Below are positions 1-64,000 of a stretch of 64,000 nucleotides of DNA, in pieces; positions within the stretch are counted from its first letter, which is position 1, and the number at the start of each line of letters is the position of its first letter. Location of the stretch: NCBI GenBank assembly GCA_027067955.1, contig JAMOUW010000083.1, positions 1 to 64,000 of the forward strand, written 5' to 3'. The notes beneath the pieces are model-generated. The model saw nothing but the letters and a program-made list of their open reading frames with translations. It searched no databases and was not told the origin of the DNA. The DNA comes from Thermaceae bacterium. GTDB lineage: Bacteria; Deinococcota; Deinococci; Deinococcales; Marinithermaceae. The position numbers and the translations under genes were made by a program.

Positions 1-139
1 CGGCAACGACAACTACCTCACCGCCGCCTCCGACGGCGACGCCGGGGAGATTACCGGCAACGTCCTCAGCCTTACCGCCGAAACCAGCCTAGACCCCGGC
101 AGTGGGGGGCTGGTGTGTTATCGGGTGCGGCTGAGATAG
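1..139 (+). CDS. C-terminal tail of an unidentified protein (5' end outside window)
   Basis: An open frame runs from base 2 to a TAG at 137-139 and gives 45 residues ending CYRVRLR. The fragment is rich in Gly, Asp, Thr and Ser and alternates polar and hydrophobic residues, which suits a beta-rich exported or pilin-like protein, but that is only an impression. The next gene is convergent and ends 5 bases downstream, so this gene stops at a tail-to-tail junction. No family was recognised. Confidence 0.5.
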   Translation, partial: GNDNYLTAASDGDAGEITGNVLSLTAETSLDPGSGGLVCYRVRLR

Positions 140-144
140 CCGGT

Positions 145-936
145 TCAGGAGCCGCCAGCGTGGGGCAGTGCGGGCCAGACCATCAGGCTCTGCCCTGATT
201 TGAGTTCGTGCATGATTAGCAGTCCGGTGCCGAGCAGGAGAAAGCCTCCCAGATCTTCGGCGCCCCGTACGGGAAGCTTCAGGGTGCGGTTGCCAGCCCT
301 TACGTGAACGTGGTCGAACTTGCCGTAGTGCAGCCGCCAGGTTGACAAAAGCAGCTCGTCGATGTGGGCGTAAGGGGGCAGGGGATCTTCGATAGCCAGG
401 GTAAGGCGGGCGGTGTGGGGAGTGCGGTGTTCGACCTCTATCACACCCAGGCGGGCCAGGTGCCCCAAAATTGTCATGACAGTGCGCAGGGGGCGCTCGC
501 TGGCCACCGCAAGATCGAGTACGGAAATGGGCTTGCTGAGGCGGGTAAAAAGGGCCAGCTCGTCGGGGCTGAGCGTGAGGTGGCCCACGCTGCCACCCTG
601 ACCGAATTTGACCTTGTCGAAGGGGCTGACCTCCACCCGGTCGTCGAGACGGCGGATTGCCTGCAGCAGGTAATGATCGAGGTTCCGTTCCAGGGTGATT
701 TCGTCGGGCTCGGCGCCTTCTATGAAACGAAAGCGCCCCTCCTTGAGGAGAAGAATTTCCAGCATGGCTTCGTCGCCGCTCAGCGGACCCCAGCGGGCGT
801 GGGTCACCCGTGCGCCTTGCAGGTATACCGTTCCCTTCCCGCTAGAAGTTATCGTTTGGAATACCCCCTTTTTGCCGCCGCGCGCGAGGAGCTGCAGCAG
901 GTCAAGAGGCCCGAGAAGGGCGAAGGTTCCTTCCAT
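145..936 (-). CDS. DUF4388 domain protein
   Basis: A 263-residue protein whose first ~100 residues (MEGTFALLGPLDLLQLLARG..., then a GxGTVYLQGARVTHA stretch) match the DUF4388/PATAN pattern found in Deinococcus-Thermus, cyanobacterial and myxobacterial signalling proteins. A middle helical part (LSKPISVLDLAVASE, HLARLGVIEV) looks like a winged-helix fold. The frame is open further upstream, but the start at 936 is preferred: a TATAAC box lies exactly 6 nt before this ATG and the longer form would run through the fructosamine kinase gene. Function is unknown; a role in protein-protein signalling is inferred from the family. Confidence 0.75.
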   Translation of the reverse strand: MEGTFALLGPLDLLQLLARGGKKGVFQTITSSGKGTVYLQGARVTHARWGPLSGDEAMLEILLLKEGRFRFIEGAEPDEITLERNLDHYLLQAIRRLDDRVEVSPFDKVKFGQGGSVGHLTLSPDELALFTRLSKPISVLDLAVASERPLRTVMTILGHLARLGVIEVEHRTPHTARLTLAIEDPLPPYAHIDELLLSTWRLHYGKFDHVHVRAGNRTLKLPVRGAEDLGGFLLLGTGLLIMHELKSGQSLMVWPALPHAGGS

Positions 937-942
937 AACTAA

Positions 943-948
943 GTTATA
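943..948 (-). promoter_or_regulatory. -10 box of leaderless DUF4388 gene
   Basis: TATAAC on the minus strand, 6 nt before the ATG at 936. This spacing places the transcription start at or next to the start codon; no ribosome site is present. The -35 is not clear. Confidence 0.5.
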
Positions 949-956
949 TTTTACCG

Positions 957-1760
957 TTATATAAAGCCGTAGTGGTTTAAAGTGCGCCTGATTCCGGAAA
1001 GGTATCCTGCGCCAAAGAAGTGAAGGTGCACGAGCAGAAAGTAGAGCTGGTAGGCGGGAAGGGCCTCCTGTACTTCGGCGGACACTGGTCTGAGCTCCTC
1101 GTATGCCGACCAGAATGCAGGCGGGAAGCCACCGAACAGTCTCATCATAGCCAGATCCAGCGCGCGCTCGCCGCACCAGGCTGAAGGATCTATCAGCGCC
1201 GGACCGGAAGCCGTCATCAGCACATTGCCGCTCCAGAGATCCCCGTGAATCAGGGCCGGTCCTTCCGCAGGCCATTCGAAGGTATGGATGAAGCGCTCCA
1301 GGTGCCCGGCCAGGTCCGCCTGGGCTTTCCTGGTTGCTGCGAGCAATGGTTCCAGGCGATACTCCACCCAGTACGAGCGCCAAGACTTGCTCCGTCCTGG
1401 TGGTAGGGGAAAACGGCCAAGAAACACAGGATGGCTGCTGCCGTACGCCGCGGACTGTTTGCCGTGCAGATGGGCGAGCATGGTGGCCAGTTCTTCCCAG
1501 TTTTCGGTTCCCGGCGGCAAGTAGGAAAGGACTATTCCCTCTTCGCCCGCCCAGTAGACCGCGGGCGTGCGCGCGCCGGCGGCCGCCAGCAGCATGAGTC
1601 CGCGACCCTCCGCCGGGAACAGGCCGGGAGGGGGGCTGGGATGAGTTTTGACGACGTATTCCCCCAGCCGCCAGACCTGCCCCATGTCACCGCCGGAAAG
1701 CGGCTGCGGCGGTCCGGCGGCGCTGAGCCCGGCCAGGTGCAGTAGGGATTCAGGGCGCAT
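957..1760 (-). CDS. Fructosamine kinase family protein
   Basis: 267 residues. It has the aminoglycoside-phosphotransferase-like kinase fold of the fructosamine/ketosamine-3-kinase family: the Brenner-type loop IHGDLWSGN near residue 175 and the metal-binding LIDPSAWCGERALDLAM that follows. Such kinases phosphorylate sugars attached to amines so that early glycation products fall off, a useful repair at high temperature. The start overlaps the end of the phosphatase gene by 11 bp, so the two are probably translated from one message; a kinase next to a low-Mr phosphatase is a common pairing for ketosamine repair. Confidence 0.85.
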   Translation of the reverse strand: MRPESLLHLAGLSAAGPPQPLSGGDMGQVWRLGEYVVKTHPSPPPGLFPAEGRGLMLLAAAGARTPAVYWAGEEGIVLSYLPPGTENWEELATMLAHLHGKQSAAYGSSHPVFLGRFPLPPGRSKSWRSYWVEYRLEPLLAATRKAQADLAGHLERFIHTFEWPAEGPALIHGDLWSGNVLMTASGPALIDPSAWCGERALDLAMMRLFGGFPPAFWSAYEELRPVSAEVQEALPAYQLYFLLVHLHFFGAGYLSGIRRTLNHYGFI

Positions 1761-2226
1761 TGGCCTGTAACCAGATGTCCAGCCAGCGGCCTATGAGGTC
1801 TTCAAGTTCGATATAGGTTTGCTCGCATGCCCAGTCGTCCTGGTAATAAGGGTCGGTTATGCGGCCGCCGCCCCACGGTTTGGTAACCAGTTCCAGCCGG
1901 GCGCTGGCGTCTGCCGGGGCGTGGCGCTGGAGATCGAGCAGGTTTTCCTCGTCCATTCCCAGGATCCAGTGGTAGCTGCGATAATCCGCATCCCGGATCT
2001 GGCGGGCTGTATGCGGGAAGAGCGCGTTGTATTTGCGGAGCACCGCGTCCACGCGCGGGTCGTAGGTTTCGCCTTCGTGGTACCCCGCCGTCGCCGCGGA
2101 ATCAAATTCGAAGTGTTTTTCCAGCACGCGCTGGCGGACGAGCTTGCGGGCCGCTCCTTCGGCCAGGGGACTGCGGCAGATGTTTCCCAGACAAACGAAG
2201 AGGACGCGAGTTTGCGCCATGGACAT
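1750..2226 (-). CDS. Low molecular weight protein-tyrosine phosphatase family
   Basis: 158 residues. The P-loop is at the N-terminus, C12-LGNIC-R18-S, the CX5R(S/T) signature of the family, and the general-acid region DPYYQDD lies near residue 133. Members dephosphorylate phosphotyrosine; relatives beside fructosamine kinases are thought to act on sugar-phosphate adducts. A TATACT box ends 5 nt before the ATG at 2226, immediately after the upstream stop codon, so this gene may have its own leaderless transcript. An internal ATG two codons on is an alternative start. Confidence 0.87.
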   Translation of the reverse strand: MSMAQTRVLFVCLGNICRSPLAEGAARKLVRQRVLEKHFEFDSAATAGYHEGETYDPRVDAVLRKYNALFPHTARQIRDADYRSYHWILGMDEENLLDLQRHAPADASARLELVTKPWGGGRITDPYYQDDWACEQTYIELEDLIGRWLDIWLQANAP

Positions 2227-2238
2227 ATTTTAGTATAT

Positions 2239-3048
2239 TTACCGGATTCGGGCTAGTAGATCTTCCAGTGAAGCGCGGCTGAGCTCGCCGGTCTTGCGCG
2301 CGACAAGAGCGCCTTCGCGATTGAAGAAAAATGTGGTGGGGAAGCCGATTACGTTGAGTCGCGGCACCAGCAGACGGCCGGGGTCGAGCAGCGCGTGATT
2401 GAAGAAGAGGCCTTGCCGGTCCAGGAAGCCCTGCACCTGGCCTGCGGATTCGCCGGTGTTTACGAATACAAACGCGATCCCTGGATTGGCCGCTTCTGCT
2501 TCTGCCAGCATGGACATTTCACGGCGGCAGGGCGGGCACCAGGTGGCCCAAACGTTGAGCACTACGGGCTGGCCCTTGAAATCCGCCAGGTTGCGGGCGG
2601 CGCCGGAGAGGGTGGGAAGCACGAGGTCGGGAAGCTCGGCCTGTGCCGGTACCCGCACGGATGCCAGGGAAAATAGCGCTGCGGCCACCAGAAAACCGGC
2701 TGCGGCCGGCCAGAGCGCCAGGCGCAGTTCCAGAGACTGGCGGCGGAACAGCCAGACAGAGTAGAGGAGGCCGCCGAGAACCCCCCACAGGGGCGAGAAC
2801 CCACCTTGCCAGATGTAAAAGATACTGGCGGGGTTCTCACGGAATACGGGCCAGTGTCCGGCTACGTAGCCAACACGTGCGATAACGAGCCCTGCGGCCG
2901 TGGCGTTCCAGGCCCATGCGGACCATAGCGGTTCCTTCAGACGCCGGGACATCACCTCCGCCGTACTTAGAAAACCGGCAAGGGCCAGCACGGTGAACAG
3001 GCGGTCCAGGGGTATTACGAAAGGCCCCAGCGCTACGGCGTCCATCAA
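2239..3048 (-). CDS. TlpA-type thioredoxin with an Lgt-like membrane domain
   Basis: 269 residues. Residues ~10-130 hold four likely membrane segments, and the stretch RVGYVAGHWPVF...NPASIFYIWQGG resembles the core of prolipoprotein diacylglyceryl transferase (Lgt), though the catalytic half of Lgt is absent. Residues ~140-269 are a TlpA/ResA thioredoxin domain with C171-PP-C174 in WATWCPPCRREM, facing outward as a thiol-disulfide reductase. Its start overlaps the preceding gene end by 4 bp, so it is coupled to the tlpA-like gene at 3045-3551. Likely targets are extracytoplasmic, such as cytochrome c apoproteins or copper proteins. Confidence 0.8.
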   Translation of the reverse strand: MMDAVALGPFVIPLDRLFTVLALAGFLSTAEVMSRRLKEPLWSAWAWNATAAGLVIARVGYVAGHWPVFRENPASIFYIWQGGFSPLWGVLGGLLYSVWLFRRQSLELRLALWPAAAGFLVAAALFSLASVRVPAQAELPDLVLPTLSGAARNLADFKGQPVVLNVWATWCPPCRREMSMLAEAEAANPGIAFVFVNTGESAGQVQGFLDRQGLFFNHALLDPGRLLVPRLNVIGFPTTFFFNREGALVARKTGELSRASLEDLLARIR

Positions 3049-3551
3049 TGTGCCTCCGCGGGTTCCAGCAGGTGCTGCAGGTAGCGGAGAAGCTGTTCGT
3101 CGATGAGCGGGCCCCGATGTACGAAGAGGATGCGGCCACTCAGATCAATAAAAAAGGTTGTCGGCAGGCCGGTTACGCGATAGGCCCAGGCTACGTCTGC
3201 ACCGCCGTCCTGCACTATTGGAAACGTGATTCCGTAACGCTTCACGAACGCGCGGGCACTCTCACCGGGGTCCTGTACGTCCACGCTGACGAATGCCACG
3301 GCTTCGGAGTATTCCCTGAAGAAGCGCTCGAGCACCTCTGCCTCGAGCCGGCAGGGGCGGCACCAGCTGGCCCAAAAGTTGATGACCAGCGGTTTTTTAC
3401 CCAGGTAGTCGTTCAGATCGAACTGCCCGCCATCCAGCAGCGGGCCGTTGAAGGGGATAGCTTCGCTCGGCGGGCGGTAGGGAGGCGACGGTGTCGCCCA
3501 GACCGCTCCTAATAGCAATAGCCCTGATCCCCAAAGACCTAAACGCCTCAT
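3045..3551 (-). CDS. Exported TlpA/ResA-like thiol-disulfide reductase
   Basis: 168 residues. The chosen ATG at 3551 follows a GAGG ribosome site and starts a classic signal peptide (MRRLGLWGSGLLLLGAVWA). The thioredoxin fold carries C64-RP-C67 in NFWASWCRPC and a cis-Pro loop TGLPTTFFID. It is a periplasm-facing redox protein. A longer form from 3587 would put 12 polar residues before the signal peptide and is unlikely. It is the first gene of a two-gene unit, reading away from the copZ-csoR pair, with which it shares the intergenic region. Confidence 0.85.
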   Translation of the reverse strand: MRRLGLWGSGLLLLGAVWATPSPPYRPPSEAIPFNGPLLDGGQFDLNDYLGKKPLVINFWASWCRPCRLEAEVLERFFREYSEAVAFVSVDVQDPGESARAFVKRYGITFPIVQDGGADVAWAYRVTGLPTTFFIDLSGRILFVHRGPLIDEQLLRYLQHLLEPAEAH

Positions 3552-3726
3552 TATGACCTCGATGATACCAATGCCAAGATGGGACACGTTAGCTATTGCT
3601 GTCTAAGGTGAGAGCCTGCGGGCAAGAACAACCCGCGCGGGAGTTTCTGCCCTTGCTGGAATTTTTAGGTAAGGTCGCGGTCGGGCCGATGGTGCGGGTG
3701 CCGTAACAGTGCGGGGTTGCCCCGTG

Positions 3727-3757
3727 ACCCTCCCCGGGAGGGGTGGGTTATTATAAG
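3727..3757 (+). promoter_or_regulatory. copZ-csoR promoter with candidate CsoR operator
   Basis: A CCCTCCC-C-GGGAGGG inverted repeat (3728-3742) sits just before a TATAAG/TATTAT -10 region (3749-3757); a GTGACC at 3724 could serve as -35. GC-rich C-tract/G-tract palindromes of this kind are the usual CsoR target and here would block RNA polymerase until copper binds the repressor. Confidence 0.5.
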
Positions 3758-3773
3758 AACTGTGGAGGGAGCG

Positions 3774-3974
3774 ATGATCAAACTCGCGATAGAAGGCATG
3801 ACCTGCGAGCACTGCGTAATGGCGGTCAGGAGGGCGCTTTCCCGGGTAAGCGGCGTTGAGGCGGTGGAGGTGAACCTCGAGCACGGAGAAGCGCTGGTGC
3901 GAGGGGTGGTTAGCGCCGAGAAGCTGACGGCGGCGGTCGCGGATGAGGGTTATCAGGCCCGCCTGGTCGGGTAG
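3774..3974 (+). CDS. copZ: Copper chaperone CopZ (heavy-metal-associated domain)
   Basis: 66 residues forming a single HMA domain with C11-EH-C14 in the GMTCEHC metal loop, which binds Cu(I) between two cysteines. Start at 3774 is fixed by the GGAGGGAG ribosome site 3 nt upstream and by family length (65-70). The csoR gene follows after 9 bp, so both are made from one copper-responsive message. The partner P-type ATPase copA is not in this window. Confidence 0.9.
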   Translation: MIKLAIEGMTCEHCVMAVRRALSRVSGVEAVEVNLEHGEALVRGVVSAEKLTAAVADEGYQARLVG

Positions 3975-3983
3975 TCTGGGAGC

Positions 3984-4271
3984 ATGAAGACTCGCGTGCA
4001 TTTGCACCTGGATCCCGGGGCCCGCGCCGAAGCGCAGCGCCGGCTCAAGAGCGTGCGCGGTCACGTGGAAGGCATTTTGCGAATGCTCGACGAGGACGGC
4101 GTCTATTGCGTCGACGTGCTGAAGCAGATCAAGGCGGTGGAGGGGGCTCTGGATAAAGTAGGTGAGCTGATTTTACGCAGCCACTTGCGGGACCACGTGG
4201 TTACCGCGGCCCAGCGCGGCGACACCGACGAAATCGTCGATGAGCTGATGGAAGTGTTGAAGTATCGCTAA
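3984..4271 (+). CDS. csoR: CsoR-family metal-sensing repressor
   Basis: 95 residues, all-helical DUF156 fold. The metal ligands read C42, H67, H71, that is C-H-H rather than the C-H-C of Mycobacterium and Bacillus CsoR; C-H-H is what was reported for the Thermus thermophilus protein, which responds to Cu(I) and several other metals. It probably represses its own copZ-csoR operon through the palindrome at 3728-3742. The stop codon shares 4 bp with the convergent tlpA-like gene. Confidence 0.9.
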   Translation: MKTRVHLHLDPGARAEAQRRLKSVRGHVEGILRMLDEDGVYCVDVLKQIKAVEGALDKVGELILRSHLRDHVVTAAQRGDTDEIVDELMEVLKYR

Positions 4272-4753
4272 GGCCGCCAGGATATCAACCGCAACAGATC
4301 CTTTTCGAACACCGCGGCCTTCCGGTAGGGTCCGGGGTGATAGCCGATCACCGTGCCGTCGATGCCGATGAATATGGTGGTGGGTTTTCCGGTCACGTAG
4401 TAGGCCGCGGCCACCGCGGCAGTGCTGTCCTGAACGTTGGGAAACGTCCACCGGTATCTGGTCGCAAACTCTCGGGCCATCGTGGGGATGTCCTGTACGT
4501 TCACCCCCACGATGAGCAGACGGTCGCCGTAGACCTCATGCGCCTGCGCCCAGTAGGGTGCCTCCATGCGGCAGGGCGGGCAGTTGCTGGCCCAGAAATG
4601 CAGTGCTATGGGCTTCTTGCCCAGATGTGCGGCCAGGTCGAAGAAGCCGCCGCTGAGCGTGGGGCCCCGGAAGGTAGGGGCGGGGTGCCCGATGAGGCCG
4701 GCGGCCCAGACGGCCAGCAGCAGTGCGGCCAGCATAGCGGAAGCGCGTTTCAT
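4268..4753 (-). CDS. Exported TlpA/ResA-like thiol-disulfide reductase
   Basis: 161 residues. N-terminal signal peptide (MKRASAMLAALLLAVWAAG), then a thioredoxin domain with C58-PP-C61 in HFWASNCPPCRME and the cis-Pro segment TGKPTTIFI. It is the third TlpA-type protein within 2.6 kb and lies next to the copper genes, so a task in keeping copper-site cysteines reduced is plausible but unproven. It follows the CoA-disulfide reductase gene by 6 bp and is probably co-transcribed with it. Confidence 0.83.
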   Translation of the reverse strand: MKRASAMLAALLLAVWAAGLIGHPAPTFRGPTLSGGFFDLAAHLGKKPIALHFWASNCPPCRMEAPYWAQAHEVYGDRLLIVGVNVQDIPTMAREFATRYRWTFPNVQDSTAAVAAAYYVTGKPTTIFIGIDGTVIGYHPGPYRKAAVFEKDLLRLISWRP

Positions 4754-4759
4754 GCCGGT

Positions 4760-6091
4760 TTAGCGTGCCTGGTTGGCGGCGACCAGCAGGGGGTCCCAAA
4801 CGGGGCTGAAGGGCGGTGCGTAGGCCAGGTCGAGGGCCCGCAGGTCCTCGATGGTGCCCCCGCGATGGAGCAGGGCCGCAATCACGTCGATGCGCAGGGC
4901 GTCGTTGCGATGTCCGACCATCTGCGCTCCCAGCAGCCTTCCGGAAGCGGCCTCGTAGACCAGTTTCACGTAGAAGGGGTGCGGTTCGGGATAGTAGTGG
5001 GCGCGGTCAGCCGACTTGATCCAGACGCTTTTCGCGTCGAAACCGGCCTCCTTCGCGGCGCTCTCGCCAAGCCCGGTAAGGGCGACGGCGAGGTCGAAGA
5101 TCTTGGTAATGGAGCTGCCTACTACTCCCTTGAAACTCGCCCGGCCGCCGCCGATTACCGTTCCTGCGGTGCGACCGTGTTTGTTTGCTACGTCGCCTAG
5201 TGGCATCCAGTAAGGGTTTCCGGTGATCAGGTGCGTGCTCTCCGCGACGTCGCCGGCGGCCCAGACACCTTCCAGGTTGGTGCGCAGCTGTTCGTCGACC
5301 GCGATCGCCCCCGTAGGGCCGGTTTGCACGCCAATCGAGGTGGCCAGCTTAACGTTGGGGCGTATGCCGGTGGCAAGCAGCACCAGATCGGCGGGAATTT
5401 CGAACGCGCTGGTTTGCACCGCCTGCACCCGGCTGAGACCGGTGAAGCTCTCCACCTCGGTGCCGGTGACGACCTGAACCCCGTTCCTGGAGAGCTCCTC
5501 GCGTACGATTGCGCTCACCTCGGGGTCAGCGGCGGGCATTACTCGCTCGGCGAGTTCAACTATTGTTACCTGCTTGCCACGGGCGCGAAAGGCCTCGGCT
5601 ACCTCCAGACCCACGTAGCCCGCCCCAACTATCACGGCCCGCCGGGACCGGTGCAGAGCGCTCAGGAGGGCCTGACCGTCCTCGAGCTGGCGCAGGGTGA
5701 ACACGCCGGGTTGGTGTATGCCGTCTATCCGGGGCAGCAGCGGTCGCGCCCCGGTGCTTATGACCAGATGATCAAAGGGCTGCCAGAATTCCCGGCCCTC
5801 GTTAAGGTTGGCGACTTTGACGCGCCGCCCTTCGTAGTCCACCTCCACGACCTCGTGCCGTACCAGGGCGGTGACGCCCTGTTGTTTGAATTTTTCGGGG
5901 GTACGGGCCACGAGCTTTTCCACGTCGTCGATCCAGCCGGCCAGGTAGTAAGGCAGGCCGCAGGCGCCGTAGGAAACGTAGTGCGATTTTTCGAAGGCGA
6001 TGACTTCCAGTTCGGGGTCGGTGCGCTTGGCTTTGGCTGCGGCGCTCATTCCCGCAGCCACGCCGCCTATGACGACGAGACGCTTGCTCAT
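4760..6091 (-). CDS. CoA-disulfide reductase / FAD-NAD(P)H oxidoreductase
   Basis: 443 residues. It has two Rossmann dinucleotide sites: VIGGVAAGMSAAAKA at residue 7 (FAD) and VIVGAGYVGLEVAEAF near 160 (NAD(P)H). The single redox cysteine is C44 in SYGACGLPYY, the hallmark of CoA-disulfide reductases and related NADH oxidases; there is no CxxC pair as in glutathione reductase. It should reduce CoA disulfide or persulfide in the cytoplasm. A TAGACT box 6 nt before the ATG, overlapping a GGAG site, would allow a leaderless or very short-leader transcript. Confidence 0.87.
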   Translation of the reverse strand: MSKRLVVIGGVAAGMSAAAKAKRTDPELEVIAFEKSHYVSYGACGLPYYLAGWIDDVEKLVARTPEKFKQQGVTALVRHEVVEVDYEGRRVKVANLNEGREFWQPFDHLVISTGARPLLPRIDGIHQPGVFTLRQLEDGQALLSALHRSRRAVIVGAGYVGLEVAEAFRARGKQVTIVELAERVMPAADPEVSAIVREELSRNGVQVVTGTEVESFTGLSRVQAVQTSAFEIPADLVLLATGIRPNVKLATSIGVQTGPTGAIAVDEQLRTNLEGVWAAGDVAESTHLITGNPYWMPLGDVANKHGRTAGTVIGGGRASFKGVVGSSITKIFDLAVALTGLGESAAKEAGFDAKSVWIKSADRAHYYPEPHPFYVKLVYEAASGRLLGAQMVGHRNDALRIDVIAALLHRGGTIEDLRALDLAYAPPFSPVWDPLLVAANQAR

Positions 6092-6100
6092 GTCTCCAGT

Positions 6101-7090
6101 CTACTGACTGGATCGTTTAAGCGCCTCCCGCAAGGCGGAGATCGTGGAAGGAAGCCCGGCGTCGATCGAGCGCGGAGAGAAGCCGAGCTGGGTGCGCGCC
6201 TTGCGGTTGCTGGCGGTGTAGCTGACACTGGCCAGGCGCAGGGCCTCCGAAGTGTAACGGGGGGGTAGCTTCGAATCGAAGGGGCGGACCAGGTAGCTGG
6301 CCGCCTTGAGCAACGGGGCGGGCACGGGTACCAGCTGCGAGCGCGAACCGGCGATTTCGCGAGCGCGCTGCATTACCTCCACGAGGGTTGCCGGCTCTCC
6401 GCTGATGTTGTACGCCTCTCCAGGCATCCCCCACTCCATTGCCAGAACGTGGGCTTCCACCGTGTCGTCGATGTGCGACCAGCAGTAAACGGTATCGGCG
6501 GGCAGAAACAGCAGGGGACGGTCCTGCAGCAGATCGCGCAGCAGGCTCCCGATGGCGCTGGGGTCGCCCGGTCCGAAGACCAGTCCCGGCAGCACCGTGA
6601 CGAGGGGCAGCCCCGACTCGGCCTGGGGGAGCGCCACCTCGTAGTAAGCCTTCCACATGCTGCGGTCGAAAGCGCTGGCCCAGCCAAGCTCGGCGCCGTT
6701 GTAGAAATAGTTTTCGTCCACGAGCTGGCCGCGGGTGTCACCGTAAATGGCGATGGTCGATGTATAGACTATCTTGAATACCTTGAGATCTCCCGCAACT
6801 TCCAGTACGTTGCGGGTGCCCTCGAGGTTTAGGCGTTCTCCGGCGGGGTTGCTCCGTCCAATACCAAACCAGCTGGCTGTGTGAAACACGCCGTCCACAC
6901 CTTCCATGGCGGGCTTCAGGCTGTCGCGGTCGGTAACGGAGCCCGAGAATACTTGGGCCCCCCTCTTTTCCAGAGAGGCCAGAGATTTGGGCTTGCGGGT
7001 GAGGACGCGCACCTTGTGCCCGTCCGCGAGCAACCTACGAGCCAGACGTTTGCCGATGTAGCTAGTGGCTCCGGTGACGAGGTAGGTCAT
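6101..7090 (-). CDS. NAD-dependent epimerase/dehydratase-like protein (atypical extended SDR)
   Basis: 329 residues. The N-terminus has the extended-SDR nucleotide motif TGATSYIGKRLARRLL, followed by the DVxG-type region GVDGVFHTASWFG and the active-site strand YTSTIAIYG. The usual YxxxK is not seen: the matching place reads WKAYYEVALPQ, so the lysine is missing. That argues for an atypical SDR that binds NAD(P) but may not do standard redox chemistry. A CATACT box 5 nt before the ATG suggests a leaderless start. The substrate is unknown. Confidence 0.8.
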   Translation of the reverse strand: MTYLVTGATSYIGKRLARRLLADGHKVRVLTRKPKSLASLEKRGAQVFSGSVTDRDSLKPAMEGVDGVFHTASWFGIGRSNPAGERLNLEGTRNVLEVAGDLKVFKIVYTSTIAIYGDTRGQLVDENYFYNGAELGWASAFDRSMWKAYYEVALPQAESGLPLVTVLPGLVFGPGDPSAIGSLLRDLLQDRPLLFLPADTVYCWSHIDDTVEAHVLAMEWGMPGEAYNISGEPATLVEVMQRAREIAGSRSQLVPVPAPLLKAASYLVRPFDSKLPPRYTSEALRLASVSYTASNRKARTQLGFSPRSIDAGLPSTISALREALKRSSQ

Positions 7091-7127
7091 GCCCTAGTAT
7101 GTCATGGACGACCGGCGCAGGGGAATA

Positions 7128-8921
7128 TCAGGATTCGCCGTCGCTTTCTGGCGCGTCTTCGTTGGTTTCCCGCCACACCTGCCGCAGGCGGGCCTTGAAG
7201 AGACTCTGTAGCTTGTGAAAGCGCGGATCGTCGAGGAGCGCTATCCTGTCGAAGCGGGGTTCTGGGGACGCGTCGGCCTTTTTATTTTTGCTTCGCCGCG
7301 CCGGTTTTCTGCGGTTCTTTGCGGGGCGGTTTTCGGCCCCCTTCGCAGCCGGCGGCGGCGCTTCCGGGGGAGGTTCTGGAGGCGCAGCCGGAGGGCGGGC
7401 TTCGGAAGCGGCGGGCGGGGTCGGCTTCGCCGCTGGTTTTGCTGCGTCCCCTTCTTCTTGTCCGGCTGCGGGTGGTGCGGCGGAATCAGGGCTGACCCGG
7501 GAGTTTTTTTTACCCAGCAGGAAGCGTACGCCGCGACCCAGCGCCTTCCTCACCGCGGCTTCCACCACGGCCTGCTGATCGCGGGCGCGGTCGTAGTGAA
7601 AGCGGTGCCCCTCGTCGTAGACGAGTACAAGTGCGTCATCCTCCAGGCGGGGGGTGGCTTCGATGAGGAAGGCGCGCACCTTGATACCCACCTCGGCCAG
7701 TACCTGGCGCCAGGCGGTGGCCAGATCGACCGCCGGGTCCGCCGGCGGGGCTGTTTCGGCGTGGGCAGGTTCACTTTGGGCGGTGGGTGCCGGAGATGGG
7801 GACGGTGCTCCAGCGGGAAGGGGGCTCTCGGGAATCGCGGGTTGCGGCGGGACCGGTTGGCTTGCGGGTGCCGGTTCGGGGGCCGCGTGCAGCGCTGCGT
7901 AGGCGCGCAGCAACCCCAGCTCGAGGGTAAAGGAATCCTCACGCCGGATCAGCTTCTCGGTGTGTTCGTCCAGCTCCGTCAGTGCCGCAATCAGGTTTTC
8001 GGGGTTCGAGGACAGCCCGGGGCCCTCCTCCAGACCCAGCCGGGTGTAAAGCCCCGCCCGCAGAGCCTGGGCGAGCTGTTCGATGAGCGTGCGGGCGGAA
8101 TACCCTTCCGAAAACAGCTGCTTGGCCCCGGCGACCGCCCGGTCCACTTCGCCGGCGTCCAGGGCTGCGGCCATGGCCGCCACGCGCTCGGCGGGGGGCA
8201 GACCCAGGGCTTCCTCCGCGGCCTCGCGGGTTATGGGATCGGCGTCCAGGGCCAGCAACCGGTCGAGAATACTCTCGGCGTCGCGCATGGCTCCGCCGCT
8301 CATACGCGCGATCAGCCGCAGCGCTTCGGGTTCGGCCGTGCGCCCCTCGGCCTCGAGTACCGCCGCCAGTTTTCCCGCAATCTCCTCTTCGCTCAGGCGC
8401 CGGAAGCGGAAGTGCTGGGTGCGCGAGAGGATGGTTGCGGGCATGCGTTCGGGCTCGGTGGTGGCGAAGATGAAGATTACGTGTTCAGGGGGTTCCTCCA
8501 GGGTTTTCAGCAGCGCGTTGAAGGCGCTTTTTGACATCATGTGCGCTTCGTCGAGGATGATTACTTTTTTCGGAGCCAGCAGCGGGGCCAGCAGAATACG
8601 TTCGCGCAGTTCGCGCACGTCCTCCACCGAGTTGTTGCTGGCGGCGTCGATCTCCACCACGTCGGGGTGGCGGTCCTCGCGAACCAGCCGGCAGTTTTCG
8701 CACTCGCCGCAGGGGCGCGCCCCCCGGTCGGCGGCGCAGCCTACGCTCATGGCGATCAGGCGAGCGGTGGTCGTCTTGCCCACGCCCCGCGGGCCTGAGA
8801 ATAGATAGGCGTGCGCCAGCCGATCCTTGCGGATGGCGCTCTTAAGCACCTCCTTGACGTGTTCCTGGCCCACCACGGCGTCGAAGGTAGCGGGGCGGGC
8901 GCGGCGGTAGAGGGCTCCCAC
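7128..8921 (-). CDS. dnaX: DNA polymerase III subunits tau and gamma
   Basis: 597 residues from a GTG start. The clamp-loader ATPase part has Walker A GPRGVGKTT near residue 46, the four-Cys zinc module (CAADRGARPCGECENC), Walker B VIILDEAH and the SRC-type sensor LSRTQHFRFRR. A proline/alanine-rich linker follows and the tau tail ends in basic clusters. At residues 470-473 the codons GGT AAA AAA AAC contain eight consecutive A (plus-strand T run 7504-7511). One extra A, or a -1 shift, leads to LPGQP and a TGA, giving a gamma form of about 478 residues. Thermus dnaX uses an A9 run at the matching place. Confidence 0.95.
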   Translation of the reverse strand: MGALYRRARPATFDAVVGQEHVKEVLKSAIRKDRLAHAYLFSGPRGVGKTTTARLIAMSVGCAADRGARPCGECENCRLVREDRHPDVVEIDAASNNSVEDVRELRERILLAPLLAPKKVIILDEAHMMSKSAFNALLKTLEEPPEHVIFIFATTEPERMPATILSRTQHFRFRRLSEEEIAGKLAAVLEAEGRTAEPEALRLIARMSGGAMRDAESILDRLLALDADPITREAAEEALGLPPAERVAAMAAALDAGEVDRAVAGAKQLFSEGYSARTLIEQLAQALRAGLYTRLGLEEGPGLSSNPENLIAALTELDEHTEKLIRREDSFTLELGLLRAYAALHAAPEPAPASQPVPPQPAIPESPLPAGAPSPSPAPTAQSEPAHAETAPPADPAVDLATAWRQVLAEVGIKVRAFLIEATPRLEDDALVLVYDEGHRFHYDRARDQQAVVEAAVRKALGRGVRFLLGKKNSRVSPDSAAPPAAGQEEGDAAKPAAKPTPPAASEARPPAAPPEPPPEAPPPAAKGAENRPAKNRRKPARRSKNKKADASPEPRFDRIALLDDPRFHKLQSLFKARLRQVWRETNEDAPESDGES

Positions 8922-8986
8922 GCGCCCATCTTAACCCGCCCGATTACCCTCGCCGGGGGCGGTATCATGAGGTCAAGGAGGCCACC

Positions 8987-9397
8987 ATGGGGCTCATGGA
9001 GTTCGCGCGGGCAGAGGTGATTACGCTACCACCCACCGCCACCGTCGCCGATGCTGCGGCGCTTATGGCCGATATGAACGTGGGGAGCGTGGTGGTGGTC
9101 GAGGACCTCAGGCCTGCGGGCATCCTCACCGATCGCGACATCGTGGTGCGGGTGGTGCGTGCCGGGCTGGATCCGGCCGCCACACCGGTCTTCCGGGTGA
9201 TGACGCCCGACCCGCTGGTGCTCGAGGAGCAGACCAGCCTTTTCGAAGCGCTCGAGGAGGTCAAGAATAAGGGTGTGCGGCGTTATCCGGTGGTCGACTA
9301 CGAGGGCAACCTGGTGGGGATATTCACCCTGGACGACGTCTTGCAGCTGCTGGGACTGGAAATGTCGGCGGTGGCGCGGGTGGTTGAGGGCAATTAA
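8987..9397 (+). CDS. Tandem CBS-domain protein
   Basis: 136 residues that consist of little more than two CBS motifs (roughly residues 8-60 and 72-128). Such pairs form a Bateman module that binds adenine nucleotides or S-adenosyl compounds and usually senses energy state. The ATG follows AAGGAGG by 5 nt. It is divergent from dnaX with 65 bp between starts and is followed directly by the convergent SRP RNA gene. No fused effector domain is present, so its partner is unknown. Confidence 0.87.
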   Translation: MGLMEFARAEVITLPPTATVADAAALMADMNVGSVVVVEDLRPAGILTDRDIVVRVVRAGLDPAATPVFRVMTPDPLVLEEQTSLFEALEEVKNKGVRRYPVVDYEGNLVGIFTLDDVLQLLGLEMSAVARVVEGN

Positions 9398-9501
9398 AAA
9401 AGGCCCCCGGCGCCCCGACGGCACCCGACCCTGACCGCTTAGGGCTGCTCCCTTCCGGGCCTGACCCGGTTCACGGCGGGCCGCCGCGTCGGACCGGGGG
9501 C
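9396..9501 (-). ncRNA. ffs: Signal recognition particle RNA (bacterial 4.5S type)
   Basis: The minus strand carries the SRP core: GGTCAGGCCCGGAAGGGAG followed by CAGCC, the GGAA tetraloop helix 8 element that binds Ffh. The ends (GCCCCCGG at 9501 and CCGGGGGC near 9402) pair to close a ~100-nt hairpin, and a run of six T at 9401-9396 ends it. The length and single-hairpin form fit the short SRP RNA of this phylum rather than the long Bacillus type. Confidence 0.93.
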
Positions 9502-9508
9502 AAAGGGC

Positions 9509-9537
9509 AGTATAACCCGCGGGCGCAAAAACGCCAA
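9509..9537 (-). promoter_or_regulatory. Promoter of the SRP RNA gene
   Basis: TTGGCG (plus 9532-9537) and TATACT (plus 9509-9514) on the minus strand, 17 bp apart, with the predicted RNA start 7-8 nt downstream at about 9501. This is the best housekeeping-type promoter seen in the window. Confidence 0.75.
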
Positions 9538-9674
9538 GCGCACCGCGAGTTTGTTCCGGGTTTCCGGACCCTGGAGCGCCGTTTTTGTTTTCCTCGTGGA
9601 TTCCGGTTTTACCTGCCGGTTTTGGTTTCGCGCCGCGGGTCGGGGCCGCCCCCTGCACCTGGATAGATGGCAGA

Positions 9675-10154
9675 ATGGAGGGGATGGTGCTGTTGCGCTG
9701 GCTTTTTCTCTCGGCCCTCGTGGTCGCGGCGGTTTTGCTGCTCTTGCAGGCCACCGCGCCGAATCGGGAAGACCGCCACGCCCGCCGCGCGCGGCGGGCG
9801 CTGAGGGAGATCGTGCGCCGTAGCCGGCACCGGGGCGCCGAAGGGAAGAAACTGGTCGCGGAGGCCCGGCTGGTGGTTTCCGGGCTGGAGAAGTTGAACG
9901 CCCGGGCGGCGGAGATTCGCCGCTTCTTGGGCTCGCGCGAGCTAGATGCGCTGGCGCGGCGGCAGCTCGAGGAATACCTGTCGGAAATCGAGGCGTTGTT
10001 GGAGGGTGGCGCTGCTTTGCTCGAGCGTCTGGCCGCCGAACTGTGGGCCAGCGAGCCGCTGGATCTGCCCGCCGCCGCGGCCCGGCTTTCCCGGGCGAGA
10101 ATGGGTTTGATCAAGGCCCTCAAATCGCCAGCAGAGAAGGAAGGGGTAAACTGA
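9675..10154 (+). CDS. Membrane-anchored helical protein of unknown function
   Basis: About 159 residues. One membrane segment (LRWLFLSALVVAAVLLLLQ) at the N-terminus is followed by a highly charged, helical, probably coiled-coil cytoplasmic part rich in Arg, Glu, Leu and Ala (ARRARRALREIVRRSR..., LSEIEALLEGGAALLERLAAEL). The start is uncertain: ATG 9675 lacks a ribosome site, while ATG 9684 has GGAGGGG only 2 nt away. Its stop overlaps the next ATG (TGATG), so it is coupled to the lipoprotein gene and likely to dxs. Family not recognised. Confidence 0.6.
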   Translation: MEGMVLLRWLFLSALVVAAVLLLLQATAPNREDRHARRARRALREIVRRSRHRGAEGKKLVAEARLVVSGLEKLNARAAEIRRFLGSRELDALARRQLEEYLSEIEALLEGGAALLERLAAELWASEPLDLPAAAARLSRARMGLIKALKSPAEKEGVN

Positions 10155-10819
10155 TGCAGATGAAGCGCTTTTCGCTACTTGCGTTACTGGTCGTTATCGG
10201 CGCCTGCGCGCCGCAGGCAACGGCTCCCGGTCCGGAACCTTTTGCCCGGGAGCATGGGCCCGTGGAGTTCTACCCTCACAACATCGGGATCTACTGGATC
10301 TATCTTCCGCAGACCGACCCACCCGATTACCCAACCTTCAAACTGAGCGTGCTGGGTCCCGGGCAGTGGGGCAGGGAACATGCCATCCAGATGCGTTTTA
10401 TCGGCCGCGGCCAGGAGCGCATCTATTTCCGCCGCTTTAGCAAGGCGGGGGTGGAGTTGCTGGGCTTCAAGGAGCAGATCACCCTTACCCGCGTTAGCTT
10501 CGATCCGCCCATGCTCGAGTATCCGCCTGCCGAGCTACTGCGTCCCGGATACCGCTGGGGCGGTCGTACCGTCACCCAGAGCGTCTTCGTGCTGCCTAAG
10601 GGGGAGCAGAAGCAGGCGACGCTGCGGCTCCAGTACAGTTACGAGGTAAAGGGCAAGAGTCGCGTCGAGGTGCCAGCAGGACTCTTCAACGCCTATGTAA
10701 TCGAACTTACCGTAACCGACGACAAGGGCAACCAGACATTGCAGGAGATCTGGTTCGTGCCCCACGTGGGTGAGGTCCGCACCCGCGAGGGTCTGGTGCT
10801 TATTGAAAAAAGCTTTTAG
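10154..10819 (+). CDS. Lipoprotein of unknown function
   Basis: 221 residues with a lipoprotein signal peptide: MQMKRF, hydrophobic [11 protein letters not shown], lipobox ending at the first Cys. The mature part is beta-rich (YYPHN-like start, [48 protein letters not shown]) and resembles outer-surface lipoproteins that describe themselves as loss-of-function unknown. The ending, PxGxF-YVIELT...EIWFVPxVGxVR, is typical of small secreted proteins of this phylum. It is translationally coupled to the upstream gene and lies 8 bp before dxs. Confidence 0.7.
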
Positions 10820-10827
10820 GAGGCCGC

Positions 10828-12687
10828 ATGCTGCTTGCCCGCATCCGGGGACCGGAAGACCTGAAGGCGCTGTCCGAGGATGAGCTGGAGCAGCTGGTAG
10901 AGGAGCTGCGCAGCGAGATCATCCGTGTCACCGCTGAGACGGGCGGGCACCTGGCCAGCAGCCTGGGTGCGGTCGAGTTGATCGTGGCCCTGCACCGCGT
11001 CTTCGATTCGCCGCGCGACCGCATCCTCTTCGACGTCGGCCACCAGGCATACGCCCACAAGCTGCTTACCGGGCGTCAGGACCGCTTCCACACCATTCGC
11101 CAGGAAGATGGCCTCTCGGGGTTTACCAAGGTGAGCGAGTCGGAACACGACGCCATCACCGTGGGTCACGCCTCGACGAGTCTGGCGAACGCCCTGGGTA
11201 TGGCGGTAGCGCGCGATCTTCAAGGGCAGGACCACAAGATAGTGGCCGTCATCGGTGACGGCGCCCTCACCGGGGGAATGGCCCTGGCCGCGCTCAACAA
11301 GATCGGCGAGATGGGCAAGGACATGCTCATCGTGCTCAATGACAACGAGATGTCCATCAGCCCCAACGTGGGCGCGCTGGCGGGCTATTTTAAGAATTTA
11401 CAGGTGCAGAAGTGGGTCCAGGAAGCCGAGAAGCTCGGCAAGGGTTTCCTGGAGCGCATATCGCCGCGGCTCTTCGAGCTCGCCGACCGCGCTAAGGAAG
11501 CCACCAAGATGATCCTGCACCAGGAAAACCCCTTTTACGCCTGGAATCTGCGCTACGTGGGTCCGGTGGACGGGCACGATCTGAGGGGGTTGGTCTACCT
11601 GCTCGAGCACCTCAAGGATCTTTCCGGTCCCACCCTGTTGCACATCGTCACCAAAAAGGGTAAGGGCTACAAGGTGGCCGAGGAAGACCCCACCCACTGG
11701 CACGGGGCCAGCCCCTTCAATCCCGAGGCGCCCGCCAAGAAATCGGGCAGCCACACCTGGTCGCTCGCCTTCGGTGACGCCGTCACTGAGCTGGCGGAGC
11801 GCGAGGAGAAGCTGGTCGTGCTCACCCCTGCGATGCGCGAGGGCTCGGGGCTGGTGCGCTACGCCGGGACCTGGCCCGAGCGTTACCTGGACGTGGGGAT
11901 CGCCGAGGACGTGGCGGTGACCACTGCCGCGGGCATGGCGCTGGCAGGGTTGAAGCCGGTGGTGGCCATCTACTCCACCTTCTTGCAGCGCGCCGTGGAT
12001 CAGGTGATTCACGATGTGGCCATCGAGAAGCTGAACGTCGTCTTCGCCATCGACCGCGCCGGTCTGGTGGGAGCCGACGGGCCCACCCACCACGGCGTCT
12101 TCGACCTGGCGCTGCTGCGCACCGTGCCGAACATGCAGATAGCCGCACCCAAGGATGCACTCGAGCTGCGGGCCATGCTGGCGGCGGCACTGGAACAGCC
12201 GGGGCCGGTGGCGCTGCGCTGGCCCCGCGGGGCGGTGGAACCCGCCCCCGAAGGCGCCTGGCCCGGGTGCGCCTGGGGACGCTGGGAAATTTTGAAGCCC
12301 GGGAGCGAGGTTTACCTGCTAGCCTTTGGCAAGACCCTGCCCTACGCCCTCGAGGCCGCCGCTGCCGATCCCCGCGTGGGCGTAGTGAACGCGCGTTTCA
12401 TCAAACCCCTCGATCGTGAAACCCTGGCAGAGCTGGCCGCGAATCGGGCTCTTGTAACCGTGGAAGACCATCAGCTGGCCGGAGGTTTTGGCGCGGCGGT
12501 GCTCGAGGCCCTGGAAGAGCTGGGCCTTCGCCCCGAGGTGCGCCGCCTCGGCCTGCCCGATCGCTTCACTGATCAGGGCAAGGTCGCCAGCCTGCACGCG
12601 CAGGCCGGCATCGACGCTGCCGGGATTCGCCGGGCGCTGGCCGAAATGGGCGTGCGCCTGGGTGTATCCGAGCCGCGCGCCGGCTAA
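10828..12687 (+). CDS. dxs: 1-deoxy-D-xylulose-5-phosphate synthase
   Basis: 619 residues, full length. Thiamine-diphosphate enzyme that joins pyruvate and glyceraldehyde-3-phosphate in the first step of the MEP isoprenoid pathway. Visible are [13 protein letters not shown] (residues 71-83), the TPP/Mg motif [15 protein letters not shown] (143-157) and, in the second half, the transketolase pyrimidine domain ([17 protein letters not shown]). ATG 10828 has AGGAGG 5 nt upstream. The stop TAA overlaps the stop of convergent recF by 4 bp. Confidence 0.96.
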
Positions 12688-13718
12688 CCCTCCAGGTTCC
12701 AGACCCCGGCTTCGATGCGCAGGATCCGGGTCCAGCCCTCCGGGGCGTGCGTACCGGAGAGCAGCGCCTGGGGAAGGTTGGCGGCGTAGTTCAGCAGCGC
12801 CAGCCGCCGCCGCGAGTCGAGCTCGGCCGAAAAGTCGTCCACCAGAAGTAGCGGCGGTTCGCCGTGGTGTTCCGTAAGCAGCCGGTGCTCCGCCAGCCGC
12901 AGGGCCATGGCTACGCTGCGGGCCTCGCCACGGCTGGCGAACTTGACCGCGTCGAGGCCGCCCAGCAGCAGGCGTACGTCGTCGCGGTGGGGCCCCGCCA
13001 GGGTGACGCCGCGCTCCAGTTCTTCCTGCAGGTTTTCCTCCAGCGCCTCCGCCAGTCGCGCGGGCGGCGCTGTTTCGCGCAGACTCAGCTCCAGCGGCGC
13101 GGCGTCGAGCTCCCGGTAGGTTTCTGCCGCCAGCGGCGCCAGGCGCTCGAGGATCCGCCGCCGCCACTGCAGTACCTGCACTCCGTAACCGGCCAGGCGC
13201 TCGTTCCATATACCGATGCCGCGCGGTCCCGTGCGCAGCGCGGCGTTACGCTGGCGCAGGGCCTTGTCGTAGGCGGAGAGCAATGCCCGGTAACGGGGAG
13301 AAAAGCGCGCCAGCGCCAGGTCTATCCAGCGGCGCCGCTCTTCAGGGCCCCCGCGCACCAGGGAGATGTCCTCGGGGCGGATCCAGACCGCTCCGGGATA
13401 TTCGGAAAGTTCGCGCAGGCTGGCCGGGGCCTCGTTAAGGCGGATCTCGCGGCCCCCGGAGCCGAACCGTTGCTCGAAACGCACCAGACCCAGTTGCGTT
13501 TCCGCCTCGGCGAAGAGGCTGGCCGCGGTTTCTCCAAAGCGCACCCGGTCTGCCAGCAGACCCCGCACATCGCCTCCCAGAGCGAGAAAGATGGCCTCTA
13601 GCAAGTTGGTCTTGCCGCTGGCGTTGGGTCCCACGAGCGCCAGCGGCCCGGGTGGCAGGGCCAGTTCCAGACTAACGAGATTGCGGAAGTTCTGCTGCCG
13701 CAGCCTGATCAGGATCAT
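12684..13718 (-). CDS. recF: DNA replication and repair protein RecF
   Basis: 344 residues. SMC-like ABC ATPase: Walker A GPNASGKT (residues 30-37), signature region near 270 (TLAGPHRDD) and Walker [13 protein letters not shown]. RecF loads RecA with RecO and RecR at gaps. The start at 13718 ([13 protein letters not shown]) is the family start; longer forms run into the macro-domain gene, whose stop overlaps this ATG by 4 bp. Downstream it meets dxs tail to tail. Confidence 0.95.
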
Positions 13719-14194
13719 AGGGCACGGCGGATAGCCTCCACGTCCGCCTCGGTATAGCCATACAGGGTTACCTCGATATCGTCGGGGGCGTTCTTGAATT
13801 CCTGGATCATGGTGCGGGCTACCGTTTCGGCATCGAGCCCGCCCACCCCGGTGCCGAGGAGCGGGAAGGCCACGGTCTGGAGCCCCAGCTTGCGTGCCTC
13901 TTCCAGGGCGGCGCGGGTGGCACGGCGCACGGTGCCGTAGCTGGCCGGTTCCGCGCCGAGAACCGCGGCGTGGATGACGTACCTCGCCGGCAGCCGCCCC
14001 GCGCCCGTCACCGCTGCCTCGCCAACGCGGATGGGTCCGTGCCGGTTGCATTCTTCCTGAATTTCCGGCCCGCCCTTCTTGCGGATCGCCCCGGCCACGC
14101 CCGAGCCCAGGATGAGCCGGTCGTTGGCCGCGTTGACGATTGCGTCGCCCTCGAAACCGGTAATGTCGCCTTGCGCAATACGAACGAGTGCCAC
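13715..14194 (-). CDS. Macro domain protein (ADP-ribose binding)
   Basis: 159 residues comprising one macro domain. Key elements are [16 protein letters not shown] at the N-terminus, [13 protein letters not shown] (phosphate loop) and [11 protein letters not shown] near residue 105. Members hydrolyse O-acetyl-ADP-ribose or remove ADP-ribose from targets; this one has no extra domain. The start is GTG 14194, with TAGAAT exactly 6 nt upstream, so a leaderless transcript is likely. It overlaps recF by 4 bp, making a recF operon. Confidence 0.9.
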
Positions 14195-14314
14195 GCCATT
14201 ATTCTAGGCCGGCCGTCGCGGCGCGCCAGGTATTAAAGCGGCACGCCCGTGCGGGGTCCCCTGGTTCCAGCACCGGGCGGTGCGGCCCCGGGCTGCTGCG
14301 CGGCGTTATCCGGT

Positions 14315-14533
14315 CTATCTGCGTAAACGGTATACGCCTTTTCTGGGGTCGTACGGGCATTTGCCCGGACCCAGATTCGGACAGTGCCTCTTGCCTTTTT
14401 GTACTTCCAGGGCCAGGGCGCTGGGCATGATGCAAACAGGACAGCGCTGTATGGTCGTTTTCCTGCGCCTTGCCCGGAACCAGCGCCGGTTACCGTAGCG
14501 GCCCACGGGGAATACGCTGCCCGGGGGATCCAT
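14315..14533 (-). CDS. Small basic four-cysteine protein (candidate zinc-ribbon)
   Basis: 72 residues, pI clearly basic, with cysteines in RCPVC...RHCPN...GKCPYDP. A CxxC plus two later Cys fits a zinc knuckle, and the C-terminus is Arg-rich. A perfect GGAGGTG ribosome site lies 9 nt before the ATG. Against it: third-position GC is only about two-thirds, lower than neighbours, and overlapping frames are also open here. It is divergent from the dciA-like gene. No family is recognised. Confidence 0.45.
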   Translation of the reverse strand: MDPPGSVFPVGRYGNRRWFRARRRKTTIQRCPVCIMPSALALEVQKGKRHCPNLGPGKCPYDPRKGVYRLRR

Positions 14534-14576
14534 GGTGGATGCACCTCCATTCCGGAACGGGCCGGGGGACAGCTGC

Positions 14577-14582
14577 TACCAT
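14577..14582 (+). promoter_or_regulatory. -10 box of the dciA-like gene
   Basis: TACCAT ends 6 nt before ATG 14589, the spacing of a leaderless transcript. There is no good ribosome site for this start. No convincing -35 was found. Confidence 0.4.
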
Positions 14583-14588
14583 GTAGCC

Positions 14589-15404
14589 ATGAGCGAAAGC
14601 CGCGCCGGTGAACTGCTGGGCCAGTTGCTGAAGCGTTACAAACTCGAGGCCGGCCTGCGTCGGGGGCGGGTGCTGGCGCTCTGGCCGCGGGTGGCCGGAG
14701 AGATGCTGGCGAGGCTCACCGAGCCGGTTAAGCTGGAGCGCGGGGAGTTGCTGGTGCGCGCCGAGAGCGCGGCGCTGGCGCACCAGCTCACTTACCAGCG
14801 CGAGGAGTTTGTACGTCGCTACGCAAACCAGCTGGGTCCGGGGGTGGTGACCAACGTCCGCTTCATCAGCGGCCGTTTGCGCAATGGCACGGAGCCCGGG
14901 GAAGCCCAACCGCGGTCCGAAGCGAAACCGCTGGAGCTGCCGCTCGAGCTGGCACGCAAGCTGGAAAACTGGAGCAGCGCCGTCCCCGCGGAGCTGCGCA
15001 CAGCCGTCGAGCGCGCCGGTCGCGCGGTGCTGGCGGCACAGCTGGAACGCGGAGGCAATGTCTGCGCCATCTGCGGGCGCTTTGGGGAGGATACCCCCTG
15101 CACTTTCTGCGCATCCCTGCTGGAAGATCCGCTGGTGCGGCGGGCTGCCCGCCGGCTCGAGCGCGAACCCGGGGCGGAGCCGCTGGCCGGTGACCTGCTC
15201 GCGGCCGCCCGCTGGCTGGCTGCCGAGCGCCTGCGTGCCCAGATCGAGGACCTCGCCCCCCGGGTGGTGGAGGAACCCCAGTTGAAGGAGTTTTTCGCCG
15301 ATTTGGTCGGGCGCTTCGCGGCGATTCCCATCGGGGGCGCTACGTCTGCCGAGAGGCTGGCGCGGCTGCCGGCGGCGGCACGTTCCCTGGCGCGCGGGCG
15401 CTAG
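14589..15404 (+). CDS. DciA-like (DUF721) protein with a RecR-like zinc site
   Basis: 271 residues. Residues 1-95 match DUF721/DciA (LGQLLKRYKLEAGLRRGRVLALWPRVAGEMLARLTEPVKLERGELLVRAES), the domain that helps load the replicative helicase in bacteria lacking DnaC. A helical stretch then leads to C159-AI-C162 and C171-TF-C174, a four-Cys site with the spacing of the RecR zinc finger. The position beside recF is typical for DciA genes in other phyla. The added zinc region and C-terminal helices (to residue 271) are not standard DciA. Start chosen at 14589 because homology begins there. Confidence 0.75.
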   Translation: MSESRAGELLGQLLKRYKLEAGLRRGRVLALWPRVAGEMLARLTEPVKLERGELLVRAESAALAHQLTYQREEFVRRYANQLGPGVVTNVRFISGRLRNGTEPGEAQPRSEAKPLELPLELARKLENWSSAVPAELRTAVERAGRAVLAAQLERGGNVCAICGRFGEDTPCTFCASLLEDPLVRRAARRLEREPGAEPLAGDLLAAARWLAAERLRAQIEDLAPRVVEEPQLKEFFADLVGRFAAIPIGGATSAERLARLPAAARSLARGR

Positions 15405-15456
15405 CCCCGAGTATCCTGGAACTGCGGGCCGCGGCGTGCGGCCAGGGGAGGACACC

Positions 15457-16398
15457 ATGGGAAAAGGCGGTGACACTCGCATACACGCTGGCAAGATCTG
15501 GCTCAACGGTGAGCTGGTGCCGCAGGAGGAAGCCAGGGTGAGCGTGCTCGCCCATGCTCTGCATTACGGTACCAGCGTTTTCGAGGGCATCCGCGCCTAT
15601 GAGACCGCGGAAGGCCCGGCCATCTTTCGATTAGAAGAGCACGTGGAAAGGCTTTTCCACTCCGCTAAGATTTTGCGTTTGGAGATCCCCTATAGCACCG
15701 AGGAGATTTCGCGGGCCATCGTCGAGACCGTGCGCACGAACGGCTGGAAGGCCTGCTACATTCGCCCGCTGGCTTGGTTTGGCGCCACCTCTTTGGGCGT
15801 CAACCCGCTGCCTAACAATCCTGCCGACGTGATGATCGCCACCTGGGAGTGGGGCGCCTACCTGGGCGAAGAGGCAGTACGCAAAGGTGCCAAGCTGGTA
15901 ACCAGCTCCTGGCGCCGCTTCCCCGGTGACGTGATGCCCGGCAAGGCCAAAGCGGGCGGTAACTACATCAATAGTGCTCTGGCCAAGATGGACGCTTTGG
16001 CCGCCGGCGCCGACGAAGCACTGCTGCTTGACAAGGAAGGTTACGTGGCGGAGGGGTCGGGTGAGAACCTCTTCTTCGTGAAGGGTGGCATCATTCACGC
16101 TATCGAACACTCGGTAAATCTGCCCGGTATCACCCGCGACTCGGTAATAGAAATCGCTCGCGACCTGGGTTACACCGTCAGGGAAGCCTACCGGGTTACC
16201 CGCGAGGTGCTGTTTACCGCCGACGAGGTGTTCATGACCGGAACCGCCGCCGAGGTAACGCCGGTTTCGATGATAGACAGCCGTCCCATAGGTTCCGGCA
16301 GCGCCGGCGAGCTGACCATGGAACTGCGCAAGGTCTACCTGGAAGCGGTGACCGGAGATCGTCCCGAGTATCGCAAGTGGTTGACCTTCGTGAAGTAG
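15457..16398 (+). CDS. ilvE: Branched-chain amino acid aminotransferase
   Basis: 313 residues, fold-type IV PLP enzyme that makes Leu, Ile and Val from their keto acids with glutamate. Visible: KIWLNGELVPQEEA at the start, HYGTSVFEGIRAY, the PLP lysine in GKAKAGGNYINS and the signature EGSGENLFFVKGG. ATG 15457 has GGGGAGGAC 3 nt upstream. It stands alone, ended by the hairpin at 16418-16440. Confidence 0.95.
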   Translation: MGKGGDTRIHAGKIWLNGELVPQEEARVSVLAHALHYGTSVFEGIRAYETAEGPAIFRLEEHVERLFHSAKILRLEIPYSTEEISRAIVETVRTNGWKACYIRPLAWFGATSLGVNPLPNNPADVMIATWEWGAYLGEEAVRKGAKLVTSSWRRFPGDVMPGKAKAGGNYINSALAKMDALAAGADEALLLDKEGYVAEGSGENLFFVKGGIIHAIEHSVNLPGITRDSVIEIARDLGYTVREAYRVTREVLFTADEVFMTGTAAEVTPVSMIDSRPIGSGSAGELTMELRKVYLEAVTGDRPEYRKWLTFVK

Positions 16399-16417
16399 CG
16401 TTGCCTGCTTCCGACGA

Positions 16418-16440
16418 AAACCCGCCGCTTTGGCGGGTTT
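16418..16440 (+). terminator. Terminator after ilvE
   Basis: AAACCCGCC, loop GCTTT, GGCGGGTTT: a 9-bp stem starting 19 nt after the ilvE stop, followed by CGTTTGG. The A-rich and T-rich flanks let it work in both directions, so it may also end the convergent MFS transcript. Confidence 0.75.
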
Positions 16441-16515
16441 CGTTTGGGGTCTTTGCGCGAATTTTCATCGGCTGACGAAACAACAGCACAACCCTGCAGT
16501 CGGCGGTTTTCTATT

Positions 16516-17715
16516 CTAGTCCCGGCCTCCGTTGCTCATCCGCACCCGTGCCCCCCGGCCCCACAGCACGAATATCCAGGCTACGAGCAGCAGTCCCGCG
16601 CTAAACGCGTATGGTGCGGTGTGGTCTACGTGCTGATAGAGCCAGGTGCCCGCCAGCGGTCCCAGCATCCGCCCCAGCGCCTGGGCGCTGGAGTTGAGTC
16701 CCGCGACCGCACCCTGAAGGCCGTCACCAACCGAGAGGCTCAGTGCGGCAGTGACCGCCGGGGCGGCGAGCCCCTGCCCCAGACCTTGCAGAACCAGCGC
16801 CAGCGTGAGCCAGGAAAAGTTGGTTGCAAAAACGAAGATCAGGAAGCCCAGCATCGCAATGGGTATCCCGCTCTTGAGCATGCCCATAGCCGGCCACTTG
16901 AACCTGCGTATCAGAAATCCCTGCACAAAGACGGCCACCAGGCCGTAGATCACCAGCGCGATCCCTACTACCCTGGCGGTACCCGCAGGCGTCAGCCCCA
17001 GGCGGTCCTGGAAGTAGAAGGCCACCGTGGTCTCCATGGCCACCGAGCTCAGGCTCACGGCCAATCCCACGACCAGCAGTGGCAGCACCCGCGGGTCCAT
17101 GAAGCTGAGACGGGGTGGCTTGTGCAGGTGTATGCGGCGTGCAGGTTCTGGCAGTTTGAACCACACGAAAAGCGCATTGAAGAGCGCCAGCGTTGCCGAG
17201 AAGTAGACAGGTACTAGCAGACTGATCCCCGCCAGCGCAGCGCCAATGGCGGGGCCGAAGATTACTCCCAGACCGAACGCCGCTCCAATTACGGCCATGC
17301 CCGCGGTGCGGTCGGCTTTACCGGTGATGTCGGCCACGTAGGCTTGCGCCGTTGGTAGTGTGGCTGAGGAAAAGGTGCCGCCGAATAACCGCGCTGCCAG
17401 CATCAATACGTATACGGCACCGGTGCCGAGCGCACCCGCGAGGCCCAGTTGCGCGACCAAGGCGAAGGCGAAGAACGAGATCGAAAACCCCAGGATGCCC
17501 GTGAGCAGGATGGGTTTGCGTCCCTTCACCTCGCTCAATCGCCCCCAGTAGGGTGCCAGCAGGAACTGCATCAGCGCGTAGGCGGTTGAAAATGTGCCCA
17601 CCTGGAATTCGCTGAGCCCCAGTTCGCGCGCCAGCGGCGCCACGATCGGAAACAGCACCGAGAGGCCCAGCATGCTGTTAAAGAGGGTCAGGAACAGGAG
17701 CGCCATCGGGCTCAT
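16516..17715 (-). CDS. MFS transporter, drug/metabolite efflux type
   Basis: 399 residues with 12 predicted membrane helices. The loop between TM2 and TM3 reads APYWGRLSEVKGRKPILL, the MFS motif A (GxLsDrxGRkp). TM5 contains GAAFGLGVIFGPAIGAALAG, close to motif C of proton antiporters, so export is likelier than uptake. Substrate unknown. The start at 17715 (MSPMALL) is chosen because TAGACT lies 7 nt upstream and 17 bp from TTGCGA; the longer form from 17751 would span this promoter. Confidence 0.85.
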   Translation of the reverse strand: MSPMALLFLTLFNSMLGLSVLFPIVAPLARELGLSEFQVGTFSTAYALMQFLLAPYWGRLSEVKGRKPILLTGILGFSISFFAFALVAQLGLAGALGTGAVYVLMLAARLFGGTFSSATLPTAQAYVADITGKADRTAGMAVIGAAFGLGVIFGPAIGAALAGISLLVPVYFSATLALFNALFVWFKLPEPARRIHLHKPPRLSFMDPRVLPLLVVGLAVSLSSVAMETTVAFYFQDRLGLTPAGTARVVGIALVIYGLVAVFVQGFLIRRFKWPAMGMLKSGIPIAMLGFLIFVFATNFSWLTLALVLQGLGQGLAAPAVTAALSLSVGDGLQGAVAGLNSSAQALGRMLGPLAGTWLYQHVDHTAPYAFSAGLLLVAWIFVLWGRGARVRMSNGGRD

Positions 17716-17722
17716 AGCGGCC

Positions 17723-17751
17723 AGTCTACCGCCGCTGCAAACGATTCGCAA
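17723..17751 (-). promoter_or_regulatory. Promoter of the MFS gene
   Basis: Minus strand TTGCGA (plus 17746-17751), 17 bp, TAGACT (plus 17723-17728), then 7 nt to ATG 17715. A leaderless transcript is expected. Confidence 0.6.
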
Positions 17752-18086
17752 TAATAGCCCGCAAGCTGGTTGTAGCGGGGGAAGGGGGGTGGGACGTAAT
17801 GCGGTTGGCCCGGGGCGGATTGTAGCTAGCTGGCTGTACGGGGCGTGCTAGGTTTGGACCGGAGCGGGCGCCGGTTAGCGTCTGCGTGTTCGCGGGGGTG
17901 TCTGCACCGCCGCCGGTTTGTTTCACGAGCGCACACACTAGGAACGAAGAGCAAACGGGTGCGTCCCGGATGCGCCTATCACCGCTACTAGCGGTGAGGC
18001 TGCGGCTTTAACGAAGCAATAGAATATTTAGCGAAAAATAACCTGCATTCTGACTTTTGATAAACATCCTTTGTTTCATGGCATAA

Positions 18087-18116
18087 TTGCACGCCCGAGT
18101 TGGGCTTTGCTATCCT
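18087..18116 (+). promoter_or_regulatory. Candidate promoter of the heme-sensor operon
   Basis: TTGCAC (18087-18092), 18 bp, TATCCT (18111-18116). A start about 7 nt later would fall just before the GTG at 18126, giving a very short or absent leader. The -35 match is weak. Confidence 0.35.
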
Positions 18117-18125
18117 GTGCTCAAG

Positions 18126-18680
18126 GTGAGATATGAGGGTGTGATTGGCAAAATTGTTGGGCCCGAGGGATTCCAGGGTACCGAGGTTTACGCGAAACCT
18201 GCACAGGCCTGTTATGGCGCTATTAGTAAGCTCCGTAGCGCCCTGGTCAGCAGCGGATTTCCGCCGATAGAGATTCGCATCGGCTTCGAAAACGTTACGC
18301 TGCTGCACCTGGCCCACGACAGAAGCAACGATGTTTATTTCCTGAGCCCGGGCGCCGATCTCGACGAGGTCCGCAGGCGGATACTCACCTCCTCCCAGGA
18401 ACCCGATCAGGCATCCCGTACGCCACTAATATTGTCACGTCATACCTATGAAGACCTGCACGGCCTGTTTGCCTTATACGTAGGTCCTATGGCCGAGGTT
18501 TTGCTGGAAGAGGTATGGGAGAAGCTGGGAATCCCGAAAACAGGCCCCTGTCCCCACTGCGATATCGAGGTGCTCTTGCAAGCTATGACGACTCATATGC
18601 CCTCTGAAGAAGCGCATGAATTTGTCGCCAAAGCTCGCAAGCTGTTGTCCGACGCAGGAGGTCGCCATGGCAAACAATGA
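18126..18680 (+). CDS. Roadblock-like plus DUF8082-like signalling protein
   Basis: 184 residues from GTG 18126; TTG 18087 and other in-frame codons are possible starts. Residues ~5-95 look like a roadblock/LC7 fold (EGVIGKIVGPEGF..., IEIRIGFENVTLLHLAHD..., VYFLSPGADLDEVRRRI). Residues ~115-175 carry the pattern LFALYVGPMAEVLLEEVWEKLG ... LLQAMTTHMPSEEAHEFVAKA, typical of the helical domain (DUF8082) at the ends of many bacterial signalling proteins. First gene of a three-gene unit, overlapping the next by 14 bp. A regulator for the heme sensor is inferred. Confidence 0.65.
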   Translation: MRYEGVIGKIVGPEGFQGTEVYAKPAQACYGAISKLRSALVSSGFPPIEIRIGFENVTLLHLAHDRSNDVYFLSPGADLDEVRRRILTSSQEPDQASRTPLILSRHTYEDLHGLFALYVGPMAEVLLEEVWEKLGIPKTGPCPHCDIEVLLQAMTTHMPSEEAHEFVAKARKLLSDAGGRHGKQ

Positions 18681-19581
18681 AGTCGGTGGTGAAAAGGGGT
18701 CCGTAGAGAATACGACGCTGGCACGCAAGATAGGGCGCTACTTTGCTGCGGTAAGTTTGGCCGCGCTGGCTTTCGTTGTGGTTTTCTCCTACTGGAATGC
18801 ACGACAAACCGTGCTGGCCGAGGCGCAGAGCAAACTGCGTCTCACCAACGGCATAGTCAAGGCCATGCGCACTACCGTGCAGAAGGAGCTCAGACCGGTG
18901 TTTTTAAAGAAGGGCATTTTCCACCCTTCCCACGTAGTGTCATCGGCCACCATGATCGCAGCCGTTGGGCGTCACCTGCAAAGCGACCCGGAGTTTTCAC
19001 GCTATTTGATTCGTTACGTTTCCGACAACCCCACCAACCAGTCCAACTATCCGTCGGAAGGCGAGATGCTGGTCCTGAAGCACCTACGCAAGACGGGGAA
19101 GTCCGAGATCACGAAGGTCGTGAAGTTCCCCGAAGGGCCTTACCTGGTTCACGCCAAACCTCTCGTGGCCAAGTCGGGTTGTCTTTCCTGCCACGGCGAC
19201 CCGGCTGCCGCCCCCAAGGAGATCGTGGCGTTTTACGGGAGAGAAAGTGGATACCATTACCGTATCGGCGAGATCGTGGGCGCTGCTATCGTGGGCATCC
19301 CCTTTTCCGAGATAACGCCCCTTCTCATAAAACAGGCCGTATTGCTGAGCCTGATCATGGTTGCCGTGCTTGGTTTGGCGTTTTACCTGATTAACCGCTT
19401 CGTGCAGCAGGAAGTAGCGCTGCCGATAGTCCGCCTGACCGAGGTGGCGAAGGCGCTTAGCAAGGGTGCGGTTGACCGGCCGCTGCGCACTTCACGCAGT
19501 GACGAGATAGGCGCGCTGGTGCGCGCCATCGAGCTTTTGCGGCGCAGCATTCAGGTCGCCATTCGCAGAATGAAAGGATAG
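18667..19581 (+). CDS. Membrane c-type heme sensor with HAMP domain (DUF3365)
   Basis: 304 residues. A membrane helix at ~25-42, an outside domain, a second helix at ~218-245 and a HAMP domain to the end. The outside domain is DUF3365/Tll0287-like with the covalent heme site C172-LS-C175-H176 (SGCLSCHGDP), and KPLVAKSGC before it. Such domains sense redox state or small gases. There is no kinase, cyclase or methyl-accepting domain after HAMP, so the signal must pass to a separate partner, probably the roadblock or DUF4388 proteins encoded either side. ATG 18667 follows GGAGGTCGCC. Confidence 0.82.
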   Translation: MANNEVGGEKGSVENTTLARKIGRYFAAVSLAALAFVVVFSYWNARQTVLAEAQSKLRLTNGIVKAMRTTVQKELRPVFLKKGIFHPSHVVSSATMIAAVGRHLQSDPEFSRYLIRYVSDNPTNQSNYPSEGEMLVLKHLRKTGKSEITKVVKFPEGPYLVHAKPLVAKSGCLSCHGDPAAAPKEIVAFYGRESGYHYRIGEIVGAAIVGIPFSEITPLLIKQAVLLSLIMVAVLGLAFYLINRFVQQEVALPIVRLTEVAKALSKGAVDRPLRTSRSDEIGALVRAIELLRRSIQVAIRRMKG

Positions 19582-19585
19582 CGCT

Positions 19586-20176
19586 TTGGGAATTCGCGGC
19601 GGCGCACGTTCGATACCCCTACCACTCATTCTGACTAGCCTGGCTCAGTTAAGGCTGACGGGAGTCCTCACCGTCGATTCCAACCCCAAGGGAACCCTGA
19701 TCCTTTCCGGAGGCCAGCTGTGCTCTGTCTACTTCGGTAAGCTGACGGGATGCCGGGCGCTAAAGCTCATACTTGCCGAGGAAAGCGCTTCATACGCCTT
19801 CGACAAAAGCAACGAGGTGCTTTGTCCCCGCACCGTTTCCACGGAGGCGCTGCTGCTCGATGCCACGCGCGTGCTTGATGAAGAAAGAAGATCCTTGCGC
19901 GAACTGTTCAAACAGGCGCAATCGAAATGGCCTGACCGCGCCGTCGCCGCGGTTTACGCCACCAGCTTGATGGACCTCTGGCCCGGGGGGGAACGTAGTC
20001 GCGCCGAAAGCAAATTGAACTGGGTGCTTACACCCATGGTTTGCAGTTGGGAGCTGGGGGAGAGCCCCTTTGGAAGTCTCAAGAACATGGTCATTGATGC
20101 CGCCGGGGCTGACTTGTGGGTGAATTACCTTTTCAAGGGTGATGCGGCGATTTTCACCTGGCGCATGCATGGCTGA
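19586..20176 (+). CDS. DUF4388 domain protein
   Basis: 196 residues from TTG 19586, with AAAGGA 7 nt upstream. Residues ~10-95 match DUF4388 (LPLILTSLAQLRLTGVLTVDSNPKGTLILSGGQLCSVYFGKLTGCRAL). The rest is helical and unassigned (LNWVLTPMVCSWELGESPFGSL). Begins 4 bp after the heme sensor gene and is clearly co-transcribed. It has the same domain as the first gene of the window (145-936) but no winged-helix part. Likely the output or adaptor of the sensor. Confidence 0.68.
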   Translation: MGIRGGARSIPLPLILTSLAQLRLTGVLTVDSNPKGTLILSGGQLCSVYFGKLTGCRALKLILAEESASYAFDKSNEVLCPRTVSTEALLLDATRVLDEERRSLRELFKQAQSKWPDRAVAAVYATSLMDLWPGGERSRAESKLNWVLTPMVCSWELGESPFGSLKNMVIDAAGADLWVNYLFKGDAAIFTWRMHG

Positions 20177-20329
20177 CAACCGGTACCGGCCGGTTCTGGC
20201 TGGGTGACCACAAACTGTTTCGGCCTGCCGCCAAAAGCGCCGCCGGTCGGGGTGGCGGCAACTTTTACCGTGGCCGCCAGATCGCGACAGCGGATTGTCA
20301 TGAATAGTATGGGTGAAAGGGAGGTTCGC

Positions 20330-20842
20330 ATGATGATCAGCAGCACGCTCACGAAAGCGCTCAACGAACAGATCGGGCACGAGCTCAGCGCCCACAACCA
20401 TTATCTGGCCACCGCGGTGTATTTCGCCAAACGGTCACTGGACGGTTGGGCGGCGTTCTTCTTCCGCCAGGCGGAGGAGGAGCGCGAGCACTCGCTCAAG
20501 ATTCTGCACTTCCTGCTGGACAATGACATCGCTCCGTACATCCCCCAGACGGCGGAGGCCAAGCCGGGCTTCGCAGATGCGGTGGAAGCGGTGGCCAGCG
20601 CGGTTAGGGCTGAGCGCACGGTGACCACCCAATTCGAAGCCATGATGGCCATTGCCCATCAGGAAAACGACTACCGGGCAGTGCCGTTATTGCAGTGGTT
20701 CCTTAACGAGCAGATAGAAGAGGAAGCCACCATGGGCAAGCTGCTCGATCTGGTACAAAGCGGTATCAATCTCTTCCAGGCACAGGACTACCTGCCCCGG
20801 CCCCATGCCGATGGCGGGGAGGAGGTCCCAGAGAGCGAGTGA
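20330..20842 (+). CDS. Ferritin (non-heme, FtnA-like)
   Basis: 170 residues, four-helix ferritin fold. Ligands of the dinuclear iron site are visible: E in [25 protein letters not shown] (ExxH) and, in the second pair, EQIEEEATM. It oxidises and stores iron as a 24-subunit shell. Start ATG 20330 follows GGGAGG by 5 nt. The stop overlaps the GTG of msrA (GTGA), so iron storage and methionine repair were made together before msrA was broken. Confidence 0.9.
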
Positions 20843-21353
20843 GTGAATTCGCCATCCTAGGCGGGGGCTGTTTCTGGTGTCTGGAGGCGGCCTTCCGCCC
20901 GCTGAGGGGTGTGATCGACGTGGTGCCGGCGGCCACGTCGAAGACCCCAGCTACGAGAAGGTGTCCACGGGTACCACCGGCCACGCCGAAGTGGTGCGCG
21001 CTGCCTTCGACCCCGACGTGATCAGCTACGAACAGCTGCTCGACGTTTTCTTCGCGGTGCATGACCCTACGACCAGGGACCGCCAGGGCTACGACGTGGG
21101 GCCGCAGTACCGTTCGATAATCTTTTATGAAGGCGAGGCGCAAATGGAGGCAGCCCTGCGCAAGATCAAGGCGCTTTCCGGCTTCTTCAAGCCGCGCATC
21201 GTTACCGAGGTGAAGCCGCTGGAGCACTTCTGGCTCGCGGAGCCGGAGCATCACCACTACTTCGACAAATACCCTCAGGACCCGTATTGCCAGGCCGTCA
21301 TCGCGCCCAAGGTGAGCAAGGTCATTTGGGGTTTCCGTCCGCTTCTCAAATAG
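20839..21353 (+). pseudogene. msrA: Peptide methionine-(S)-sulfoxide reductase, frameshifted
   Basis: The first frame gives [22 protein letters not shown], with the catalytic Cys in GCFWC, up to VIDVV. The second frame continues [21 protein letters not shown] through YCQAVIAPKV to the stop. Between them the GYxGG turn is largely gone: GTG GTG is followed by CCGGCGGCCAC where 10 more bases are expected. The gap fits deletion between two CCGG repeats at ~20926. As read the gene cannot make full MsrA; a sequencing error cannot be excluded. Both halves are otherwise well conserved, so the lesion is recent. Confidence 0.85.
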
Positions 21354-21404
21354 GCGGACCGTAGGGGAGGAGTTCGGGACCCTCCCTTGTTTACGAATGC
21401 CCCG

Positions 21405-22793
21405 TTACCGGTGCCGGAGGTGGTACGACTTCACCCGCGTCAGCTGGTGGTAACCCAGCTCTGAAAGGGTCACGCCGCGGCCGGTGTCCTTGACGCCGGT
21501 CCAGGCCAGAGCCGGGTCTAGGTAGTCGGCGCGATTCATGAAGACCGTACCGGTTTCGATTCGTGCTCCCAGCCGCTCGGCCCGTTCCAGGTCGCGTGTC
21601 CACAAGGATGCCGAGAGACCGTAGCGGCTGTCGTTCATCAGAGCCAGGGCCTCTTCGTCGCCGCTGACCTTCATGACGCCCACCACCGGGCCGAAGGTTT
21701 CCTCGGTCATGATGCTCATCTGGTGGTTGACGTCCACCAGTACTTGCGGCGCCAGGTAAGGGGTGCCTTCTTCGGACGCGGGGAAGAGCTTGGGGTCTAT
21801 CAGGGCTTTGGCTCCTTTGCTAACGCCCTCCGCTATCTGCTCGCGCACCCAGTTCGCCGCTGAGGTGCGCACCAGCGGCCCCAGGGTGGTTTCGGGGTTC
21901 GTGGGGTCGCCCAGCTGGTATTTCTTTACCAGGTCCACATACCCCTCGACGAAATCGCCGTACAGCTTTTCGTGTACATATATTCGTTCTATTGCACAAC
22001 ACGACTGGCCAGCGTTGAAGAAAGCGCCGTCTACGGTGTTTTCGATCGTGAAATCGAGATCCGCGTCCTCCATTACATAGGCTGGATCCTTGCCGCCGAG
22101 CTCGAGCCCCGTTCCCACGAAACGGTTCGCGGCGGCCTTGACCACCACGTGACCGCCGGGCACGGAGCCGGTGAAGGCAATGAAATCAACCCGCTCGTCG
22201 GCAATCATCTGCGCTATTGCTTTATGCCCGGTATGTAGATACTGAAAGACCCCCGGAGGTAGTCCGGCGGCGTCGAATGCCTCCTGATAGCGTTCCGCCA
22301 CTAGCGGTGTCTGGGTGGACATTTTGAGGATAACCGTATTTCCTGCCACCAGCGCCGGCACCACGCTGTTCACCGAGGTGAGCCAGGGATAATTCCAGGG
22401 TGCTAGCACGAGAACCGTTCCCAGCGGTTCGCGCCGGATAAAGCGGGTAAATCCCTCTATCGGGTCGGGTATCAGGTCCGCCAGGGCCTTTGGGGCAATG
22501 CCGATCATGAACTCGGCCCGCTCCTTGAGCCCCCGGGTAAGTTCGAAGGGGCTGTGGGCGATAGGACGGCCCATTTGCCAGGTAAGTTCCTTGGCCAGTA
22601 CATCGGCGCGTTCCAGCAGGTAATCTACGGCTTTTCGCACCAGCTCCTGGCGTTCTTCAAGCGGCCGCGAGCGCCATTCGGAGCGCGCTTTCCTGGCGTT
22701 TTCCAGGGCGGCTTCAATATGCGCTTCATCCGCTACTTCGCGTTCGACATAGACCGAGCCGTCCACCGGGCTGATTGTCTTGAACTTTGGCAT
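21405..22793 (-). CDS. NAD(P)-dependent aldehyde dehydrogenase
   Basis: 462 residues. Clear ALDH signature: APWNYPW and KMS (cofactor Lys), FTGSVPGG, catalytic-base LELGGKDPAYV and nucleophile FNAGQSC near residue 260. It oxidises aldehydes to acids; the set of residues does not fix the substrate. Ribosome site AGGAGCGG precedes the ATG. It follows an SDR gene by about 9 bp; an alcohol-to-aldehyde-to-acid pair is a reasonable idea. Confidence 0.9.
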   Translation of the reverse strand: MPKFKTISPVDGSVYVEREVADEAHIEAALENARKARSEWRSRPLEERQELVRKAVDYLLERADVLAKELTWQMGRPIAHSPFELTRGLKERAEFMIGIAPKALADLIPDPIEGFTRFIRREPLGTVLVLAPWNYPWLTSVNSVVPALVAGNTVILKMSTQTPLVAERYQEAFDAAGLPPGVFQYLHTGHKAIAQMIADERVDFIAFTGSVPGGHVVVKAAANRFVGTGLELGGKDPAYVMEDADLDFTIENTVDGAFFNAGQSCCAIERIYVHEKLYGDFVEGYVDLVKKYQLGDPTNPETTLGPLVRTSAANWVREQIAEGVSKGAKALIDPKLFPASEEGTPYLAPQVLVDVNHQMSIMTEETFGPVVGVMKVSGDEEALALMNDSRYGLSASLWTRDLERAERLGARIETGTVFMNRADYLDPALAWTGVKDTGRGVTLSELGYHQLTRVKSYHLRHR

Positions 22794-22802
22794 GGTCCGC
22801 TC

Positions 22803-23576
<774 letters not shown>

Positions 23577-23634
23577 ACATACCTCCACGCCTCAGGCTAC
23601 ACCGCCCTACCCGCGGGAAGCATCTACAGCGCCA

Positions 23635-24684
23635 TCACTCACCGCACTCCGGATTAAGGAGAGCATCCACCACCGGCTTCATGTAATCGAGCCACTCTTT
23701 TTTGTTGACGTCGTAGAAGTGTTGATCCGCATTTACCGAATAAGGAATATGCGCTTTACGCAGCGCGCAGGACACGAAGGTGGCAAAAACCACCTGCTCT
23801 TCAACCGTATAATCATTGCCCCTGTTGTAGTTGCCCGGCATCCACGCCCCCTGCCATACCGGCACCCCGGTCTTCTTGCGCCACTCGACCATCAGGTCCA
23901 CGTGCTTTTGCACCATGGCCTTTTCTTCGGGCGTGCCGGTGGTCCAGCGTGATTTGGATTTGCTGTCCTTCGAGGGCCCCGCAGCATAAAAGTGGCTTTC
24001 TGCCCCGAGGTACTTATCGCCCTTGTTGAACAGCCCTTCGATCTCCGGCAGACCCTCGGGCTGCGCCCAGTATCGCGGCGCCAGGAAGATCACCCGCTTG
24101 GGATGCAAGGGGCGGACTACCTTGAGCGACTCGCGGTAGAACTTTAGTAGCAGCTCGGGACTATCAAGCTTGTTGAGGTTCTTCCCGGGTTCTATGTGCA
24201 GATCGAAAGCCAGCTTGCCGGGGTATCCCTTGAACCGCTCGGCAACGGTGCGCCACCAGTCGACGGCCTTCTTGAGGCTTGCCTCGTCGGCCTTTTCGTT
24301 GAACTCCATGGCAGCCAGGGTGATTATGGCGTACATGCCCGTATCCAGGGTGTCGCGCACCACCTTCTCCAGGTGGTCCAGGTACTTCTTATCATCCACG
24401 ATCTTGAAGCGGATGCGCGCGTGGGTGAAGCCCCGCTTGGCCATATCCTGGGGCATTTGTTTGGTATAAGCGCGAATTTCTCTTTTGAACAGGGCCCAGT
24501 TGACATCCAGACCGACGCCCATTTTGGAAACGTAACCCGCAGGTGTTATTGGCTCTGCCGGCTGACCGGGCTCCGAGGGGTTGGTGGGCGGGTTCGTGCC
24601 TCCGGGGGGCGTGGTACTGCGGCAGGATGAGGATAGGAACATCAATGCCAGCACCGCCAATAGAACCGTGCAAGTTTTGATCAT
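23635..24684 (-). CDS. Lipoprotein with a GH5-like (cellulase superfamily) TIM barrel
   Basis: 349 residues. Lipoprotein signal MIKTCTVLLAVLALMFLSSSC, a Pro/Thr/Gly-rich linker, then a barrel: GVGLDVNW, FTHARIRFK, YAIITLAAMEF, LAFDLHIEPGK (place of the usual NEP acid), KRVIFLAPRYW, ESHFYAAG, VPVWQGAWM. The last should read GEF or GEW in an active GH5; the nucleophile Glu appears replaced by Ala. Start at 24684 follows AAAGG. A carbohydrate-binding or inactive enzyme is possible. Lower GC and AT-rich upstream end differ from neighbours. Confidence 0.7.
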   Translation of the reverse strand: MIKTCTVLLAVLALMFLSSSCRSTTPPGGTNPPTNPSEPGQPAEPITPAGYVSKMGVGLDVNWALFKREIRAYTKQMPQDMAKRGFTHARIRFKIVDDKKYLDHLEKVVRDTLDTGMYAIITLAAMEFNEKADEASLKKAVDWWRTVAERFKGYPGKLAFDLHIEPGKNLNKLDSPELLLKFYRESLKVVRPLHPKRVIFLAPRYWAQPEGLPEIEGLFNKGDKYLGAESHFYAAGPSKDSKSKSRWTTGTPEEKAMVQKHVDLMVEWRKKTGVPVWQGAWMPGNYNRGNDYTVEEQVVFATFVSCALRKAHIPYSVNADQHFYDVNKKEWLDYMKPVVDALLNPECGE

Positions 24685-24855
24685 GTTACCTTTTATTATC
24701 ATTTGGTACGACCTTACAACAAATATGCGGCGGGCAGAAATCCCCGGCGCCGCCAGTGCCGGTATGCAGGCGGGCGTCGTCAGTGTAGCGAACCGGGGCC
24801 AGGCAGGACGTTGAAGCAACGCCGCAACGCTGGTATGTCTGCGCTTTCTGGCGGC

Positions 24856-26235
24856 TTATATCCGCTCGAAGTAGCGCTTGCGGTCCCAGTCGGTGACCGC
24901 CTCTTCGTAGGCCTTCCACTCGGTGCGGAAGAAGTGGAGGTAGTGGGCGTGGGCCTCCTCGCCCAGCGCGGCGCGGGCGAAGCTGCTGGCCTCGAAGCGG
25001 TCGGCCGCCTCGCGCAGGCTGTAGGGCACCCGCGGCAGCTCGGCGGCGGCGTAGACGTCGCCGGTGAAGATTGGTGGCGGCTCGATCTTCTCGGCGATGC
25101 CCGCCAGACCGCTGGCCAGCATGGCGGTGTAGGCCAGGTAAGGGTTGACGTCGGCCCCGGGGATGCGGTTTTCGACCCGTAGCGAAGCGCCCGAGCCGAC
25201 CACCCGGAAGCCGGCGGTGCGGTTGTCGTAGCTCCAGGCCAGCCGGGTTGGGGCCCAGGAAGCGTCTTCGTAGCGTTTGTAGCTGTTGACGGTGGGGGCG
25301 TAGAAGACCATCAAGTCGGGGGCGTAGCGGATCAGACCGCCGAGGAAGTGCAGGAAGGTTTCGGAAACCCGGGCGCGCCCGATGGAGCGGCCGCCGGCGA
25401 AGGCGTTTTCGCCGCCGGACCAGAGGCTCATGTGGATGTGGCTGCTGGAGCCGGCGCGGCCGTTCATGTACTTGGCCATGAAGGTGACCGAGATGCCCTG
25501 CTGCTCGGCGATCTCCTTGAGGGCCTGCTTGAAGAGAATGTGGCGGTCGGCCATCTCCAGTGCCTCGGCGTAGCGCAGGTTGAGCTCGTGCTGGCCCAAG
25601 CCCCACTCGCCCTTGGAGGTTTCCACCGGGATGCCGGAGTTCTTGAGGGCGCGGCGGGCGGCGGCGGTAAAGCTCTCGGTGCGGCTGCCCTGGAAGATGT
25701 GGTAGTCCTCCAGATACCAGCCGGCGGGTTCCAGGTCGGCATAGCCCAGCTCGGCGGCCTGGCGGTAGGAGTCGGTAAAAACGTAGTATTCGAGCTCCGA
25801 AGCCGCCATCACCTGGTAGCCGCTGCTACCGGCTGCCTCGAGCTGGCGGCGCAACAAACTGCGCGGCGCCAGCGGCACCGGCGCGTGGGTTTCTGTATTC
25901 AGCACGTCGGCCAGCACCAGCGCGGTTTTGTCGGCCCAGTCCACCAGGCGCAGGCTGTTCATGTCGGGCACTAGGTGAACGTCGCCGTAGCCCAGCTCCC
26001 AGTTCGCGAAGTCGTAGCCGGGAACCGGCGTCATCTCCATGTCGACGGTCAGCAGGTAGTCGCAGGCGTGGGTGCCCGCCCTGGCGGCGTTTTCCAGAAA
26101 AAATTCGGCGTCGAAGCGTTTGCCCATCAGTCGGCCGTAGAGGTCGGGGAAGGCCACGACCACCGTTTCTATCTCGCCCTCGGCCACCAGGCCGGCCAGG
26201 GCGTCGAGCGTGAGTTTGCCCTTAAGATCCTGCAT
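24856..26235 (-). CDS. Glutamine synthetase family protein (gamma-glutamyl-amine ligase type)
   Basis: 459 residues. GS beta-grasp domain (FPDLYGRLMGKRFD) and catalytic domain with ASELEYYVF, GQHELNLRYAEALEMADRHILFK, the glutamate/ATP loops FMAKYMNGRAGSSSHIHMSLW and NRTAGFRVVG. The lack of the tyrosine adenylylation loop and sequence flavour point to the PuuA-like branch, which joins glutamate to polyamines or other amines, rather than the nitrogen-assimilating GlnA. AAAGGAG precedes the ATG. The promoter holds GTATACTGT, shared with the operator of the GntR gene at 63 kb. Confidence 0.75.
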   Translation of the reverse strand: MQDLKGKLTLDALAGLVAEGEIETVVVAFPDLYGRLMGKRFDAEFFLENAARAGTHACDYLLTVDMEMTPVPGYDFANWELGYGDVHLVPDMNSLRLVDWADKTALVLADVLNTETHAPVPLAPRSLLRRQLEAAGSSGYQVMAASELEYYVFTDSYRQAAELGYADLEPAGWYLEDYHIFQGSRTESFTAAARRALKNSGIPVETSKGEWGLGQHELNLRYAEALEMADRHILFKQALKEIAEQQGISVTFMAKYMNGRAGSSSHIHMSLWSGGENAFAGGRSIGRARVSETFLHFLGGLIRYAPDLMVFYAPTVNSYKRYEDASWAPTRLAWSYDNRTAGFRVVGSGASLRVENRIPGADVNPYLAYTAMLASGLAGIAEKIEPPPIFTGDVYAAAELPRVPYSLREAADRFEASSFARAALGEEAHAHYLHFFRTEWKAYEEAVTDWDRKRYFERI

Positions 26236-26250
26236 AATCGCTCCTTTGGA

Positions 26251-26291
26251 ATAGTATACTGTCCAATTTTCACCCTAAACAGTCTAAACAG
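26251..26291. promoter_or_regulatory. Divergent control region of the GS-like and Phd genes
   Basis: On the minus strand a TATACT box (plus 26253-26258) fits a -10 for the GS-like gene; it lies in AGTATACTGT, a partial copy of the GntR operator at 63069-63083. A tandem CTAAACAG repeat (26275-26282 and 26284-26291) lies between this and the Phd gene, and may be the autoregulatory operator of Phd or overlap the GS -35. Confidence 0.4.
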
Positions 26292-26315
26292 GCTAGATTG
26301 GTAATAGAGGTGGTT

Positions 26316-26567
26316 ATGCCCGCGCGCTGGTCTTTGCAAGACGCTAAGAACAAGTTCAGTGAGGTCGCCCGTCGCGCCCGCAGTGAAGGTCCGCAGTTCG
26401 TCACCCGTCACGGCCGTGAAGAAGTGGTGGTGATCGCGGTTGAGGACTACCGGCGGCTCACCGCTCCTCGCGAAGACCTGGCTAGCTTTCTGCGGCGCTC
26501 GCCGCTGGTGGGGGTTGAGCTCGATCTCGAGCGCGACACCTCCCCGGCCCGCGACGTGGAGCTTTGA
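26316..26567 (+). CDS. Phd/YefM-family antitoxin
   Basis: 83 residues. MPARWSLQDAKNKFSEVARRARSEGPQFVTRHG is the standard Phd/YefM DNA-binding fold, and the C-terminus (FLRRSPLVGVELDLERD) is the toxin-binding tail. It would neutralise a PIN-domain ribonuclease and repress the pair. Start set at 26316 by GAGGTGG 3-4 nt upstream and by family length. The cognate toxin just downstream is broken, leaving an orphan antitoxin. Confidence 0.88.
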   Translation: MPARWSLQDAKNKFSEVARRARSEGPQFVTRHGREEVVVIAVEDYRRLTAPREDLASFLRRSPLVGVELDLERDTSPARDVEL

Positions 26568-26570
26568 GCC

Positions 26571-27012
26571 GTGCGCTACCTCATCGGTACCCCGGTCATC
26601 TCGGAGCATCTCGGAGCTGATCAAGCCCAACCCTGAACCCAAAGTAGCCCGCTGGGTCGGTTCCCTAGAGGCCGAGCAGGTATATACCTCGGTCGGTCGT
26701 TACCTTTGGCGAGCTGGCCAAAGGAATAGAAAAGCTGGCAGACGGCCGGCGCAAGCGCGAGTTGCTGCGCTGGGTCGAAAGCGACCTGAAGGCCTGGTTT
26801 GGACCGCGGGTGCTGGCCGTAGAGATCTGGAAGTGGCCGAGCGCTGGGGACTGTTGCTCGCCCGGGTGCAGGCCGCCAGCCGCTCTTTGCCGGCGGTGGA
26901 CGCGCTGATCGCCGCCACGGCGCTGGTACACGGGCTGGTGCCCGTCACCCGCAACACCCGGCGCTTCGAGATGGCCGGATTGGAAGTTTTGAACCCCTGG
27001 CAGGAAAGCTAA
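26571..27012 (+). pseudogene. PIN-domain (VapC-like) toxin, broken by three small duplications
   Basis: Fragments in different frames add up to one VapC-like protein: MRYLIGTPVISE, ISELIKPNPEPKVARWVGSLEAEQVYTS, a FGELAKGIEKLADGRRKRELLRWVESDLKAWFGPRVLAV part, then DLEVAERWGLLLARVQ...VDALIAATALVHGLVPVTRNTR...ILNPW-like end. The frame is lost at a 10-bp tandem repeat (26597-26606/26607-26616), a GGTC repeat (26691-26698) and an AG repeat (26821-26824). The first catalytic Asp also reads Gly. GTG start at 26571 lies 3 bp after the antitoxin stop. Confidence 0.85.
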
Positions 27013-27076
27013 CGGTCAAAGCCGATGTCCCGAGAGTCATTTCCTTTTGCCGGAACTCAGCAAAGTGAAATGCATA

Positions 27077-27082
27077 TATAAT
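27077..27082 (+). promoter_or_regulatory. -10 box of the ABC exporter operon
   Basis: Consensus TATAAT in an AT-rich stretch, 73 nt before GTG 27156. No good -35 at 16-18 bp, so an activator or an extended element may be needed. Confidence 0.4.
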
Positions 27083-27155
27083 AAGTAAGCTGCAGCAATT
27101 GTTTCCGTGGTAGGCGATGGCATCGTTCCCTAAGGGGGTAATACGAGGAGGCAGC

Positions 27156-28088
27156 GTGCCAGATTACCGGGTTCTGATAGCTGCAAACATAGTTAAAAAT
27201 TTTGGCGAGAAGCGGGCATTGGATGGCGTCTCGCTCGAGCTGCCGCGGGGCCAGGTCGTTGGTCTGCTAGGTCCCAACGGTGCAGGCAAGACCACGCTGA
27301 TCAAGATAATCCTAGGGCTTCTGCTTGCCGACGCCGGCCGGGTATATCTGCGTACCCAAAACGGTGAGGCGCCGGTGGCGCCCGGGCGTATCGGCGTGGT
27401 AATGGAAGGCAGCCGTAACTACTACGCCAACATCCCCGTTATCACCAACGCGGTCTACTTTGCCGCCCTCAAAGGCGTTGCGGCGCGGGAGGCCGCCGAG
27501 CGCTTCCGCCGCTGGGCGCTGCGATTCGGGTTGGAAGAAGAGGTGCTGGAGCAGCCGCTGGCCACCTTTTCCCGGGGTATGCAGCAAAAGGCAGCGCTAG
27601 CCATAAGCCTTTTGCACGATCCCGACTTCGTCATTCTCGACGAGCCCACTCTGGGGCTCGACCCGGAAAGCCGCCTCGAGCTGGAAAAAATTATTCACGG
27701 CCTGGCGGAAGAGGGCAAGGGGACGCTGATCGCCAGCCACGACCTGGGCTTTATCCAGCGGACCGCCGACCGGGTGGTCTTCATTCGCGCGGGAAAGGTG
27801 ATCCTTGACGACGCCACCGCCCAGCTGATTCGCCGCTACGAAAAACCCTGGTATCTGGTTCGCACGGCAAGTGACCTCCAGGAAATGCCGCCGGGATGGC
27901 GAGAATCGGGACAATGGCGACAGCGCGACGAACGCACCCTGCTCTTTACCGGCGGCTGGCAGGAGCTCAGGCAATATATTTGCGCCGAACCCGAATTGGA
28001 GGTTGTGGCCGTGCAAAAGGAAACCGCTTCGCTCGAAGACATCTTCATGGAAATCCAGGAGGAGGCCGGCAATGTGGACGCTCCTTAA
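27156..28088 (+). CDS. ABC transporter ATP-binding protein (ABC-2 type exporter)
   Basis: 310 residues from GTG 27156, 5 nt after GAGGAGG. Walker A GPNGAGKTT, signature FSRGMQQKAA, Walker B FVILDEP, H-loop ASHDLGF. A C-terminal extension of about 90 residues, ending in EDIFMEIQEE, is typical of drug, lipid or lantibiotic exporters. The stop overlaps the permease start by 17 bp, so both subunits are co-translated. Substrate unknown. Confidence 0.9.
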   Translation: MPDYRVLIAANIVKNFGEKRALDGVSLELPRGQVVGLLGPNGAGKTTLIKIILGLLLADAGRVYLRTQNGEAPVAPGRIGVVMEGSRNYYANIPVITNAVYFAALKGVAAREAAERFRRWALRFGLEEEVLEQPLATFSRGMQQKAALAISLLHDPDFVILDEPTLGLDPESRLELEKIIHGLAEEGKGTLIASHDLGFIQRTADRVVFIRAGKVILDDATAQLIRRYEKPWYLVRTASDLQEMPPGWRESGQWRQRDERTLLFTGGWQELRQYICAEPELEVVAVQKETASLEDIFMEIQEEAGNVDAP

Positions 28089-28827
28089 GGCCGAGGCAAT
28101 CCTCAGCTTCGCCCAGTTCCGGCGCTACTTCTTCAACAGCCTCCTCAGCCTCGGGATCATGGTGCTGTTCTTCTACGGGCTCTTCTACGGCATCGCCCTC
28201 TTCGTCAATGCGCCGCTGGAAGGGAGCAGCCTTTCCAGCCTGGTGCTGGGGTTCGTGGTCTGGACCTTCACCCTGGGCATCCTCCACGGCATTGCCCAGG
28301 ACATTCAAACCGAGGCTACGCGCGGTACCCTGGAGCAGCTGGCGTTAGGCCGCTACCGCCTGGAAGCGATCCTCTTGGTCCGCAGCGCGTTCACCGTGGT
28401 CGTCTCGCTGCTGATGGCTCTGATCATCGTGGTCGCGCTGCAGGCAATTACCGGCGTTCGCCTGCACTTCAACCTCGCCGGCCTGCCGGCGCTTTTAATC
28501 CTGGCGTTGGGCGTCGCGGGTTTGTCGCTGGCGTTGGGGGCACTGGCGCTCTACTTCAAGGACGTCTCGATGCTCTTTACCATCATCCAGTTTGGCTTCC
28601 TGCCTTACATCCTGGCGGCCGAGAACGCCTTCGCCGGGCAGGCGCTGTTGCCCCTGGCCCCGGCGCTGCACCTGACCTTTCGTTCCTTCGTCAATGGCGA
28701 GCCGGTCACGGGCTCAATGGCGACCGCGGCGCTACTCAACTCCCTCGTCCTCTTTGCTTTTGGCCTCGGCCTCTTTCGCTGGGTCTACGGGGTGGTGCGG
28801 CGCAAGGGCAATCTGAGCATGTACTGA
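28072..28827 (+). CDS. ABC-2 type transporter permease
   Basis: 251 residues with six predicted membrane helices (for example GIMVLFFYGLFYGIALFV, TVVVSLLMALIIVVALQAI, LGVAGLSLALGALALYF). Layout matches ABC-2 membrane subunits. ATG 28072 has CCAGGAGG upstream, inside the end of the ATPase gene. It pairs with the ATPase as a two-part exporter. Confidence 0.85.
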   Translation: MWTLLKAEAILSFAQFRRYFFNSLLSLGIMVLFFYGLFYGIALFVNAPLEGSSLSSLVLGFVVWTFTLGILHGIAQDIQTEATRGTLEQLALGRYRLEAILLVRSAFTVVVSLLMALIIVVALQAITGVRLHFNLAGLPALLILALGVAGLSLALGALALYFKDVSMLFTIIQFGFLPYILAAENAFAGQALLPLAPALHLTFRSFVNGEPVTGSMATAALLNSLVLFAFGLGLFRWVYGVVRRKGNLSMY

Positions 28828-28843
28828 CCGACGGAACCAAAAA

Positions 28844-29959
28844 CTAACCGTTTTTCAGCGCCAGCTGGCCGCAGGCCGCGCCCACGTCTACCCCCCGGCT
28901 CCAGCGGACGGTTACCGGTACGCCTTCGCGTTCTAGCGCCGCCGCGAAACGCTGAATCCGCTTCTTGCCGCTGCCGCTCACCGGCGCGCCCTCCCAGGGG
29001 TTGAAGGGAATCAGGTTGACGTGGGCCACCAGACCTTTCAGAATCCGGGCCAGCTCACGGGCCTGCTCTTCGCGGTCGTTGATACCCTGCAGCATGGTGT
29101 ACTCGATCGTCACCCGCCGCTTGGTATGGCCAAAGTATTCTCGCACCGCCTCCATGATTTCGGCGATCGAGTAGCGGTGGGCGGTGGGGATTATTTTTTG
29201 GCGGGTTTCGTCGTCGGGGGCGTGCAGGCTGAGGGCCAGCTTGACGCCCAGGTCGTCTTCGGCCAGGCGGCGGATGCCCCTGGGAATGCCGACGGTCGAG
29301 AGGGTGATGCGGCGCGGGCTCATCGCCAGGGCGTTTTTGTTTAGCATCCGCCGTACCGCCCAGGCGACGTTCTCGTAGTTGAGCAGCGGCTCGCCCATGC
29401 CCATTAGCACCACGTTGCGGATCTCGCGCGGGGCCAGGCCCTGGTGGTAGGCGACGGCCAGGATCTGATCCAGAATCTCGGAGCCGGTCAGGTTGCGGCC
29501 AAAGCCCATCTTGCCGGTGGCACAGAAGGTGCAGCCGGCGGGGCAGCCGACCTGGCTGGAGATGCAGACCGTCTTGCGGTCTTTGTAGGGGAGGTAGACG
29601 GCCTCGGTGCGGCTGCCGTCGTGGAGGGTGAAGAGGTACTTGACCGAGCCGTCGCTCGAGGGGAAGGCCTGCACCAGGGCAAATTCGCTGATGCGCCATT
29701 TGCGCGGTAGCTCCTCGCGCAAGGCGCGCGGCAGGTCGGTCATCTCCTCCCATTCGCGCGCGCCCTTCTTGTAGAGCCAGCTGGCTATCTGCCCTTTGCG
29801 GTAGCCCTTGCCGGGCAGCTCGTCCGGCGGCTCGGGCAGCAGGATGGGCTTGCGATCGTCGCCCAGCTCCACGTCTGCTATCGGGGCCTGCACGGGTACG
29901 TAGCAGGCTTCGCCTTCGTCGCCATCCGGTATGTGCAGTTCAAAGTTTGGCTTCTTCAT
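28844..29959 (-). CDS. rlmN: 23S rRNA (adenine2503-C2)-methyltransferase RlmN
   Basis: 371 residues. Radical-SAM enzyme: C-PAG-C-TF-C (CxxxCxxC) in SQVGCPAGCTFCATG, the methyl-carrying Cys in the GxACGQL at the C-terminus, and VLMGMGEPLLNYENV. It methylates A2503 in the peptidyl-transferase centre and A37 of some tRNAs. An N-terminal extension (~70 residues, acidic) is longer than in E. coli. Start at 29959 follows a GGGGGAAG site. Confidence 0.93.
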   Translation of the reverse strand: MKKPNFELHIPDGDEGEACYVPVQAPIADVELGDDRKPILLPEPPDELPGKGYRKGQIASWLYKKGAREWEEMTDLPRALREELPRKWRISEFALVQAFPSSDGSVKYLFTLHDGSRTEAVYLPYKDRKTVCISSQVGCPAGCTFCATGKMGFGRNLTGSEILDQILAVAYHQGLAPREIRNVVLMGMGEPLLNYENVAWAVRRMLNKNALAMSPRRITLSTVGIPRGIRRLAEDDLGVKLALSLHAPDDETRQKIIPTAHRYSIAEIMEAVREYFGHTKRRVTIEYTMLQGINDREEQARELARILKGLVAHVNLIPFNPWEGAPVSGSGKKRIQRFAAALEREGVPVTVRWSRGVDVGAACGQLALKNG

Positions 29960-30079
29960 CTTCCCCCAGGCCGCGCCCCGTCCGCTGAGTTTACCCCGGC
30001 GCCGCACGCCTGAAGGGCCCGGGTGGCTGCGGGGCCGCCGGCCGCCGAGCCGGTATCTGCCCGCCCGTTTACGCAAAAG

Positions 30080-30101
30080 GGCTCCCCGCTGGCGGGGAGC
30101 C
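30080..30101 (-). terminator. Terminator after the first DUF2853 gene
   Basis: GGCTCCCCG-CTGG-CGGGGAGCC, 9-bp stem, 18 nt past the stop, followed on the minus strand by CTTTTGCG. Confidence 0.75.
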
Positions 30102-30118
30102 GTGGTCAACTAGCGGGT

Positions 30119-30454
30119 TTATACGAAGACTTCGCGCTTACCCAGCTTCTTGGTGAGCAGGTAGTAGAAGACGCCCCGGTGCTTGCGGCGGTCTTCTTTC
30201 ATCTGCTCACAAACCTCGGCCAGGATCCTGTCCATCTCTTCGTCGTCCATATCGACCTTGAGGCGGTCGAGCAAAAAGCTTTTCTTTACGCGCTCGAGCT
30301 CGTCTTTGTCACTGCAGGAAACAAACTTGGCATCGGCGTTGCGGAAGACGACCGCATACCGGTCTACCAGGGCCGCGAGCAACTCTTCATCGGGTTGGGG
30401 ATCGTACTTCTTGGCCTTCTCCACCACTTCGGCGAGCAGTTCGGCGTTGGTCAT
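30119..30454 (-). CDS. DUF2853 family protein
   Basis: 111 residues, all-helical and charged. MTNAELLAEVVEKAKKY, FVSCSDKDELERVKKSFLL and CEQMKEDRRKHRGVFYYLLTKKLGKREVFV match the DUF2853 family, of unknown function. It is a close paralogue (about 60 per cent by eye) of the next gene. It has its own promoter with consensus TATAAT and its own terminator, so the two copies can be regulated separately. GGAGGTAACAATC precedes the ATG. Confidence 0.83.
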   Translation of the reverse strand: MTNAELLAEVVEKAKKYDPQPDEELLAALVDRYAVVFRNADAKFVSCSDKDELERVKKSFLLDRLKVDMDDEEMDRILAEVCEQMKEDRRKHRGVFYYLLTKKLGKREVFV

Positions 30455-30475
30455 GATTGTTACCTCCGATTAGGC

Positions 30476-30481
30476 ATTATA
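30476..30481 (-). promoter_or_regulatory. Extended -10 promoter of the first DUF2853 gene
   Basis: Minus strand TGTTATAAT (TG-n-TATAAT; plus 30476-30481 for the box). A CTCAA-N5-TTGAG inverted repeat at 30491-30505 sits over the weak -35 and may be an operator. Confidence 0.6.
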
Positions 30482-30513
30482 ACACATACACTCAAATTTG
30501 TTGAGCACAAAAA

Positions 30514-30535
30514 GCCCCCGCCAGCTGGCGGGGGC
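30514..30535 (-). terminator. Terminator after the second DUF2853 gene
   Basis: Perfect palindrome GCCCCCGCCAGCTGGCGGGGGC followed on the minus strand by TTTTTG; 18 nt past the stop. Confidence 0.85.
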
Positions 30536-30552
30536 AGGTTGTCGAGGGCCGC

Positions 30553-30885
30553 TCAAACGAAGACTTTTTCTTTGCCCAGGTCCTTGACGAGCAGGTAATA
30601 GAAGACGGCCCGCGACTTGCGGCGCTCGGCCTTCATCTGTTCGCAGACCTTCTTGATGGCCTCGTCCAGCTTAGCGCCGTCCTTGAGGCCCAGTTTCTTG
30701 ATGAGGAAGTTCTTTTTTACCGTTTCCAGCTCGCTGGGGTCGGTGCAGGAAACGTAGGCCGAGTCGGGTTTGCGCAGCACCAGGGCGTAGTTTTTGACCA
30801 AGGCGGCGACCAGGCCTTCGTCGGGCTTCTTATCATACTTCTTGACGCCTTCCAAGGTCTTGGCCAGAAGTTCGGCATTCGTCAT
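30553..30885 (-). CDS. DUF2853 family protein (paralogue)
   Basis: 110 residues. MTNAELLAKTLEGVKKYDKKPDEGLVAAL, YVSCTDPSELETVKKNFL and VCEQMKAERRKSRAVFYYLLV. It shares start, CSD/CTD cysteine and the end LGKxxVFV with its tandem neighbour. A TTGACA box (plus 30934-30939) lies upstream. Family function unknown; duplicates with separate promoters suggest use under different conditions. Confidence 0.83.
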   Translation of the reverse strand: MTNAELLAKTLEGVKKYDKKPDEGLVAALVKNYALVLRKPDSAYVSCTDPSELETVKKNFLIKKLGLKDGAKLDEAIKKVCEQMKAERRKSRAVFYYLLVKDLGKEKVFV

Positions 30886-30909
30886 AGTTGCTTCCTCCCT
30901 AACCCGATA

Positions 30910-30939
30910 CTACTACCGGCACGGTAAAGAAGGTGTCAA
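30910..30939 (-). promoter_or_regulatory. Promoter of the second DUF2853 gene
   Basis: Perfect TTGACA (plus 30934-30939), 18 bp, TAGTAG (plus 30910-30915) on the minus strand. It begins right inside the T tract of the preceding terminator. Confidence 0.55.
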
Positions 30940-30941
30940 AA

Positions 30942-30963
30942 AGACCGGTTTTTAAACCGGTCT
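30942..30963 (-). terminator. Terminator after the thioredoxin gene
   Basis: AGACCGGTTT-TT-AAACCGGTCT, 10-bp arms, followed on the minus strand by TTTTTGACA, whose last bases form the -35 of the next gene. Confidence 0.85.
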
Positions 30964-30978
30964 CTGCAGGCGCCGGGG

Positions 30979-31434
30979 CTAGCCCTCTTCCGGGGGGCCG
31001 CCTACGAGCTCCTCCATCAGATACTCGAGTCGCATGCGGGCGTTGTCTTGCGAGCCATAGATGCTGCGCAAGAGCTCGCCGCCGGGGGCGAACACCAGCC
31101 AGTGAGGGGTACCCTCGACCCCCCAGCTCCGGGCCAGCTCGCCCGATAGGTCGAGCGCCACCGGGAAGGGCAGCTTGGCGTAATCGCGGCAGAAGTACTC
31201 TAGTTGGGGCAGCACCTCGTCTCGCTCGTAAAGCTTGTGGCCGTAGGCGGTGTGAACGGTCATCACCTGCAGCTTGTCGCCGTATTCGCGCACCAGCTGC
31301 TTCAGGAAGGGAATACCGCGGGCGATGCATCCGGGGCATTCCAGGTTGAAGAACATGACGATGCCGGGTCTGTCCCATTCCTGGGGCGGCGGTACCGGGT
31401 CCATCCAAACGAATTCGTCGGGCCAGTCTCCCAT
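30979..31434 (-). CDS. Thioredoxin-fold protein, cytoplasmic
   Basis: 151 residues with no signal peptide. FFNLECPGCIARGIPFL shows the C33-PG-C36 redox pair, and the cis-Pro loop is GVEGTPHWLVFAPGG. It lacks the membrane anchor of the TlpA proteins at 2-5 kb, so it works inside the cell. A TACACT box 10 nt before the ATG gives a short leader. Partner unknown. Confidence 0.8.
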   Translation of the reverse strand: MGDWPDEFVWMDPVPPPQEWDRPGIVMFFNLECPGCIARGIPFLKQLVREYGDKLQVMTVHTAYGHKLYERDEVLPQLEYFCRDYAKLPFPVALDLSGELARSWGVEGTPHWLVFAPGGELLRSIYGSQDNARMRLEYLMEELVGGPPEEG

Positions 31435-31511
31435 ACAAGCGGTCAGTGTAGCATATGCGCTTCCCCCAGTTGGGGGTGTCGCCGGCGGCCGGATGGGCCT
31501 AAGTTAGAATC

Positions 31512-32033
31512 ATGAAACGCTTATCGCTCTTGATGGGGGCGGTCCTGCTGCTTGCCGCCTGTGGCGTCGCGCCGCTTGCCATAGACCTGCTGCCGTTGCT
31601 GGGCGACGATGCCAGCGGCTCGCGCAGCGTCGTTGCCGACGGTGATATCGAGTTCCGGCTCCCCGGCGACGAAGGGCAGGCGCTGAGCGGTTACGAAACC
31701 CTCGGGGTTCGGCCCGCGGCGGTGGACCTCGTTTACCGGTTGGAGCTGAGCCGGGACGGTAATTTGGCAGGAGAGGCCTTCATTACCTTTTACCTAGCCG
31801 CCCCCGGGGCGAACCTCTGGAGCGACGACAACCGGCTCGGGGAGGCGCAGCGGTTGGATCTGCAAAGGGAGATCCAGGAGATAGCGGGTACGCTTTCGCT
31901 CAGCCGCAGCCAGATCGAAGCGCTGGTTTCGGGTGAAATTGTCATTGGCGCCATGATTTCCGGCAACGCCAGCGGCTCCGCCAGCATCGGCTACAGCTTC
32001 AAGCAACTGACCCTCAAGGTGGCTTTCTTTTAG
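31512..32033 (+). CDS. Small lipoprotein of unknown function
   Basis: 173 residues. Signal MKRLSLLMGAVLLLAAC with lipobox LAAC, then a beta-rich mature part (LVYRLELSRDGNLAGEAFITFYLAAPG) that ends in a Gly/Ser-rich amphipathic strand (GSASIGYSFKQLTLKVAFF). TAAGTT lies 6 nt before the ATG, so the transcript may be leaderless. No family recognised. Confidence 0.65.
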   Translation: MKRLSLLMGAVLLLAACGVAPLAIDLLPLLGDDASGSRSVVADGDIEFRLPGDEGQALSGYETLGVRPAAVDLVYRLELSRDGNLAGEAFITFYLAAPGANLWSDDNRLGEAQRLDLQREIQEIAGTLSLSRSQIEALVSGEIVIGAMISGNASGSASIGYSFKQLTLKVAFF

Positions 32034-32094
32034 CGAGCGGTTGCCGGGCGACGACTTTGGGAGGGGGCGATCACATGACCGCCTTTGCGGGAAT

Positions 32095-33258
32095 ATGAGA
32101 ATTGTCTGGCTGTTCATCCTGCTGGTTGCTCCGGCGCTGGCGCAGCCGGCGCGGTTGGGGCCGCGCCCCTTCTACCTGCTGGACCTGCTGGCCCCCGGCC
32201 CCTTGCGGGAGCGCCTCGAGGCCTGCGCGGAGTGCGCCGTGGTCTACCCGCGTTCTTCCCTGGCGATAGGCCATCGCGGCGCGCCGCTCTATTTTCCGGA
32301 GCACACCCGCGAGGGTTATTTGGCGGCGGTGCGCCAGGGGGCGGATTTCGTCGAATGCGACGCGGTCCCGGTTCGGGACGGTGCGCTGGTGTGCCGGCAC
32401 TCCGACCGCGATCTGGCGGAAACCACCAACATCCTCGCCACGGCGCTGGCGGAGCGCTGCCGGGCCGGCTTCAAACCGGGGCGCAGACCCGACTGCCGCA
32501 CGACGGACCTGACCCTGGCCGAGTTCTTGACCCTGGAGGGGTGGCCCGAGGGCGCCAACCCGGAGGCGCGCCGGCCCGGAGATTACTACCGGGCGGCGTC
32601 TGGGGGGCGACCTCTTTTGTATGCGCCGGGTACGGTGATGAGCCACCGGCAGTACATCGCGTTGCTGAAGCACACGGGGGTGAACTACATTCCCGAGCTG
32701 AAGCGCGCCGGGCTGCCCCCGGGGATGAGTCTGGAGTCATACCGGCGGCGTATTGTGGACGATTATCGCGAGGCCGGCATAGCGCCGGAGCGGGTTTACC
32801 TGCAGAGCTTTGACCTGGACGACATCCGTTTCTGGCGCAGCTACGCCCCCGGTTATGCGAAGAACGCCGTCTGGCTCGACGGACGATACGAACAGCCGGG
32901 CTTCGACCCCGCCCACCCGGAGCGGTTGCGGCCGACGATGGAAGAACTGGCGGAAGAGGGGCTTGGTTACCTGAGCCCGCCGCTCTGGGTACTGCTGGCG
33001 CGGGACGACAGCGGCGCAATCGTGCCTTCGGCCTATGCGCGCGCCGCCCGCGCCGCCGGACTGGAGCTGATCCCCTGGACGCTCGAGCGCTCGGGACCAC
33101 CCGCGACGAGCTGGTATTACCGGACCGTCGCGCCCTCTTTGCGTTCAGAGGGGGACGTCTACCGGGTGCTCGACGTGCTCGTGAACCAGGTGGGGGTGTA
33201 CGCCATCTTCTCCGACTGGCCCGCAACCGTGGTTTTTTTCGACGCCTGCGGGCGCTGA
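32095..33258 (+). CDS. Exported glycerophosphodiester phosphodiesterase
   Basis: 387 residues. Signal peptide MRIVWLFILLVAPALA, then a GDPD TIM barrel with GHRGAPLYFPEHT (catalytic His, Glu), ADFVECDAVPVRDGALVCRHS (metal Asp/Glu and general His) and PELKRAGLPP. It hydrolyses glycerophosphodiesters outside the membrane. Longer than cytoplasmic GDPD (about 250), in line with the exported GlpQ group. Starts 60 bp after the lipoprotein, probably one operon. Confidence 0.87.
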   Translation: MRIVWLFILLVAPALAQPARLGPRPFYLLDLLAPGPLRERLEACAECAVVYPRSSLAIGHRGAPLYFPEHTREGYLAAVRQGADFVECDAVPVRDGALVCRHSDRDLAETTNILATALAERCRAGFKPGRRPDCRTTDLTLAEFLTLEGWPEGANPEARRPGDYYRAASGGRPLLYAPGTVMSHRQYIALLKHTGVNYIPELKRAGLPPGMSLESYRRRIVDDYREAGIAPERVYLQSFDLDDIRFWRSYAPGYAKNAVWLDGRYEQPGFDPAHPERLRPTMEELAEEGLGYLSPPLWVLLARDDSGAIVPSAYARAARAAGLELIPWTLERSGPPATSWYYRTVAPSLRSEGDVYRVLDVLVNQVGVYAIFSDWPATVVFFDACGR

Positions 33259-33316
33259 CGCTCATCCGCGCCCTCCGGAAATTACGTAAACTGCTGAACG
33301 CGGAGAGGGAATGAAT

Positions 33317-35956
33317 ATGCGCCGTTTCGCCTGGATTTTTTGGATTGCGCTCGTGCTTTTTACCGCCTGTTCCGAGCCGCTGGCGGGTCTGCGCGTCAAC
33401 CCCGGGGAGGCGAGCGTGGAGCCCGGCGGCGAGCTGGTGTTTACATTTACCGGTGCGGCCGGGGACGATCTGGTATGGACTGCCCACTATGGAACGGTGG
33501 CCGTCAGGGATGGCGAGGTAATCTACCGGGCGCCCGCCTATGCCGTCGACGATGTGGTGGAGGCGGTGCGCTCCGGAGATCCGCGAGAGCGGGCCCGGGC
33601 GCTGGTGCGGGTTCGTGAGAACGGCGTTCTTTCCCCCCGGATACGGGTGAGCGGCGACCTGGCGCTCGTTTTCACCCGCCCCGGCGAGGAGCGGAGCCTG
33701 GACGTTGTGGTCTACGACGCTTCCGGTCAGCCCGATCCCGATGCTGCCGTCACCTTTTCCAGCGACGACCCCGACCGCGTTGCGGTGAAGGCGGCAGGCG
33801 GACAGCGGGCGATCGTGCGCGCGCTGAGCGGTGACGTGGGTACGGTGCGTTTGCGAGTGCGTTACAGGAACTCCGAGGCCTATGCCTGGGCGGTTGCCGC
33901 CAGGTTGCAACCCGGCGCGCGCCGCATCGAACCTTCCTGGATCGTTGCCGCGGAGTGGGAGCCGGACGCCTTCGCCTGGTCGGCGCTCACCCTGGTGCGC
34001 ACCCCCGAGACCGAGGCCCTTGTTCCCGGGCAGGTCGTCTTCAGCGGCGACCGCGCCGGGGTGTGGGGACGGGTGCGCTCGCTGCGGCTGGAGGAAGGCC
34101 GGGTGGTGCTGGACCTCGAGCCTGCGACCCTGAGCGATATTTTCCGCGAACTCGATTTCCGTATGAAGACGCCGGCCTACCGGGTGAAGCTTTCCTCCAC
34201 CGGGGCGGGATCCCTGCGGCTTCTCGGTCCGGGCGGGGAGGAGCGGTTGGTGCCGCCCCGGGAGTGCGCGGGGCTGCGTTCGCCTTTGCAGGAGTCCGGT
34301 GAACTGAGCGTAAGCGCCGTTGCGGAGCTGAAGATTAGCGGCGGCCGTCTCCGGCGGGCGCGCTGGGGGTTGGAGGTAACAGGGGAAACTCGTAGTGGAG
34401 CGATGGAGATCGATTTACCCGCGATGGGGGAGGGGCCTTGCGACCGGGTCGCCTGGCGGGTGAACCTGCCCCCCGCGAGCTGGTTGCTCTTCCCGGTGCA
34501 GTTGCGTCTGACGGGGCGGCGGGGGCTGTCCGCGGGCGCGGGTACCGCGGTGCTGACGCTGCCGCCGCTGCGCACCCGCTGGCATTTAGAGCGCGGCTGG
34601 CGGGATGCAGGGCCTATTCGCTCTCTTGCGGAGGCAGTCCCCGAGCTCCGGCCGGATGCGGGGCCCCGACTTCATTTTGCGGAGCCCGGCGAGTCCGCCG
34701 TTTCTGCGGGCGGGATGCTGGCGGTGCAGGCCCGCGCCCAGGTTCCGGGGAGAATTCTCGAGGCGGGGACGGGTTCCTCCTGGAGGTACGAACTCGATCT
34801 GCGAGCGGCTGCCGAAGGTGAGCTCGATCCCGCCGTCGCCGATTACCGGGGACCCGAATGGGAGCTCGCCTGGAAGGGTGCGCCGGAAGCCGGGGGGCGC
34901 ATCGAGGCGCTGCTCGCTGCGGCGGCCGGGTTCCCGCTACCACCGGTCCAGCCGGCCCCCGAGAAGTCGCTGGTCCTGGGTTCCTCCCCGCGGGTCTGGG
35001 CGCACCTGGATACCGGCGGCATGCGTCGCGTGGACCTGGGCAACAGCGAGACCGGTTCCGCGGCCCGTTTCAACTTCGAGGCCGAGCCGCGATCCAGCGG
35101 CCGCGTGGAGCTATGGTTGCGGGGCGGCGCCTGTGAGGTCGCGGCGGAGTGCTTCGAGGGATCGTTGGAACGGGTCGCGTCGGTGGCGTTTCCCGGCGGG
35201 CCCCTCTTCTGGCGGCCCGAGAAGAAGGATCGCGGCGTTTACGAAGTTTTCCTGCGCTACCGGCTGGGTGCAGCCGGTAGCGAGCTACCCTACGCTGCCC
35301 GCCCGCCCGAGCCGCTGCTTACCGTAGCGGGGCCGGATCTGCAGGGGTTGCCGCTGGACGTCAGGCTCATCGGCAGGCCGGGGGGGGCTGCGGTGGGGGT
35401 TTTGAGTTACACCAACGACGCGCTTCCCGCCGTCGCCCCGGATGGGCGGCCGGTGGAGCTCACCAGTACCCTGCGTGTCTGGACCCCCGCGGACGGGAGC
35501 CTGCAAGCCCTGCCACGGCAGCTGGCGCTTGCCGCGGGGCGCACGGGTTACCATCGCCTTAGCGCCGTCTGCCCCAAGACCCCGGGGGTCTACCGGGAGG
35601 AGCTCCCGGTGTTCACCAACGATCCGGAGCAGCCGGAGCTGGTGCTGCCAGCACTGCTGATTTGTGACGGAACGCCTGTCCCCGCACCCGCGCTCGAGGC
35701 CGAAGAGGACGTGGGACCCGCGCCCTTCGAGGCGCACCTGCGGCTCGGCTTGCGTGCGCCGTCCGCGGACTTAACTTGCAGCCTCGACTTCGGTGACGGC
35801 AGCCCCCCCGTCAGCTGGCCTGCGGGTTCCTGTCCTGAAAGCGCCACGGTGAAGCACGTCTACGCGCGGCCGGGGGTGTACCAGGCCGTGTTGCTTGTAG
35901 GTGATGCCGCCGGGGATCCGCTCGATCTGGCCTTCGTGTTCCTGCGGGTGGACTGA
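33317..35956 (+). CDS. Large lipoprotein with C-terminal PKD-like domain
   Basis: 879 residues. Lipoprotein signal MRRFAWIFWIALVLFTAC. The first 190 residues look like Ig-like repeats (LRVNPGEASVEPGGELVFTF, AVTFSSDDPDRVAVKAAGG). The last ~90 (DLTCSLDFGDGSPPVSWPAG ... VKHVYARPGVYQAVLLV) form a PKD domain. Between them is a long beta-rich part without a recognised family. The start at 33317 has GAGGGA 7 nt upstream; ATG 33311 lies too close to it. The protein likely coats the outer surface. Confidence 0.75.
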   Translation: MRRFAWIFWIALVLFTACSEPLAGLRVNPGEASVEPGGELVFTFTGAAGDDLVWTAHYGTVAVRDGEVIYRAPAYAVDDVVEAVRSGDPRERARALVRVRENGVLSPRIRVSGDLALVFTRPGEERSLDVVVYDASGQPDPDAAVTFSSDDPDRVAVKAAGGQRAIVRALSGDVGTVRLRVRYRNSEAYAWAVAARLQPGARRIEPSWIVAAEWEPDAFAWSALTLVRTPETEALVPGQVVFSGDRAGVWGRVRSLRLEEGRVVLDLEPATLSDIFRELDFRMKTPAYRVKLSSTGAGSLRLLGPGGEERLVPPRECAGLRSPLQESGELSVSAVAELKISGGRLRRARWGLEVTGETRSGAMEIDLPAMGEGPCDRVAWRVNLPPASWLLFPVQLRLTGRRGLSAGAGTAVLTLPPLRTRWHLERGWRDAGPIRSLAEAVPELRPDAGPRLHFAEPGESAVSAGGMLAVQARAQVPGRILEAGTGSSWRYELDLRAAAEGELDPAVADYRGPEWELAWKGAPEAGGRIEALLAAAAGFPLPPVQPAPEKSLVLGSSPRVWAHLDTGGMRRVDLGNSETGSAARFNFEAEPRSSGRVELWLRGGACEVAAECFEGSLERVASVAFPGGPLFWRPEKKDRGVYEVFLRYRLGAAGSELPYAARPPEPLLTVAGPDLQGLPLDVRLIGRPGGAAVGVLSYTNDALPAVAPDGRPVELTSTLRVWTPADGSLQALPRQLALAAGRTGYHRLSAVCPKTPGVYREELPVFTNDPEQPELVLPALLICDGTPVPAPALEAEEDVGPAPFEAHLRLGLRAPSADLTCSLDFGDGSPPVSWPAGSCPESATVKHVYARPGVYQAVLLVGDAAGDPLDLAFVFLRVD

Positions 35957-35957
35957 G

Positions 35958-38222
35958 CTAGTCGCGCAGGTAGACCACCGAAACACCGTGGCCGCCTTCG
36001 TGCGGCAGAGCGTCGTGGAATCGCGCCACGCGCTTGTCGCGGCGCAGGAAGTTCTGGATCTCCCGGCGCAGCACGCCCGTTCCCTTGCCGTGCAGAATGC
36101 GCACCGGCGAGTTTCCGGTGGCCGCCGCTTCGTTGAGGAAGTCGTGGACCGCCTCGAGCGCTTCGGCCGCGGTGAGCCCGCGCACGTTCAGTTCGGTTTC
36201 GAAGCCCGAATCCACCACCACCGCCTGCTTGGGGCGCGGCGCTCCTTTGCCGCGGGGGCGCAGCTCGGCGGTGGGTACGCGTATCTTTACCTGGCCTATC
36301 TGGACCAGGGTTTGTTCGCCCTCCACGCGCACCACCCGGCCCTTCTGGTGGTAGCTGGGGACCTCTACCAGCATGCCCGGCTCGAGCCCCGGCAGGGGGT
36401 TGGCTTCCGCGTTCCGGCGCGGCTTGGTGCGCTCGCGGATTTTCATCACCTCGCGCAGGGCGTCGCGTTTTTGCGATTCCCCCCCGCGCGCCTTGGCCCG
36501 CAGTTCGCGGATCTGGCGGTGGGCGGCCTCCAGTAGGCGGTCGGCCTCGGCGCGCGCGGCCTCCAGCAGCTCGCGGCGTTCCTCCTCGATGCGGCCCAGG
36601 CGCTCGTCTAGCTCGGCGCGGGCCGCGGCCGCCTCCCGCCGGGCCCGTTCCGCTGCGGCGAGCTGTTTTTCCATCTCCGCCTGCTGGCGTTCCAGGCGCT
36701 CGAGCAGCTCCTCGACCCGCACCCCGCTTTCGCCCAGTGCCTCTTCGGCGGCGCGGATCACGTTCTCGTCAAAGCCCAGCCGCCGCGCCACCGCCAGCGC
36801 GTAACTGCGCCCGGGCACCCCCACCTGCAGGCGGTAGGTGGGGCTGAGATCGCCCACTTCGAAACCCATGCTGGCGTTTTCCAGCCCCGGCGCGCTGCCT
36901 GCCAGCGCCTTGAGCGGGGTCAGGTGGGTGGTGATCACTCCCCGCGCCCCCCGCTCGAGCAGGGCCAGAATGACCGCCCGCGCCAGCGCCGCCCCTTCCT
37001 CGGGGTCGGTTCCCGACCCCAGCTCGTCGATGAGCACCAGGGTGCTTTCGTCAGCCGTGGCGAGTATGCGGCCGAGCTTTTGCAGGTGCGCGGCGAAGGT
37101 GGAGAGGTTGGCTTCCAGGCTTTGCTCGTCGCCAATGTCCACCTCAAGCCGCCGCGCCCAGCCCAGCTCGGCGGCCTGGGCGGCCACGAACAGCCCCGCC
37201 TGGTGCATGAGCACCGCCAGACCCAGGGTTTTGAGCAGTACCGTCTTCCCTCCCATGTTGGGCCCGGTAACGAGCAGGATGCGTGTGCGCTCGTCGAGGT
37301 GGATGTCGTTGGCGACGGGGTCTTTGAGCAGCGGGTGGCGCGCCTGCGCCAGATGGTAGCTCCCCGGCCGGCCCTCGCGGGCGGGGGCGAGGTTCCAGTC
37401 CTCGGCCAGCCGCGCCGCCGCCCGCGCCATGTCCAGCCAGGCCACGGCATCGAGCGTGTTCGCCAGCTCGCCGTCGCTCGCCAGCAGTCCCGCCAGCTCC
37501 GCCAGCACCTTGAGCACTTCCGCCTCTTCTTCGAGGCGCAGGCGCGCCAGCTCGTTGTTGAGCGGTACCACCGCCGCCGGTTCCATAAAGACCGTCGCGC
37601 CCGTGTCGGACTGCGCCAGCACGATGCCCCCCAGCTGGCGCTGTTGCTGCGCGCGTACGGGTATTACGTAGCGGTCGCGCCGCAGGGTTACGTAGCGTTC
37701 CTGAATGGCCTCGGGGTGCGCGTCCATGGCGGCTTCGAGGCGCTGGATAATGCGTTCGCGCAGCGGGTTCAGGCTGCGTCTTATTCGTTTCAGTTTCGGG
37801 GTGGCGTCGTCCTTTACCTCGCCCGCCTCGTCCAGCGCCTCCGCCACCCGCCTCCTGAAGAGCGTGTGTTCGCCTATGCGCGCGGCAAAACGGCCGAGTT
37901 CGGCGGCTTTTGCGCTGAGGATTTCGTGTTTCAGATCGGCCGCGCTCGTAAGCGTGGAGGCGGTTTCCACCAGCTCCAGCCCCTCGGGCCGCTCGCCGCG
38001 CCGGATGCGCTCGAGCAGCGGGCGAGGGTCGAAGATGCCCCCCAGGCGGTAGCCCAGCGCCGCCGCCTCGCGCACCGCCGCACGGAAGCGGGATGCGGCG
38101 GCGGGGTCGGAAAAGGGCGCCCAGATCCGGGCGCGGTCCTCGCCCAGGCGTGTGGCTACGCGGTCGGCCAGGGCCCGGCGCACGCTCTCGAAGCCCAGAG
38201 TCTGAAGTACGGCGTCATCCAC
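35958..38222 (-). CDS. mutS2: Endonuclease MutS2
   Basis: 754 residues. The MutS ATPase core has Walker A GPNMGGKT near residue 325, Walker B LVLIDELGSGTDPEEG and THLTPLKALA; no mismatch-recognition domain. A long Arg/Glu coiled coil (~500-600) is followed by a C-terminal Smr nuclease domain (VRGLTAAEALEAVHDFLNEA ... ILHGKGTGVLR). It splits stalled ribosomes or branched DNA in other bacteria. Start is GTG 38222. It meets the large lipoprotein gene tail to tail with one base between. Confidence 0.95.
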   Translation of the reverse strand: MDDAVLQTLGFESVRRALADRVATRLGEDRARIWAPFSDPAAASRFRAAVREAAALGYRLGGIFDPRPLLERIRRGERPEGLELVETASTLTSAADLKHEILSAKAAELGRFAARIGEHTLFRRRVAEALDEAGEVKDDATPKLKRIRRSLNPLRERIIQRLEAAMDAHPEAIQERYVTLRRDRYVIPVRAQQQRQLGGIVLAQSDTGATVFMEPAAVVPLNNELARLRLEEEAEVLKVLAELAGLLASDGELANTLDAVAWLDMARAAARLAEDWNLAPAREGRPGSYHLAQARHPLLKDPVANDIHLDERTRILLVTGPNMGGKTVLLKTLGLAVLMHQAGLFVAAQAAELGWARRLEVDIGDEQSLEANLSTFAAHLQKLGRILATADESTLVLIDELGSGTDPEEGAALARAVILALLERGARGVITTHLTPLKALAGSAPGLENASMGFEVGDLSPTYRLQVGVPGRSYALAVARRLGFDENVIRAAEEALGESGVRVEELLERLERQQAEMEKQLAAAERARREAAAARAELDERLGRIEEERRELLEAARAEADRLLEAAHRQIRELRAKARGGESQKRDALREVMKIRERTKPRRNAEANPLPGLEPGMLVEVPSYHQKGRVVRVEGEQTLVQIGQVKIRVPTAELRPRGKGAPRPKQAVVVDSGFETELNVRGLTAAEALEAVHDFLNEAAATGNSPVRILHGKGTGVLRREIQNFLRRDKRVARFHDALPHEGGHGVSVVYLRD

Positions 38223-38297
38223 GGCTTACCCCCACCAACTATACCCGTTCCGTTTTTCATCTTTTCCACCGCTGCCGGGGACTATACTAAACCAGGT

Positions 38298-39275
38298 ATG
38301 GAAGACGAAATCAGCTTGCGCGACCTCTATTTGATCCTCAAGCGGCAAAGCCGCTGGATCCTGACGATCACGGTGCTCGTTACCGTGGCCGCCTTCGCGG
38401 TCAGCAGCCTTCTGCCGCCGACCTACGAGAGCGAGGCCGTGGCCCAGGCGCTGGTGTTCAGCCAGGACGGCACCGAGCTCGAGTTCCCGGCGGCCGCCTA
38501 CGTCTTCCGCACGCTTCCCGCGGGCGCCGCGCTGGGCGTGGGGTTCAGCAAGCAGATAGAAACAGAGGGGCCCTACGTCGCCCGCGTCGTCGGCGACGCC
38601 CCCGTAAAGGTAAAGGCGCGTTTCGACGACAAGAAGAACCTGCTTACCATCATCGTGCGCGGCAGGGACGCCCGGGAGGCGCAGCAGTTTGCGCGCGATC
38701 TCATCAGCGCCTTTGACGACTACGTCAAGGACCGCGTTTTTCAGAGTGCGGGGGCCAACCTGGCCGGGGCTCTCGCCCAGTCGCGCCTCAAGCTGCGTTC
38801 GGTGCGGTCGCAGATCGGCGAGCTGGAGTCGTCTCTCGAGAGGGTGCCGCACGTGACCGCTAGCGAGGTCGCGCAGGCGGCGCTCGAGGCCGTCGAAATC
38901 CCCCCGAACGTGGCCAGGGCCAGCAACCCGGCGCTGGCGTATCTGGGGATAGAGCTGGCCAAGCAGCAGGCGCAGCTCGCGAGCCTCAACGCCGAGATAG
39001 CCTCCCTGGAAGCGCTAGCCGCGGATCCCGCGCAGCTGCGCCGCCTCAGCGAGCAGGTGGCCCAGGTGAACGTGCTCAGCCCCCCGGCGGTACCCGAAAG
39101 GCCCGTTTCACCCCGGGTGCTGCTAAATACCGCGCTAGCGGCAATGCTGGCGTTGATGTTCGCGGTGTTCCTGGCCTTCCTGCGGGAGGCGATCGCCACC
39201 GAGCCCGCCGTTAGCGCAGTACCCGCCCCGGCTTCACGCGCAGAGCGCGACGGAGCGGCAGCCACGCCGAAATGA
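38298..39275 (+). CDS. Wzz-like chain-length determinant family protein
   Basis: 325 residues. EISLRDLYLILKRQSRWILTITVLVTVAAFAVSSLL at the N-terminus and VLLNTALAAMLALMFAVFLAFLREA near the C-terminus are the two membrane helices of the Wzz/PCP fold, with a helical extracytoplasmic part and the conserved VPERPVSPRVLLN before TM2. It would regulate polysaccharide chain length, but no glycosyltransferase genes are nearby. TATACT lies 9 nt before the ATG. Its last 65 bp overlap the convergent permease gene. Confidence 0.8.
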   Translation: MEDEISLRDLYLILKRQSRWILTITVLVTVAAFAVSSLLPPTYESEAVAQALVFSQDGTELEFPAAAYVFRTLPAGAALGVGFSKQIETEGPYVARVVGDAPVKVKARFDDKKNLLTIIVRGRDAREAQQFARDLISAFDDYVKDRVFQSAGANLAGALAQSRLKLRSVRSQIGELESSLERVPHVTASEVAQAALEAVEIPPNVARASNPALAYLGIELAKQQAQLASLNAEIASLEALAADPAQLRRLSEQVAQVNVLSPPAVPERPVSPRVLLNTALAAMLALMFAVFLAFLREAIATEPAVSAVPAPASRAERDGAAATPK

Positions 39276-40338
39276 GCACCATCGCGAACGCCAGCCCGCT
39301 CACCCAGACGAAATCGCTAAGCTGCATCTGAACCGGCAGGCTGGTGATGAAGTAGAGCTCGCCGGGAATCGTCACCGGCCGCAGCGCAAAGTAGCTCGAA
39401 AGCGCCCAGCCGAGCAGATCGCCCAGCAGCACCCCCGCGCCCCCCAGGAGCACGGCCTCGAGCGCGAAGGCCCCCGCTACCTGACCCGCACCCGCTCCCA
39501 AAACGCGCAGGATGGCTATATCCGCCTTCTTTTCCAGCACCACCAGCACGAGCACGTTGGCTATGCCCAGCGCCGCCACCACCACTATCAGGAAAACCAC
39601 GATCCCGATAACCTTCTTCTGCAAAGCCAGCTGCTCGATGAGGGTGCGGTTGGCGTCCTGCCAGGTCCGCGCCAGGTACTTGCCGGTGGCTTCCAGTCGC
39701 TCGGCCACCTCCGGGGCCTTTTCCGGCTCGGCCAAACGCAGGTGCCAGCCTCCGATGGCTCCGGGCGTTTCCAGCAGCTCCCGGACGTCGGCTAGCGTGG
39801 TGAAGGCGAAGACCGAGTCTATCAGGTAGTTCCCGGTAACAAAACGGTCGCGCATTCGCAGCCGGTGCCGTTTTTGGTTGACCGAAAGAGCGAATATCGT
39901 ATCGCCCGGCCAGGCACCCAGGGAGCGAGCCAGGGCCCCGCCGAGCACGACCTCGCCCGGGGCCAGCCCCTCGATCTCCAGCCCCGGGTACACGGCTGCG
40001 GCTCCGGGGCCTACGCCTATCAGGGTGCCGAAGTCCACTCCCGCGCTCCTGCCTCTGGTCGCCCGCCGGGTGAGCAGCGCCTTGGCTATTAGAACCGGGG
40101 TCGCGGCGACTATCTGCGGGTGCTCCGGTCTGGTTGTATCCTGCGGATCCAGCACGGTGAGCGTCACGTGCGGCACCGCCCGCAGCGTGGCGGCGACCAG
40201 GCCGGCGGTGAAACCGTTGGTGAGCGATAGCGCGGTGGTCAGCACGGCCACACCCGCGGCCACCCCCAGTATGGTGATCAGGCTCTGGGTTTTGCGGAAG
40301 GTCAGGTGTTTGAGGGCCAGGAACCAGGCGAAACGCAC
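39211..40338 (-). CDS. FtsX-like ABC transporter permease (LolC/E-MacB type)
   Basis: 375 residues. One N-terminal helix (LITILGVAAGVAVLTTALSL), an outside MacB-PCD domain and three C-terminal helices (VVFLIVVVAALGIANVLVLVVLEKK, AFALEAVLLGGAGVLLGDLLG, FAMVLISAWLPL). The arrangement fits LolC/LolE/MacB. The ATPase is not next to it. Start is GTG 40338 with TAGGGT 5 nt upstream (leaderless). Downstream the end overlaps Wzz by 65 bp. Confidence 0.83.
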   Translation of the reverse strand: MRFAWFLALKHLTFRKTQSLITILGVAAGVAVLTTALSLTNGFTAGLVAATLRAVPHVTLTVLDPQDTTRPEHPQIVAATPVLIAKALLTRRATRGRSAGVDFGTLIGVGPGAAAVYPGLEIEGLAPGEVVLGGALARSLGAWPGDTIFALSVNQKRHRLRMRDRFVTGNYLIDSVFAFTTLADVRELLETPGAIGGWHLRLAEPEKAPEVAERLEATGKYLARTWQDANRTLIEQLALQKKVIGIVVFLIVVVAALGIANVLVLVVLEKKADIAILRVLGAGAGQVAGAFALEAVLLGGAGVLLGDLLGWALSSYFALRPVTIPGELYFITSLPVQMQLSDFVWVSGLAFAMVLISAWLPLRRALRVKPGRVLR

Positions 40339-40346
40339 GCTTTACC

Positions 40347-40781
40347 CTACCGCCCGCGTCGCAGCACGGTTATGCGCACCCGCCGCACGCCCCATTTGAG
40401 CGCCAGCGAGCGGTCCGGCATCCAGACGTCTATCTGCTGGCGTTTGCGTTTGTGCATGGTGTCCTCGACGATGAAGACCACGTCCCTGAGCATGGTGTTG
40501 AAACGGCCCTTGCCCCGGCCCGTGCGCCAGTCACCCAGGTCTTCTAGCTTCACCATGGAGCCGTAGGGCAGGTCGGAACCCAGCAGATCGCGGCTCACCG
40601 CGATGATGCCAAAGCGGGTGCGGGCCCCGGTGGCGGTCACGAAGGGGGTGCTGTCGGTTTCGCGCATCGAAGAGGTATAGGCCGTTGCTTTGAGCACGAG
40701 AACGGCGGGGCCCGCAGCCTGCACGCCCAGCGACAGCAGGCCGGCCAGCAAGATCAGGGCTAGATTTCGCGTCCACCGCAT
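40347..40781 (-). CDS. Exported 3D-domain protein
   Basis: 144 residues. Signal peptide MRWTRNLALILLAGLLSLGVQA. The rest is a 3D (DPBB) domain named after three Asp: TAYTSS, VTATGAR, GIIAVSRDLL, VFIVEDTM and QQIDVWMPDRSLALKWG are all visible. Such domains occur in MltA-like transglycosylases and Rpf-type factors. Possibly acts on peptidoglycan. It starts the unit with the permease, 8 bp before it. Confidence 0.82.
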   Translation of the reverse strand: MRWTRNLALILLAGLLSLGVQAAGPAVLVLKATAYTSSMRETDSTPFVTATGARTRFGIIAVSRDLLGSDLPYGSMVKLEDLGDWRTGRGKGRFNTMLRDVVFIVEDTMHKRKRQQIDVWMPDRSLALKWGVRRVRITVLRRGR

Positions 40782-40812
40782 ACCCCGTGCCTCCCAAGCG
40801 CAAGTGTAGAGA

Positions 40813-40867
40813 AAAACAAATAAATTGTTTTAGAATTCGGGCCCGTTTCTCTCATTTTTAGAGACAC
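40813..40867. repeat. Two inverted repeats in an AT-rich island
   Basis: AAAACAA-N5-TTGTTTT (40813-40831) and an 8-bp hairpin with one mismatch, GTTTCTCT...AGAGACAC (40845-40867), between divergent genes. They may be operators or termination signals; no family of binding protein is suggested. Confidence 0.4.
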
Positions 40868-40930
40868 CCGCGGCACGCGCCCGATAACGTGTGCAACCGA
40901 TGCGGTAACGGCGGTCCTTTCGAAGCATGC

Positions 40931-40936
40931 TAGACT
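40931..40936 (+). promoter_or_regulatory. Extended -10 of the membrane protein gene
   Basis: TGCTAGACT (extended -10) 34 nt before ATG 40970. No clear -35. Confidence 0.4.
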
Positions 40937-40969
40937 GTTACTAGGTTGGAGAAGGGAACGGATGTTCTC

Positions 40970-41644
40970 ATGAAGACTGCCTGGCGGCAAGGGGTTGGAC
41001 TCGGACTGGTGGCGCTGGGAGTGGTTTATCTCATCGGCCGCGCGCCCCGGGGCCCGGGCTGGCTCTGGGGGGTCCTCGGGGGCGCGCTCTTCCTTTGCCT
41101 GGCTGGCTGCGGCGCGCCCGCTGCTGCGGCGGCCCTGGGCGCGAGTTTGCTGGGCTGGGCACTGGGCGCCTTCGCCGCTGACCATACGGGGCTGGAGTCC
41201 CTCAAGCTGGTGGGAACCGGGCTGGGGCTGGGCCTTTGGGGCTGGCTGGAGCGGCGGGAGGCGGCCACCTGGGGTGGCGGGGCGCTGCTTGCGGCCGGGG
41301 CCCTGGTCTTTCTCTGGGAATCGCCCGGCGGCAGCATTCTGGCGTTGCTGCTGCTGGCCCTGGGCGCCTATCTGCTGCTGCGGCCGGGGGCTTACCCCTC
41401 CGCGGCTCCCGTTCGGGCGGACGCGCCCGGAGAACAGGTGTACCGTGCGCTCGTGGGCTGGCGCAACCGGCGGGCCGCCGAGCTGGGCGTGCTTAACACC
41501 GGGTTGCTTTCCGATGCCGAACTGGGTTGTATAGCCGCGCTGCAAAACCCCGCCGATCCCGGGGAGATTGCGGACTGCCTGGAAAACGGCGGCGCTGAGC
41601 GCGCCGCCGAGATCGCCGGGGTGCTGGGTTCGCTCAGGGAGTGA
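40970..41644 (+). CDS. Membrane protein of unknown function
   Basis: 224 residues with about five hydrophobic Gly/Leu/Ala-rich segments and a charged C-terminal part of about 80 residues that includes RALVGWRNRRAAELGVLNTGLLSDAELGCIAAL. Start ATG 40970 is chosen over TTG 40946, although a good ribosome site is not present. The stop overlaps the convergent lipoprotein gene by 11 bp. No family seen. Confidence 0.6.
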   Translation: MKTAWRQGVGLGLVALGVVYLIGRAPRGPGWLWGVLGGALFLCLAGCGAPAAAAALGASLLGWALGAFAADHTGLESLKLVGTGLGLGLWGWLERREAATWGGGALLAAGALVFLWESPGGSILALLLLALGAYLLLRPGAYPSAAPVRADAPGEQVYRALVGWRNRRAAELGVLNTGLLSDAELGCIAALQNPADPGEIADCLENGGAERAAEIAGVLGSLRE

Positions 41645-42419
41645 CCAGAAGCGTATACTCCCCGCTCTTTATTCCGTCGTCGCATTTCCCGTTGTCGCTC
41701 ACGCCGTCGTCGCAAAAGCCTGCCAGCGCGCCGTTGCCGTGGGTTTGCACCAAGACCAGGTCTCCATTGCGCAGATCACTGAAGGACTCGCCGGGCTCGA
41801 GCACGATTTTCGTATCCTGACCCCGGACCACCTTGGCCCGGGCATGCACGGTTTCCCCGCCCTGTAGTTCCAGCTTGGCCGTGGCGGAGCCGGTGTATTT
41901 CCAGCTGTCCAGCTGCCTCAGGAAGAGCAGCGCTCCCGACGCCGTGGCGCTGAAGTCTCCCGCGGGCAGGGGGCCGTTGCGGGTGACCGCGCGCACGCGC
42001 GCCACGGTGGGGTCGTGGCTCAGGTTCGTCACCTCGATATAGGCCATGCCGAAGCTGGCTGGCAGGTTGATCGAGTAAACCGGGGTGGGGTTGATGCCCA
42101 GAGAGCCGCTTCCGTCCAGCACCTCGGGCTCTGGCGCGGTGAAGTAGCGGCGGCTAACCGTCTGCGCGTAGAGCACGTCGTTGGCGTCGTAAACGCGCAG
42201 CCGCAGCGATCCTGCGGCTGCGTTGGTCACGTCGGTAACGTCGACGCGCAAGGGGCTCGAGCCCACCAGCAGGCTGAAGCGGGCCGACTCGCCTTCTCCC
42301 AGCAGCTCCGATTCCACGCCCGAACCGCCCACCGGAACGGTGGTGTCCGGGAGGATTATCTGAATTTGGCAGGCGGTAAGGATTCCCGCCAGCAACACTA
42401 CAAGCGACCACTTTTTCAT
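41634..42419 (-). CDS. Lipoprotein, paralogue of the next gene
   Basis: 261 residues. Lipobox LTAC after MKKWSLVVLLAG. Beta-rich mature part contains VYSINLPASFGMAYIEVTNLS, WKYTGSATAKLEL and a Cys-containing end AGFCDDGVSDNGKCDDGIKSGEYTL. The same landmarks occur in the protein encoded at 42541-43356, so these are tandem paralogues. The two Cys near the end could form a disulfide outside the membrane. Function unknown. Confidence 0.7.
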   Translation of the reverse strand: MKKWSLVVLLAGILTACQIQIILPDTTVPVGGSGVESELLGEGESARFSLLVGSSPLRVDVTDVTNAAAGSLRLRVYDANDVLYAQTVSRRYFTAPEPEVLDGSGSLGINPTPVYSINLPASFGMAYIEVTNLSHDPTVARVRAVTRNGPLPAGDFSATASGALLFLRQLDSWKYTGSATAKLELQGGETVHARAKVVRGQDTKIVLEPGESFSDLRNGDLVLVQTHGNGALAGFCDDGVSDNGKCDDGIKSGEYTLLVTP

Positions 42420-42492
42420 CAGAACCCTCCTGATTTCATTATTATCGAAGCCCCCGGGTTTTTCATATGAAGACGGTTAAGAGAAATTAAAG

Positions 42493-42515
42493 AGCCCCGC
42501 CAGTTTGGCGGGGCT
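42493..42515 (-). terminator. Terminator between the two paralogous lipoprotein genes
   Basis: AGCCCCGCCA-GTT-TGGCGGGGCT, 10-bp stem, followed on the minus strand by CTTTAATTTC; 25 nt beyond the stop of the upstream paralogue. It shows the two genes are transcribed separately. Confidence 0.8.
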
Positions 42516-42540
42516 TTGGCGTTTGCTAATCGTACCCGAA

Positions 42541-43356
42541 CTAGGGTCTCTTGATGGTGATCTTGTATTCGCCGGTGTCTATGCCGTCGTTGCACTCGTC
42601 GGCGTAGGTTTTGCAGAAGCCGGCTCGGACGCCCTCGTCAGCGTAAACCGTGAACTTGTCACCGTTCATCAGAGTGGTGTCTTCACCAGGGCTGATCAGT
42701 GCCCCGCCGCCTTCGACCTGTAGCTTCAACTTCAGATAGTCCTCGCCCGGGACCGTGAGGTAGATCCGGGAGTTATCCTCACCCGTAAAAACGTAAGTGT
42801 CTTTCTGGCCCAGGAAGACGATGGCGCCGCCGTAAACTTCTTCGGGTTTGCTTTGGGGCGGGCTGTCAACTTCCGTATCCTTGCGTACGGGCGCTTTGCG
42901 GGTGAAGGCTTTCACGGTGACGCTCTGGCTGCTGCTGGTTAGATTCTTAACCAGGATGTAGGCTTTTCCAAAGTTGGCAGGCAGGTTTATCGAGTAAGGA
43001 AGATTCGTAGCAACATCCGTAGCGGATACACCAATTTTCTGCTTGTCAGCTTTTATGCCATAGAAAAAGGCGCGCGACTTGGTATAGGCATATGGGTGTT
43101 TGCTCCCATCGGAAACCAAAACGCTTATCTCCCCATCTGCGGTTGCATGGTCGTGATAGACATCAATGCGAATAGGATCTGAGCCCACATTGACCTCAAA
43201 TCTATCTGCCATTTTGGGTTCGAGGGTAGCGGATACACCATCGTTATCCCCGATAACGATGGGTTTTCCGCCCTGAATATTATCGCCCGTGCGACCACAA
43301 CCGGCAAAAAATAGTGTTCCTACGGCTAGCAGAGCAAATATAGCGGCTTTTTTCAT
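42541..43356 (-). CDS. Lipoprotein, paralogue of the previous gene
   Basis: 271 residues. Lipobox FAGC after MKKAAIFALLAVGTLF. Conserved with its neighbour: LPYSINLPANFGKAYILVKNL, YVFTGEDNSRIYLTV and AGFCKTYADECNDGIDTGEYKITI. GC content is visibly lower than in the rest of the window, pointing to faster change or recent gain. ATG follows AGGAGG. Function unknown. Confidence 0.7.
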   Translation of the reverse strand: MKKAAIFALLAVGTLFFAGCGRTGDNIQGGKPIVIGDNDGVSATLEPKMADRFEVNVGSDPIRIDVYHDHATADGEISVLVSDGSKHPYAYTKSRAFFYGIKADKQKIGVSATDVATNLPYSINLPANFGKAYILVKNLTSSSQSVTVKAFTRKAPVRKDTEVDSPPQSKPEEVYGGAIVFLGQKDTYVFTGEDNSRIYLTVPGEDYLKLKLQVEGGGALISPGEDTTLMNGDKFTVYADEGVRAGFCKTYADECNDGIDTGEYKITIKRP

Positions 43357-43419
43357 CTAGCTCCTCCTGCTTGCCATTTTACTCCCGGTGATGAGTCAAT
43401 TTTAAAGAGCTCCCTTGGT

Positions 43420-45027
43420 TCACTCTAGCACTGCCAGATAGTCGTAGAGATCAGGCCCCCCGGGGTGCAGCTCCACGTCCAGGTCTTCGTAGGCGGTCTC
43501 CAGCTTGTCTGCCAGCTTCCGCACCTTTTCCTCGGGGACTGCAGGGCTGTAGAAGAGGGTGATGATCTCGTATTCGCTGGTGCCGTTCAGCGTCAGCTTA
43601 AGCAGGTTTAAGAGAGCTTCGTCCGGGTCGTCGGCCACGACGGTGAGCTTGCCGTCTTTGAGTCCTATTACCTGGCCCTCGCTCACCTCGCCCACCTCTT
43701 CCACGTGGGCGTCGCGGCTGGCGCGGGTGACCTCGAAGGTCACGGCGTGCCCGGCCGCCTCCTTCATCTCCTCCACCAGCGCCGCGGCATCCGACTCGGG
43801 GGAGTAGAGCACCGCCGCGGCCAGCCCCTGGCCCAGGGTACGGGTGGGCACCACGTACACCTTCCTGCCATCCTCCTGCGCCAGCTCGGCGGCCTTTTCG
43901 GCGGCGAGGATCACGTTCTTGTTGTTAGGCAATACGATCACCTCGGGATTGGGCAGGCTTTTTATAGCGTCGAGGATGTCCTGCACGCTGGGGTTTTGGG
44001 TTTGCCCTCCCGCTACGATACGTGCACCCAGGCCGCGGAAGGCCTTGATTACGCCCCAGCCGCTCGCTACCGCCACCAACCCGGTAGGAGGCGGGGCTTC
44101 ATCGGCGGCGCCCACCGCCGCGAGGATCTCGGTGTGCTGTTCGGACATGTCCTCCACCTTGGTGCGCTTCATCCTGCCGTAGCGCGCCACGGTGGCGAGC
44201 AGGGCGTCGGGGTCGTTGGTGTGGATGTGTCCCTTTACGAAGCCTTCAGCGCCGACCACGAGCAGCGAGTCGCCGAACGGGGCCACCAGCTCGCGGATCT
44301 TTTCGATAGGCTCCTGCACGTCCTCCATCAGAAACTCGGTGCAGTAGCCGTACTCTTCTTCTTCGAAAGCTTCCTGGGCGTACTTCTCTATTTTTGGTGG
44401 TTCGGGCAGGGGCCGTTCCAGCACGAATCCCTCGAGCCCCTCGATCAGGTAGAGATAGCCTTTGCCGCCGGCGTCGACCACGCCCGCAGTCTTGAGCACT
44501 GGCAGCATATCGGGGGTTTGCTCGAGCAGCTCGCGGCCGCGCGCCAGCGCGCCCGCCAGTACTTCTTCTACGTTGCCGGCTCCCTCCGCCAGCGCGGACG
44601 CGGCACCTTCTGCCACTCCCCGGGCCACGGTGAGGATCGTGCCCTCGACCGGCTTCATCACGGCGCGGTAGGCGGACTGGGCGCCCGCGTCCAGCGCCTC
44701 GGCCAGCAGTTCGGGGGTGACGCTCGGGCTGCGTTTGATAATTTCCGAAAAACCCTTCAATAACTGCGAAAGGATAACGCCCGAGTTACCCCTGGCTCCC
44801 AGCAGGCTGCCGTACGCCAAAGCCCGCGCCACGTCTCTCATCTTGGTGTTGTCGCAAAGGTCGAGCTCGCGGCGCACGGACTGCAGGGTGAGGTGCATGT
44901 TAGTGCCGGTGTCGCCGTCGGGAACGGGGTAGACGTTGAGGGCGTTTACCTCCTCGACGTATATGGCGAACCAGTCGGTGGCGAAGCGGAAGGCGCTGGC
45001 CAGCGCCTCGGGGGTCCAGTTATCCAC
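43420..45027 (-). CDS. Fatty-acid kinase FakA-like (DAK2/DegV-linked)
   Basis: 535 residues. N-terminal DAK2 phosphatase/kinase fold with NVYPVPDGDTGTNMHLTLQ (ADP/Mg loop), LLGARGNSGVILSQLLKG and AGVVDAGGKGYL; central DAK1-like part and a C-terminal domain (VRKLADKLETAYEDLDVELHPGGPDLYDYLAVLE). Family members phosphorylate exogenous fatty acids delivered by FakB proteins. Upstream it overlaps the Asp23 gene by 8 bp, the usual pairing. Confidence 0.92.
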   Translation of the reverse strand: MDNWTPEALASAFRFATDWFAIYVEEVNALNVYPVPDGDTGTNMHLTLQSVRRELDLCDNTKMRDVARALAYGSLLGARGNSGVILSQLLKGFSEIIKRSPSVTPELLAEALDAGAQSAYRAVMKPVEGTILTVARGVAEGAASALAEGAGNVEEVLAGALARGRELLEQTPDMLPVLKTAGVVDAGGKGYLYLIEGLEGFVLERPLPEPPKIEKYAQEAFEEEEYGYCTEFLMEDVQEPIEKIRELVAPFGDSLLVVGAEGFVKGHIHTNDPDALLATVARYGRMKRTKVEDMSEQHTEILAAVGAADEAPPPTGLVAVASGWGVIKAFRGLGARIVAGGQTQNPSVQDILDAIKSLPNPEVIVLPNNKNVILAAEKAAELAQEDGRKVYVVPTRTLGQGLAAAVLYSPESDAAALVEEMKEAAGHAVTFEVTRASRDAHVEEVGEVSEGQVIGLKDGKLTVVADDPDEALLNLLKLTLNGTSEYEIITLFYSPAVPEEKVRKLADKLETAYEDLDVELHPGGPDLYDYLAVLE

Positions 45028-45361
45028 GGCTGACCCCCACCACGTGGACGTGCACGCGCTCGAGTTTGACCCCGGCCAGCTTCTCTGCGGCCCATTCGGC
45101 GCGCTCGGCTATGCCCTCGACCACCGTAGGCACCTTTACCCCGAAGGCCACCACGACGTACAGGTCGGCCTGGTAGCTGCCCGGCTTGGCCGGGTCGGCC
45201 TTGATCACCACCCCCTGGCTGGCCTCGCTGCGGCCCAGTATGCGGCTGAGACCGTCGCGGATGCCCACCGGGCTCATACCCACGACGCCCGGAACCTCGT
45301 GCGCCGCCAGCCCCACTATGGCCGCCAGCGCCTGCTCGGTTACGGTGACATTCCCCTTCAT
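45020..45361 (-). CDS. Asp23/Gls24 family protein
   Basis: 113 residues: GNVTVTEQALAAIVGLAAHEVPGVVGM at the start and VRVHVVGV-type end. The family binds the inner membrane surface and is usually found beside fakA. Start at 45361 has GGAGGT upstream. It overlaps fakA by 8 bp. Confidence 0.9.
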   Translation of the reverse strand: MKGNVTVTEQALAAIVGLAAHEVPGVVGMSPVGIRDGLSRILGRSEASQGVVIKADPAKPGSYQADLYVVVAFGVKVPTVVEGIAERAEWAAEKLAGVKLERVHVHVVGVSRG

Positions 45362-45383
45362 GGCGTTTACCTCCGTTTTCGAT

Positions 45384-46088
45384 TCAATTCAAGCGCTCGA
45401 CCCGGACGAGCTCGGCGGAGAGCCCGCCCCATTGCTGCCCGAAGAAGATCCGCAGCGGCCAGCGCTCGTTGTTGCGCCCGTACCATACCTCTATGCGCGT
45501 TCCCTCGCCCTGGAAGCGGAAGCCTTCAGCCTCGTACCGGCCCAGCGGCGTTTTTATACTCCGCCGGCCCAGAGTTTCCAGCGGCGCCTCTATCAGTCCG
45601 GGGTAGTTGATCAGCCACAGCCGGTCCGGCTCGGGATGCACCCTGACATAATACAGGACCGACAAATCGTCGAGGACGTAGGTGTTCGGGCTGGTAAAGG
45701 TGTACTCGCGACCGTCAACCCAGACGAAGCGCACCGAAGTCTCCCTCCCCACGACAGCGCTGAGAATGCGCCGGCCTTCGCCGGGGACGGTGAGGTCACG
45801 CCGGAAGCGACGGGTATAGAGGTCGTGGCGGGTGTACGAGTCCGAAGCCAGGTCGAACCCCACCAGCTGCGTGAGTCCCCCGCTCGTGACCCGCCCCGAG
45901 TAGTGCCAGCCGCTGCCGCTGCGGACGGCTTCGATGGCCTGGTGGCCCACGGTAAGCCCCTTCCAGCGAAGCATGTAAATCAGGCGCTCCCCGTTGGGCC
46001 AGGGAACGGGAGTCTTGCGCAGTACGTCCGAGCCCGCCGGGGCTACCGCGATCACCGTGAAGACCAGTCCTACTGCCAGGCGGCGCAT
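45384..46088 (-). CDS. Exported DUF3108-like protein
   Basis: 234 residues. Signal peptide MRRLAVGLVFTVIAVAPAGS, then beta-strand-rich sequence with GERLIYMLRWKGLTVGHQAIEAV, DDLSVLYYVRV and PLGRYEAEGFRFQGEG, matching the DUF3108 pattern. Function unknown; perhaps lipid or envelope related. It precedes the Asp23-fakA pair by 22 bp. TATAGA lies 8 nt before the ATG. Confidence 0.7.
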   Translation of the reverse strand: MRRLAVGLVFTVIAVAPAGSDVLRKTPVPWPNGERLIYMLRWKGLTVGHQAIEAVRSGSGWHYSGRVTSGGLTQLVGFDLASDSYTRHDLYTRRFRRDLTVPGEGRRILSAVVGRETSVRFVWVDGREYTFTSPNTYVLDDLSVLYYVRVHPEPDRLWLINYPGLIEAPLETLGRRSIKTPLGRYEAEGFRFQGEGTRIEVWYGRNNERWPLRIFFGQQWGGLSAELVRVERLN

Positions 46089-46119
46089 ACCTCCACTCTA
46101 TACTGATCTATACCTAGCG

Positions 46120-46144
46120 CGCCCCGGCCCACCGGGCCGGGGCG
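46120..46144 (-). terminator. Hairpin after ald
   Basis: CGCCCCGGCCC-ACC-GGGCCGGGGCG, an 11-bp GC stem 18 nt past the ald stop. A T run is missing on both sides, so it may only pause transcription or protect the 3' end. Confidence 0.5.
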
Positions 46145-46161
46145 AAATGACGGGTGCGCCT

Positions 46162-47271
46162 CTACTCGCTTAAGGCCTGTTCGGGTGAGGTATAGGGCAG
46201 ACCGAACGCTTCCGCCACCGCGGCGTAGGTCAGCTTGCCGTGGTAGGTGTTTAGCCCCTTGAGCAGCGACTCGTCTTCCTTGAGCGCTTCCAGCCCCCGT
46301 TCGGCCAGCTTGATCGCGTAGGGCAGGGTTTGGTTGGTGAGGGCAAACGTGCTCGTCCGCGGCACCGCTCCGGGCATGTTGGCCACACCGTAATGCACCA
46401 CTCCATCGATGACGTAGGTGGGCTCCGCGTGGGTGGTGGGTTTTATCGTTTCCACGCAGCCGCCCTGGTCCACGGCGACGTCCACGATGACCGCCCCTTC
46501 CTTCATGGTGGGTAGCATCTCGCGGGTAACCAGGTGCGGCGCCTTGGCGCCCGGTATGAGCACCGCGCCTACCAGCATGTCGGCGAAGCTCACGGCCTTC
46601 TTGACATTGGCCTCGGTGGAGGTAAGCGTGGTCAGGCGGCCGCCGAAGACGTCGTCGAGGTACTGCAAGCGGGCGTGGTTGACGTCCAAAACGGTAACGT
46701 GTGCTCCCATTCCCACGGCTATCTTCGCGGCGTTGATGCCCACCGTACCGCCGCCCAGAATCACCACGTCGGCGGGGGCCACACCGGGCACGCCGCCCAG
46801 CAGCACCCCGCGGCCGCCGAAGGATTTCTCCAGATATTTGGCGCCTTCCTGGGTGGCCATCCGGCCCGCGACTTCGCTCATGGGCACCAGCAATGGCAGC
46901 GCCCCGTCTTCGGTCTGTACGGTCTCGTAGGCGATGCCGATGACTCCCGAATCGAGCATGGCCCGGGTTAGCTCCTCGCTCGCCGCCAGGTGCAGGTAGG
47001 TGAAGAGGATCAGGTCGGGACGCAGGTATTTGTACTCGGCGGGAAGCGGTTCCTTGACCTTTACCACCATCTCCGCGCTCCAGGCCTCCTCAGCGCTCAC
47101 CAGCCGCGCCCCGGCGGCCTCGTACTCGGCGTCGCTGAGCCCCGAGCCCTTGCCGGCGCCGCGCTCCACCCAGACCTCGTGGCCGCGTTTGGTTAGGCTC
47201 TCGACCCCGCCCGGGGTCATGGCTATGCGGTTCTCCAGTGTCTTGATCTCCTTGGGTACACCGATCTTCAT
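46162..47271 (-). CDS. ald: Alanine dehydrogenase
   Basis: 369 residues. [21 protein letters not shown] at the start, substrate residue K in [10 protein letters not shown], and the NAD fold [28 protein letters not shown]. It oxidatively deaminates L-alanine to pyruvate. The divergent lrp gene is a typical neighbour: an Lrp-type regulator controls ald in response to alanine. AAAGGAGG precedes the ATG. Confidence 0.96.
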
Positions 47272-47366
47272 TGGAACCTCCTTTGTTCCGAGGCTACGCC
47301 AGGTGGCGCTGGAAATGGAAGGGAATTACAAAGGTAAAAGGGCTGGATTACTTAACGTTCGTAAGC

Positions 47367-47372
47367 CATAAT
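47367..47372 (+). promoter_or_regulatory. -10 box of the Lrp-type gene
   Basis: CATAAT, 6 nt before ATG 47379, fitting a leaderless transcript. An imperfect TTAACGTTCGTAA repeat just upstream may be an Lrp site for ald or for itself. Confidence 0.4.
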
Positions 47373-47378
47373 GCCAGC

Positions 47379-47858
47379 ATGCCTTTAAGTTCGCAAAACA
47401 AGCTGGACCGCGTGGACCTGGCCATTCTCACCGAACTCCAGGACGACGCCCGCATCTCCATTAGCGAGCTGGCCCGGCGCGTGGGCCGCAGCGCCCCCGC
47501 CGTTTCCGAGCGGGTGCGCAAGCTGGAGGAGGCCGGGATAATTGAGGGCTACCGCGCCCAGATCAACCCTGCGGCGCTGGGGTTCTCGGTCATAGCCCTG
47601 ATAGAGATCACCACCACCCCCGCCCACTACGAGGAGGTGGAGCGTTACGCCACCCGCACCCCCGAGGTTCAGGAATGCCATTTCGTGACCGGCGGCGCCT
47701 CATTCATGGTGCGCGTCGTGGCGCGCTCGATAGACAACCTGCGCCGCATCATCGAGGAAATGAGCGTTTACGGAAGCACCCGCACCTCGGTGGCCCTGGC
47801 TTCGCCGATCATAAAGACCCGCTTCGATCTGGATGCGCTCGACGTGCGGTCGGGTTAG
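47379..47858 (+). CDS. Lrp/AsnC family transcriptional regulator
   Basis: 159 residues. Helix-turn-helix ILTELQDDARISISELARRVGRSAPAVSERVRKLEEAGII, then RAM ligand domain with IALIEITTTPAHYEEVERYA and FVTGGASFMVRVVA. It reads away from ald and probably senses alanine. Start chosen at 47379 (CATAAT, 6 nt). The stop shares 4 bp with the enoyl-CoA hydratase gene. Confidence 0.93.
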   Translation: MPLSSQNKLDRVDLAILTELQDDARISISELARRVGRSAPAVSERVRKLEEAGIIEGYRAQINPAALGFSVIALIEITTTPAHYEEVERYATRTPEVQECHFVTGGASFMVRVVARSIDNLRRIIEEMSVYGSTRTSVALASPIIKTRFDLDALDVRSG

Positions 47859-48631
47859 AAGCGCGGCTTGCGCTTCTCGAAAAAAGCGTCGAGCCCCTCC
47901 CGCAGGTCTTCGCTCTGGCGAATCCAGGCACCGGCGGCGGCGGCGTAACGGAGGGCGTCTTCGAGGCCCATCCCGTAGAACGAGGCCACCAGCTCCTTGG
48001 TGAGCGCCAGCGAGCTGGGGGCGTTTTCGGCTATCTGCTCTGCCCAGGTCACCGCCTCGTCCACGCTGGCGCCCGCGGGCGCCAGCCGGTTGGCCAGGCC
48101 CATCCGGTAGGCGGTGGCGGCGTCCACCAGCTCGCCCGTGAGCAGCAGCTCGCGGGCGTGTTTCTCGCCCACCGCCCGCACCAGCAGCACCCCCACGAGC
48201 GCCGCTACGAACCCGATTTTTACCTCGGTGTAGCCGATGCGGGCCTTCTCGTCCATCACCACCAGGTCGCAGGCCGCGGCCAGCCCCGCGCCTCCCGCGA
48301 CCGCCGGGCCGTTCACCGCGGCGATCGTGGGTTTGGGAAAGGTGTATACGCGCAGGAAGAGGTCGCGCAGCCTCTGTGAGTGAGCCAGGTTGGCGCTGGC
48401 GGTTTCACCCCGCACCCGGCGCAAGAAGTCAAGATCGGCACCGGCGGAAAAGGCCCTGCCGGCGCCGGTGATGACCACGGCGCGAATCCCTTGAGCGCGC
48501 GCGGCGGCGTCCAGTTCGGCCGTGAGGCTTGCGGCCAGCGCATCGGAAAGCGGGTTGCGCCGCTCGGGATCGTTCAGCGTGAGCAGGCGGACGGGCCCTT
48601 GGTCGCGGCGGAGAACCAGGTTTTCGCTCAT
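47855..48631 (-). CDS. Enoyl-CoA hydratase/isomerase family protein
   Basis: 258 residues. Crotonase fold: oxyanion loops GAGRAFSAGADLDFLRRV and NGPAVAGGAGLAAACDLVV, with GGAGLAAACD the CoA-binding turn. The acid/base pair is not fixed, so hydratase or isomerase is open. TAGGCT lies 6 nt before the ATG, inside a GGGAG site. Confidence 0.9.
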   Translation of the reverse strand: MSENLVLRRDQGPVRLLTLNDPERRNPLSDALAASLTAELDAAARAQGIRAVVITGAGRAFSAGADLDFLRRVRGETASANLAHSQRLRDLFLRVYTFPKPTIAAVNGPAVAGGAGLAAACDLVVMDEKARIGYTEVKIGFVAALVGVLLVRAVGEKHARELLLTGELVDAATAYRMGLANRLAPAGASVDEAVTWAEQIAENAPSSLALTKELVASFYGMGLEDALRYAAAAGAWIRQSEDLREGLDAFFEKRKPRF

Positions 48632-48651
48632 ACTCCCAGCCTAAACCAGCC

Positions 48652-49215
48652 CTAGCGCGCGCGGCAGGGTACGGGAATGCGCCGGTAGCTCCATTCGTTC
48701 AGCAGGGGAGCGCCGCCGACGATTGCGAATTCGGCACCGTTGCGGCTGCCCCTGCCGGCTACGTAGTCGGCGGTACATACGAAGTCCTTTTCATTCTCGG
48801 CGGCCGCGTAGCTGTGGTAGCTGTAGCCGGCCACGCGGGGGCCCGCGGCGTCGAAGATTATTGCCAGACCTTCCTGCCACCGGGTGTTTTCCGCGCTGCC
48901 GCCCGATAGCACGCTGAACCCGCGAGGATCGGGTTCCAGCCAGGCCTCCTGTCCTCCAAAGCGACTCCAGGCCACACCCGCGGCGGTGAAGATTCGGGGT
49001 TTGCCGTTCTTAGCGGAAAGAAAGACGAACAGGTTGGCCAGGTCGCTGCTTCTTTGCGGCTGCCAGAGCACCGCCCTGTCGAGCACGCCGTCGCCGTTCC
49101 AGTCGGAGCGAACCACGTCGAGGACCGTTCCCAGTACGTCTGCGGGAACCAGCCGGTCGTTGCCGGCCAGCACGGGGATGGCGAAGATAAGAAAAAGAAC
49201 GAGCTTATTCCACAT
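48652..49215 (-). CDS. Exported protein of unknown function
   Basis: 187 residues. Signal peptide MWNKLVLFLIFAIPVLAG. The mature part holds DWNGDGVLDRAVLWQP, a calcium-binding-like FG-GAP/EF type motif, and LNEWSYRRIPVPC. The start at 49215 has GGAGG 6 nt upstream and overlaps ppk2 by 11 bp. No function assigned. Confidence 0.65.
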   Translation of the reverse strand: MWNKLVLFLIFAIPVLAGNDRLVPADVLGTVLDVVRSDWNGDGVLDRAVLWQPQRSSDLANLFVFLSAKNGKPRIFTAAGVAWSRFGGQEAWLEPDPRGFSVLSGGSAENTRWQEGLAIIFDAAGPRVAGYSYHSYAAAENEKDFVCTADYVAGRGSRNGAEFAIVGGAPLLNEWSYRRIPVPCRAR

Positions 49216-50014
49216 GGATAGCCTCCGGGTCGAAGTCAACGCGCGGGAAGCGCGGGTTCATGGCCTCCAGGGTCTCCACCAGCACCTGCGCCACGATGCG
49301 GTTGCGCTGCCACTTGCGATCGGCCGGTATCACGTACCAGGGGGCATGCTCGGTGCTGGTTTTAGTTATGGCATCACCGTAAGCGGCGGTGTAATCGTCC
49401 CAGCGCTTGCGCTCGGACAGGTCGGCGGGGTTGAACTTCCAGTGCTTCTTGGGGTTTTCCAGGCGGGCCTCGAGCCTCTTCTTTTGCTCGTCCTTGGAAA
49501 TGTGTAGGAAGAACTTGACGATCGTAGCGCCCTCGTCGCTGAGCAGCTTCTCGAAGGCGTTGATGTGGTCGTAGCGCCGCCCCCAGACCTCCGGCGGCAC
49601 CAGGTCGTGGACCCGCACCACCAGCACGTCTTCGTAGTGGCTGCGGTTGAAGATACCTATCTCTCCCCGGGCCGGCGCGTGCCGGTGTACGCGCCAGAGA
49701 TAGTCGTGGGCCAGCTCGAGCGCCGTGGGCTTCTTGAACGATGTCACCCGTACGCCCTGGGGGTTCACGGCCCGGAAGACGTGACGGATGGTGCCGTCCT
49801 TGCCGGCGGTGTCCATGCCCTGCAGCACGATCAACAGAGACTGCCTGCCCTCGGCGTAGAGCCGCGCCTGCAGCTCGCCCAGCCGGCCCGCCAGCTCGGC
49901 CAGCTCTTTTCTGGCGGCCTTTTTCCCCCCGGCAAAATCGTCGCCCTCGCGCGTGGGCCACGCACCCGGCGCAAACGCTGCATTCGGGGCTACCCGGTAT
50001 TTGGAAACGTCCAT
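49205..50014 (-). CDS. ppk2: Polyphosphate kinase 2 family protein
   Basis: 269 residues. Walker A-like GMDTAGKDGTIRHVF, FNRSHYEDVLVVRVHDL and YDHINAFEKLLSDEGATIVKFFLHIS. The single-domain length and sequence fit class III PPK2, known from Meiothermus, which phosphorylates AMP and ADP with polyphosphate. TACACT lies 5 nt before the ATG (leaderless). Next to the lipoprotein promoter at 50036. Confidence 0.9.
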   Translation of the reverse strand: MDVSKYRVAPNAAFAPGAWPTREGDDFAGGKKAARKELAELAGRLGELQARLYAEGRQSLLIVLQGMDTAGKDGTIRHVFRAVNPQGVRVTSFKKPTALELAHDYLWRVHRHAPARGEIGIFNRSHYEDVLVVRVHDLVPPEVWGRRYDHINAFEKLLSDEGATIVKFFLHISKDEQKKRLEARLENPKKHWKFNPADLSERKRWDDYTAAYGDAITKTSTEHAPWYVIPADRKWQRNRIVAQVLVETLEAMNPRFPRVDFDPEAIHVE

Positions 50015-50035
50015 ATCCCAGTGTAAGCCACGAGC

Positions 50036-50069
50036 TTGTGACGCTGTTGTGACGATGCCCGCCTATACA
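50036..50069 (+). promoter_or_regulatory. Direct-repeat promoter of lipoprotein gene 1
   Basis: TTGTGACG at 50036-50043 and 50047-50054, period 11 bp, then exactly 9 nt to TATACA (50064-50069). The repeats replace a -35, as at PhoB/OmpR-type activated promoters. Confidence 0.65.
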
Positions 50070-50078
50070 GGAGGCGAA

Positions 50079-51047
50079 GTGTGCAAGATGTCTTGGCGAA
50101 TGACTTTCGTGATTCTGGCGCTGGCAGTCGCCGGTTGCGGGGCGCAGAACCCGGAGCCGCCGCAGGTGCGGGCATTCTACCCCCAAGATGGTTACCGTGG
50201 TTTCAAGCGGGGCGAGGCCATCAAAATCACCTTCAGCGAAGCCATGGACACCGCCGCCACCGAGGCGGCCTTCCAGCTGCTCGATCCCCGCGGCGCACCC
50301 GTGGCGGTGATCTTCACCTGGGAGGACGGCGGGCGTCGTTTGCTGGCGGCGCCGGCCAATCCGCTGGCTTACAGCCCCGACGACCGGTACCTGAATTATC
50401 GCTATTTGCTCTCGACCGGTGCAAAGTCGCAGGCGGGAGCGCCGCTGGAAAATGGCCTCGACGTTTCCTTTAGCACCATGCGCACGCTGACCGTGGTGCG
50501 CGATTCGGTGGCGGCGCTCGACGGTTCGGTTTCCGACCTGGGTTTCGTTTCTAACGATCCTAACGACATTTCCGCCTACCCGGTCGCCCCCACCGGGGAC
50601 AGCGCGGGCAACCGTGGCGTGCGCAGCTTCTTCGCGTTCGGCCTGGCCGGGTTGGGCTTCGGCGCTGAAGAGGTGGCTTATGCTCGCATAAATCTTTACA
50701 ACATCAGGCTGGATGGGGCCCCCTTCGGTGCTGGCAATTTGGGCAGTATCATTCCGGAGCGGGTGGAATACCTGGACAACAGCGTTCTGGACAAGAACGA
50801 CTACGGTCTTCCCGGTAAAAAGGCTCTCGATCCAATCGTTTCCTGGCCCGCCAGCGAAACGGTGACGCTGACGGTAACGGACTGGTTACGCCAGGCTCTG
50901 ACAACAAATGAAAAGTATCTGCAGTTGCGCCTGCGTTTCGAACGGCGCACTGACGGCGATACGACCGCTGATGCGGTGAACGTCGCTACCGGCGAAGACA
51001 CCGCGGGCCACCGGCCCCGGTTGGAGATCGGTTACTACGCCCCTTGA
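50079..51047 (+). CDS. Ig-like (SbsA-type) lipoprotein 1
   Basis: 322 residues from GTG 50079 (GGAGGCGAA upstream). Lipobox VAGC. N-terminal Ig-like Big_5 domain with ITFSEAMDTAATEAAFQL, ILTWEDGGRRLL-type strands and the FSTMRTLTV end; C-terminal beta sandwich like the DNRLRE/disaggregatase-related domains (FFAFGLAGLG, AYARINLYN, LQLRLRFER, PRLEIGYYAP). Three paralogues follow. This copy lacks the Cys pair found in the others. Surface adhesion or matrix role is an inference. Confidence 0.75.
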   Translation: MCKMSWRMTFVILALAVAGCGAQNPEPPQVRAFYPQDGYRGFKRGEAIKITFSEAMDTAATEAAFQLLDPRGAPVAVIFTWEDGGRRLLAAPANPLAYSPDDRYLNYRYLLSTGAKSQAGAPLENGLDVSFSTMRTLTVVRDSVAALDGSVSDLGFVSNDPNDISAYPVAPTGDSAGNRGVRSFFAFGLAGLGFGAEEVAYARINLYNIRLDGAPFGAGNLGSIIPERVEYLDNSVLDKNDYGLPGKKALDPIVSWPASETVTLTVTDWLRQALTTNEKYLQLRLRFERRTDGDTTADAVNVATGEDTAGHRPRLEIGYYAP

Positions 51048-51055
51048 GGAGGTAA

Positions 51056-52072
51056 ATGATGAACAAAAACGGTTTACGGTTTGAAGTCGCCTTGCTCATC
51101 GGTTTCACCTGGTTGCTGGCCGCCTGCTCCAGCTCCACTGGTTCGGCCAAGAACAATCCACCCGCCCCCGACACAACGCCTCCGCAACTCACGGCAGCGT
51201 ACCCGGCGGACAATTTCCACGGCTTCAAACAGGGGGAGCGGATCACCCTCCAGTTCAGCGAGCCCATGGATACCGCATCGGTGAAGTCGGCCTTCAGGCT
51301 TACCGGTGGAGGCAAGGCGTCGTGGCCGGTGACGTTTACCTGGGAAAACAATAACCAGCGTTTGCTGATAGCTCCCGATCAGTCCTTGCCGTACAGTCCC
51401 AACTCCAGCTATGAATACTTCGTTTGGGAGCTGGCCGCTACCGCCAAAGACGTTGCCGGCAATTCCCTGGACCGGGCTTACCGGGCCAAATTTTCGACCC
51501 TGCGCACCCTCTCCGCCCGCCTTCCCGCCGAGAACATAGACGGCATGACCATAATCCACAAGGGAACTTCGGATCTGACCGACACCAGCAAGCCCTACTC
51601 CTTTGCGGGCGATTTCTCCAACAAGGCATGCGCCCAGGCGTTTTTCTCCTTTGATCTGAGCGGGCTCCCCGCGGACCTGGTTGCTTTCAAGAGCGCGGTT
51701 TTCGCCGCTTACATCCTCAAGATAGCGGGCGATCCTTACGGCAGTTTGGGTGGCTGGCTGCGGCTGGACCACCTCGACTACGGTGACACCCTGGAGGAGG
51801 CGGATTCCAGCCTCCAGCCGCTAACCGACGGAAACGGCAATCCCGAAACCCGGCAGGTAACCAACAACTGGGTCAGTGACTGGCGCCGGGAGACCCTGCC
51901 CCCGGGGTGGCTTGACCGGGACGTTGCTGCCAAGAGGGCGCACTTTCAGCTCCGCTATCACTTTGACGTCTGCACCGACGAGGACGGTGTGCACGACCGC
52001 CTTAGGTTCGCCACCAGCGAAGACTCCGGCGGGCACGCGCCCTACGTGGACGTCGAGTACCTGGTGCCCTGA
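51056..52072 (+). CDS. Ig-like (SbsA-type) lipoprotein 2
   Basis: 338 residues. Lipobox LAAC. Same two domains: QFSEPMDTASVKSAFRL, FSTLRTL, then FFSFDLSGLP, LDHLDYGDTLEEAD, and YVDVEYLVP at the end. It has no repeat promoter of its own, and starts 8 bp after lipoprotein 1, so these form an operon. Cys in NKACAQAFFSF and DVCTDE probably pair. ATG 51059 is an alternative start. Confidence 0.75.
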   Translation: MMNKNGLRFEVALLIGFTWLLAACSSSTGSAKNNPPAPDTTPPQLTAAYPADNFHGFKQGERITLQFSEPMDTASVKSAFRLTGGGKASWPVTFTWENNNQRLLIAPDQSLPYSPNSSYEYFVWELAATAKDVAGNSLDRAYRAKFSTLRTLSARLPAENIDGMTIIHKGTSDLTDTSKPYSFAGDFSNKACAQAFFSFDLSGLPADLVAFKSAVFAAYILKIAGDPYGSLGGWLRLDHLDYGDTLEEADSSLQPLTDGNGNPETRQVTNNWVSDWRRETLPPGWLDRDVAAKRAHFQLRYHFDVCTDEDGVHDRLRFATSEDSGGHAPYVDVEYLVP

Positions 52073-52156
52073 GGAGCGGCCCGGGTGAAGGAGCCCCGTG
52101 GAACACGGCGGTTTTTGGCCGTGCCGTCAGCGCTCGGGCCTGCCGAAACCCGTATA

Positions 52157-52190
52157 TTGTGACGCTTTTGTGACGGTCGCCCGCTAGGCT
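52157..52190 (+). promoter_or_regulatory. Direct-repeat promoter of lipoprotein gene 3
   Basis: TTGTGACG at 52157-52164 and 52168-52175, 11 bp apart, 9 nt, TAGGCT (52185-52190). Nearly identical over ~40 bp to the copy at 53416. Confidence 0.68.
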
Positions 52191-52211
52191 GCCGCCATGA
52201 GGGGAGCAAGC

Positions 52212-53192
52212 ATGAAACGACTAGATAGATGGCTCGTTGGTTTCGTACTCTTAGTGGCATTGGCGGCCTGCCAGACGGCGGCGCCGCCAGATACCACGGC
52301 CCCGCAGATCGTTTCGGTAACCCCGGCGGATAGTTCTACCGGCGTTACTGGCGCTGCTAAGATTAAGATCCAGTTCAGCGAACCGATGGACATCGTTTCG
52401 ACTCAGGCGGCCTACTCGTCCGACAGTGATGGTATCAAGCCGGCTCAGGTCACCTTTACCTGGGAAGATGCCGGTAAGCGGCTGGTCATTACCCCCAACG
52501 CCCCGCTAGCCTACAGCCCCGACGAAGACTACAAGACCTATTCCTTCACCCTCTCCACCGCCGCCACCGACAAGGCGGGCAACCCCCTGGCCGCGGCGAA
52601 GTCTGCCAGCTTTAGCACCTTGCGCACCTTAACGAGCAATCTGGATCCAGAAAGAATCGATGGCGTAGTTTACTTCTCTCACGAAGAGACCAACGGTGGC
52701 GAAGAATCATATGGGGCGGGTAGTTCGGGTACTAAAGCTTTTGCGGGTATGACCGATACGAGCGTGGGAGACTACTACTGCAACAAAGCCTTTTTCTCGT
52801 TCGCCCTGACCGGCTTACCAGAAGGAACGGAAGAGGTTCTGGCCGCAAAGTTGGGCTTGTACTCCACGTTGGTCGGTGACGCTAGCTCGTTGAGTTTCGT
52901 GCTGGATCACGTCGACTTTGGCGATGGACTAGACGAAGGCGACTATGACACGCCCGTTTACAAGACGGGCGAGGGTACGTACGCCTCTTTTGGCAACGGT
53001 GCCATTACCCAGTTTGACGTTGGCGACTGGGTACAGACCAGCTTCGCCGCTGGCGACGACCACTTCCAGGTGCGCGTCTCGATGACGGGAACGTGCTCGA
53101 GCTCGTTAACTGACAGCACCGATGGTTACGATTTTGGAACCAGCGAGTCTACGAACAAGCCCACGCTCGAAGTCAAGTACTACGCTCCTTGA
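52212..53192 (+). CDS. Ig-like (SbsA-type) lipoprotein 3
   Basis: 326 residues. Lipobox LAAC. Conserved QFSEPMDIVSTQAAY, VTFTWEDAGKRLVI, FSTLRTL, FFSFALTGLP, LDHVDFGDGLDEGD and LEVKYYAP. Cys in DYYCNKAFFSF and TGTCSSS likely form a disulfide. Start at 52212 has GGGGAG 6 nt upstream. Its own direct-repeat promoter lies 22 nt upstream of the start. Confidence 0.75.
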   Translation: MKRLDRWLVGFVLLVALAACQTAAPPDTTAPQIVSVTPADSSTGVTGAAKIKIQFSEPMDIVSTQAAYSSDSDGIKPAQVTFTWEDAGKRLVITPNAPLAYSPDEDYKTYSFTLSTAATDKAGNPLAAAKSASFSTLRTLTSNLDPERIDGVVYFSHEETNGGEESYGAGSSGTKAFAGMTDTSVGDYYCNKAFFSFALTGLPEGTEEVLAAKLGLYSTLVGDASSLSFVLDHVDFGDGLDEGDYDTPVYKTGEGTYASFGNGAITQFDVGDWVQTSFAAGDDHFQVRVSMTGTCSSSLTDSTDGYDFGTSESTNKPTLEVKYYAP

Positions 53193-53415
53193 AACCTCTT
53201 TCGCTACTTTTTCGACCGCAATAGGATAACGGGGATTTTGGTCGGTGCAGTTGGGGTATGAAAAAACGCCAAGCCATTTTGTGCCCGAAGCCAGAGGGAA
53301 GCATATTTGTGGGAATTTGACGCGCGATCTTATCAGCCTGCTTTGCATTCTGGCGATACGGATTTGGCCCCGGATAAGAATACGAAGCCAGAAACATATA
53401 GGAGATATGGGTGGT

Positions 53416-53449
53416 TTGTGACGCTTTTGTGACGGTCGCCCGCTAGGCT
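53416..53449 (+). promoter_or_regulatory. Direct-repeat promoter of lipoprotein gene 4
   Basis: TTGTGACG at 53416-53423 and 53427-53434, 11 bp apart, 9 nt, TAGGCT (53444-53449). Confidence 0.68.
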
Positions 53450-53470
53450 GCCGCTTCGAAGGGAGCAGAC

Positions 53471-54454
53471 ATGAGACAAGCAAATGTATGGTTCGTCGGT
53501 TTAGCTTTGCTGGTGGTGCTGGCGGCCTGCCAGGCAACGGCGCCGAAGAACGGCGACGAAAGCAAAGACACCACCGCACCCGAGATCGTCGCGATCGAAC
53601 CCGCCAACGGCGCCACGGGTGTCGTCAAAACCGCCAGGATCACTATCGAGTTCAGCGAGCCGATGGACACCGCCAGCGTCGAAGATGCTTACGGCTCGAG
53701 CAGCGACGGCATCAAACCGGGCCAGGTAACCTTCACCTGGGAAGACGCGGACAAAAAGCTGGTGATCACGCCTGCCGCGGAGCTGGCCTACAGCTCCAAC
53801 GCCACCCCCATCATCTATAGCTTCGCCATTGCCGGTAGCGCCGCCGACAAGGCGGGCAATACTCTCGGAAGCACGCTCGTCAGCAGTTTCAGCACCTTGC
53901 GAACCCTCACCGCTACCCTGGCGGCCGAGAGCATCGACGGTTACATCGAAGATGACGGTACGGGTAGCTATGCAGCACGCACCGGTGGCAGCCCGGTATT
54001 TGCGGGCATCGTGGATTCTTCGGGAGGCCCCTTCTCCTGTTCCCGCGCCTTCTTCTCATTTTCGCTTTCCGGCCTGCCCAAAAACATGACCGAGCTCACC
54101 GGCGCCGATTTGCAACTGTACACCAAGAAGTACTCCAGCTCCAGTTTCAGCAATGCTTTTTTGATCGCCCACGTCGATTATGGCGACAGCCTCGACGATG
54201 GCGACTTCAAAGGACCGCTCTTTTCCGGCAGCAAGATCGAAACGATCAGTTTGGGGGATCAGGTCACCAACCACCGTGACGTGGCCGAATGGCTGCGGGC
54301 CAGCATCGATGCCGGCGGCGAACGCTTTCAGGTTCGTTTGTGGATGGACGGATGCGCCTCGCAGAGCGTGGACGCCAAGTACGGTTACGACATCAATTCC
54401 TCGGAAGCAAGCACCGACAAACCCCGGCTGGTGGTTTCCTACCTCGCCCCCTAG
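53471..54454 (+). CDS. Ig-like (SbsA-type) lipoprotein 4
   Basis: 327 residues. Lipobox LAAC. IEFSEPMDTASVEDAY, VTFTWEDADKKLVI, FSTLRTL, FFSFSLSGLP, AHVDYGDSLDDGD and LVVSYLAP. Cys in FSCSRAFFSF and DGCASQ. Most like lipoprotein 3, so a recent copy. The hairpin at 54473 ends the transcript inside the convergent SDR gene. The stop overlaps that gene by 4 bp. Confidence 0.75.
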   Translation: MRQANVWFVGLALLVVLAACQATAPKNGDESKDTTAPEIVAIEPANGATGVVKTARITIEFSEPMDTASVEDAYGSSSDGIKPGQVTFTWEDADKKLVITPAAELAYSSNATPIIYSFAIAGSAADKAGNTLGSTLVSSFSTLRTLTATLAAESIDGYIEDDGTGSYAARTGGSPVFAGIVDSSGGPFSCSRAFFSFSLSGLPKNMTELTGADLQLYTKKYSSSSFSNAFLIAHVDYGDSLDDGDFKGPLFSGSKIETISLGDQVTNHRDVAEWLRASIDAGGERFQVRLWMDGCASQSVDAKYGYDINSSEASTDKPRLVVSYLAP

Positions 54455-55239
54455 ATCCTGCGCCCGCCTTTGCGGCCGCCCCGAAGGGCGGCCGTTCTTT
54501 CGGCCGCAGCGACCAGGCGCACCCGCCAGCTCGCCGGCAGCGCCCGCAGCAGCCTGAGCGGCCAGGCCAGCCGCCGTGGGAAGGCCACCTCGAAGCCGGG
54601 GCGCGCAAGCCCCCGGGCGATGATGTGTGCGGCCTCGTCCGCACTGAGCATGAAGGGCATAGGGAATTCGTTGGCCGCGACGATCGGTGTTTTTACGAAG
54701 CCGGGGCTGATGAGCCTCAGATCGATGTTCTCGCGCTGCAGCCCGGCCCACAGCGCCTCGGCGTAGTAGCCGAGCGCCGCCTTGCTGGTGCCGTAGCCGC
54801 TGGTGCGCGGCAGCCCCATGTACCCTGCCAGCGAGCCCACCAGCGCGATCGTGCCCCCGCCCGCTTCGCGCATGCGCGGCCTGAGGGCGTCGAGGGCGTA
54901 GGCCGCGCCCAGCAGGTTGACGTCGAGGTGTTTCTTCAGGTTTTCCGCGGTGTCGTCACGCCCGGCGCGCTTGAAGGCTGCCCCCGCGTTCAGGATGGCC
55001 AGATCGATGGGGCCTTCCTTTTCCCAGATCTCGCCCACTACCCGCGCCACCGCCTCCGGGTCGGTGACATCGAGGGGGTAGGCCGCGCCACCCGTTTCGC
55101 GGGCCACCTCCGCCAGCTTCTCTGCGTTGCGGCTGGAGATGATCACCCGCACGCCTGCACCCGCGTAATACCGTGCCAGCGCGCGCCCGATGCCGCTCGA
55201 GCCCCCGGTGATCCAGACGCGCCGGTGACTTTTGCCCAT
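54451..55239 (-). CDS. Short-chain dehydrogenase/reductase
   Basis: 262 residues. TGGSSGIGRALA, NAGAAFK, catalytic Ser in VGSLAG and YGTSKAA, then ISPGFVKTPI. The basic C-terminal tail is encoded over the terminator of lipoprotein 4. The ATG follows TAAACT by 6 nt (leaderless). Sequence resembles KDSR/3-oxoacyl reductase-like SDRs with a hydrophobic C-terminal part, but the substrate is unknown. Confidence 0.88.
   Translation of the reverse strand: MGKSHRRVWITGGSSGIGRALARYYAGAGVRVIISSRNAEKLAEVARETGGAAYPLDVTDPEAVARVVGEIWEKEGPIDLAILNAGAAFKRAGRDDTAENLKKHLDVNLLGAAYALDALRPRMREAGGGTIALVGSLAGYMGLPRTSGYGTSKAALGYYAEALWAGLQRENIDLRLISPGFVKTPIVAANEFPMPFMLSADEAAHIIARGLARPGFEVAFPRRLAWPLRLLRALPASWRVRLVAAAERTAALRGGRKGGRRI
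54473..54500 (+). terminator. Terminator of lipoprotein 4, inside the SDR gene
   Basis: CGGCCGCCC-CGAA-GGGCGGCCG then TTCTTTC: a 9-bp stem with stable tetraloop, 18 nt after the lipoprotein stop. It lies within the last codons of the opposite gene. Confidence 0.8.
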
Positions 55240-55394
55240 GCGTTCAGTTTAGCGCGCTGCCGGTACCGTATTCTTGGCTGCCGCGAATGATCCGGTCACC
55301 TGGCGCCGCTGGCGTGTGCTTTTGCAGACGGGGTCGCCAGACTCTCGCAGGAACCGCTTTAGCGCTGCAGAGATGGACCGGTCCGTGGGTCTGG

Positions 55395-57074
55395 CTAGTC
55401 CACCACCTCGAACCCCAGCTCGGCGGCGCGGTCCACGAAGAACTGGATGTTCTCGCTTTTCGTCTGCCCGCCCAGGCTTTTGCGGTCCCAGGCCTCCTCG
55501 GCTGCCAGGATCATTGTTTCGGCCAGGCAGGCCGGCACCAGGTCGGGCCCGCCGAAGCGCAGGTCCAGGTTCACCTCGGCCTCGCCGGGCAGGCGCACCA
55601 CCCCGCCGGGGATGACGCGCACGCCCGGCACGTCCTTCACCGCCGGGTCCACGTCGGGGGGCACTCCCTCGTCGTAGATCCAGGCGCCTGGCTTTACGAA
55701 ATCGGGGAAGATGACCGCCCCCGGGTCGGAGGTGGCGGTGAAGACCAGGTCGGCTTCCTTGATGGCGGGGATCTCGGTCGTCGTCACGATCTCGGTACCC
55801 GCCCCCTTGCGGGCCACCATCCGGCGCAGGGTTTCAGCGCTCTTCTCGAGGCGTTCGAGGTTGCGCCCCACCAGGATCAGCCGTCCCACCAGCGGCGCGA
55901 TCTGGCGGGCGATGCCGAAGGCCACCACCCCGTTCGCGCCCACCACCGCGGCGGTCACCTTCGAAAGCGGCTTGCCTTCGCGCTCCGCGCGCTCGAGGAT
56001 CTGCGGGATCGCCGCCTTGACGGTGCCGGCGGTGTAGGCTCCGCCGTTGGTCACCTGGATCTCGGGTACCGCCTCCTGTACCTTCAGGCCCTTGTCGCCC
56101 ACCACGCTCCAGAAGGCCCCGAGCCCGAAGACGGTGGCTCCCAGCTCGGCGGCTAGCCGTGCACCCTGGATGGCGCGGCGGGTGGCCAGTTCGGGCTTGC
56201 CGGTGATCTGGTGGGGGAGGAGCGGCGCTGAGATGAGGTAGCAGCGAACCTCGCGGCCGCCTTTGGTGCGCACCCCGCGGATCTCGCCCACCTTCATGGG
56301 CCGGAAGCGTTCGGCCAGACGCTCGACCCAGGTTTGTTTGATCAGGCCGGCACGCACCAGCGGGCGCAGCCAGGCGAAGCGGGGACTTTGCCAGAAATCC
56401 TCGAGGGTGAGCGGGTGGATCATGAAGGCGCAGACCACCTGGTCCCTGCCCGGCAGGGGTGCGGGTTCCCCCAACCGGGGCTCGGTGCCCTCGAGAATGC
56501 GCCCCAGGTTTTCCTTGTAGCGCCAGATCACCACCGCGGCCAGAATCCAGGCGAGCACCTGTGCGAGCGTGCTTACCGGCAGGAACATGAGCACCAGCGC
56601 CAGCGTGAAGGCCAGTGTAACCACCGCCAGCGAGTAGTAGCCGCTGAGGGCAAAGGCGATGAGCGCGAAAACGAAGGGCAGGAAGGCCTGCAGGTAAGGA
56701 TAGCCGGTGACCGAGAGTCCGGCCAGGATACCCGTAAGTAAACCGCCGCCGCGGGCCCGGAAGGGGCGTTCGGGTGCCAGGAAGGGTGGCGGGTTGAGGT
56801 GTCCCAGATATGCGGCCAGCGCCAGCAGCAAAGCGGCCTCGAGCCCCAGCCCCCGCGCCAGGTAGACTGCGAGGAAGCCCTTGAAGATGTCCAGGCCGAA
56901 GGCCAGCAGCACCGGGCCGGCGCCGAGGACGCGCACGGCGCTTTCGAAGCCCAGGTTGTAGACCGAGGCCAGGCGCGGGCTCTTGCCCGTGATTCGGCGC
57001 ACCGCCCAGTATCCGAGTGGCACGGCGCCGATCAGGTAAGCGAGCAAAGCAAGGGGAATTACGGTCCAGGTCAA
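55395..57074 (-). CDS. PlsY-like membrane domain fused to an acyl-ACP/CoA reductase-like domain
   Basis: 559 residues. Residues ~1-205: six helices resembling glycerol-3-phosphate acyltransferase PlsY, with LIGAVPLGYWAVR at the start, GHLNPPPFL and the ending RYKENLGRILEGTEPRLG; the PlsY glycine-rich and GGKG motifs are degenerate. Residues ~210-559: like long-chain acyl-ACP reductases (COG5322): FMIHPLTLEDFW, KVGEIRGVRTKGGREV, GATVFGLGAFWSVVG, VTNGGAYTAGT, and NAD(P) fold AAVVGANGVVAFGIARQ. It may make fatty aldehydes at the membrane. Confidence 0.72.
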   Translation of the reverse strand: MTWTVIPLALLAYLIGAVPLGYWAVRRITGKSPRLASVYNLGFESAVRVLGAGPVLLAFGLDIFKGFLAVYLARGLGLEAALLLALAAYLGHLNPPPFLAPERPFRARGGGLLTGILAGLSVTGYPYLQAFLPFVFALIAFALSGYYSLAVVTLAFTLALVLMFLPVSTLAQVLAWILAAVVIWRYKENLGRILEGTEPRLGEPAPLPGRDQVVCAFMIHPLTLEDFWQSPRFAWLRPLVRAGLIKQTWVERLAERFRPMKVGEIRGVRTKGGREVRCYLISAPLLPHQITGKPELATRRAIQGARLAAELGATVFGLGAFWSVVGDKGLKVQEAVPEIQVTNGGAYTAGTVKAAIPQILERAEREGKPLSKVTAAVVGANGVVAFGIARQIAPLVGRLILVGRNLERLEKSAETLRRMVARKGAGTEIVTTTEIPAIKEADLVFTATSDPGAVIFPDFVKPGAWIYDEGVPPDVDPAVKDVPGVRVIPGGVVRLPGEAEVNLDLRFGGPDLVPACLAETMILAAEEAWDRKSLGGQTKSENIQFFVDRAAELGFEVVD

Positions 57075-57113
57075 AACGAGCCTCCCTAGCTGGTAGCAGT
57101 TTACTTCAGTTTG

Positions 57114-57581
57114 CTAGCCCGCCAGCCACTCGAGCCCTTTCAGCACCCCCGTGGCCGCCAGCGTGACCAGTATGCCGGCAATGAGGACTCCCAGGGCGAT
57201 AGCCGGCCCCGCGTAGCGCTTCTTGAGCCCCAGCACCACCGCGATCAGGGCGCCGGTCCAGGCGCCGCTGCCGGGTAGCGGCACGGCCACGAAGAGCAGC
57301 AGCCCCAGCGCCCCGAACCGCTGCACGGTGTCTTCGCTCCTGAGGCGCACGCGCGCCTCCAGCCGGTCCCACCAGCGCTTGAACCATGAAAGGCGCTCGA
57401 GCCAGGCCACCACCCCCGGTACCAGCCAGAGCAAGAGCGGCACCACGAGCAGGTTACCCATAAGCGCCGCGGCCAGCGCTGCCAGCGGGGAAAGCCCCAG
57501 CCCCAGCCCCAGGGGAATGGCCCCGCGCAGCTCCACTACCGGGAGCATGCTTACGAAAGCCACCCAGAGCCAGCTGGACAT
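57114..57581 (-). CDS. Small multidrug export-type membrane protein (COG2426)
   Basis: 155 residues with about four helices. MLPVVELRGAIPLGLGLG and VPLPGSGAWTGALIA match the Sm_multidrug_ex family. The start at 57581 (MSSWLW) fits family starts; ATG 57608 lies in the T tract of the upstream terminator. True substrate unknown. Confidence 0.75.
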   Translation of the reverse strand: MSSWLWVAFVSMLPVVELRGAIPLGLGLGLSPLAALAAALMGNLLVVPLLLWLVPGVVAWLERLSWFKRWWDRLEARVRLRSEDTVQRFGALGLLLFVAVPLPGSGAWTGALIAVVLGLKKRYAGPAIALGVLIAGILVTLAATGVLKGLEWLAG

Positions 57582-57611
57582 TCCGGAAACCGCCACGCCC
57601 CCCAGCATAAA

Positions 57612-57633
57612 CGGCGCGGCCGCGGCCGCGCCG
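57612..57633 (-). terminator. Hairpin after rplT
   Basis: A 22-bp perfect GC palindrome (CGGCGCGGCC...), followed on the minus strand by TTTATG; 18 nt past the rplT stop. Confidence 0.55.
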
Positions 57634-57650
57634 TGGATTTTCGCACGCGA

Positions 57651-58001
57651 TCAGGCGTTCTTGGCCTGTTCAACCAGCGTCGCGAACCCCGCCGGATCGC
57701 GCACGGCGATGTCGGCCAGCATCTTGCGGTCGATCTCGATGCCCGCGGCCTTGAGGCCGTGCATCAGCCTGGAGTAGCTGATGCCGTTCTGGCGCGCCGC
57801 GGCGTTGATGCGGGCGATCCAGAGGCGGCGGAAGACCCGCTTCTTCTTGCGACGGTCGGCGTAGCTGTGCTCGGCCGCGTTGAGCAGGGTTTCCTGGGCG
57901 CGCTTGATGTTCTTGGAACGGCTGCCCCAGTAACCCTTGGCCTGCTTGAGGATCTTTTTGTGCTTGCGGCGGCGGACGACGCCCGTTTTTGCTCTTGGCA
58001 T
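57651..58001 (-). CDS. rplT: 50S ribosomal protein L20
   Basis: 116 residues: [63 protein letters not shown]. Binds 23S rRNA early in assembly. It lies 9 bp after rpmI. Confidence 0.97.
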
Positions 58002-58010
58002 GGCGGCCTC

Positions 58011-58208
58011 CTAGTCGTAGGGCAGGAGCTCGCGGATGCGGCGCGCCTCGCCCTCGGCAAGCACGAACTTCTTGCCCTTGCTGCGAATCTTCTTGCCCGA
58101 CTTGTGCCAGTTAAGGTGTCGTTTGCCCGGCCGGCTGGCCAGGACCTTGCCACGGGCGGAAACCTTGACCCGCCCCTTGGCGCCCTTGTGGGTCTTCATC
58201 TTCGGCAT
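58011..58208 (-). CDS. rpmI: 50S ribosomal protein L35
   Basis: 65 residues: MPKMKTHKGAKGRVKVSARGKVL, RRIRELLPYD. Second gene of infC-rpmI-rplT, but here with its own promoter and separated from infC by a terminator. Confidence 0.97.
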   Translation of the reverse strand: MPKMKTHKGAKGRVKVSARGKVLASRPGKRHLNWHKSGKKIRSKGKKFVLAEGEARRIRELLPYD

Positions 58209-58271
58209 ACTTCTTCCTCCGCTGGCCGGGCGCCCCGTAGGGTCTTGTTGAGCCCGAGCGCAGCAAACGCC

Positions 58272-58301
58272 AGTCTAGCACACGGGCCCCGCCCCCGTCA
58301 C
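58272..58301 (-). promoter_or_regulatory. Promoter of rpmI-rplT
   Basis: GTGACG (plus 58296-58301), 18 bp, TAGACT (plus 58272-58277) with TGC before it (extended -10). The leader is about 57 nt. The rest of the 58209-58496 gap holds inverted repeats AACAC-N5-GTGTT (58321-58335) and CTGACACGT/AGGTATCAG (58341-58359). Confidence 0.55.
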
Positions 58302-58455
58302 CCCGCGGAATATGCAAATTAACACGCCGGGTGTTGAAAACTGACACGTTAGGTATCAGTTTTTGCCCTTTGGCACTAAAAGGCCGCCGGCGGCAGATCT
58401 CTTTGCGCGCCCCATAACCCGACGGGAAGCGGAACTCCCTGCACGCAAAAACAAA

Positions 58456-58473
58456 CGCGGCCCGAAGGCCGCG
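58456..58473 (-). terminator. Terminator after infC
   Basis: Minus strand CGCGGCC-TTCG-GGCCGCG, then TTTGTTTTTG. It separates infC from rpmI-rplT. Confidence 0.8.
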
Positions 58474-58496
58474 GGAAAGAGCTATGGTCGGGGCCG

Positions 58497-59114
58497 TTAC
58501 TCCTGCGCGGCTTCTTTCTTGGGCGCTTCGGAGGAGGGCTCCTCGCGTTCGGGGCGCGCCTTACTGCGTTTGTCGGGCGGGATGGGGGCGAGCACCATGT
58601 TCATGTCGCGCCCGGCCATCAGCGGCTTCATCTCCACCACGGCGATCTCGGAGAGATCCTCGGCCACCCGGTCGAGGATTTTCTTGCCCAGCTCGGGGTG
58701 GGCCATCTCGCGGCCGCGGAACATGATGGTCACCTTGACCTTGTGACCGGCCTCGAGAAAACGGCGTACGTGACCGAGCTTGGTTTGATAGTCGTGTTCG
58801 TCTATTTTGACCCGGAACTTGATCGACTTCATTTCCTGGCGCTTCGACTTCTTGCGGGCTTCTTTCTCGGCTTGCTGCTGTTCGTAGCGCCATTTGCCGT
58901 AGTCGAGCAGCTTGGCCACCGGGGGGCTGGCGGTCGGACCGACGAGGACCAGGTCCAGCTCCTTTTCCCGGGCCAGCTCGAGCGCCTGCCGGGTTTCCAT
59001 GATGCCTAGTTGTTCGCCGGATTCGTCGATTACACGGAGCTGTCTGACGCGAATTTGTTCGTTAATACGATGCTGAGTTTTCGTGGGGGGCGGTACCCTT
59101 CCTCTTCTTCTAAT
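58497..59114 (-). CDS. infC: Translation initiation factor IF-3, AUU start
   Basis: 205 residues. Body: NEQIRVRQLRVIDESGEQLG, LDLVLVGPTASPPVAKLLDYGKWRYE, IDEHDYQTKLGHVRRFLEAGHKVKVTIMFRGREMAH. No ATG, GTG or TTG precedes the conserved N-terminus in frame with a ribosome site. Instead ATT at 59114 lies 7 nt after a perfect GGAGGTG. An AUU start lets IF-3 repress its own synthesis, as in E. coli. The C-terminal tail of ~30 residues (Pro, Glu, Lys rich) extends past the usual end. Confidence 0.9.
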   Translation of the reverse strand: MRRRGRVPPPTKTQHRINEQIRVRQLRVIDESGEQLGIMETRQALELAREKELDLVLVGPTASPPVAKLLDYGKWRYEQQQAEKEARKKSKRQEMKSIKFRVKIDEHDYQTKLGHVRRFLEAGHKVKVTIMFRGREMAHPELGKKILDRVAEDLSEIAVVEMKPLMAGRDMNMVLAPIPPDKRSKARPEREEPSSEAPKKEAAQE

Positions 59115-59480
59115 CCTTGCTCACCTCCAGATGGTGTACTTCCCCTGTGCGGGGGGAGCCGAATTGAGTGTACACGAAGGGCCGCATGCGCTGCAATCGC
59201 TTGTTGTAGCCGCTCGCAGTTGGCGACGCACGATTCATAGCCTGCCGCCAGCTGGCAGAGTGCAAATTCCTTCGCAGACTGGCGGTCGTTTGCGAACCCC
59301 GGCGGCACGCCGATAGCGGGCGCTCGCCGGGGCCGCCGACGTACCATCAAAAAGCTAGCCCTAGCTGGCCTTACTCCTGCCTCTTACTAAAATGGAGACT
59401 TGTGCTAGCCGACTGCCAAATTAACCGCAGCCTCGAAGGACCATTTGATTTTCAGACATAGCCGAGTAGCGGCGGTCAAA
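59115..59480. other. infC upstream region and dnaB junction
   Basis: Contains the infC promoter (59167-59196), a minus-strand open stretch with GVPPGFANDRQSAKEFAL that is not recognised, and, at 59405-59500 on the minus strand, a short tail [19 protein letters not shown] reminiscent of a transposase end. No complete gene is supported; possibly an IS remnant that cut dnaB. Confidence 0.35.
59167..59196 (-). promoter_or_regulatory. Promoter of infC
   Basis: TTGCAG (plus 59191-59196), 18 bp, TACACT (plus 59167-59172). The start point is expected about 45 nt before the AUU codon. Confidence 0.5.
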
Positions 59481-59506
59481 GTTCTAAAGGCTTCAAAAAA
59501 GGTGGG

Positions 59507-59854
59507 GGCAGCCAGCAGGAGATCGCCGCCATAAGCCGCGGCCTCAAGGGGCTGGCGCGCGAACTTGAGGTGCCGGTGGTGGCGCTCAGCCAGCTTAGCC
59601 GCGCTGTCGAGAGCCGCCCCAACAAACGGCCCATGCTCAGCGACCTGCGCGAGTCGGGATCCATCGAGCAGGACGCCGACCTGGTGCTCTTCATCTACCG
59701 CGACGACTACTACAACGAACACTCAGAAAAGGCGGGTATCGCCGAGATAATCATCGGCAAGCAGCGTAACGGACCGGTAGGGACCGTGGAGCTGCAATTC
59801 CACGCCGCCCACGTGCGCTTCAACGACCTGGCCCACGGCCATGGCGATTTCTGA
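59507..59854 (+). pseudogene. dnaB: 3' remnant of replicative DNA helicase
   Basis: About 115 codons in frame with the end of Dna[92 protein letters not shown]. The upstream frame has a TAG at 59459 and no helicase N-terminus. So the 5' two-thirds are missing; the full gene must be elsewhere. It ends at the bidirectional terminator. Confidence 0.85.
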
Positions 59855-59871
59855 ACTCAAACGAGCAAAAG

Positions 59872-59892
59872 CCGGGGCGCGGCGCGCCCCGG
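59872..59892. terminator. Bidirectional terminator
   Basis: CCGGGGCGC-GGC-GCGCCCCGG; followed by TCTTTTC on plus and by CTTTTGC on minus. Serves the dnaB remnant and the proline operon. Confidence 0.85.
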
Positions 59893-59908
59893 TCTTTTCT
59901 TGTGCCGC

Positions 59909-61462
<1,554 letters not shown>

Positions 61463-61480
61463 GCTTACCGCCTCCTTTTA

Positions 61481-62407
61481 CTAGCCCTGCAGCACTCCGC
61501 GCAGGACGAACAGCAGATTTTCGGGCCGCTCGGCGATGCGGCGCGAGAAGTAGGGGTACCAGTCTTCGCCGTAGGGCAGGTAGTCGCGCACGGTGTAGCC
61601 GCGCCGCGCCAGGTCGCGCTTAAGTTCGCGGCGAATGCCGTAGAGGAACTGGAACTCGTACTGGCTGCGGGGAACGTTCTGCGCCTCGGCCCAGCCGCGC
61701 ACCGCCTCGAGCAGGCGGTCGTCGTGGGAGCCGGTGGCGGTGTGGCCGCCGGCCGCCAGGTTGGTCTTGACCAGCTCCAAAAACTTCTCGCTGATGACGC
61801 GGCGGTCCTGCCAGGCGACCTCCGCCGGCTCCTTGTAGGCCCCCTTGACGACGCGCAGGTTGGGCTTCAGGTGCAGGATCTGGCGCAGGTCTTCGGGGCT
61901 GCGCTTGAGGTAACTCTGCAGCACGATGCCGACGTTTTCGTAACCCTCTTCTTCGCGCAGCGTCCGCCAGACCCAGAGGGTGGCGTCGGTCCGGGGGCTG
62001 TCTTCCATGTCAACCTGGACGGTTGCGTCTACCTCGCGGGCGGCCTCGAGGATCTGGCGCAGGTTGTCACGGGCCAGCTCGCGGCCCAGGTCGAGGCCTA
62101 TCTGGGTTAGCTTGACCGAGACCCAGCGGGGGTAGGGGAGCTCGCCCAAAGCGCGGGTCAGGCGGACGATCTCGGCGGTGTAACCGGCGGCCTGCTCTTC
62201 GCCGGTTACCATCTCGCCCAGCAGGTCAACCAGGGCGTGGATGCCCTCGGCTTCGAGGGCCTCGATGGCCGCCAGCGCCTCCTCCAGGGTGTTGCCGGCG
62301 ACATAGCGGCTGGCGAACTTCCAGCCGCGGGTGCGGATTAGGTTTTCCAGCCACTTCTGCCGGGCCACCCCCAGCACCAGCGAACGGTAGGCCATGTTCA
62401 GCTCCAT
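61481..62407 (-). CDS. Proline dehydrogenase (monofunctional)
   Basis: 308 residues. FAD barrel: VSVKLTQIGLDL, VQVDMEDSPRTDATL, GIVLQSYLKRSPEDL, VVKGAYKEP, YEFQFLYGIRRE with the C-terminal RR for substrate carboxylate. It converts proline to P5C and passes electrons to quinone. ATG 62407 has GGAGGCGAA; it overlaps the GntR gene by 10 bp. Confidence 0.95.
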   Translation of the reverse strand: MELNMAYRSLVLGVARQKWLENLIRTRGWKFASRYVAGNTLEEALAAIEALEAEGIHALVDLLGEMVTGEEQAAGYTAEIVRLTRALGELPYPRWVSVKLTQIGLDLGRELARDNLRQILEAAREVDATVQVDMEDSPRTDATLWVWRTLREEEGYENVGIVLQSYLKRSPEDLRQILHLKPNLRVVKGAYKEPAEVAWQDRRVISEKFLELVKTNLAAGGHTATGSHDDRLLEAVRGWAEAQNVPRSQYEFQFLYGIRRELKRDLARRGYTVRDYLPYGEDWYPYFSRRIAERPENLLFVLRGVLQG

Positions 62408-63054
62408 TTCGCCTCCTTAATGCGCCTGAGCACCGTGTCTTTGAAGGCCAGCACGTGCAGCACCGCCGCTGCCCGGGCGGCCTCCGGGTCGCGGCGGCGG
62501 ATGGCGTCGGTGATGGCGTGGTGCTGCTGGCGGGTTTCCGGGGTTTGGTTGAGGTCGCGGGAGAACTGGCGGGTGAGTGCCAAAGCGGCGTCGAGGTCGT
62601 GAAAGACGCGCTCGAGCACGCCGTTTTGCGAGGCGGCCACCAGCAGCGAGTGAAAGCGGGCGTCGGCGGCAATCTGGGCGGCGTAGTCGGCGGGGTCCGC
62701 GCTTTCCAGCTCGGCCAGGGCTTCTTCGAGATGGGCCACGCCCTCTTCGCCGCAGCGCTCGGCGGCGCGGCGGGCGGCCTCACCCTCGATCAGCGCCCGC
62801 ACCTCGTAGACCTCGGCCACTTCATGAGGGCTGAGCACCCGCACCCGCGCCCCCTTGCCCGGCTTCATCTCCACCAGCCCTTCCTGGGCCAGCCTTTGCA
62901 ACGCCTCGCGCACCGGCGTGCGGCTGACGCCCAGGGCTCCGGCCAGCGCCGGCTCGCTCAGGCGCTGGCCGGGCTGCAGCCTCCCGCTGACTATCAGCTT
63001 CTTGAGTTCGTCATAGGCGGCCTCGCGGACCAGGTTTGGTCGTTGCAATTGCAC
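62398..63054 (-). CDS. GntR family (FadR/FCD) transcriptional regulator
   Basis: 218 residues from GTG 63054 (AGGAGGTTAC upstream). wHTH: LKKLIVSGRLQPGQRLSEPALAGALGVSRTPVREALQRLAQEGLV. The C-terminal FCD domain has EVRALIEGEAARRAAE and ARFHSLLVAASQN with metal-binding His. It probably senses proline, P5C or glutamate-like acids and controls this operon from the operator at 63069-63083. Confidence 0.9.
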   Translation of the reverse strand: MQLQRPNLVREAAYDELKKLIVSGRLQPGQRLSEPALAGALGVSRTPVREALQRLAQEGLVEMKPGKGARVRVLSPHEVAEVYEVRALIEGEAARRAAERCGEEGVAHLEEALAELESADPADYAAQIAADARFHSLLVAASQNGVLERVFHDLDAALALTRQFSRDLNQTPETRQQHHAITDAIRRRDPEAARAAAVLHVLAFKDTVLRRIKEAKWS

Positions 63055-63068
63055 GTAACCTCCTGATA

Positions 63069-63083
63069 TGTATACAGTATACA
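63069..63083 (-). promoter_or_regulatory. GntR operator and promoter of the proline operon
   Basis: Perfect palindrome TGTATAC-A-GTATACA, 14 nt before GTG 63054, overlapping TATACT as -10. TTGCAC lies upstream. FCD-type GntR proteins bind such sites, so autorepression is expected. Confidence 0.75.
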
Positions 63084-63124
63084 GCAACGGTGCAACGAAG
63101 AAGTATGCGCTGGCTGCGCCCTTC

Positions 63125-63598
63125 TTACCCGCGCTCCCAGGTGCCGGACTTGCCGCCGGATTTGTATAGCAGGCGCACGTTTTCTATTTCCAGGCCTTTA
63201 CTGGCGCCCTTTAACATGTCGTAGATGGTAAGCGCGGCCACGCTGGCGGCGGTAAGGGCCTCCATTTCCACGCCGGTTTCTGCAGTAGTCTTGGCCTCGG
63301 TGACGACGTGCACCAGCGCCGCGTCCTCGTCGAAGCGGATGTCCACGCTCACCTTGGAAAGCGGCAGCGGATGGCAGAGAGGTATCAGCTCGCTGGTCTT
63401 CTTGGCGGCCATGATACCGGCCAGCTGCGCCACGACCAGCGGGTCGCCCTTACCGGCGCCGCCTTTTTTCAGGGCCGCGGCGGCCTCGGGGGTGAGCCGT
63501 ACCGTGGCCTCGGCGCGGGCCGTACGCGCGGTCGGTTTTTTGTCCGACACGTCCACCATTCTGGGACGGCCGTCCTGAAAATGCGTCAGCTCCGCCAC
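63125..63598 (-). CDS. moaC: Cyclic pyranopterin monophosphate synthase MoaC
   Basis: 157 residues from GTG 63598 (AGGAGG 7 nt upstream). [68 protein letters not shown]. It closes the pterin ring in molybdenum cofactor synthesis. No other moa genes are nearby. Confidence 0.95.
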
Positions 63599-63608
63599 CC
63601 GCGCCCTC

Positions 63609-64000
63609 CTATACGTCCTTGCGCTCGAAGAGTACGACCGCCAGCATGCCAAAGACCACAGTGTATATCGCCAGCAGCAGCAGGCTCACCCCCAGGGCCT
63701 TGTCTTCGGGCAGCAGATAGAGGTCGAGGTAGGTGGTGAGCAGCAGCGGCTTTAAGGCGGGGAAGGCGATGAGCAAGCGCATCAGCAGCACCGTTGCTAT
63801 TGCCCCCAGGGCCGCCGCCGTCGTGGAGGTGAACCAGACCGCGAACATCAAGCTAAGCGCCGCAATGGGTAGCAGGGTGACGGCCGCCAGAAAGTAGGCT
63901 TGCATTACCTCGGTGAAGGCCGCCCCGGCGCTGAGGAACCCCTCGCCTGCGAAGCCGCCTCCGCCCAGGCCGGTGCCACCGAAGAAGCCGCCCAGACCGT
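63609..64000 (-). CDS. ABC-2 type transporter permease, C-terminal part
   Basis: At least 130 residues, continuing past the window edge. A Gly/Phe-rich loop, then three helices: [61 protein letters not shown], a typical ABC-2 permease end. It precedes moaC by 10 bp. ATPase and substrate unknown. Confidence 0.78.

Follow-up and report, generated by a model that had tools for sequence, protein, structure and literature searches.

A heme receptor that ends in HAMP and its STAC-domain neighbour: a conserved bacterial gene pair in an accessory cassette of a Thermaceae bacterium

Since Af1503 was taken up as the structural model of HAMP signalling, receptors that end in a HAMP domain and carry no output have been puzzling. 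Af1503 is an archaeal receptor with HAMP as its sole cytosolic part, and it is translationally coupled to Af1502, a STAC protein (PMC4834066). The sensor domain DUF3365 was defined as a c-heme Cache domain in a 2026 preprint. There, a HAMP-only DUF3365 protein of P. azotoformans without the axial Cys binds NO and releases it slowly, and a stand-alone, Cys-ligated member appears to be of the redox type (PMC12889525).

We analysed a stretch of 64,000 nucleotides from a Thermaceae bacterium (contig JAMOUW010000083.1; hereafter the window). Three co-directional genes lie closely spaced on its + strand, at 18126-18680, 18667-19581 and 19586-20176. Genes 1 and 2 overlap by 14 bp and a 4-bp gap separates genes 2 and 3, which bears out the tight packing reported in the preliminary description. 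The reading frame of gene 1 is open from TTG 18087 and has in-frame GTG codons at 18126 and 18141. Gene 2 starts with ATG and gene 3 with TTG. Promoter and terminator scans of the locus gave results near chance. The features of the locus are as follows.

17730 to 20332, no strand: accessory cassette, no counterpart in four congeners (BLASTN), GC 57.3% versus 64.4%
18126 to 18680, + strand: gene 1, with STAC in its C-terminal half and a roadblock-like N-terminal half; begins at GTG 18126 or 18141
18198 to 18395, + strand: roadblock/LC7-like half of gene 1 as predicted by AlphaFold2 at moderate confidence (helix, three strands, helix)
18429 to 18647, + strand: predicted STAC domain of gene 1, a four-helix unit whose first two helices flank GPMAE
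18656 to 18661, + strand: Shine-Dalgarno sequence AGGAGG of gene 2, within gene 1 (from sequence)
18667 to 19581, + strand: gene 2, c-heme receptor of the HAMP-only kind, with sCache_heme/Tll0287-like and HAMP domains (from Pfam and relatives)
19180 to 19194, + strand: c-heme attachment motif CLSCH (from sequence), invariant in the receptor alignment A1
19420 to 19554, + strand: HAMP domain of gene 2 (PF00672), with 8 residues remaining to the protein end
19586 to 20176, + strand: gene 3, DUF4388 protein with an uncharacterised C-terminal half (PF14332, purifying selection, AlphaFold2)

The BLASTN matches of the four congeners stop at about 17729 and restart at 20332-20333. Where the window has 2.6 kb, the congeners have an empty site of about 75-80 bp between an MFS gene and a ferritin-like gene. 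Because of these empty sites and the deviating GC content of the insert, we regard the trio as an accessory cassette. It was probably acquired horizontally. The Tll0287 domain of gene 2 was not found in any other sampled member of the same genus or family; elsewhere in the phylum it occurs in 2 of 111 genomes, in proteins of about 740 amino acids. The genome assembly is 78% complete. Another contig of the same genome (C3, locus L141; 4 kb) is a strain variant of window positions 19657-23766 and 95% identical to it. Hence the bin mixes two strains, both with at least gene 3.

Gene 2 combines a Tll0287-like/DUF3365 domain (PF11845; E 1.1e-26, 94.4 bits against a cut-off of 24.1) with a HAMP domain at residues 252-296 of 304 (E 1e-7). 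Its CXXCH motif reads CLSCH (residues 172-176), and cytochrome c assembly genes are encoded in the genome. The chain apparently crosses the membrane twice, and apart from HAMP no domain extends into the cytosol, as in Af1503-like receptors. Pfam finds no kinase, cyclase or MCP domain in gene 2; the protein ends after HAMP with no fused output. The domain matches and the CLSCH motif thus agree with the earlier claim of a membrane protein with a c-heme DUF3365 domain and HAMP but no kinase or cyclase. It was also rightly concluded that such a sensor must signal to a separate protein, since no output is fused to HAMP.

At the axial Cys position of the alignment, gene 2 has a residue other than Cys; the Cys is conserved in five stand-alone forms. 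With this residue absent and HAMP present, gene 2 fits the signalling-type sCache_heme proteins (Cluster 2, NO-binding). NO is the leading candidate ligand, because the HAMP-only homologue that binds NO has no axial Cys either. If gene 2 were instead a redox or electron-transfer protein, with neighbours brought together by coincidence in cassette assembly and no signalling from HAMP to STAC, this would match the apparent redox type of the stand-alone forms (PMC12889525) and the accessory, compositionally foreign insert. However, gene 2 has a HAMP domain and, unlike typical redox forms, no axial Cys, and the STAC linkage described below is specific to HAMP-only forms; we consider this reading very improbable.

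The C-terminal half of gene 1 is, by sequence profiles and predicted fold, a STAC domain. An HMM from kinase STACs alone gave just E 0.12 for gene 1, and therefore larger neighbour-based profiles were used. The HMM built only from receptor neighbours matches residues 115-187 with E 1e-6 (next-best ORF of the window: 0.85). With Deinococcota domains only, E is 1.2e-10, in a profile for which several member STACs were originally found via similarity to gene 1 or via a profile containing gene 1. When the combined profile was compared with 177,635 PDB sequences, the top match was Af1502 (5A1Q); this match is modest (E 0.0017) and mainly covers the first hairpin. The same structure is the PDB fold match of highest probability for gene 1 (Foldseek prob 0.84, TM 0.59, E 0.4). 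In the AlphaFold2 model four helices have high pLDDT, GP separates the first from the second, and the LGPx(x)A motif, with V for L, appears as VGPMAE between helices 105-119 and 123-134. Helices 2 and 3 are linked by an additional GPCPHC loop (window 18540-18570), which is absent from the other STACs seen and is a possible metal or redox site.

The preliminary description had called gene 1 a roadblock plus DUF8082-like protein. The DUF8082 label has to be replaced by STAC: it has no Pfam or NCBIfam match in gene 1 or related STAC proteins, and a literature search on DUF8082 returned no paper. The roadblock label stands weakly, through the fold. Foldseek matches of the N-terminal half to roadblock proteins (1VET, 9JUE and MglB 6H5B) are weak, with prob 0.2-0.44 and E above 1; gene 1 has neither a Pfam or NCBIfam match to roadblock (PF03259) nor hhalign similarity to the roadblock protein of the same genome. 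Indeed, no Pfam model scored significantly against gene 1. The modelled N-terminal unit thus bears a weak resemblance to half a roadblock domain. Two other genomes gave matches to the gene 1 N-terminus, which fall in unrelated proteins and were discarded.

We collected 80 heme-HAMP receptor loci by a genome scan with the receptor alignment alone. A single-protein scan of genome contigs with gene 2 had given no match; the relatives were found by the alignment-based scan. A STAC gene lies within 1.5 kb of 73 of the 80 receptors, and the Deinococcota-only STAC HMM still detects the neighbour at 72 of them. No STAC neighbour was detected at seven of the 80 loci, one of which (L033) is cut short on one side. 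As a control we sorted a sample of DUF3365 matches in other genomes by architecture. STAC neighbours occur beside 7 of 8 HAMP-only proteins, some of them in genomes that similarity to the receptor had first brought up, and beside none of the 30 proteins of other architecture (fused 0/22, stand-alone 0/5, short-tailed or other 0/3; Fisher p 6e-7). Among DUF3365 proteins, the HAMP-only forms are thus the ones specifically linked to STAC, and the linkage is a functional association, not physical contact. Neighbourhood and homology, two independent lines, both point to one known pair, Af1503/Af1502. Neighbourhood conservation, the check proposed earlier, therefore holds for the receptor-STAC pair and fails for the exact trio, which was found in no other genome. 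In Kovacikia (L026:4848-6422) DUF3365-HAMP continues into a stretch similar to a cyclic-nucleotide-binding domain and adjoins phage-tail-like genes; as expected for a fused output, it has no STAC neighbour.

STAC is C-terminal in all 83 STAC genes for which we recorded the fused module (72 kinases, 5 cyclases, 2 with both and 4 others). On plasmids of Skermanella, Rhodovulum, Paraburkholderia and Caballeronia the gene after DUF3365-HAMP encodes a Ser/Thr kinase that carries two GPxA repeats at its C-terminus, and these pairs often lie inside T6SS clusters. This location suggests control of T6SS by a heme ligand. Individual DUF3365-HAMP and kinase-STAC pairs in or beside T6SS clusters (tagF, tssM, tssB-F) are found at L020, L023, L024, L025 and L027, and some T6SS-associated pairs are also accompanied by a PP2C phosphatase and a FecR-domain protein. 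In cyanobacteria, C-terminal STAC domains were also seen on a caspase-like protein and on soluble histidine-kinase-like proteins (L086:10732-12867; L085:6808-8112; L059:6795-7769).

Within the Deinococcota, 30 of 111 genomes have STAC genes. Among the 26 genes examined, 19 lie at most 250 bp from a receptor ending in HAMP, as recognised by HMM, many with a 4-bp overlap. Here STAC is fused to DUF4388 or GntR/FCD modules and the partner receptors have non-heme sensors. The pairing of HAMP-terminated receptors with STAC extends to receptors without heme. GntR/FCD transcription factors with C-terminal STAC (L128, L181, L184, L185 and L186) mostly stand beside HAMP-only receptors, some with dCache, and near transport genes. 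They are apparently membrane-controlled one-component regulators. Directly upstream of some DUF4388-STAC and receptor pairs are proteins of about 300 amino acids (L138:6131-7015, L140:6499-7494, L188:3357-4376), which have no Pfam match; these loci belong to two families of the order.

Gene 3 is the DUF4388 protein that had been proposed (PF14332; E 3.1e-7, 30.9 bits against a cut-off of 25). Compared with the strain-variant contig it has 11 synonymous and 2 non-synonymous codon differences; it is coding and under purifying selection. The AlphaFold2 model is confident for the N-terminal part only, and a fold search with gene 3 gave no match. Since DUF4388-STAC is the usual fusion in Deinococcota, genes 1 and 3 may together correspond to that fusion in split form. 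A second DUF4388-like protein in the window (145-1383, - strand) is apparently without receptor linkage. MglA-like and roadblock genes are encoded elsewhere in the genome (contig C59). A GTPase target is therefore possible, and an MglA-like output remains speculative. A search for literature on DUF4388 with MglA, roadblock or STAC found nothing useful.

Gene 3 or an unlinked partner might be the main receiver and STAC a membrane or scaffold anchor: DUF4388-STAC fusions are found in many Deinococcota pairs, the DUF4388 gene adjoins the receptor here, and the STAC domain of CbrA docks on a transporter (PMC13022988). Across lineages, however, STAC is the constant element and the other module varies. 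We thus regard an anchoring role as unlikely.

The literature also proposes transport as the business of STAC, and the system could accordingly regulate a transporter rather than a signalling enzyme. Transport genes are enriched at Af1503-like loci, where their operon linkage is described as frequent, not universal; some Deinococcota GntR-STAC pairs adjoin them as well, and an MFS gene is adjacent in the window. But this MFS gene lies on the opposite strand and belongs to the ancestral flank, being kept in congeners without the cassette. It is the nearest, divergent transporter; no transport gene shares an operon with the trio. Kinases and cyclases also make up most of the STAC partners detected, and regulation of a transporter appears highly unlikely.

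We consider it likely that the pair is a split receptor, in which gene 2 signals via HAMP to the STAC domain of gene 1, which in turn controls its fused module. The extracytoplasmic c-heme Cache domain would sense a heme ligand, with NO favoured, or redox state. Ligand at the heme would rearrange HAMP, the only cytoplasmic part of gene 2 besides a short tail. The C-terminal STAC domain of gene 1 would recognise the HAMP signal and pass the change to the roadblock-like domain, which probably acts together with the DUF4388 protein; the MglA-like GTPase of the cell is a candidate target. Beyond the window, receptors of this type would act on Ser/Thr kinases or nucleotide cyclases that carry STAC, and receptors that lack an output but have other sensors would use STAC on GntR regulators or DUF4388.

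A broader reading, which we hold about as likely as not, is that STAC serves generally for docking and signal transmission in a split-receptor class, and that the heme-Cache version of this class links extracytoplasmic NO with kinases and T6SS clusters. Output-less HAMP receptors with almost any sensor would then switch separate cytosolic effectors, namely Ser/Thr kinases, cyclases, caspase-like, histidine-kinase, GntR, DUF4388 and roadblock-like proteins. If true, two-component and chemotaxis systems are joined by a widespread class of split-receptor signalling. The specific pairing with effectors that end in STAC, backed by a clean control, offers a testable answer to where the signal of output-less receptors goes. 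The role of STAC would broaden from transporter linkage to, probably, a general coupling of receptors and effectors, and NO-binding heme Cache receptors would gain probable downstream enzymes.

To call the trio an undescribed way to read redox state or a gas was too strong. The heme domain and the NO binding of a HAMP-only form have been described (PMC12889525), and a HAMP-only receptor with a STAC protein is already known from the archaeal Af1503/Af1502 (PMC4834066). Known, then, are the component domains and the archaeal precedent. Apparently new are the bacterial generality, the architecture-specific linkage, the coupling of a heme sensor of the NO type to STAC, and the fusion of STAC to kinases, cyclases, GntR, DUF4388 and roadblock-like proteins. 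In the literature examined, no prior description of this generality, of the effector range or of the architecture-specific linkage was found; the 2015 STAC article, which lies outside it, may mention some fusions.

The closest known system is Af1503/Af1502 of Archaeoglobus fulgidus (5A1Q is Af1502), in which a HAMP-only receptor is likewise coupled to a STAC gene, here by the 14-bp overlap. In contrast to the archaeal pair, ours is bacterial, has a c-heme Cache sensor and an extra DUF4388 gene, and its gene order is reversed; STAC is free-standing in Af1502 and fused to a roadblock-like domain in gene 1. P. azotoformans WP_033902098 shares with gene 2 the c-heme Cache domain, two membrane helices and HAMP, and the lack of output and axial Cys. 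This homologue binds NO and is known as a dimer; its partner is not discussed (PMC12889525). In the CbrA/CrbS transceptors STAC likewise connects a membrane part with a cytosolic signalling part, but it sits in one chain between an SLC5 transporter and a histidine kinase, whereas STAC in the window is on a separate protein. The DUF3365-HAMP and Ser/Thr kinase-STAC pairs of proteobacteria (often in T6SS clusters) and cyanobacteria place the same receptor type beside STAC, and differ in their kinase or cyclase effector and often in having two STAC repeats. Finally, the Deinococcota pairs of DUF4388-STAC and HAMP-only receptor come from the same phylum and use the same set of modules, but join DUF4388 and STAC in a single chain and have a non-heme sensor.

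Follow-up and report, generated by a model that had tools for sequence, protein, structure and literature searches.

A PlsY-like domain fused to an AAR/PigE-type acyl reductase domain in Deinococcota, with a possible role in alkylamine lipid synthesis

Using a stretch of 64,000 nucleotides from a Thermaceae bacterium (contig JAMOUW010000083.1; hereafter, the window), we analyzed a gene in which a PlsY-like membrane half is joined to an acyl reductase half (Table 1). The parts are known, from the PlsY and AAR/PigE families, respectively; what is new is their fusion, which occurs phylum-wide in Deinococcota, and no earlier description of a PlsY-like/acyl reductase combination was found. Taking the evidence as a whole, we lean toward the explanation that the protein is a membrane-anchored long-chain acyl reductase that feeds an alkylamine lipid via an aminotransferase, together with an uncharacterized protein, X. 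The fusion is a good candidate for the enzyme starting the long-chain amine tail of the signature lipid of Deinococcota; it is a single gene to delete, with X and the aminotransferase as two more.

Table 1. Coordinates of the fusion gene and its features in the window.
Feature	Position	Strand	Basis
Whole gene, PlsY-like/acyl reductase fusion	55395..57074	-	ORF, 559 codons/559 aa, TTG start
Ribosome-binding site GGGAGG, 6 nt upstream of the TTG start	57081..57086	-	sequence
PlsY-like membrane half, residues 1-203	56466..57074	-	PF02660, model mostly membrane helices, Foldseek
E44, aaPlsY Thr41 position, Glu in 61/62 fusions	56943..56945	-	alignment
H92, aaPlsY His92, acyl-phosphate phosphate hole, invariant	56799..56801	-	alignment, PMC5700162
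R106-x-R/K108 loop in place of the PlsY GGKG loop	56751..56759	-	alignment
AAR/PigE-type acyl reductase half, residues 212-559	55398..56441	-	profile, PDB sequence and model matches
Dinucleotide loop 379-GANGVVAFG-387 (AAR 162-GATGDIG-168)	55914..55940	-	alignment
C516, S. elongatus AAR acyl-thioester Cys294, invariant 62/62	55527..55529	-	alignment

An earlier note had read the protein as a PlsY-like domain followed by an acyl-ACP reductase-like domain, and had proposed profile searches of each half and a structure prediction. The fusion proved to be real by all of these approaches. The N-terminal half matches PF02660 (PlsY) over residues 11-193 (E 7.3e-26, exceeding the gathering score), and its TIGR00023 (PlsY) score of 76 bits is below the equivalog cut-off of 137.2 bits. 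The best NCBIfam match of the C-terminal half is PigE (residues 261-555, E 2.8e-29, under the equivalog cut-off), and TIGR04058 (acyl-ACP reductase) matches it with E 1.4e-13 and 50.9 bits, below the equivalog cut-off of 449.7 bits. The family and motifs are those that had been noted, but the half belongs to the wider AAR/PigE family and is not an orthodox AAR. A PDB sequence search with the fusion retrieved 6jzu (AAR) and 5xj5 (PlsY). The AlphaFold2 model has a mean pLDDT of 62, with most of the membrane half at 80-94 and the reductase half much lower; it nevertheless retrieves both folds, the best Foldseek matches in the PDB being PlsY (5xj6-5xj8; TMt of 0.80-0.83 for the PlsY half against 5xj6/5xj7) and AAR (6jzq). 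When the reductase half was modelled alone, AAR was still the first Foldseek match, at a low-confidence pLDDT of 54.

The distribution was examined in 111 Deinococcota genomes, in 386 genomes across Bacteria, and in 43 reductase loci read outside Deinococcota. The whole protein as a query matches all 111 Deinococcota genomes because it also finds canonical PlsY; the reductase half was therefore counted, and is present in 107 of the 111. The four genomes without it are three incomplete assemblies and one genome (G100) that is 96% complete. Most of the 107 genomes encode the reductase and PlsY halves in a single open frame, some matches being cut by contig ends, and the fusion is present in named Thermaceae and Meiothermus, including Meiothermus taiwanensis; thus, it is not an assembly artefact. 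No Deinococcaceae were recognized among the genomes examined, the sole sign being a reductase-profile match in Deinobacterium chartae, used as a control. Across Bacteria, the reductase was found in 47 of 386 genomes, 44 of these outside Deinococcota, and none of the 43 loci read there contains PlsY (0/43); within the sampled genomes, the fusion is limited to Deinococcota. All Deinococcota reductases group together in the tree as a single clade (100/100) with a long branch; a single origin of the fusion is therefore probable. The reductase family occurs in 83 of 85 good genomes of the phylum to which G238 belongs (149 genomes), a near-universality that suggests a core role. Neither the reductase nor X had relatives in viral and plasmid collections, apart from one weak match: a reductase-like stretch with 28.7% identity in a phage record (MT835709.1:14382-15080, Bacteriophage sp., human faeces), perhaps bacterial DNA. 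Some f5 genomes have frames of 800-1134 aa; a third domain was considered for these and rejected, the extra stretch being antisense-ORF-like in composition (by eye).

Conservation of residues was counted over 62 fusion sequences, with aaPlsY (PMC5700162) as the reference for the PlsY half. The acyl-phosphate hole is present: H92, equivalent to the aaPlsY His92 that forms the hole for the phosphate (PMC5700162), and G109 (aaPlsY Gly105) of the glycine loop are each retained in 62/62, with Glu in place of Thr41. R106, which is new compared to PlsY, is invariant (62/62). At position 108, corresponding to Lys104 of aaPlsY, 57 fusions have Arg and 5 have Lys; it should be noted that this placement of the loop is alignment-dependent, and the PDB sequence alignment puts Gly at Lys104. 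The G3P pocket set (Ser35, Arg45, Lys104, Asn180, Ser142, His177) is not found in full: Ser35 and Ser142 are largely lost, His177 is retained in 10/62 and Asn180 in 39/62, and the Arg45 position is partly retained (Arg in 38, Lys in 16). Canonical PlsY from 14 genomes, by comparison, retains 17/17 checked residues. Canonical PlsY and PlsX are both encoded in the window's own genome; since they coexist with the fusion, the latter is probably not the G3P acyltransferase.

Purifying selection acts on both halves, with dN/dS of 0.14-0.21 in the PlsY half and 0.09-0.13 in the remainder, i.e., the PlsY half evolves faster. The motifs described in the earlier note are there, but calling them damaged was too strong given this dN/dS and an invariant signature of the half's own; judged from sequence, it is rebuilt rather than merely damaged. 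We regard it as unlikely that the PlsY half is a membrane anchor only and that the reductase acts as an ordinary AAR: the lost G3P pocket and the faster evolution are consistent with such a role, whereas the polar residues E44, H92, R106, R/K108, D62 and K65, invariant or nearly so in distant families, argue against it. We consider it less likely still that the half transfers acyl groups to a new acceptor (e.g., an amine or alcohol derived from the aldehyde), the fusion then carrying out two steps. In aaPlsY, most of the activity disappears when Ser35, Ser142, His177 or Thr41 is changed (PMC5700162), and all four are lost here, even though the half is under purifying selection, retains His92, the glycine loop and a basic residue where aaPlsY has Lys104, and has gained a nearly invariant Glu44. 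We infer that the PlsY half has been repurposed for acyl binding or transfer and is no longer a G3P acyltransferase.

In the reductase half, C516 is invariant (62/62), and the two arginines of AAR that help to bind the NADPH phosphate, Arg189 and Arg193 (PMC7089970), correspond to R404 (57/62) and R408 (62/62). The dinucleotide loop, 379GANGVVA385, differs from GxxGxxG in that the third Gly is Ala in 60/62. Reductase chemistry is likely for the fusion. Its substrate may differ from those of known relatives, given the long branch and the scores below the AAR and PigE cut-offs.

The neighbourhood of the fusion in Deinococcota contains no shared lipid genes; the neighbours are housekeeping genes that vary between families. 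A conserved operon context was rejected, with prmA, rsmE, futalosine hydrolase, cysE-like, SDR and phosphoribosyltransferase genes among the changing neighbours. In the window, three tandem similar ORFs (338, 331 and 327 aa) with lipoprotein-like starts lie at 51056-54454 (+) and converge on the SDR gene that follows the fusion.

Outside Deinococcota, X, a conserved protein of ~300 aa (L173:6275-7183 (-); in the window's own genome, G000:C59:32795-33682), adjoins or is fused to the reductase in 19 of the 43 loci read. Over the 386 genomes, 36 have both, 11 the reductase only, 1 X only, and 338 neither (p about 1e-39, uncorrected for relatedness), a near-perfect tie to the reductase family across phyla. 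The family-level table agrees: 21/21 families with X have the reductase, the total number of families being approximate. In 3 of the 11 genomes with the reductase but without X, the reductase is of the cyanobacterial type and adjoins aldehyde-deformylating oxygenase (one locus, L160, was confirmed by profile; the other two share its cluster). X is present in 106/111 Deinococcota genomes, in the regions read mostly directly upstream of apparent efp, accB and accC (names assigned by eye). X has no match in Pfam or NCBIfam and no convincing match in the PDB. Kinship with chaperonins was rejected because the PDB matches are weak, and kinship with AAR on a profile comparison probability of 1.6%. 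One locus has a single reductase gene beside two neighbouring X genes (L139:6133-7065 and 7070-7975).

The second recurrent partner, found in several lineages outside Deinococcota, is a class-III aminotransferase. It separates X from the reductase in L140 and L144, lies near the reductase in L145 and L152, and is fused to it in seven PigE-like loci (L159 and L164 were Pfam-scanned). In PigE/TamH, such a reductase and aminotransferase convert an acyl thioester to an aldehyde and then to an amine (PMC8341465, PMC9594044). Within Deinococcota, families f1 and f4 encode an aminotransferase that clusters with those of the operons and outside the ArgD-like clade (support 81/76). No such aminotransferase was detected in f2, f3 or f5, as judged from scores in most genomes and from the tree for five sequences, though the fusion is present there; neither was it found in the window's own genome (78% complete), and it is present in relatives of the same genus.

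The earlier note had held that members of this phylum make glyceroyl-alkylamine phosphoglycolipids, which is borne out: Meiothermus ruber, M. taiwanensis and two Thermus species have an N-glyceroyl-alkylamine phosphoglycolipid as their major phospholipid (PMC3035268; see also PMC3398001). The structure has been known since 1985, according to reference 7 as cited in PMC3398001. The major phospholipid of Oceanithermus profundus, which has the fusion, X and the aminotransferase, resembles it in Rf and staining and is likely that lipid (PMC3111992). N-glyceroyl alkylamines have also been reported in Moorella (PMC13274423). No enzyme named for the alkylamine was found in the open-access literature searched.

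Its further suggestion, that the fusion supplies the alkylamine, is in part sustained. The aminotransferase links elsewhere, the PigE/TamH chemistry and a distribution that fits the marker lipid speak for it, and the missing lipid-gene neighbourhood and the families without the candidate aminotransferase speak against it; on balance we consider this supply somewhat probable. The aldehyde could instead serve another product (a fatty alcohol, long-chain 1,2-diols or another lipid), with identical chemistry. Meiothermus may contain small quantities of long-chain diols (PMC3035268), f2, f3 and f5 have no dedicated aminotransferase that we found, and the usual partner, X, is uncharacterized. This alternative is nonetheless improbable, because the fusion is phylum-wide and, in other lineages, it is aminotransferases that are fused to the reductase or lie close to it.

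For the preferred alkylamine pathway, we infer the substrate, the product, the lipid destination and the roles of the PlsY half and X, and propose the following: (i) anchored in the membrane, the fusion would act as a long-chain fatty acyl reductase that probably uses NADPH, and its C-terminal half would load the acyl chain onto Cys516 and reduce it to a fatty aldehyde, like AAR and PigE/TamH; (ii) the PlsY-like half would not acylate G3P, would locate the reaction in the membrane, and would probably bind or hand over the acyl chain (from acyl-phosphate or acyl-ACP); (iii) a separate class-III aminotransferase would transaminate the aldehyde to the alkylamine of the N-glyceroyl-alkylamine phosphoglycolipids; (iv) the co-inherited X would act in the same pathway. 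A more specific version is doubtful, if conceivable: the PlsY half would capture the acyl-phosphate made by PlsX and pass the acyl group within the same polypeptide to Cys516, making the fusion a membrane aldehyde synthase that is supplied with acyl-phosphate and starts these lipids with X and the aminotransferase, and X/reductase pairs would act likewise in other phyla.

Three known systems can be compared to the fusion: (i) PlsY (5XJ5-5XJ8) has in common with it the fold, His92, the glycine loop, and the motif-3 Arg and Glu, whereas the fusion is without the G3P pocket, has Glu for Thr41 and Arg/Lys for Lys104, and coexists with canonical PlsY; (ii) cyanobacterial AAR (6JZU, TIGR04058) shares the sequence family, the catalytic Cys and the two NADPH arginines, whereas the fusion is distant (below the cut-off), has a PlsY-like half attached and, unlike cyanobacterial AAR, has no aldehyde-deformylating oxygenase seen beside it; (iii) PigE/TamH, composed of a reductase and a class-III aminotransferase, share the reductase family and are also fused, however their partner domain is the aminotransferase and their pathway leads to a secondary metabolite, whereas the partner in the fusion is PlsY-like.
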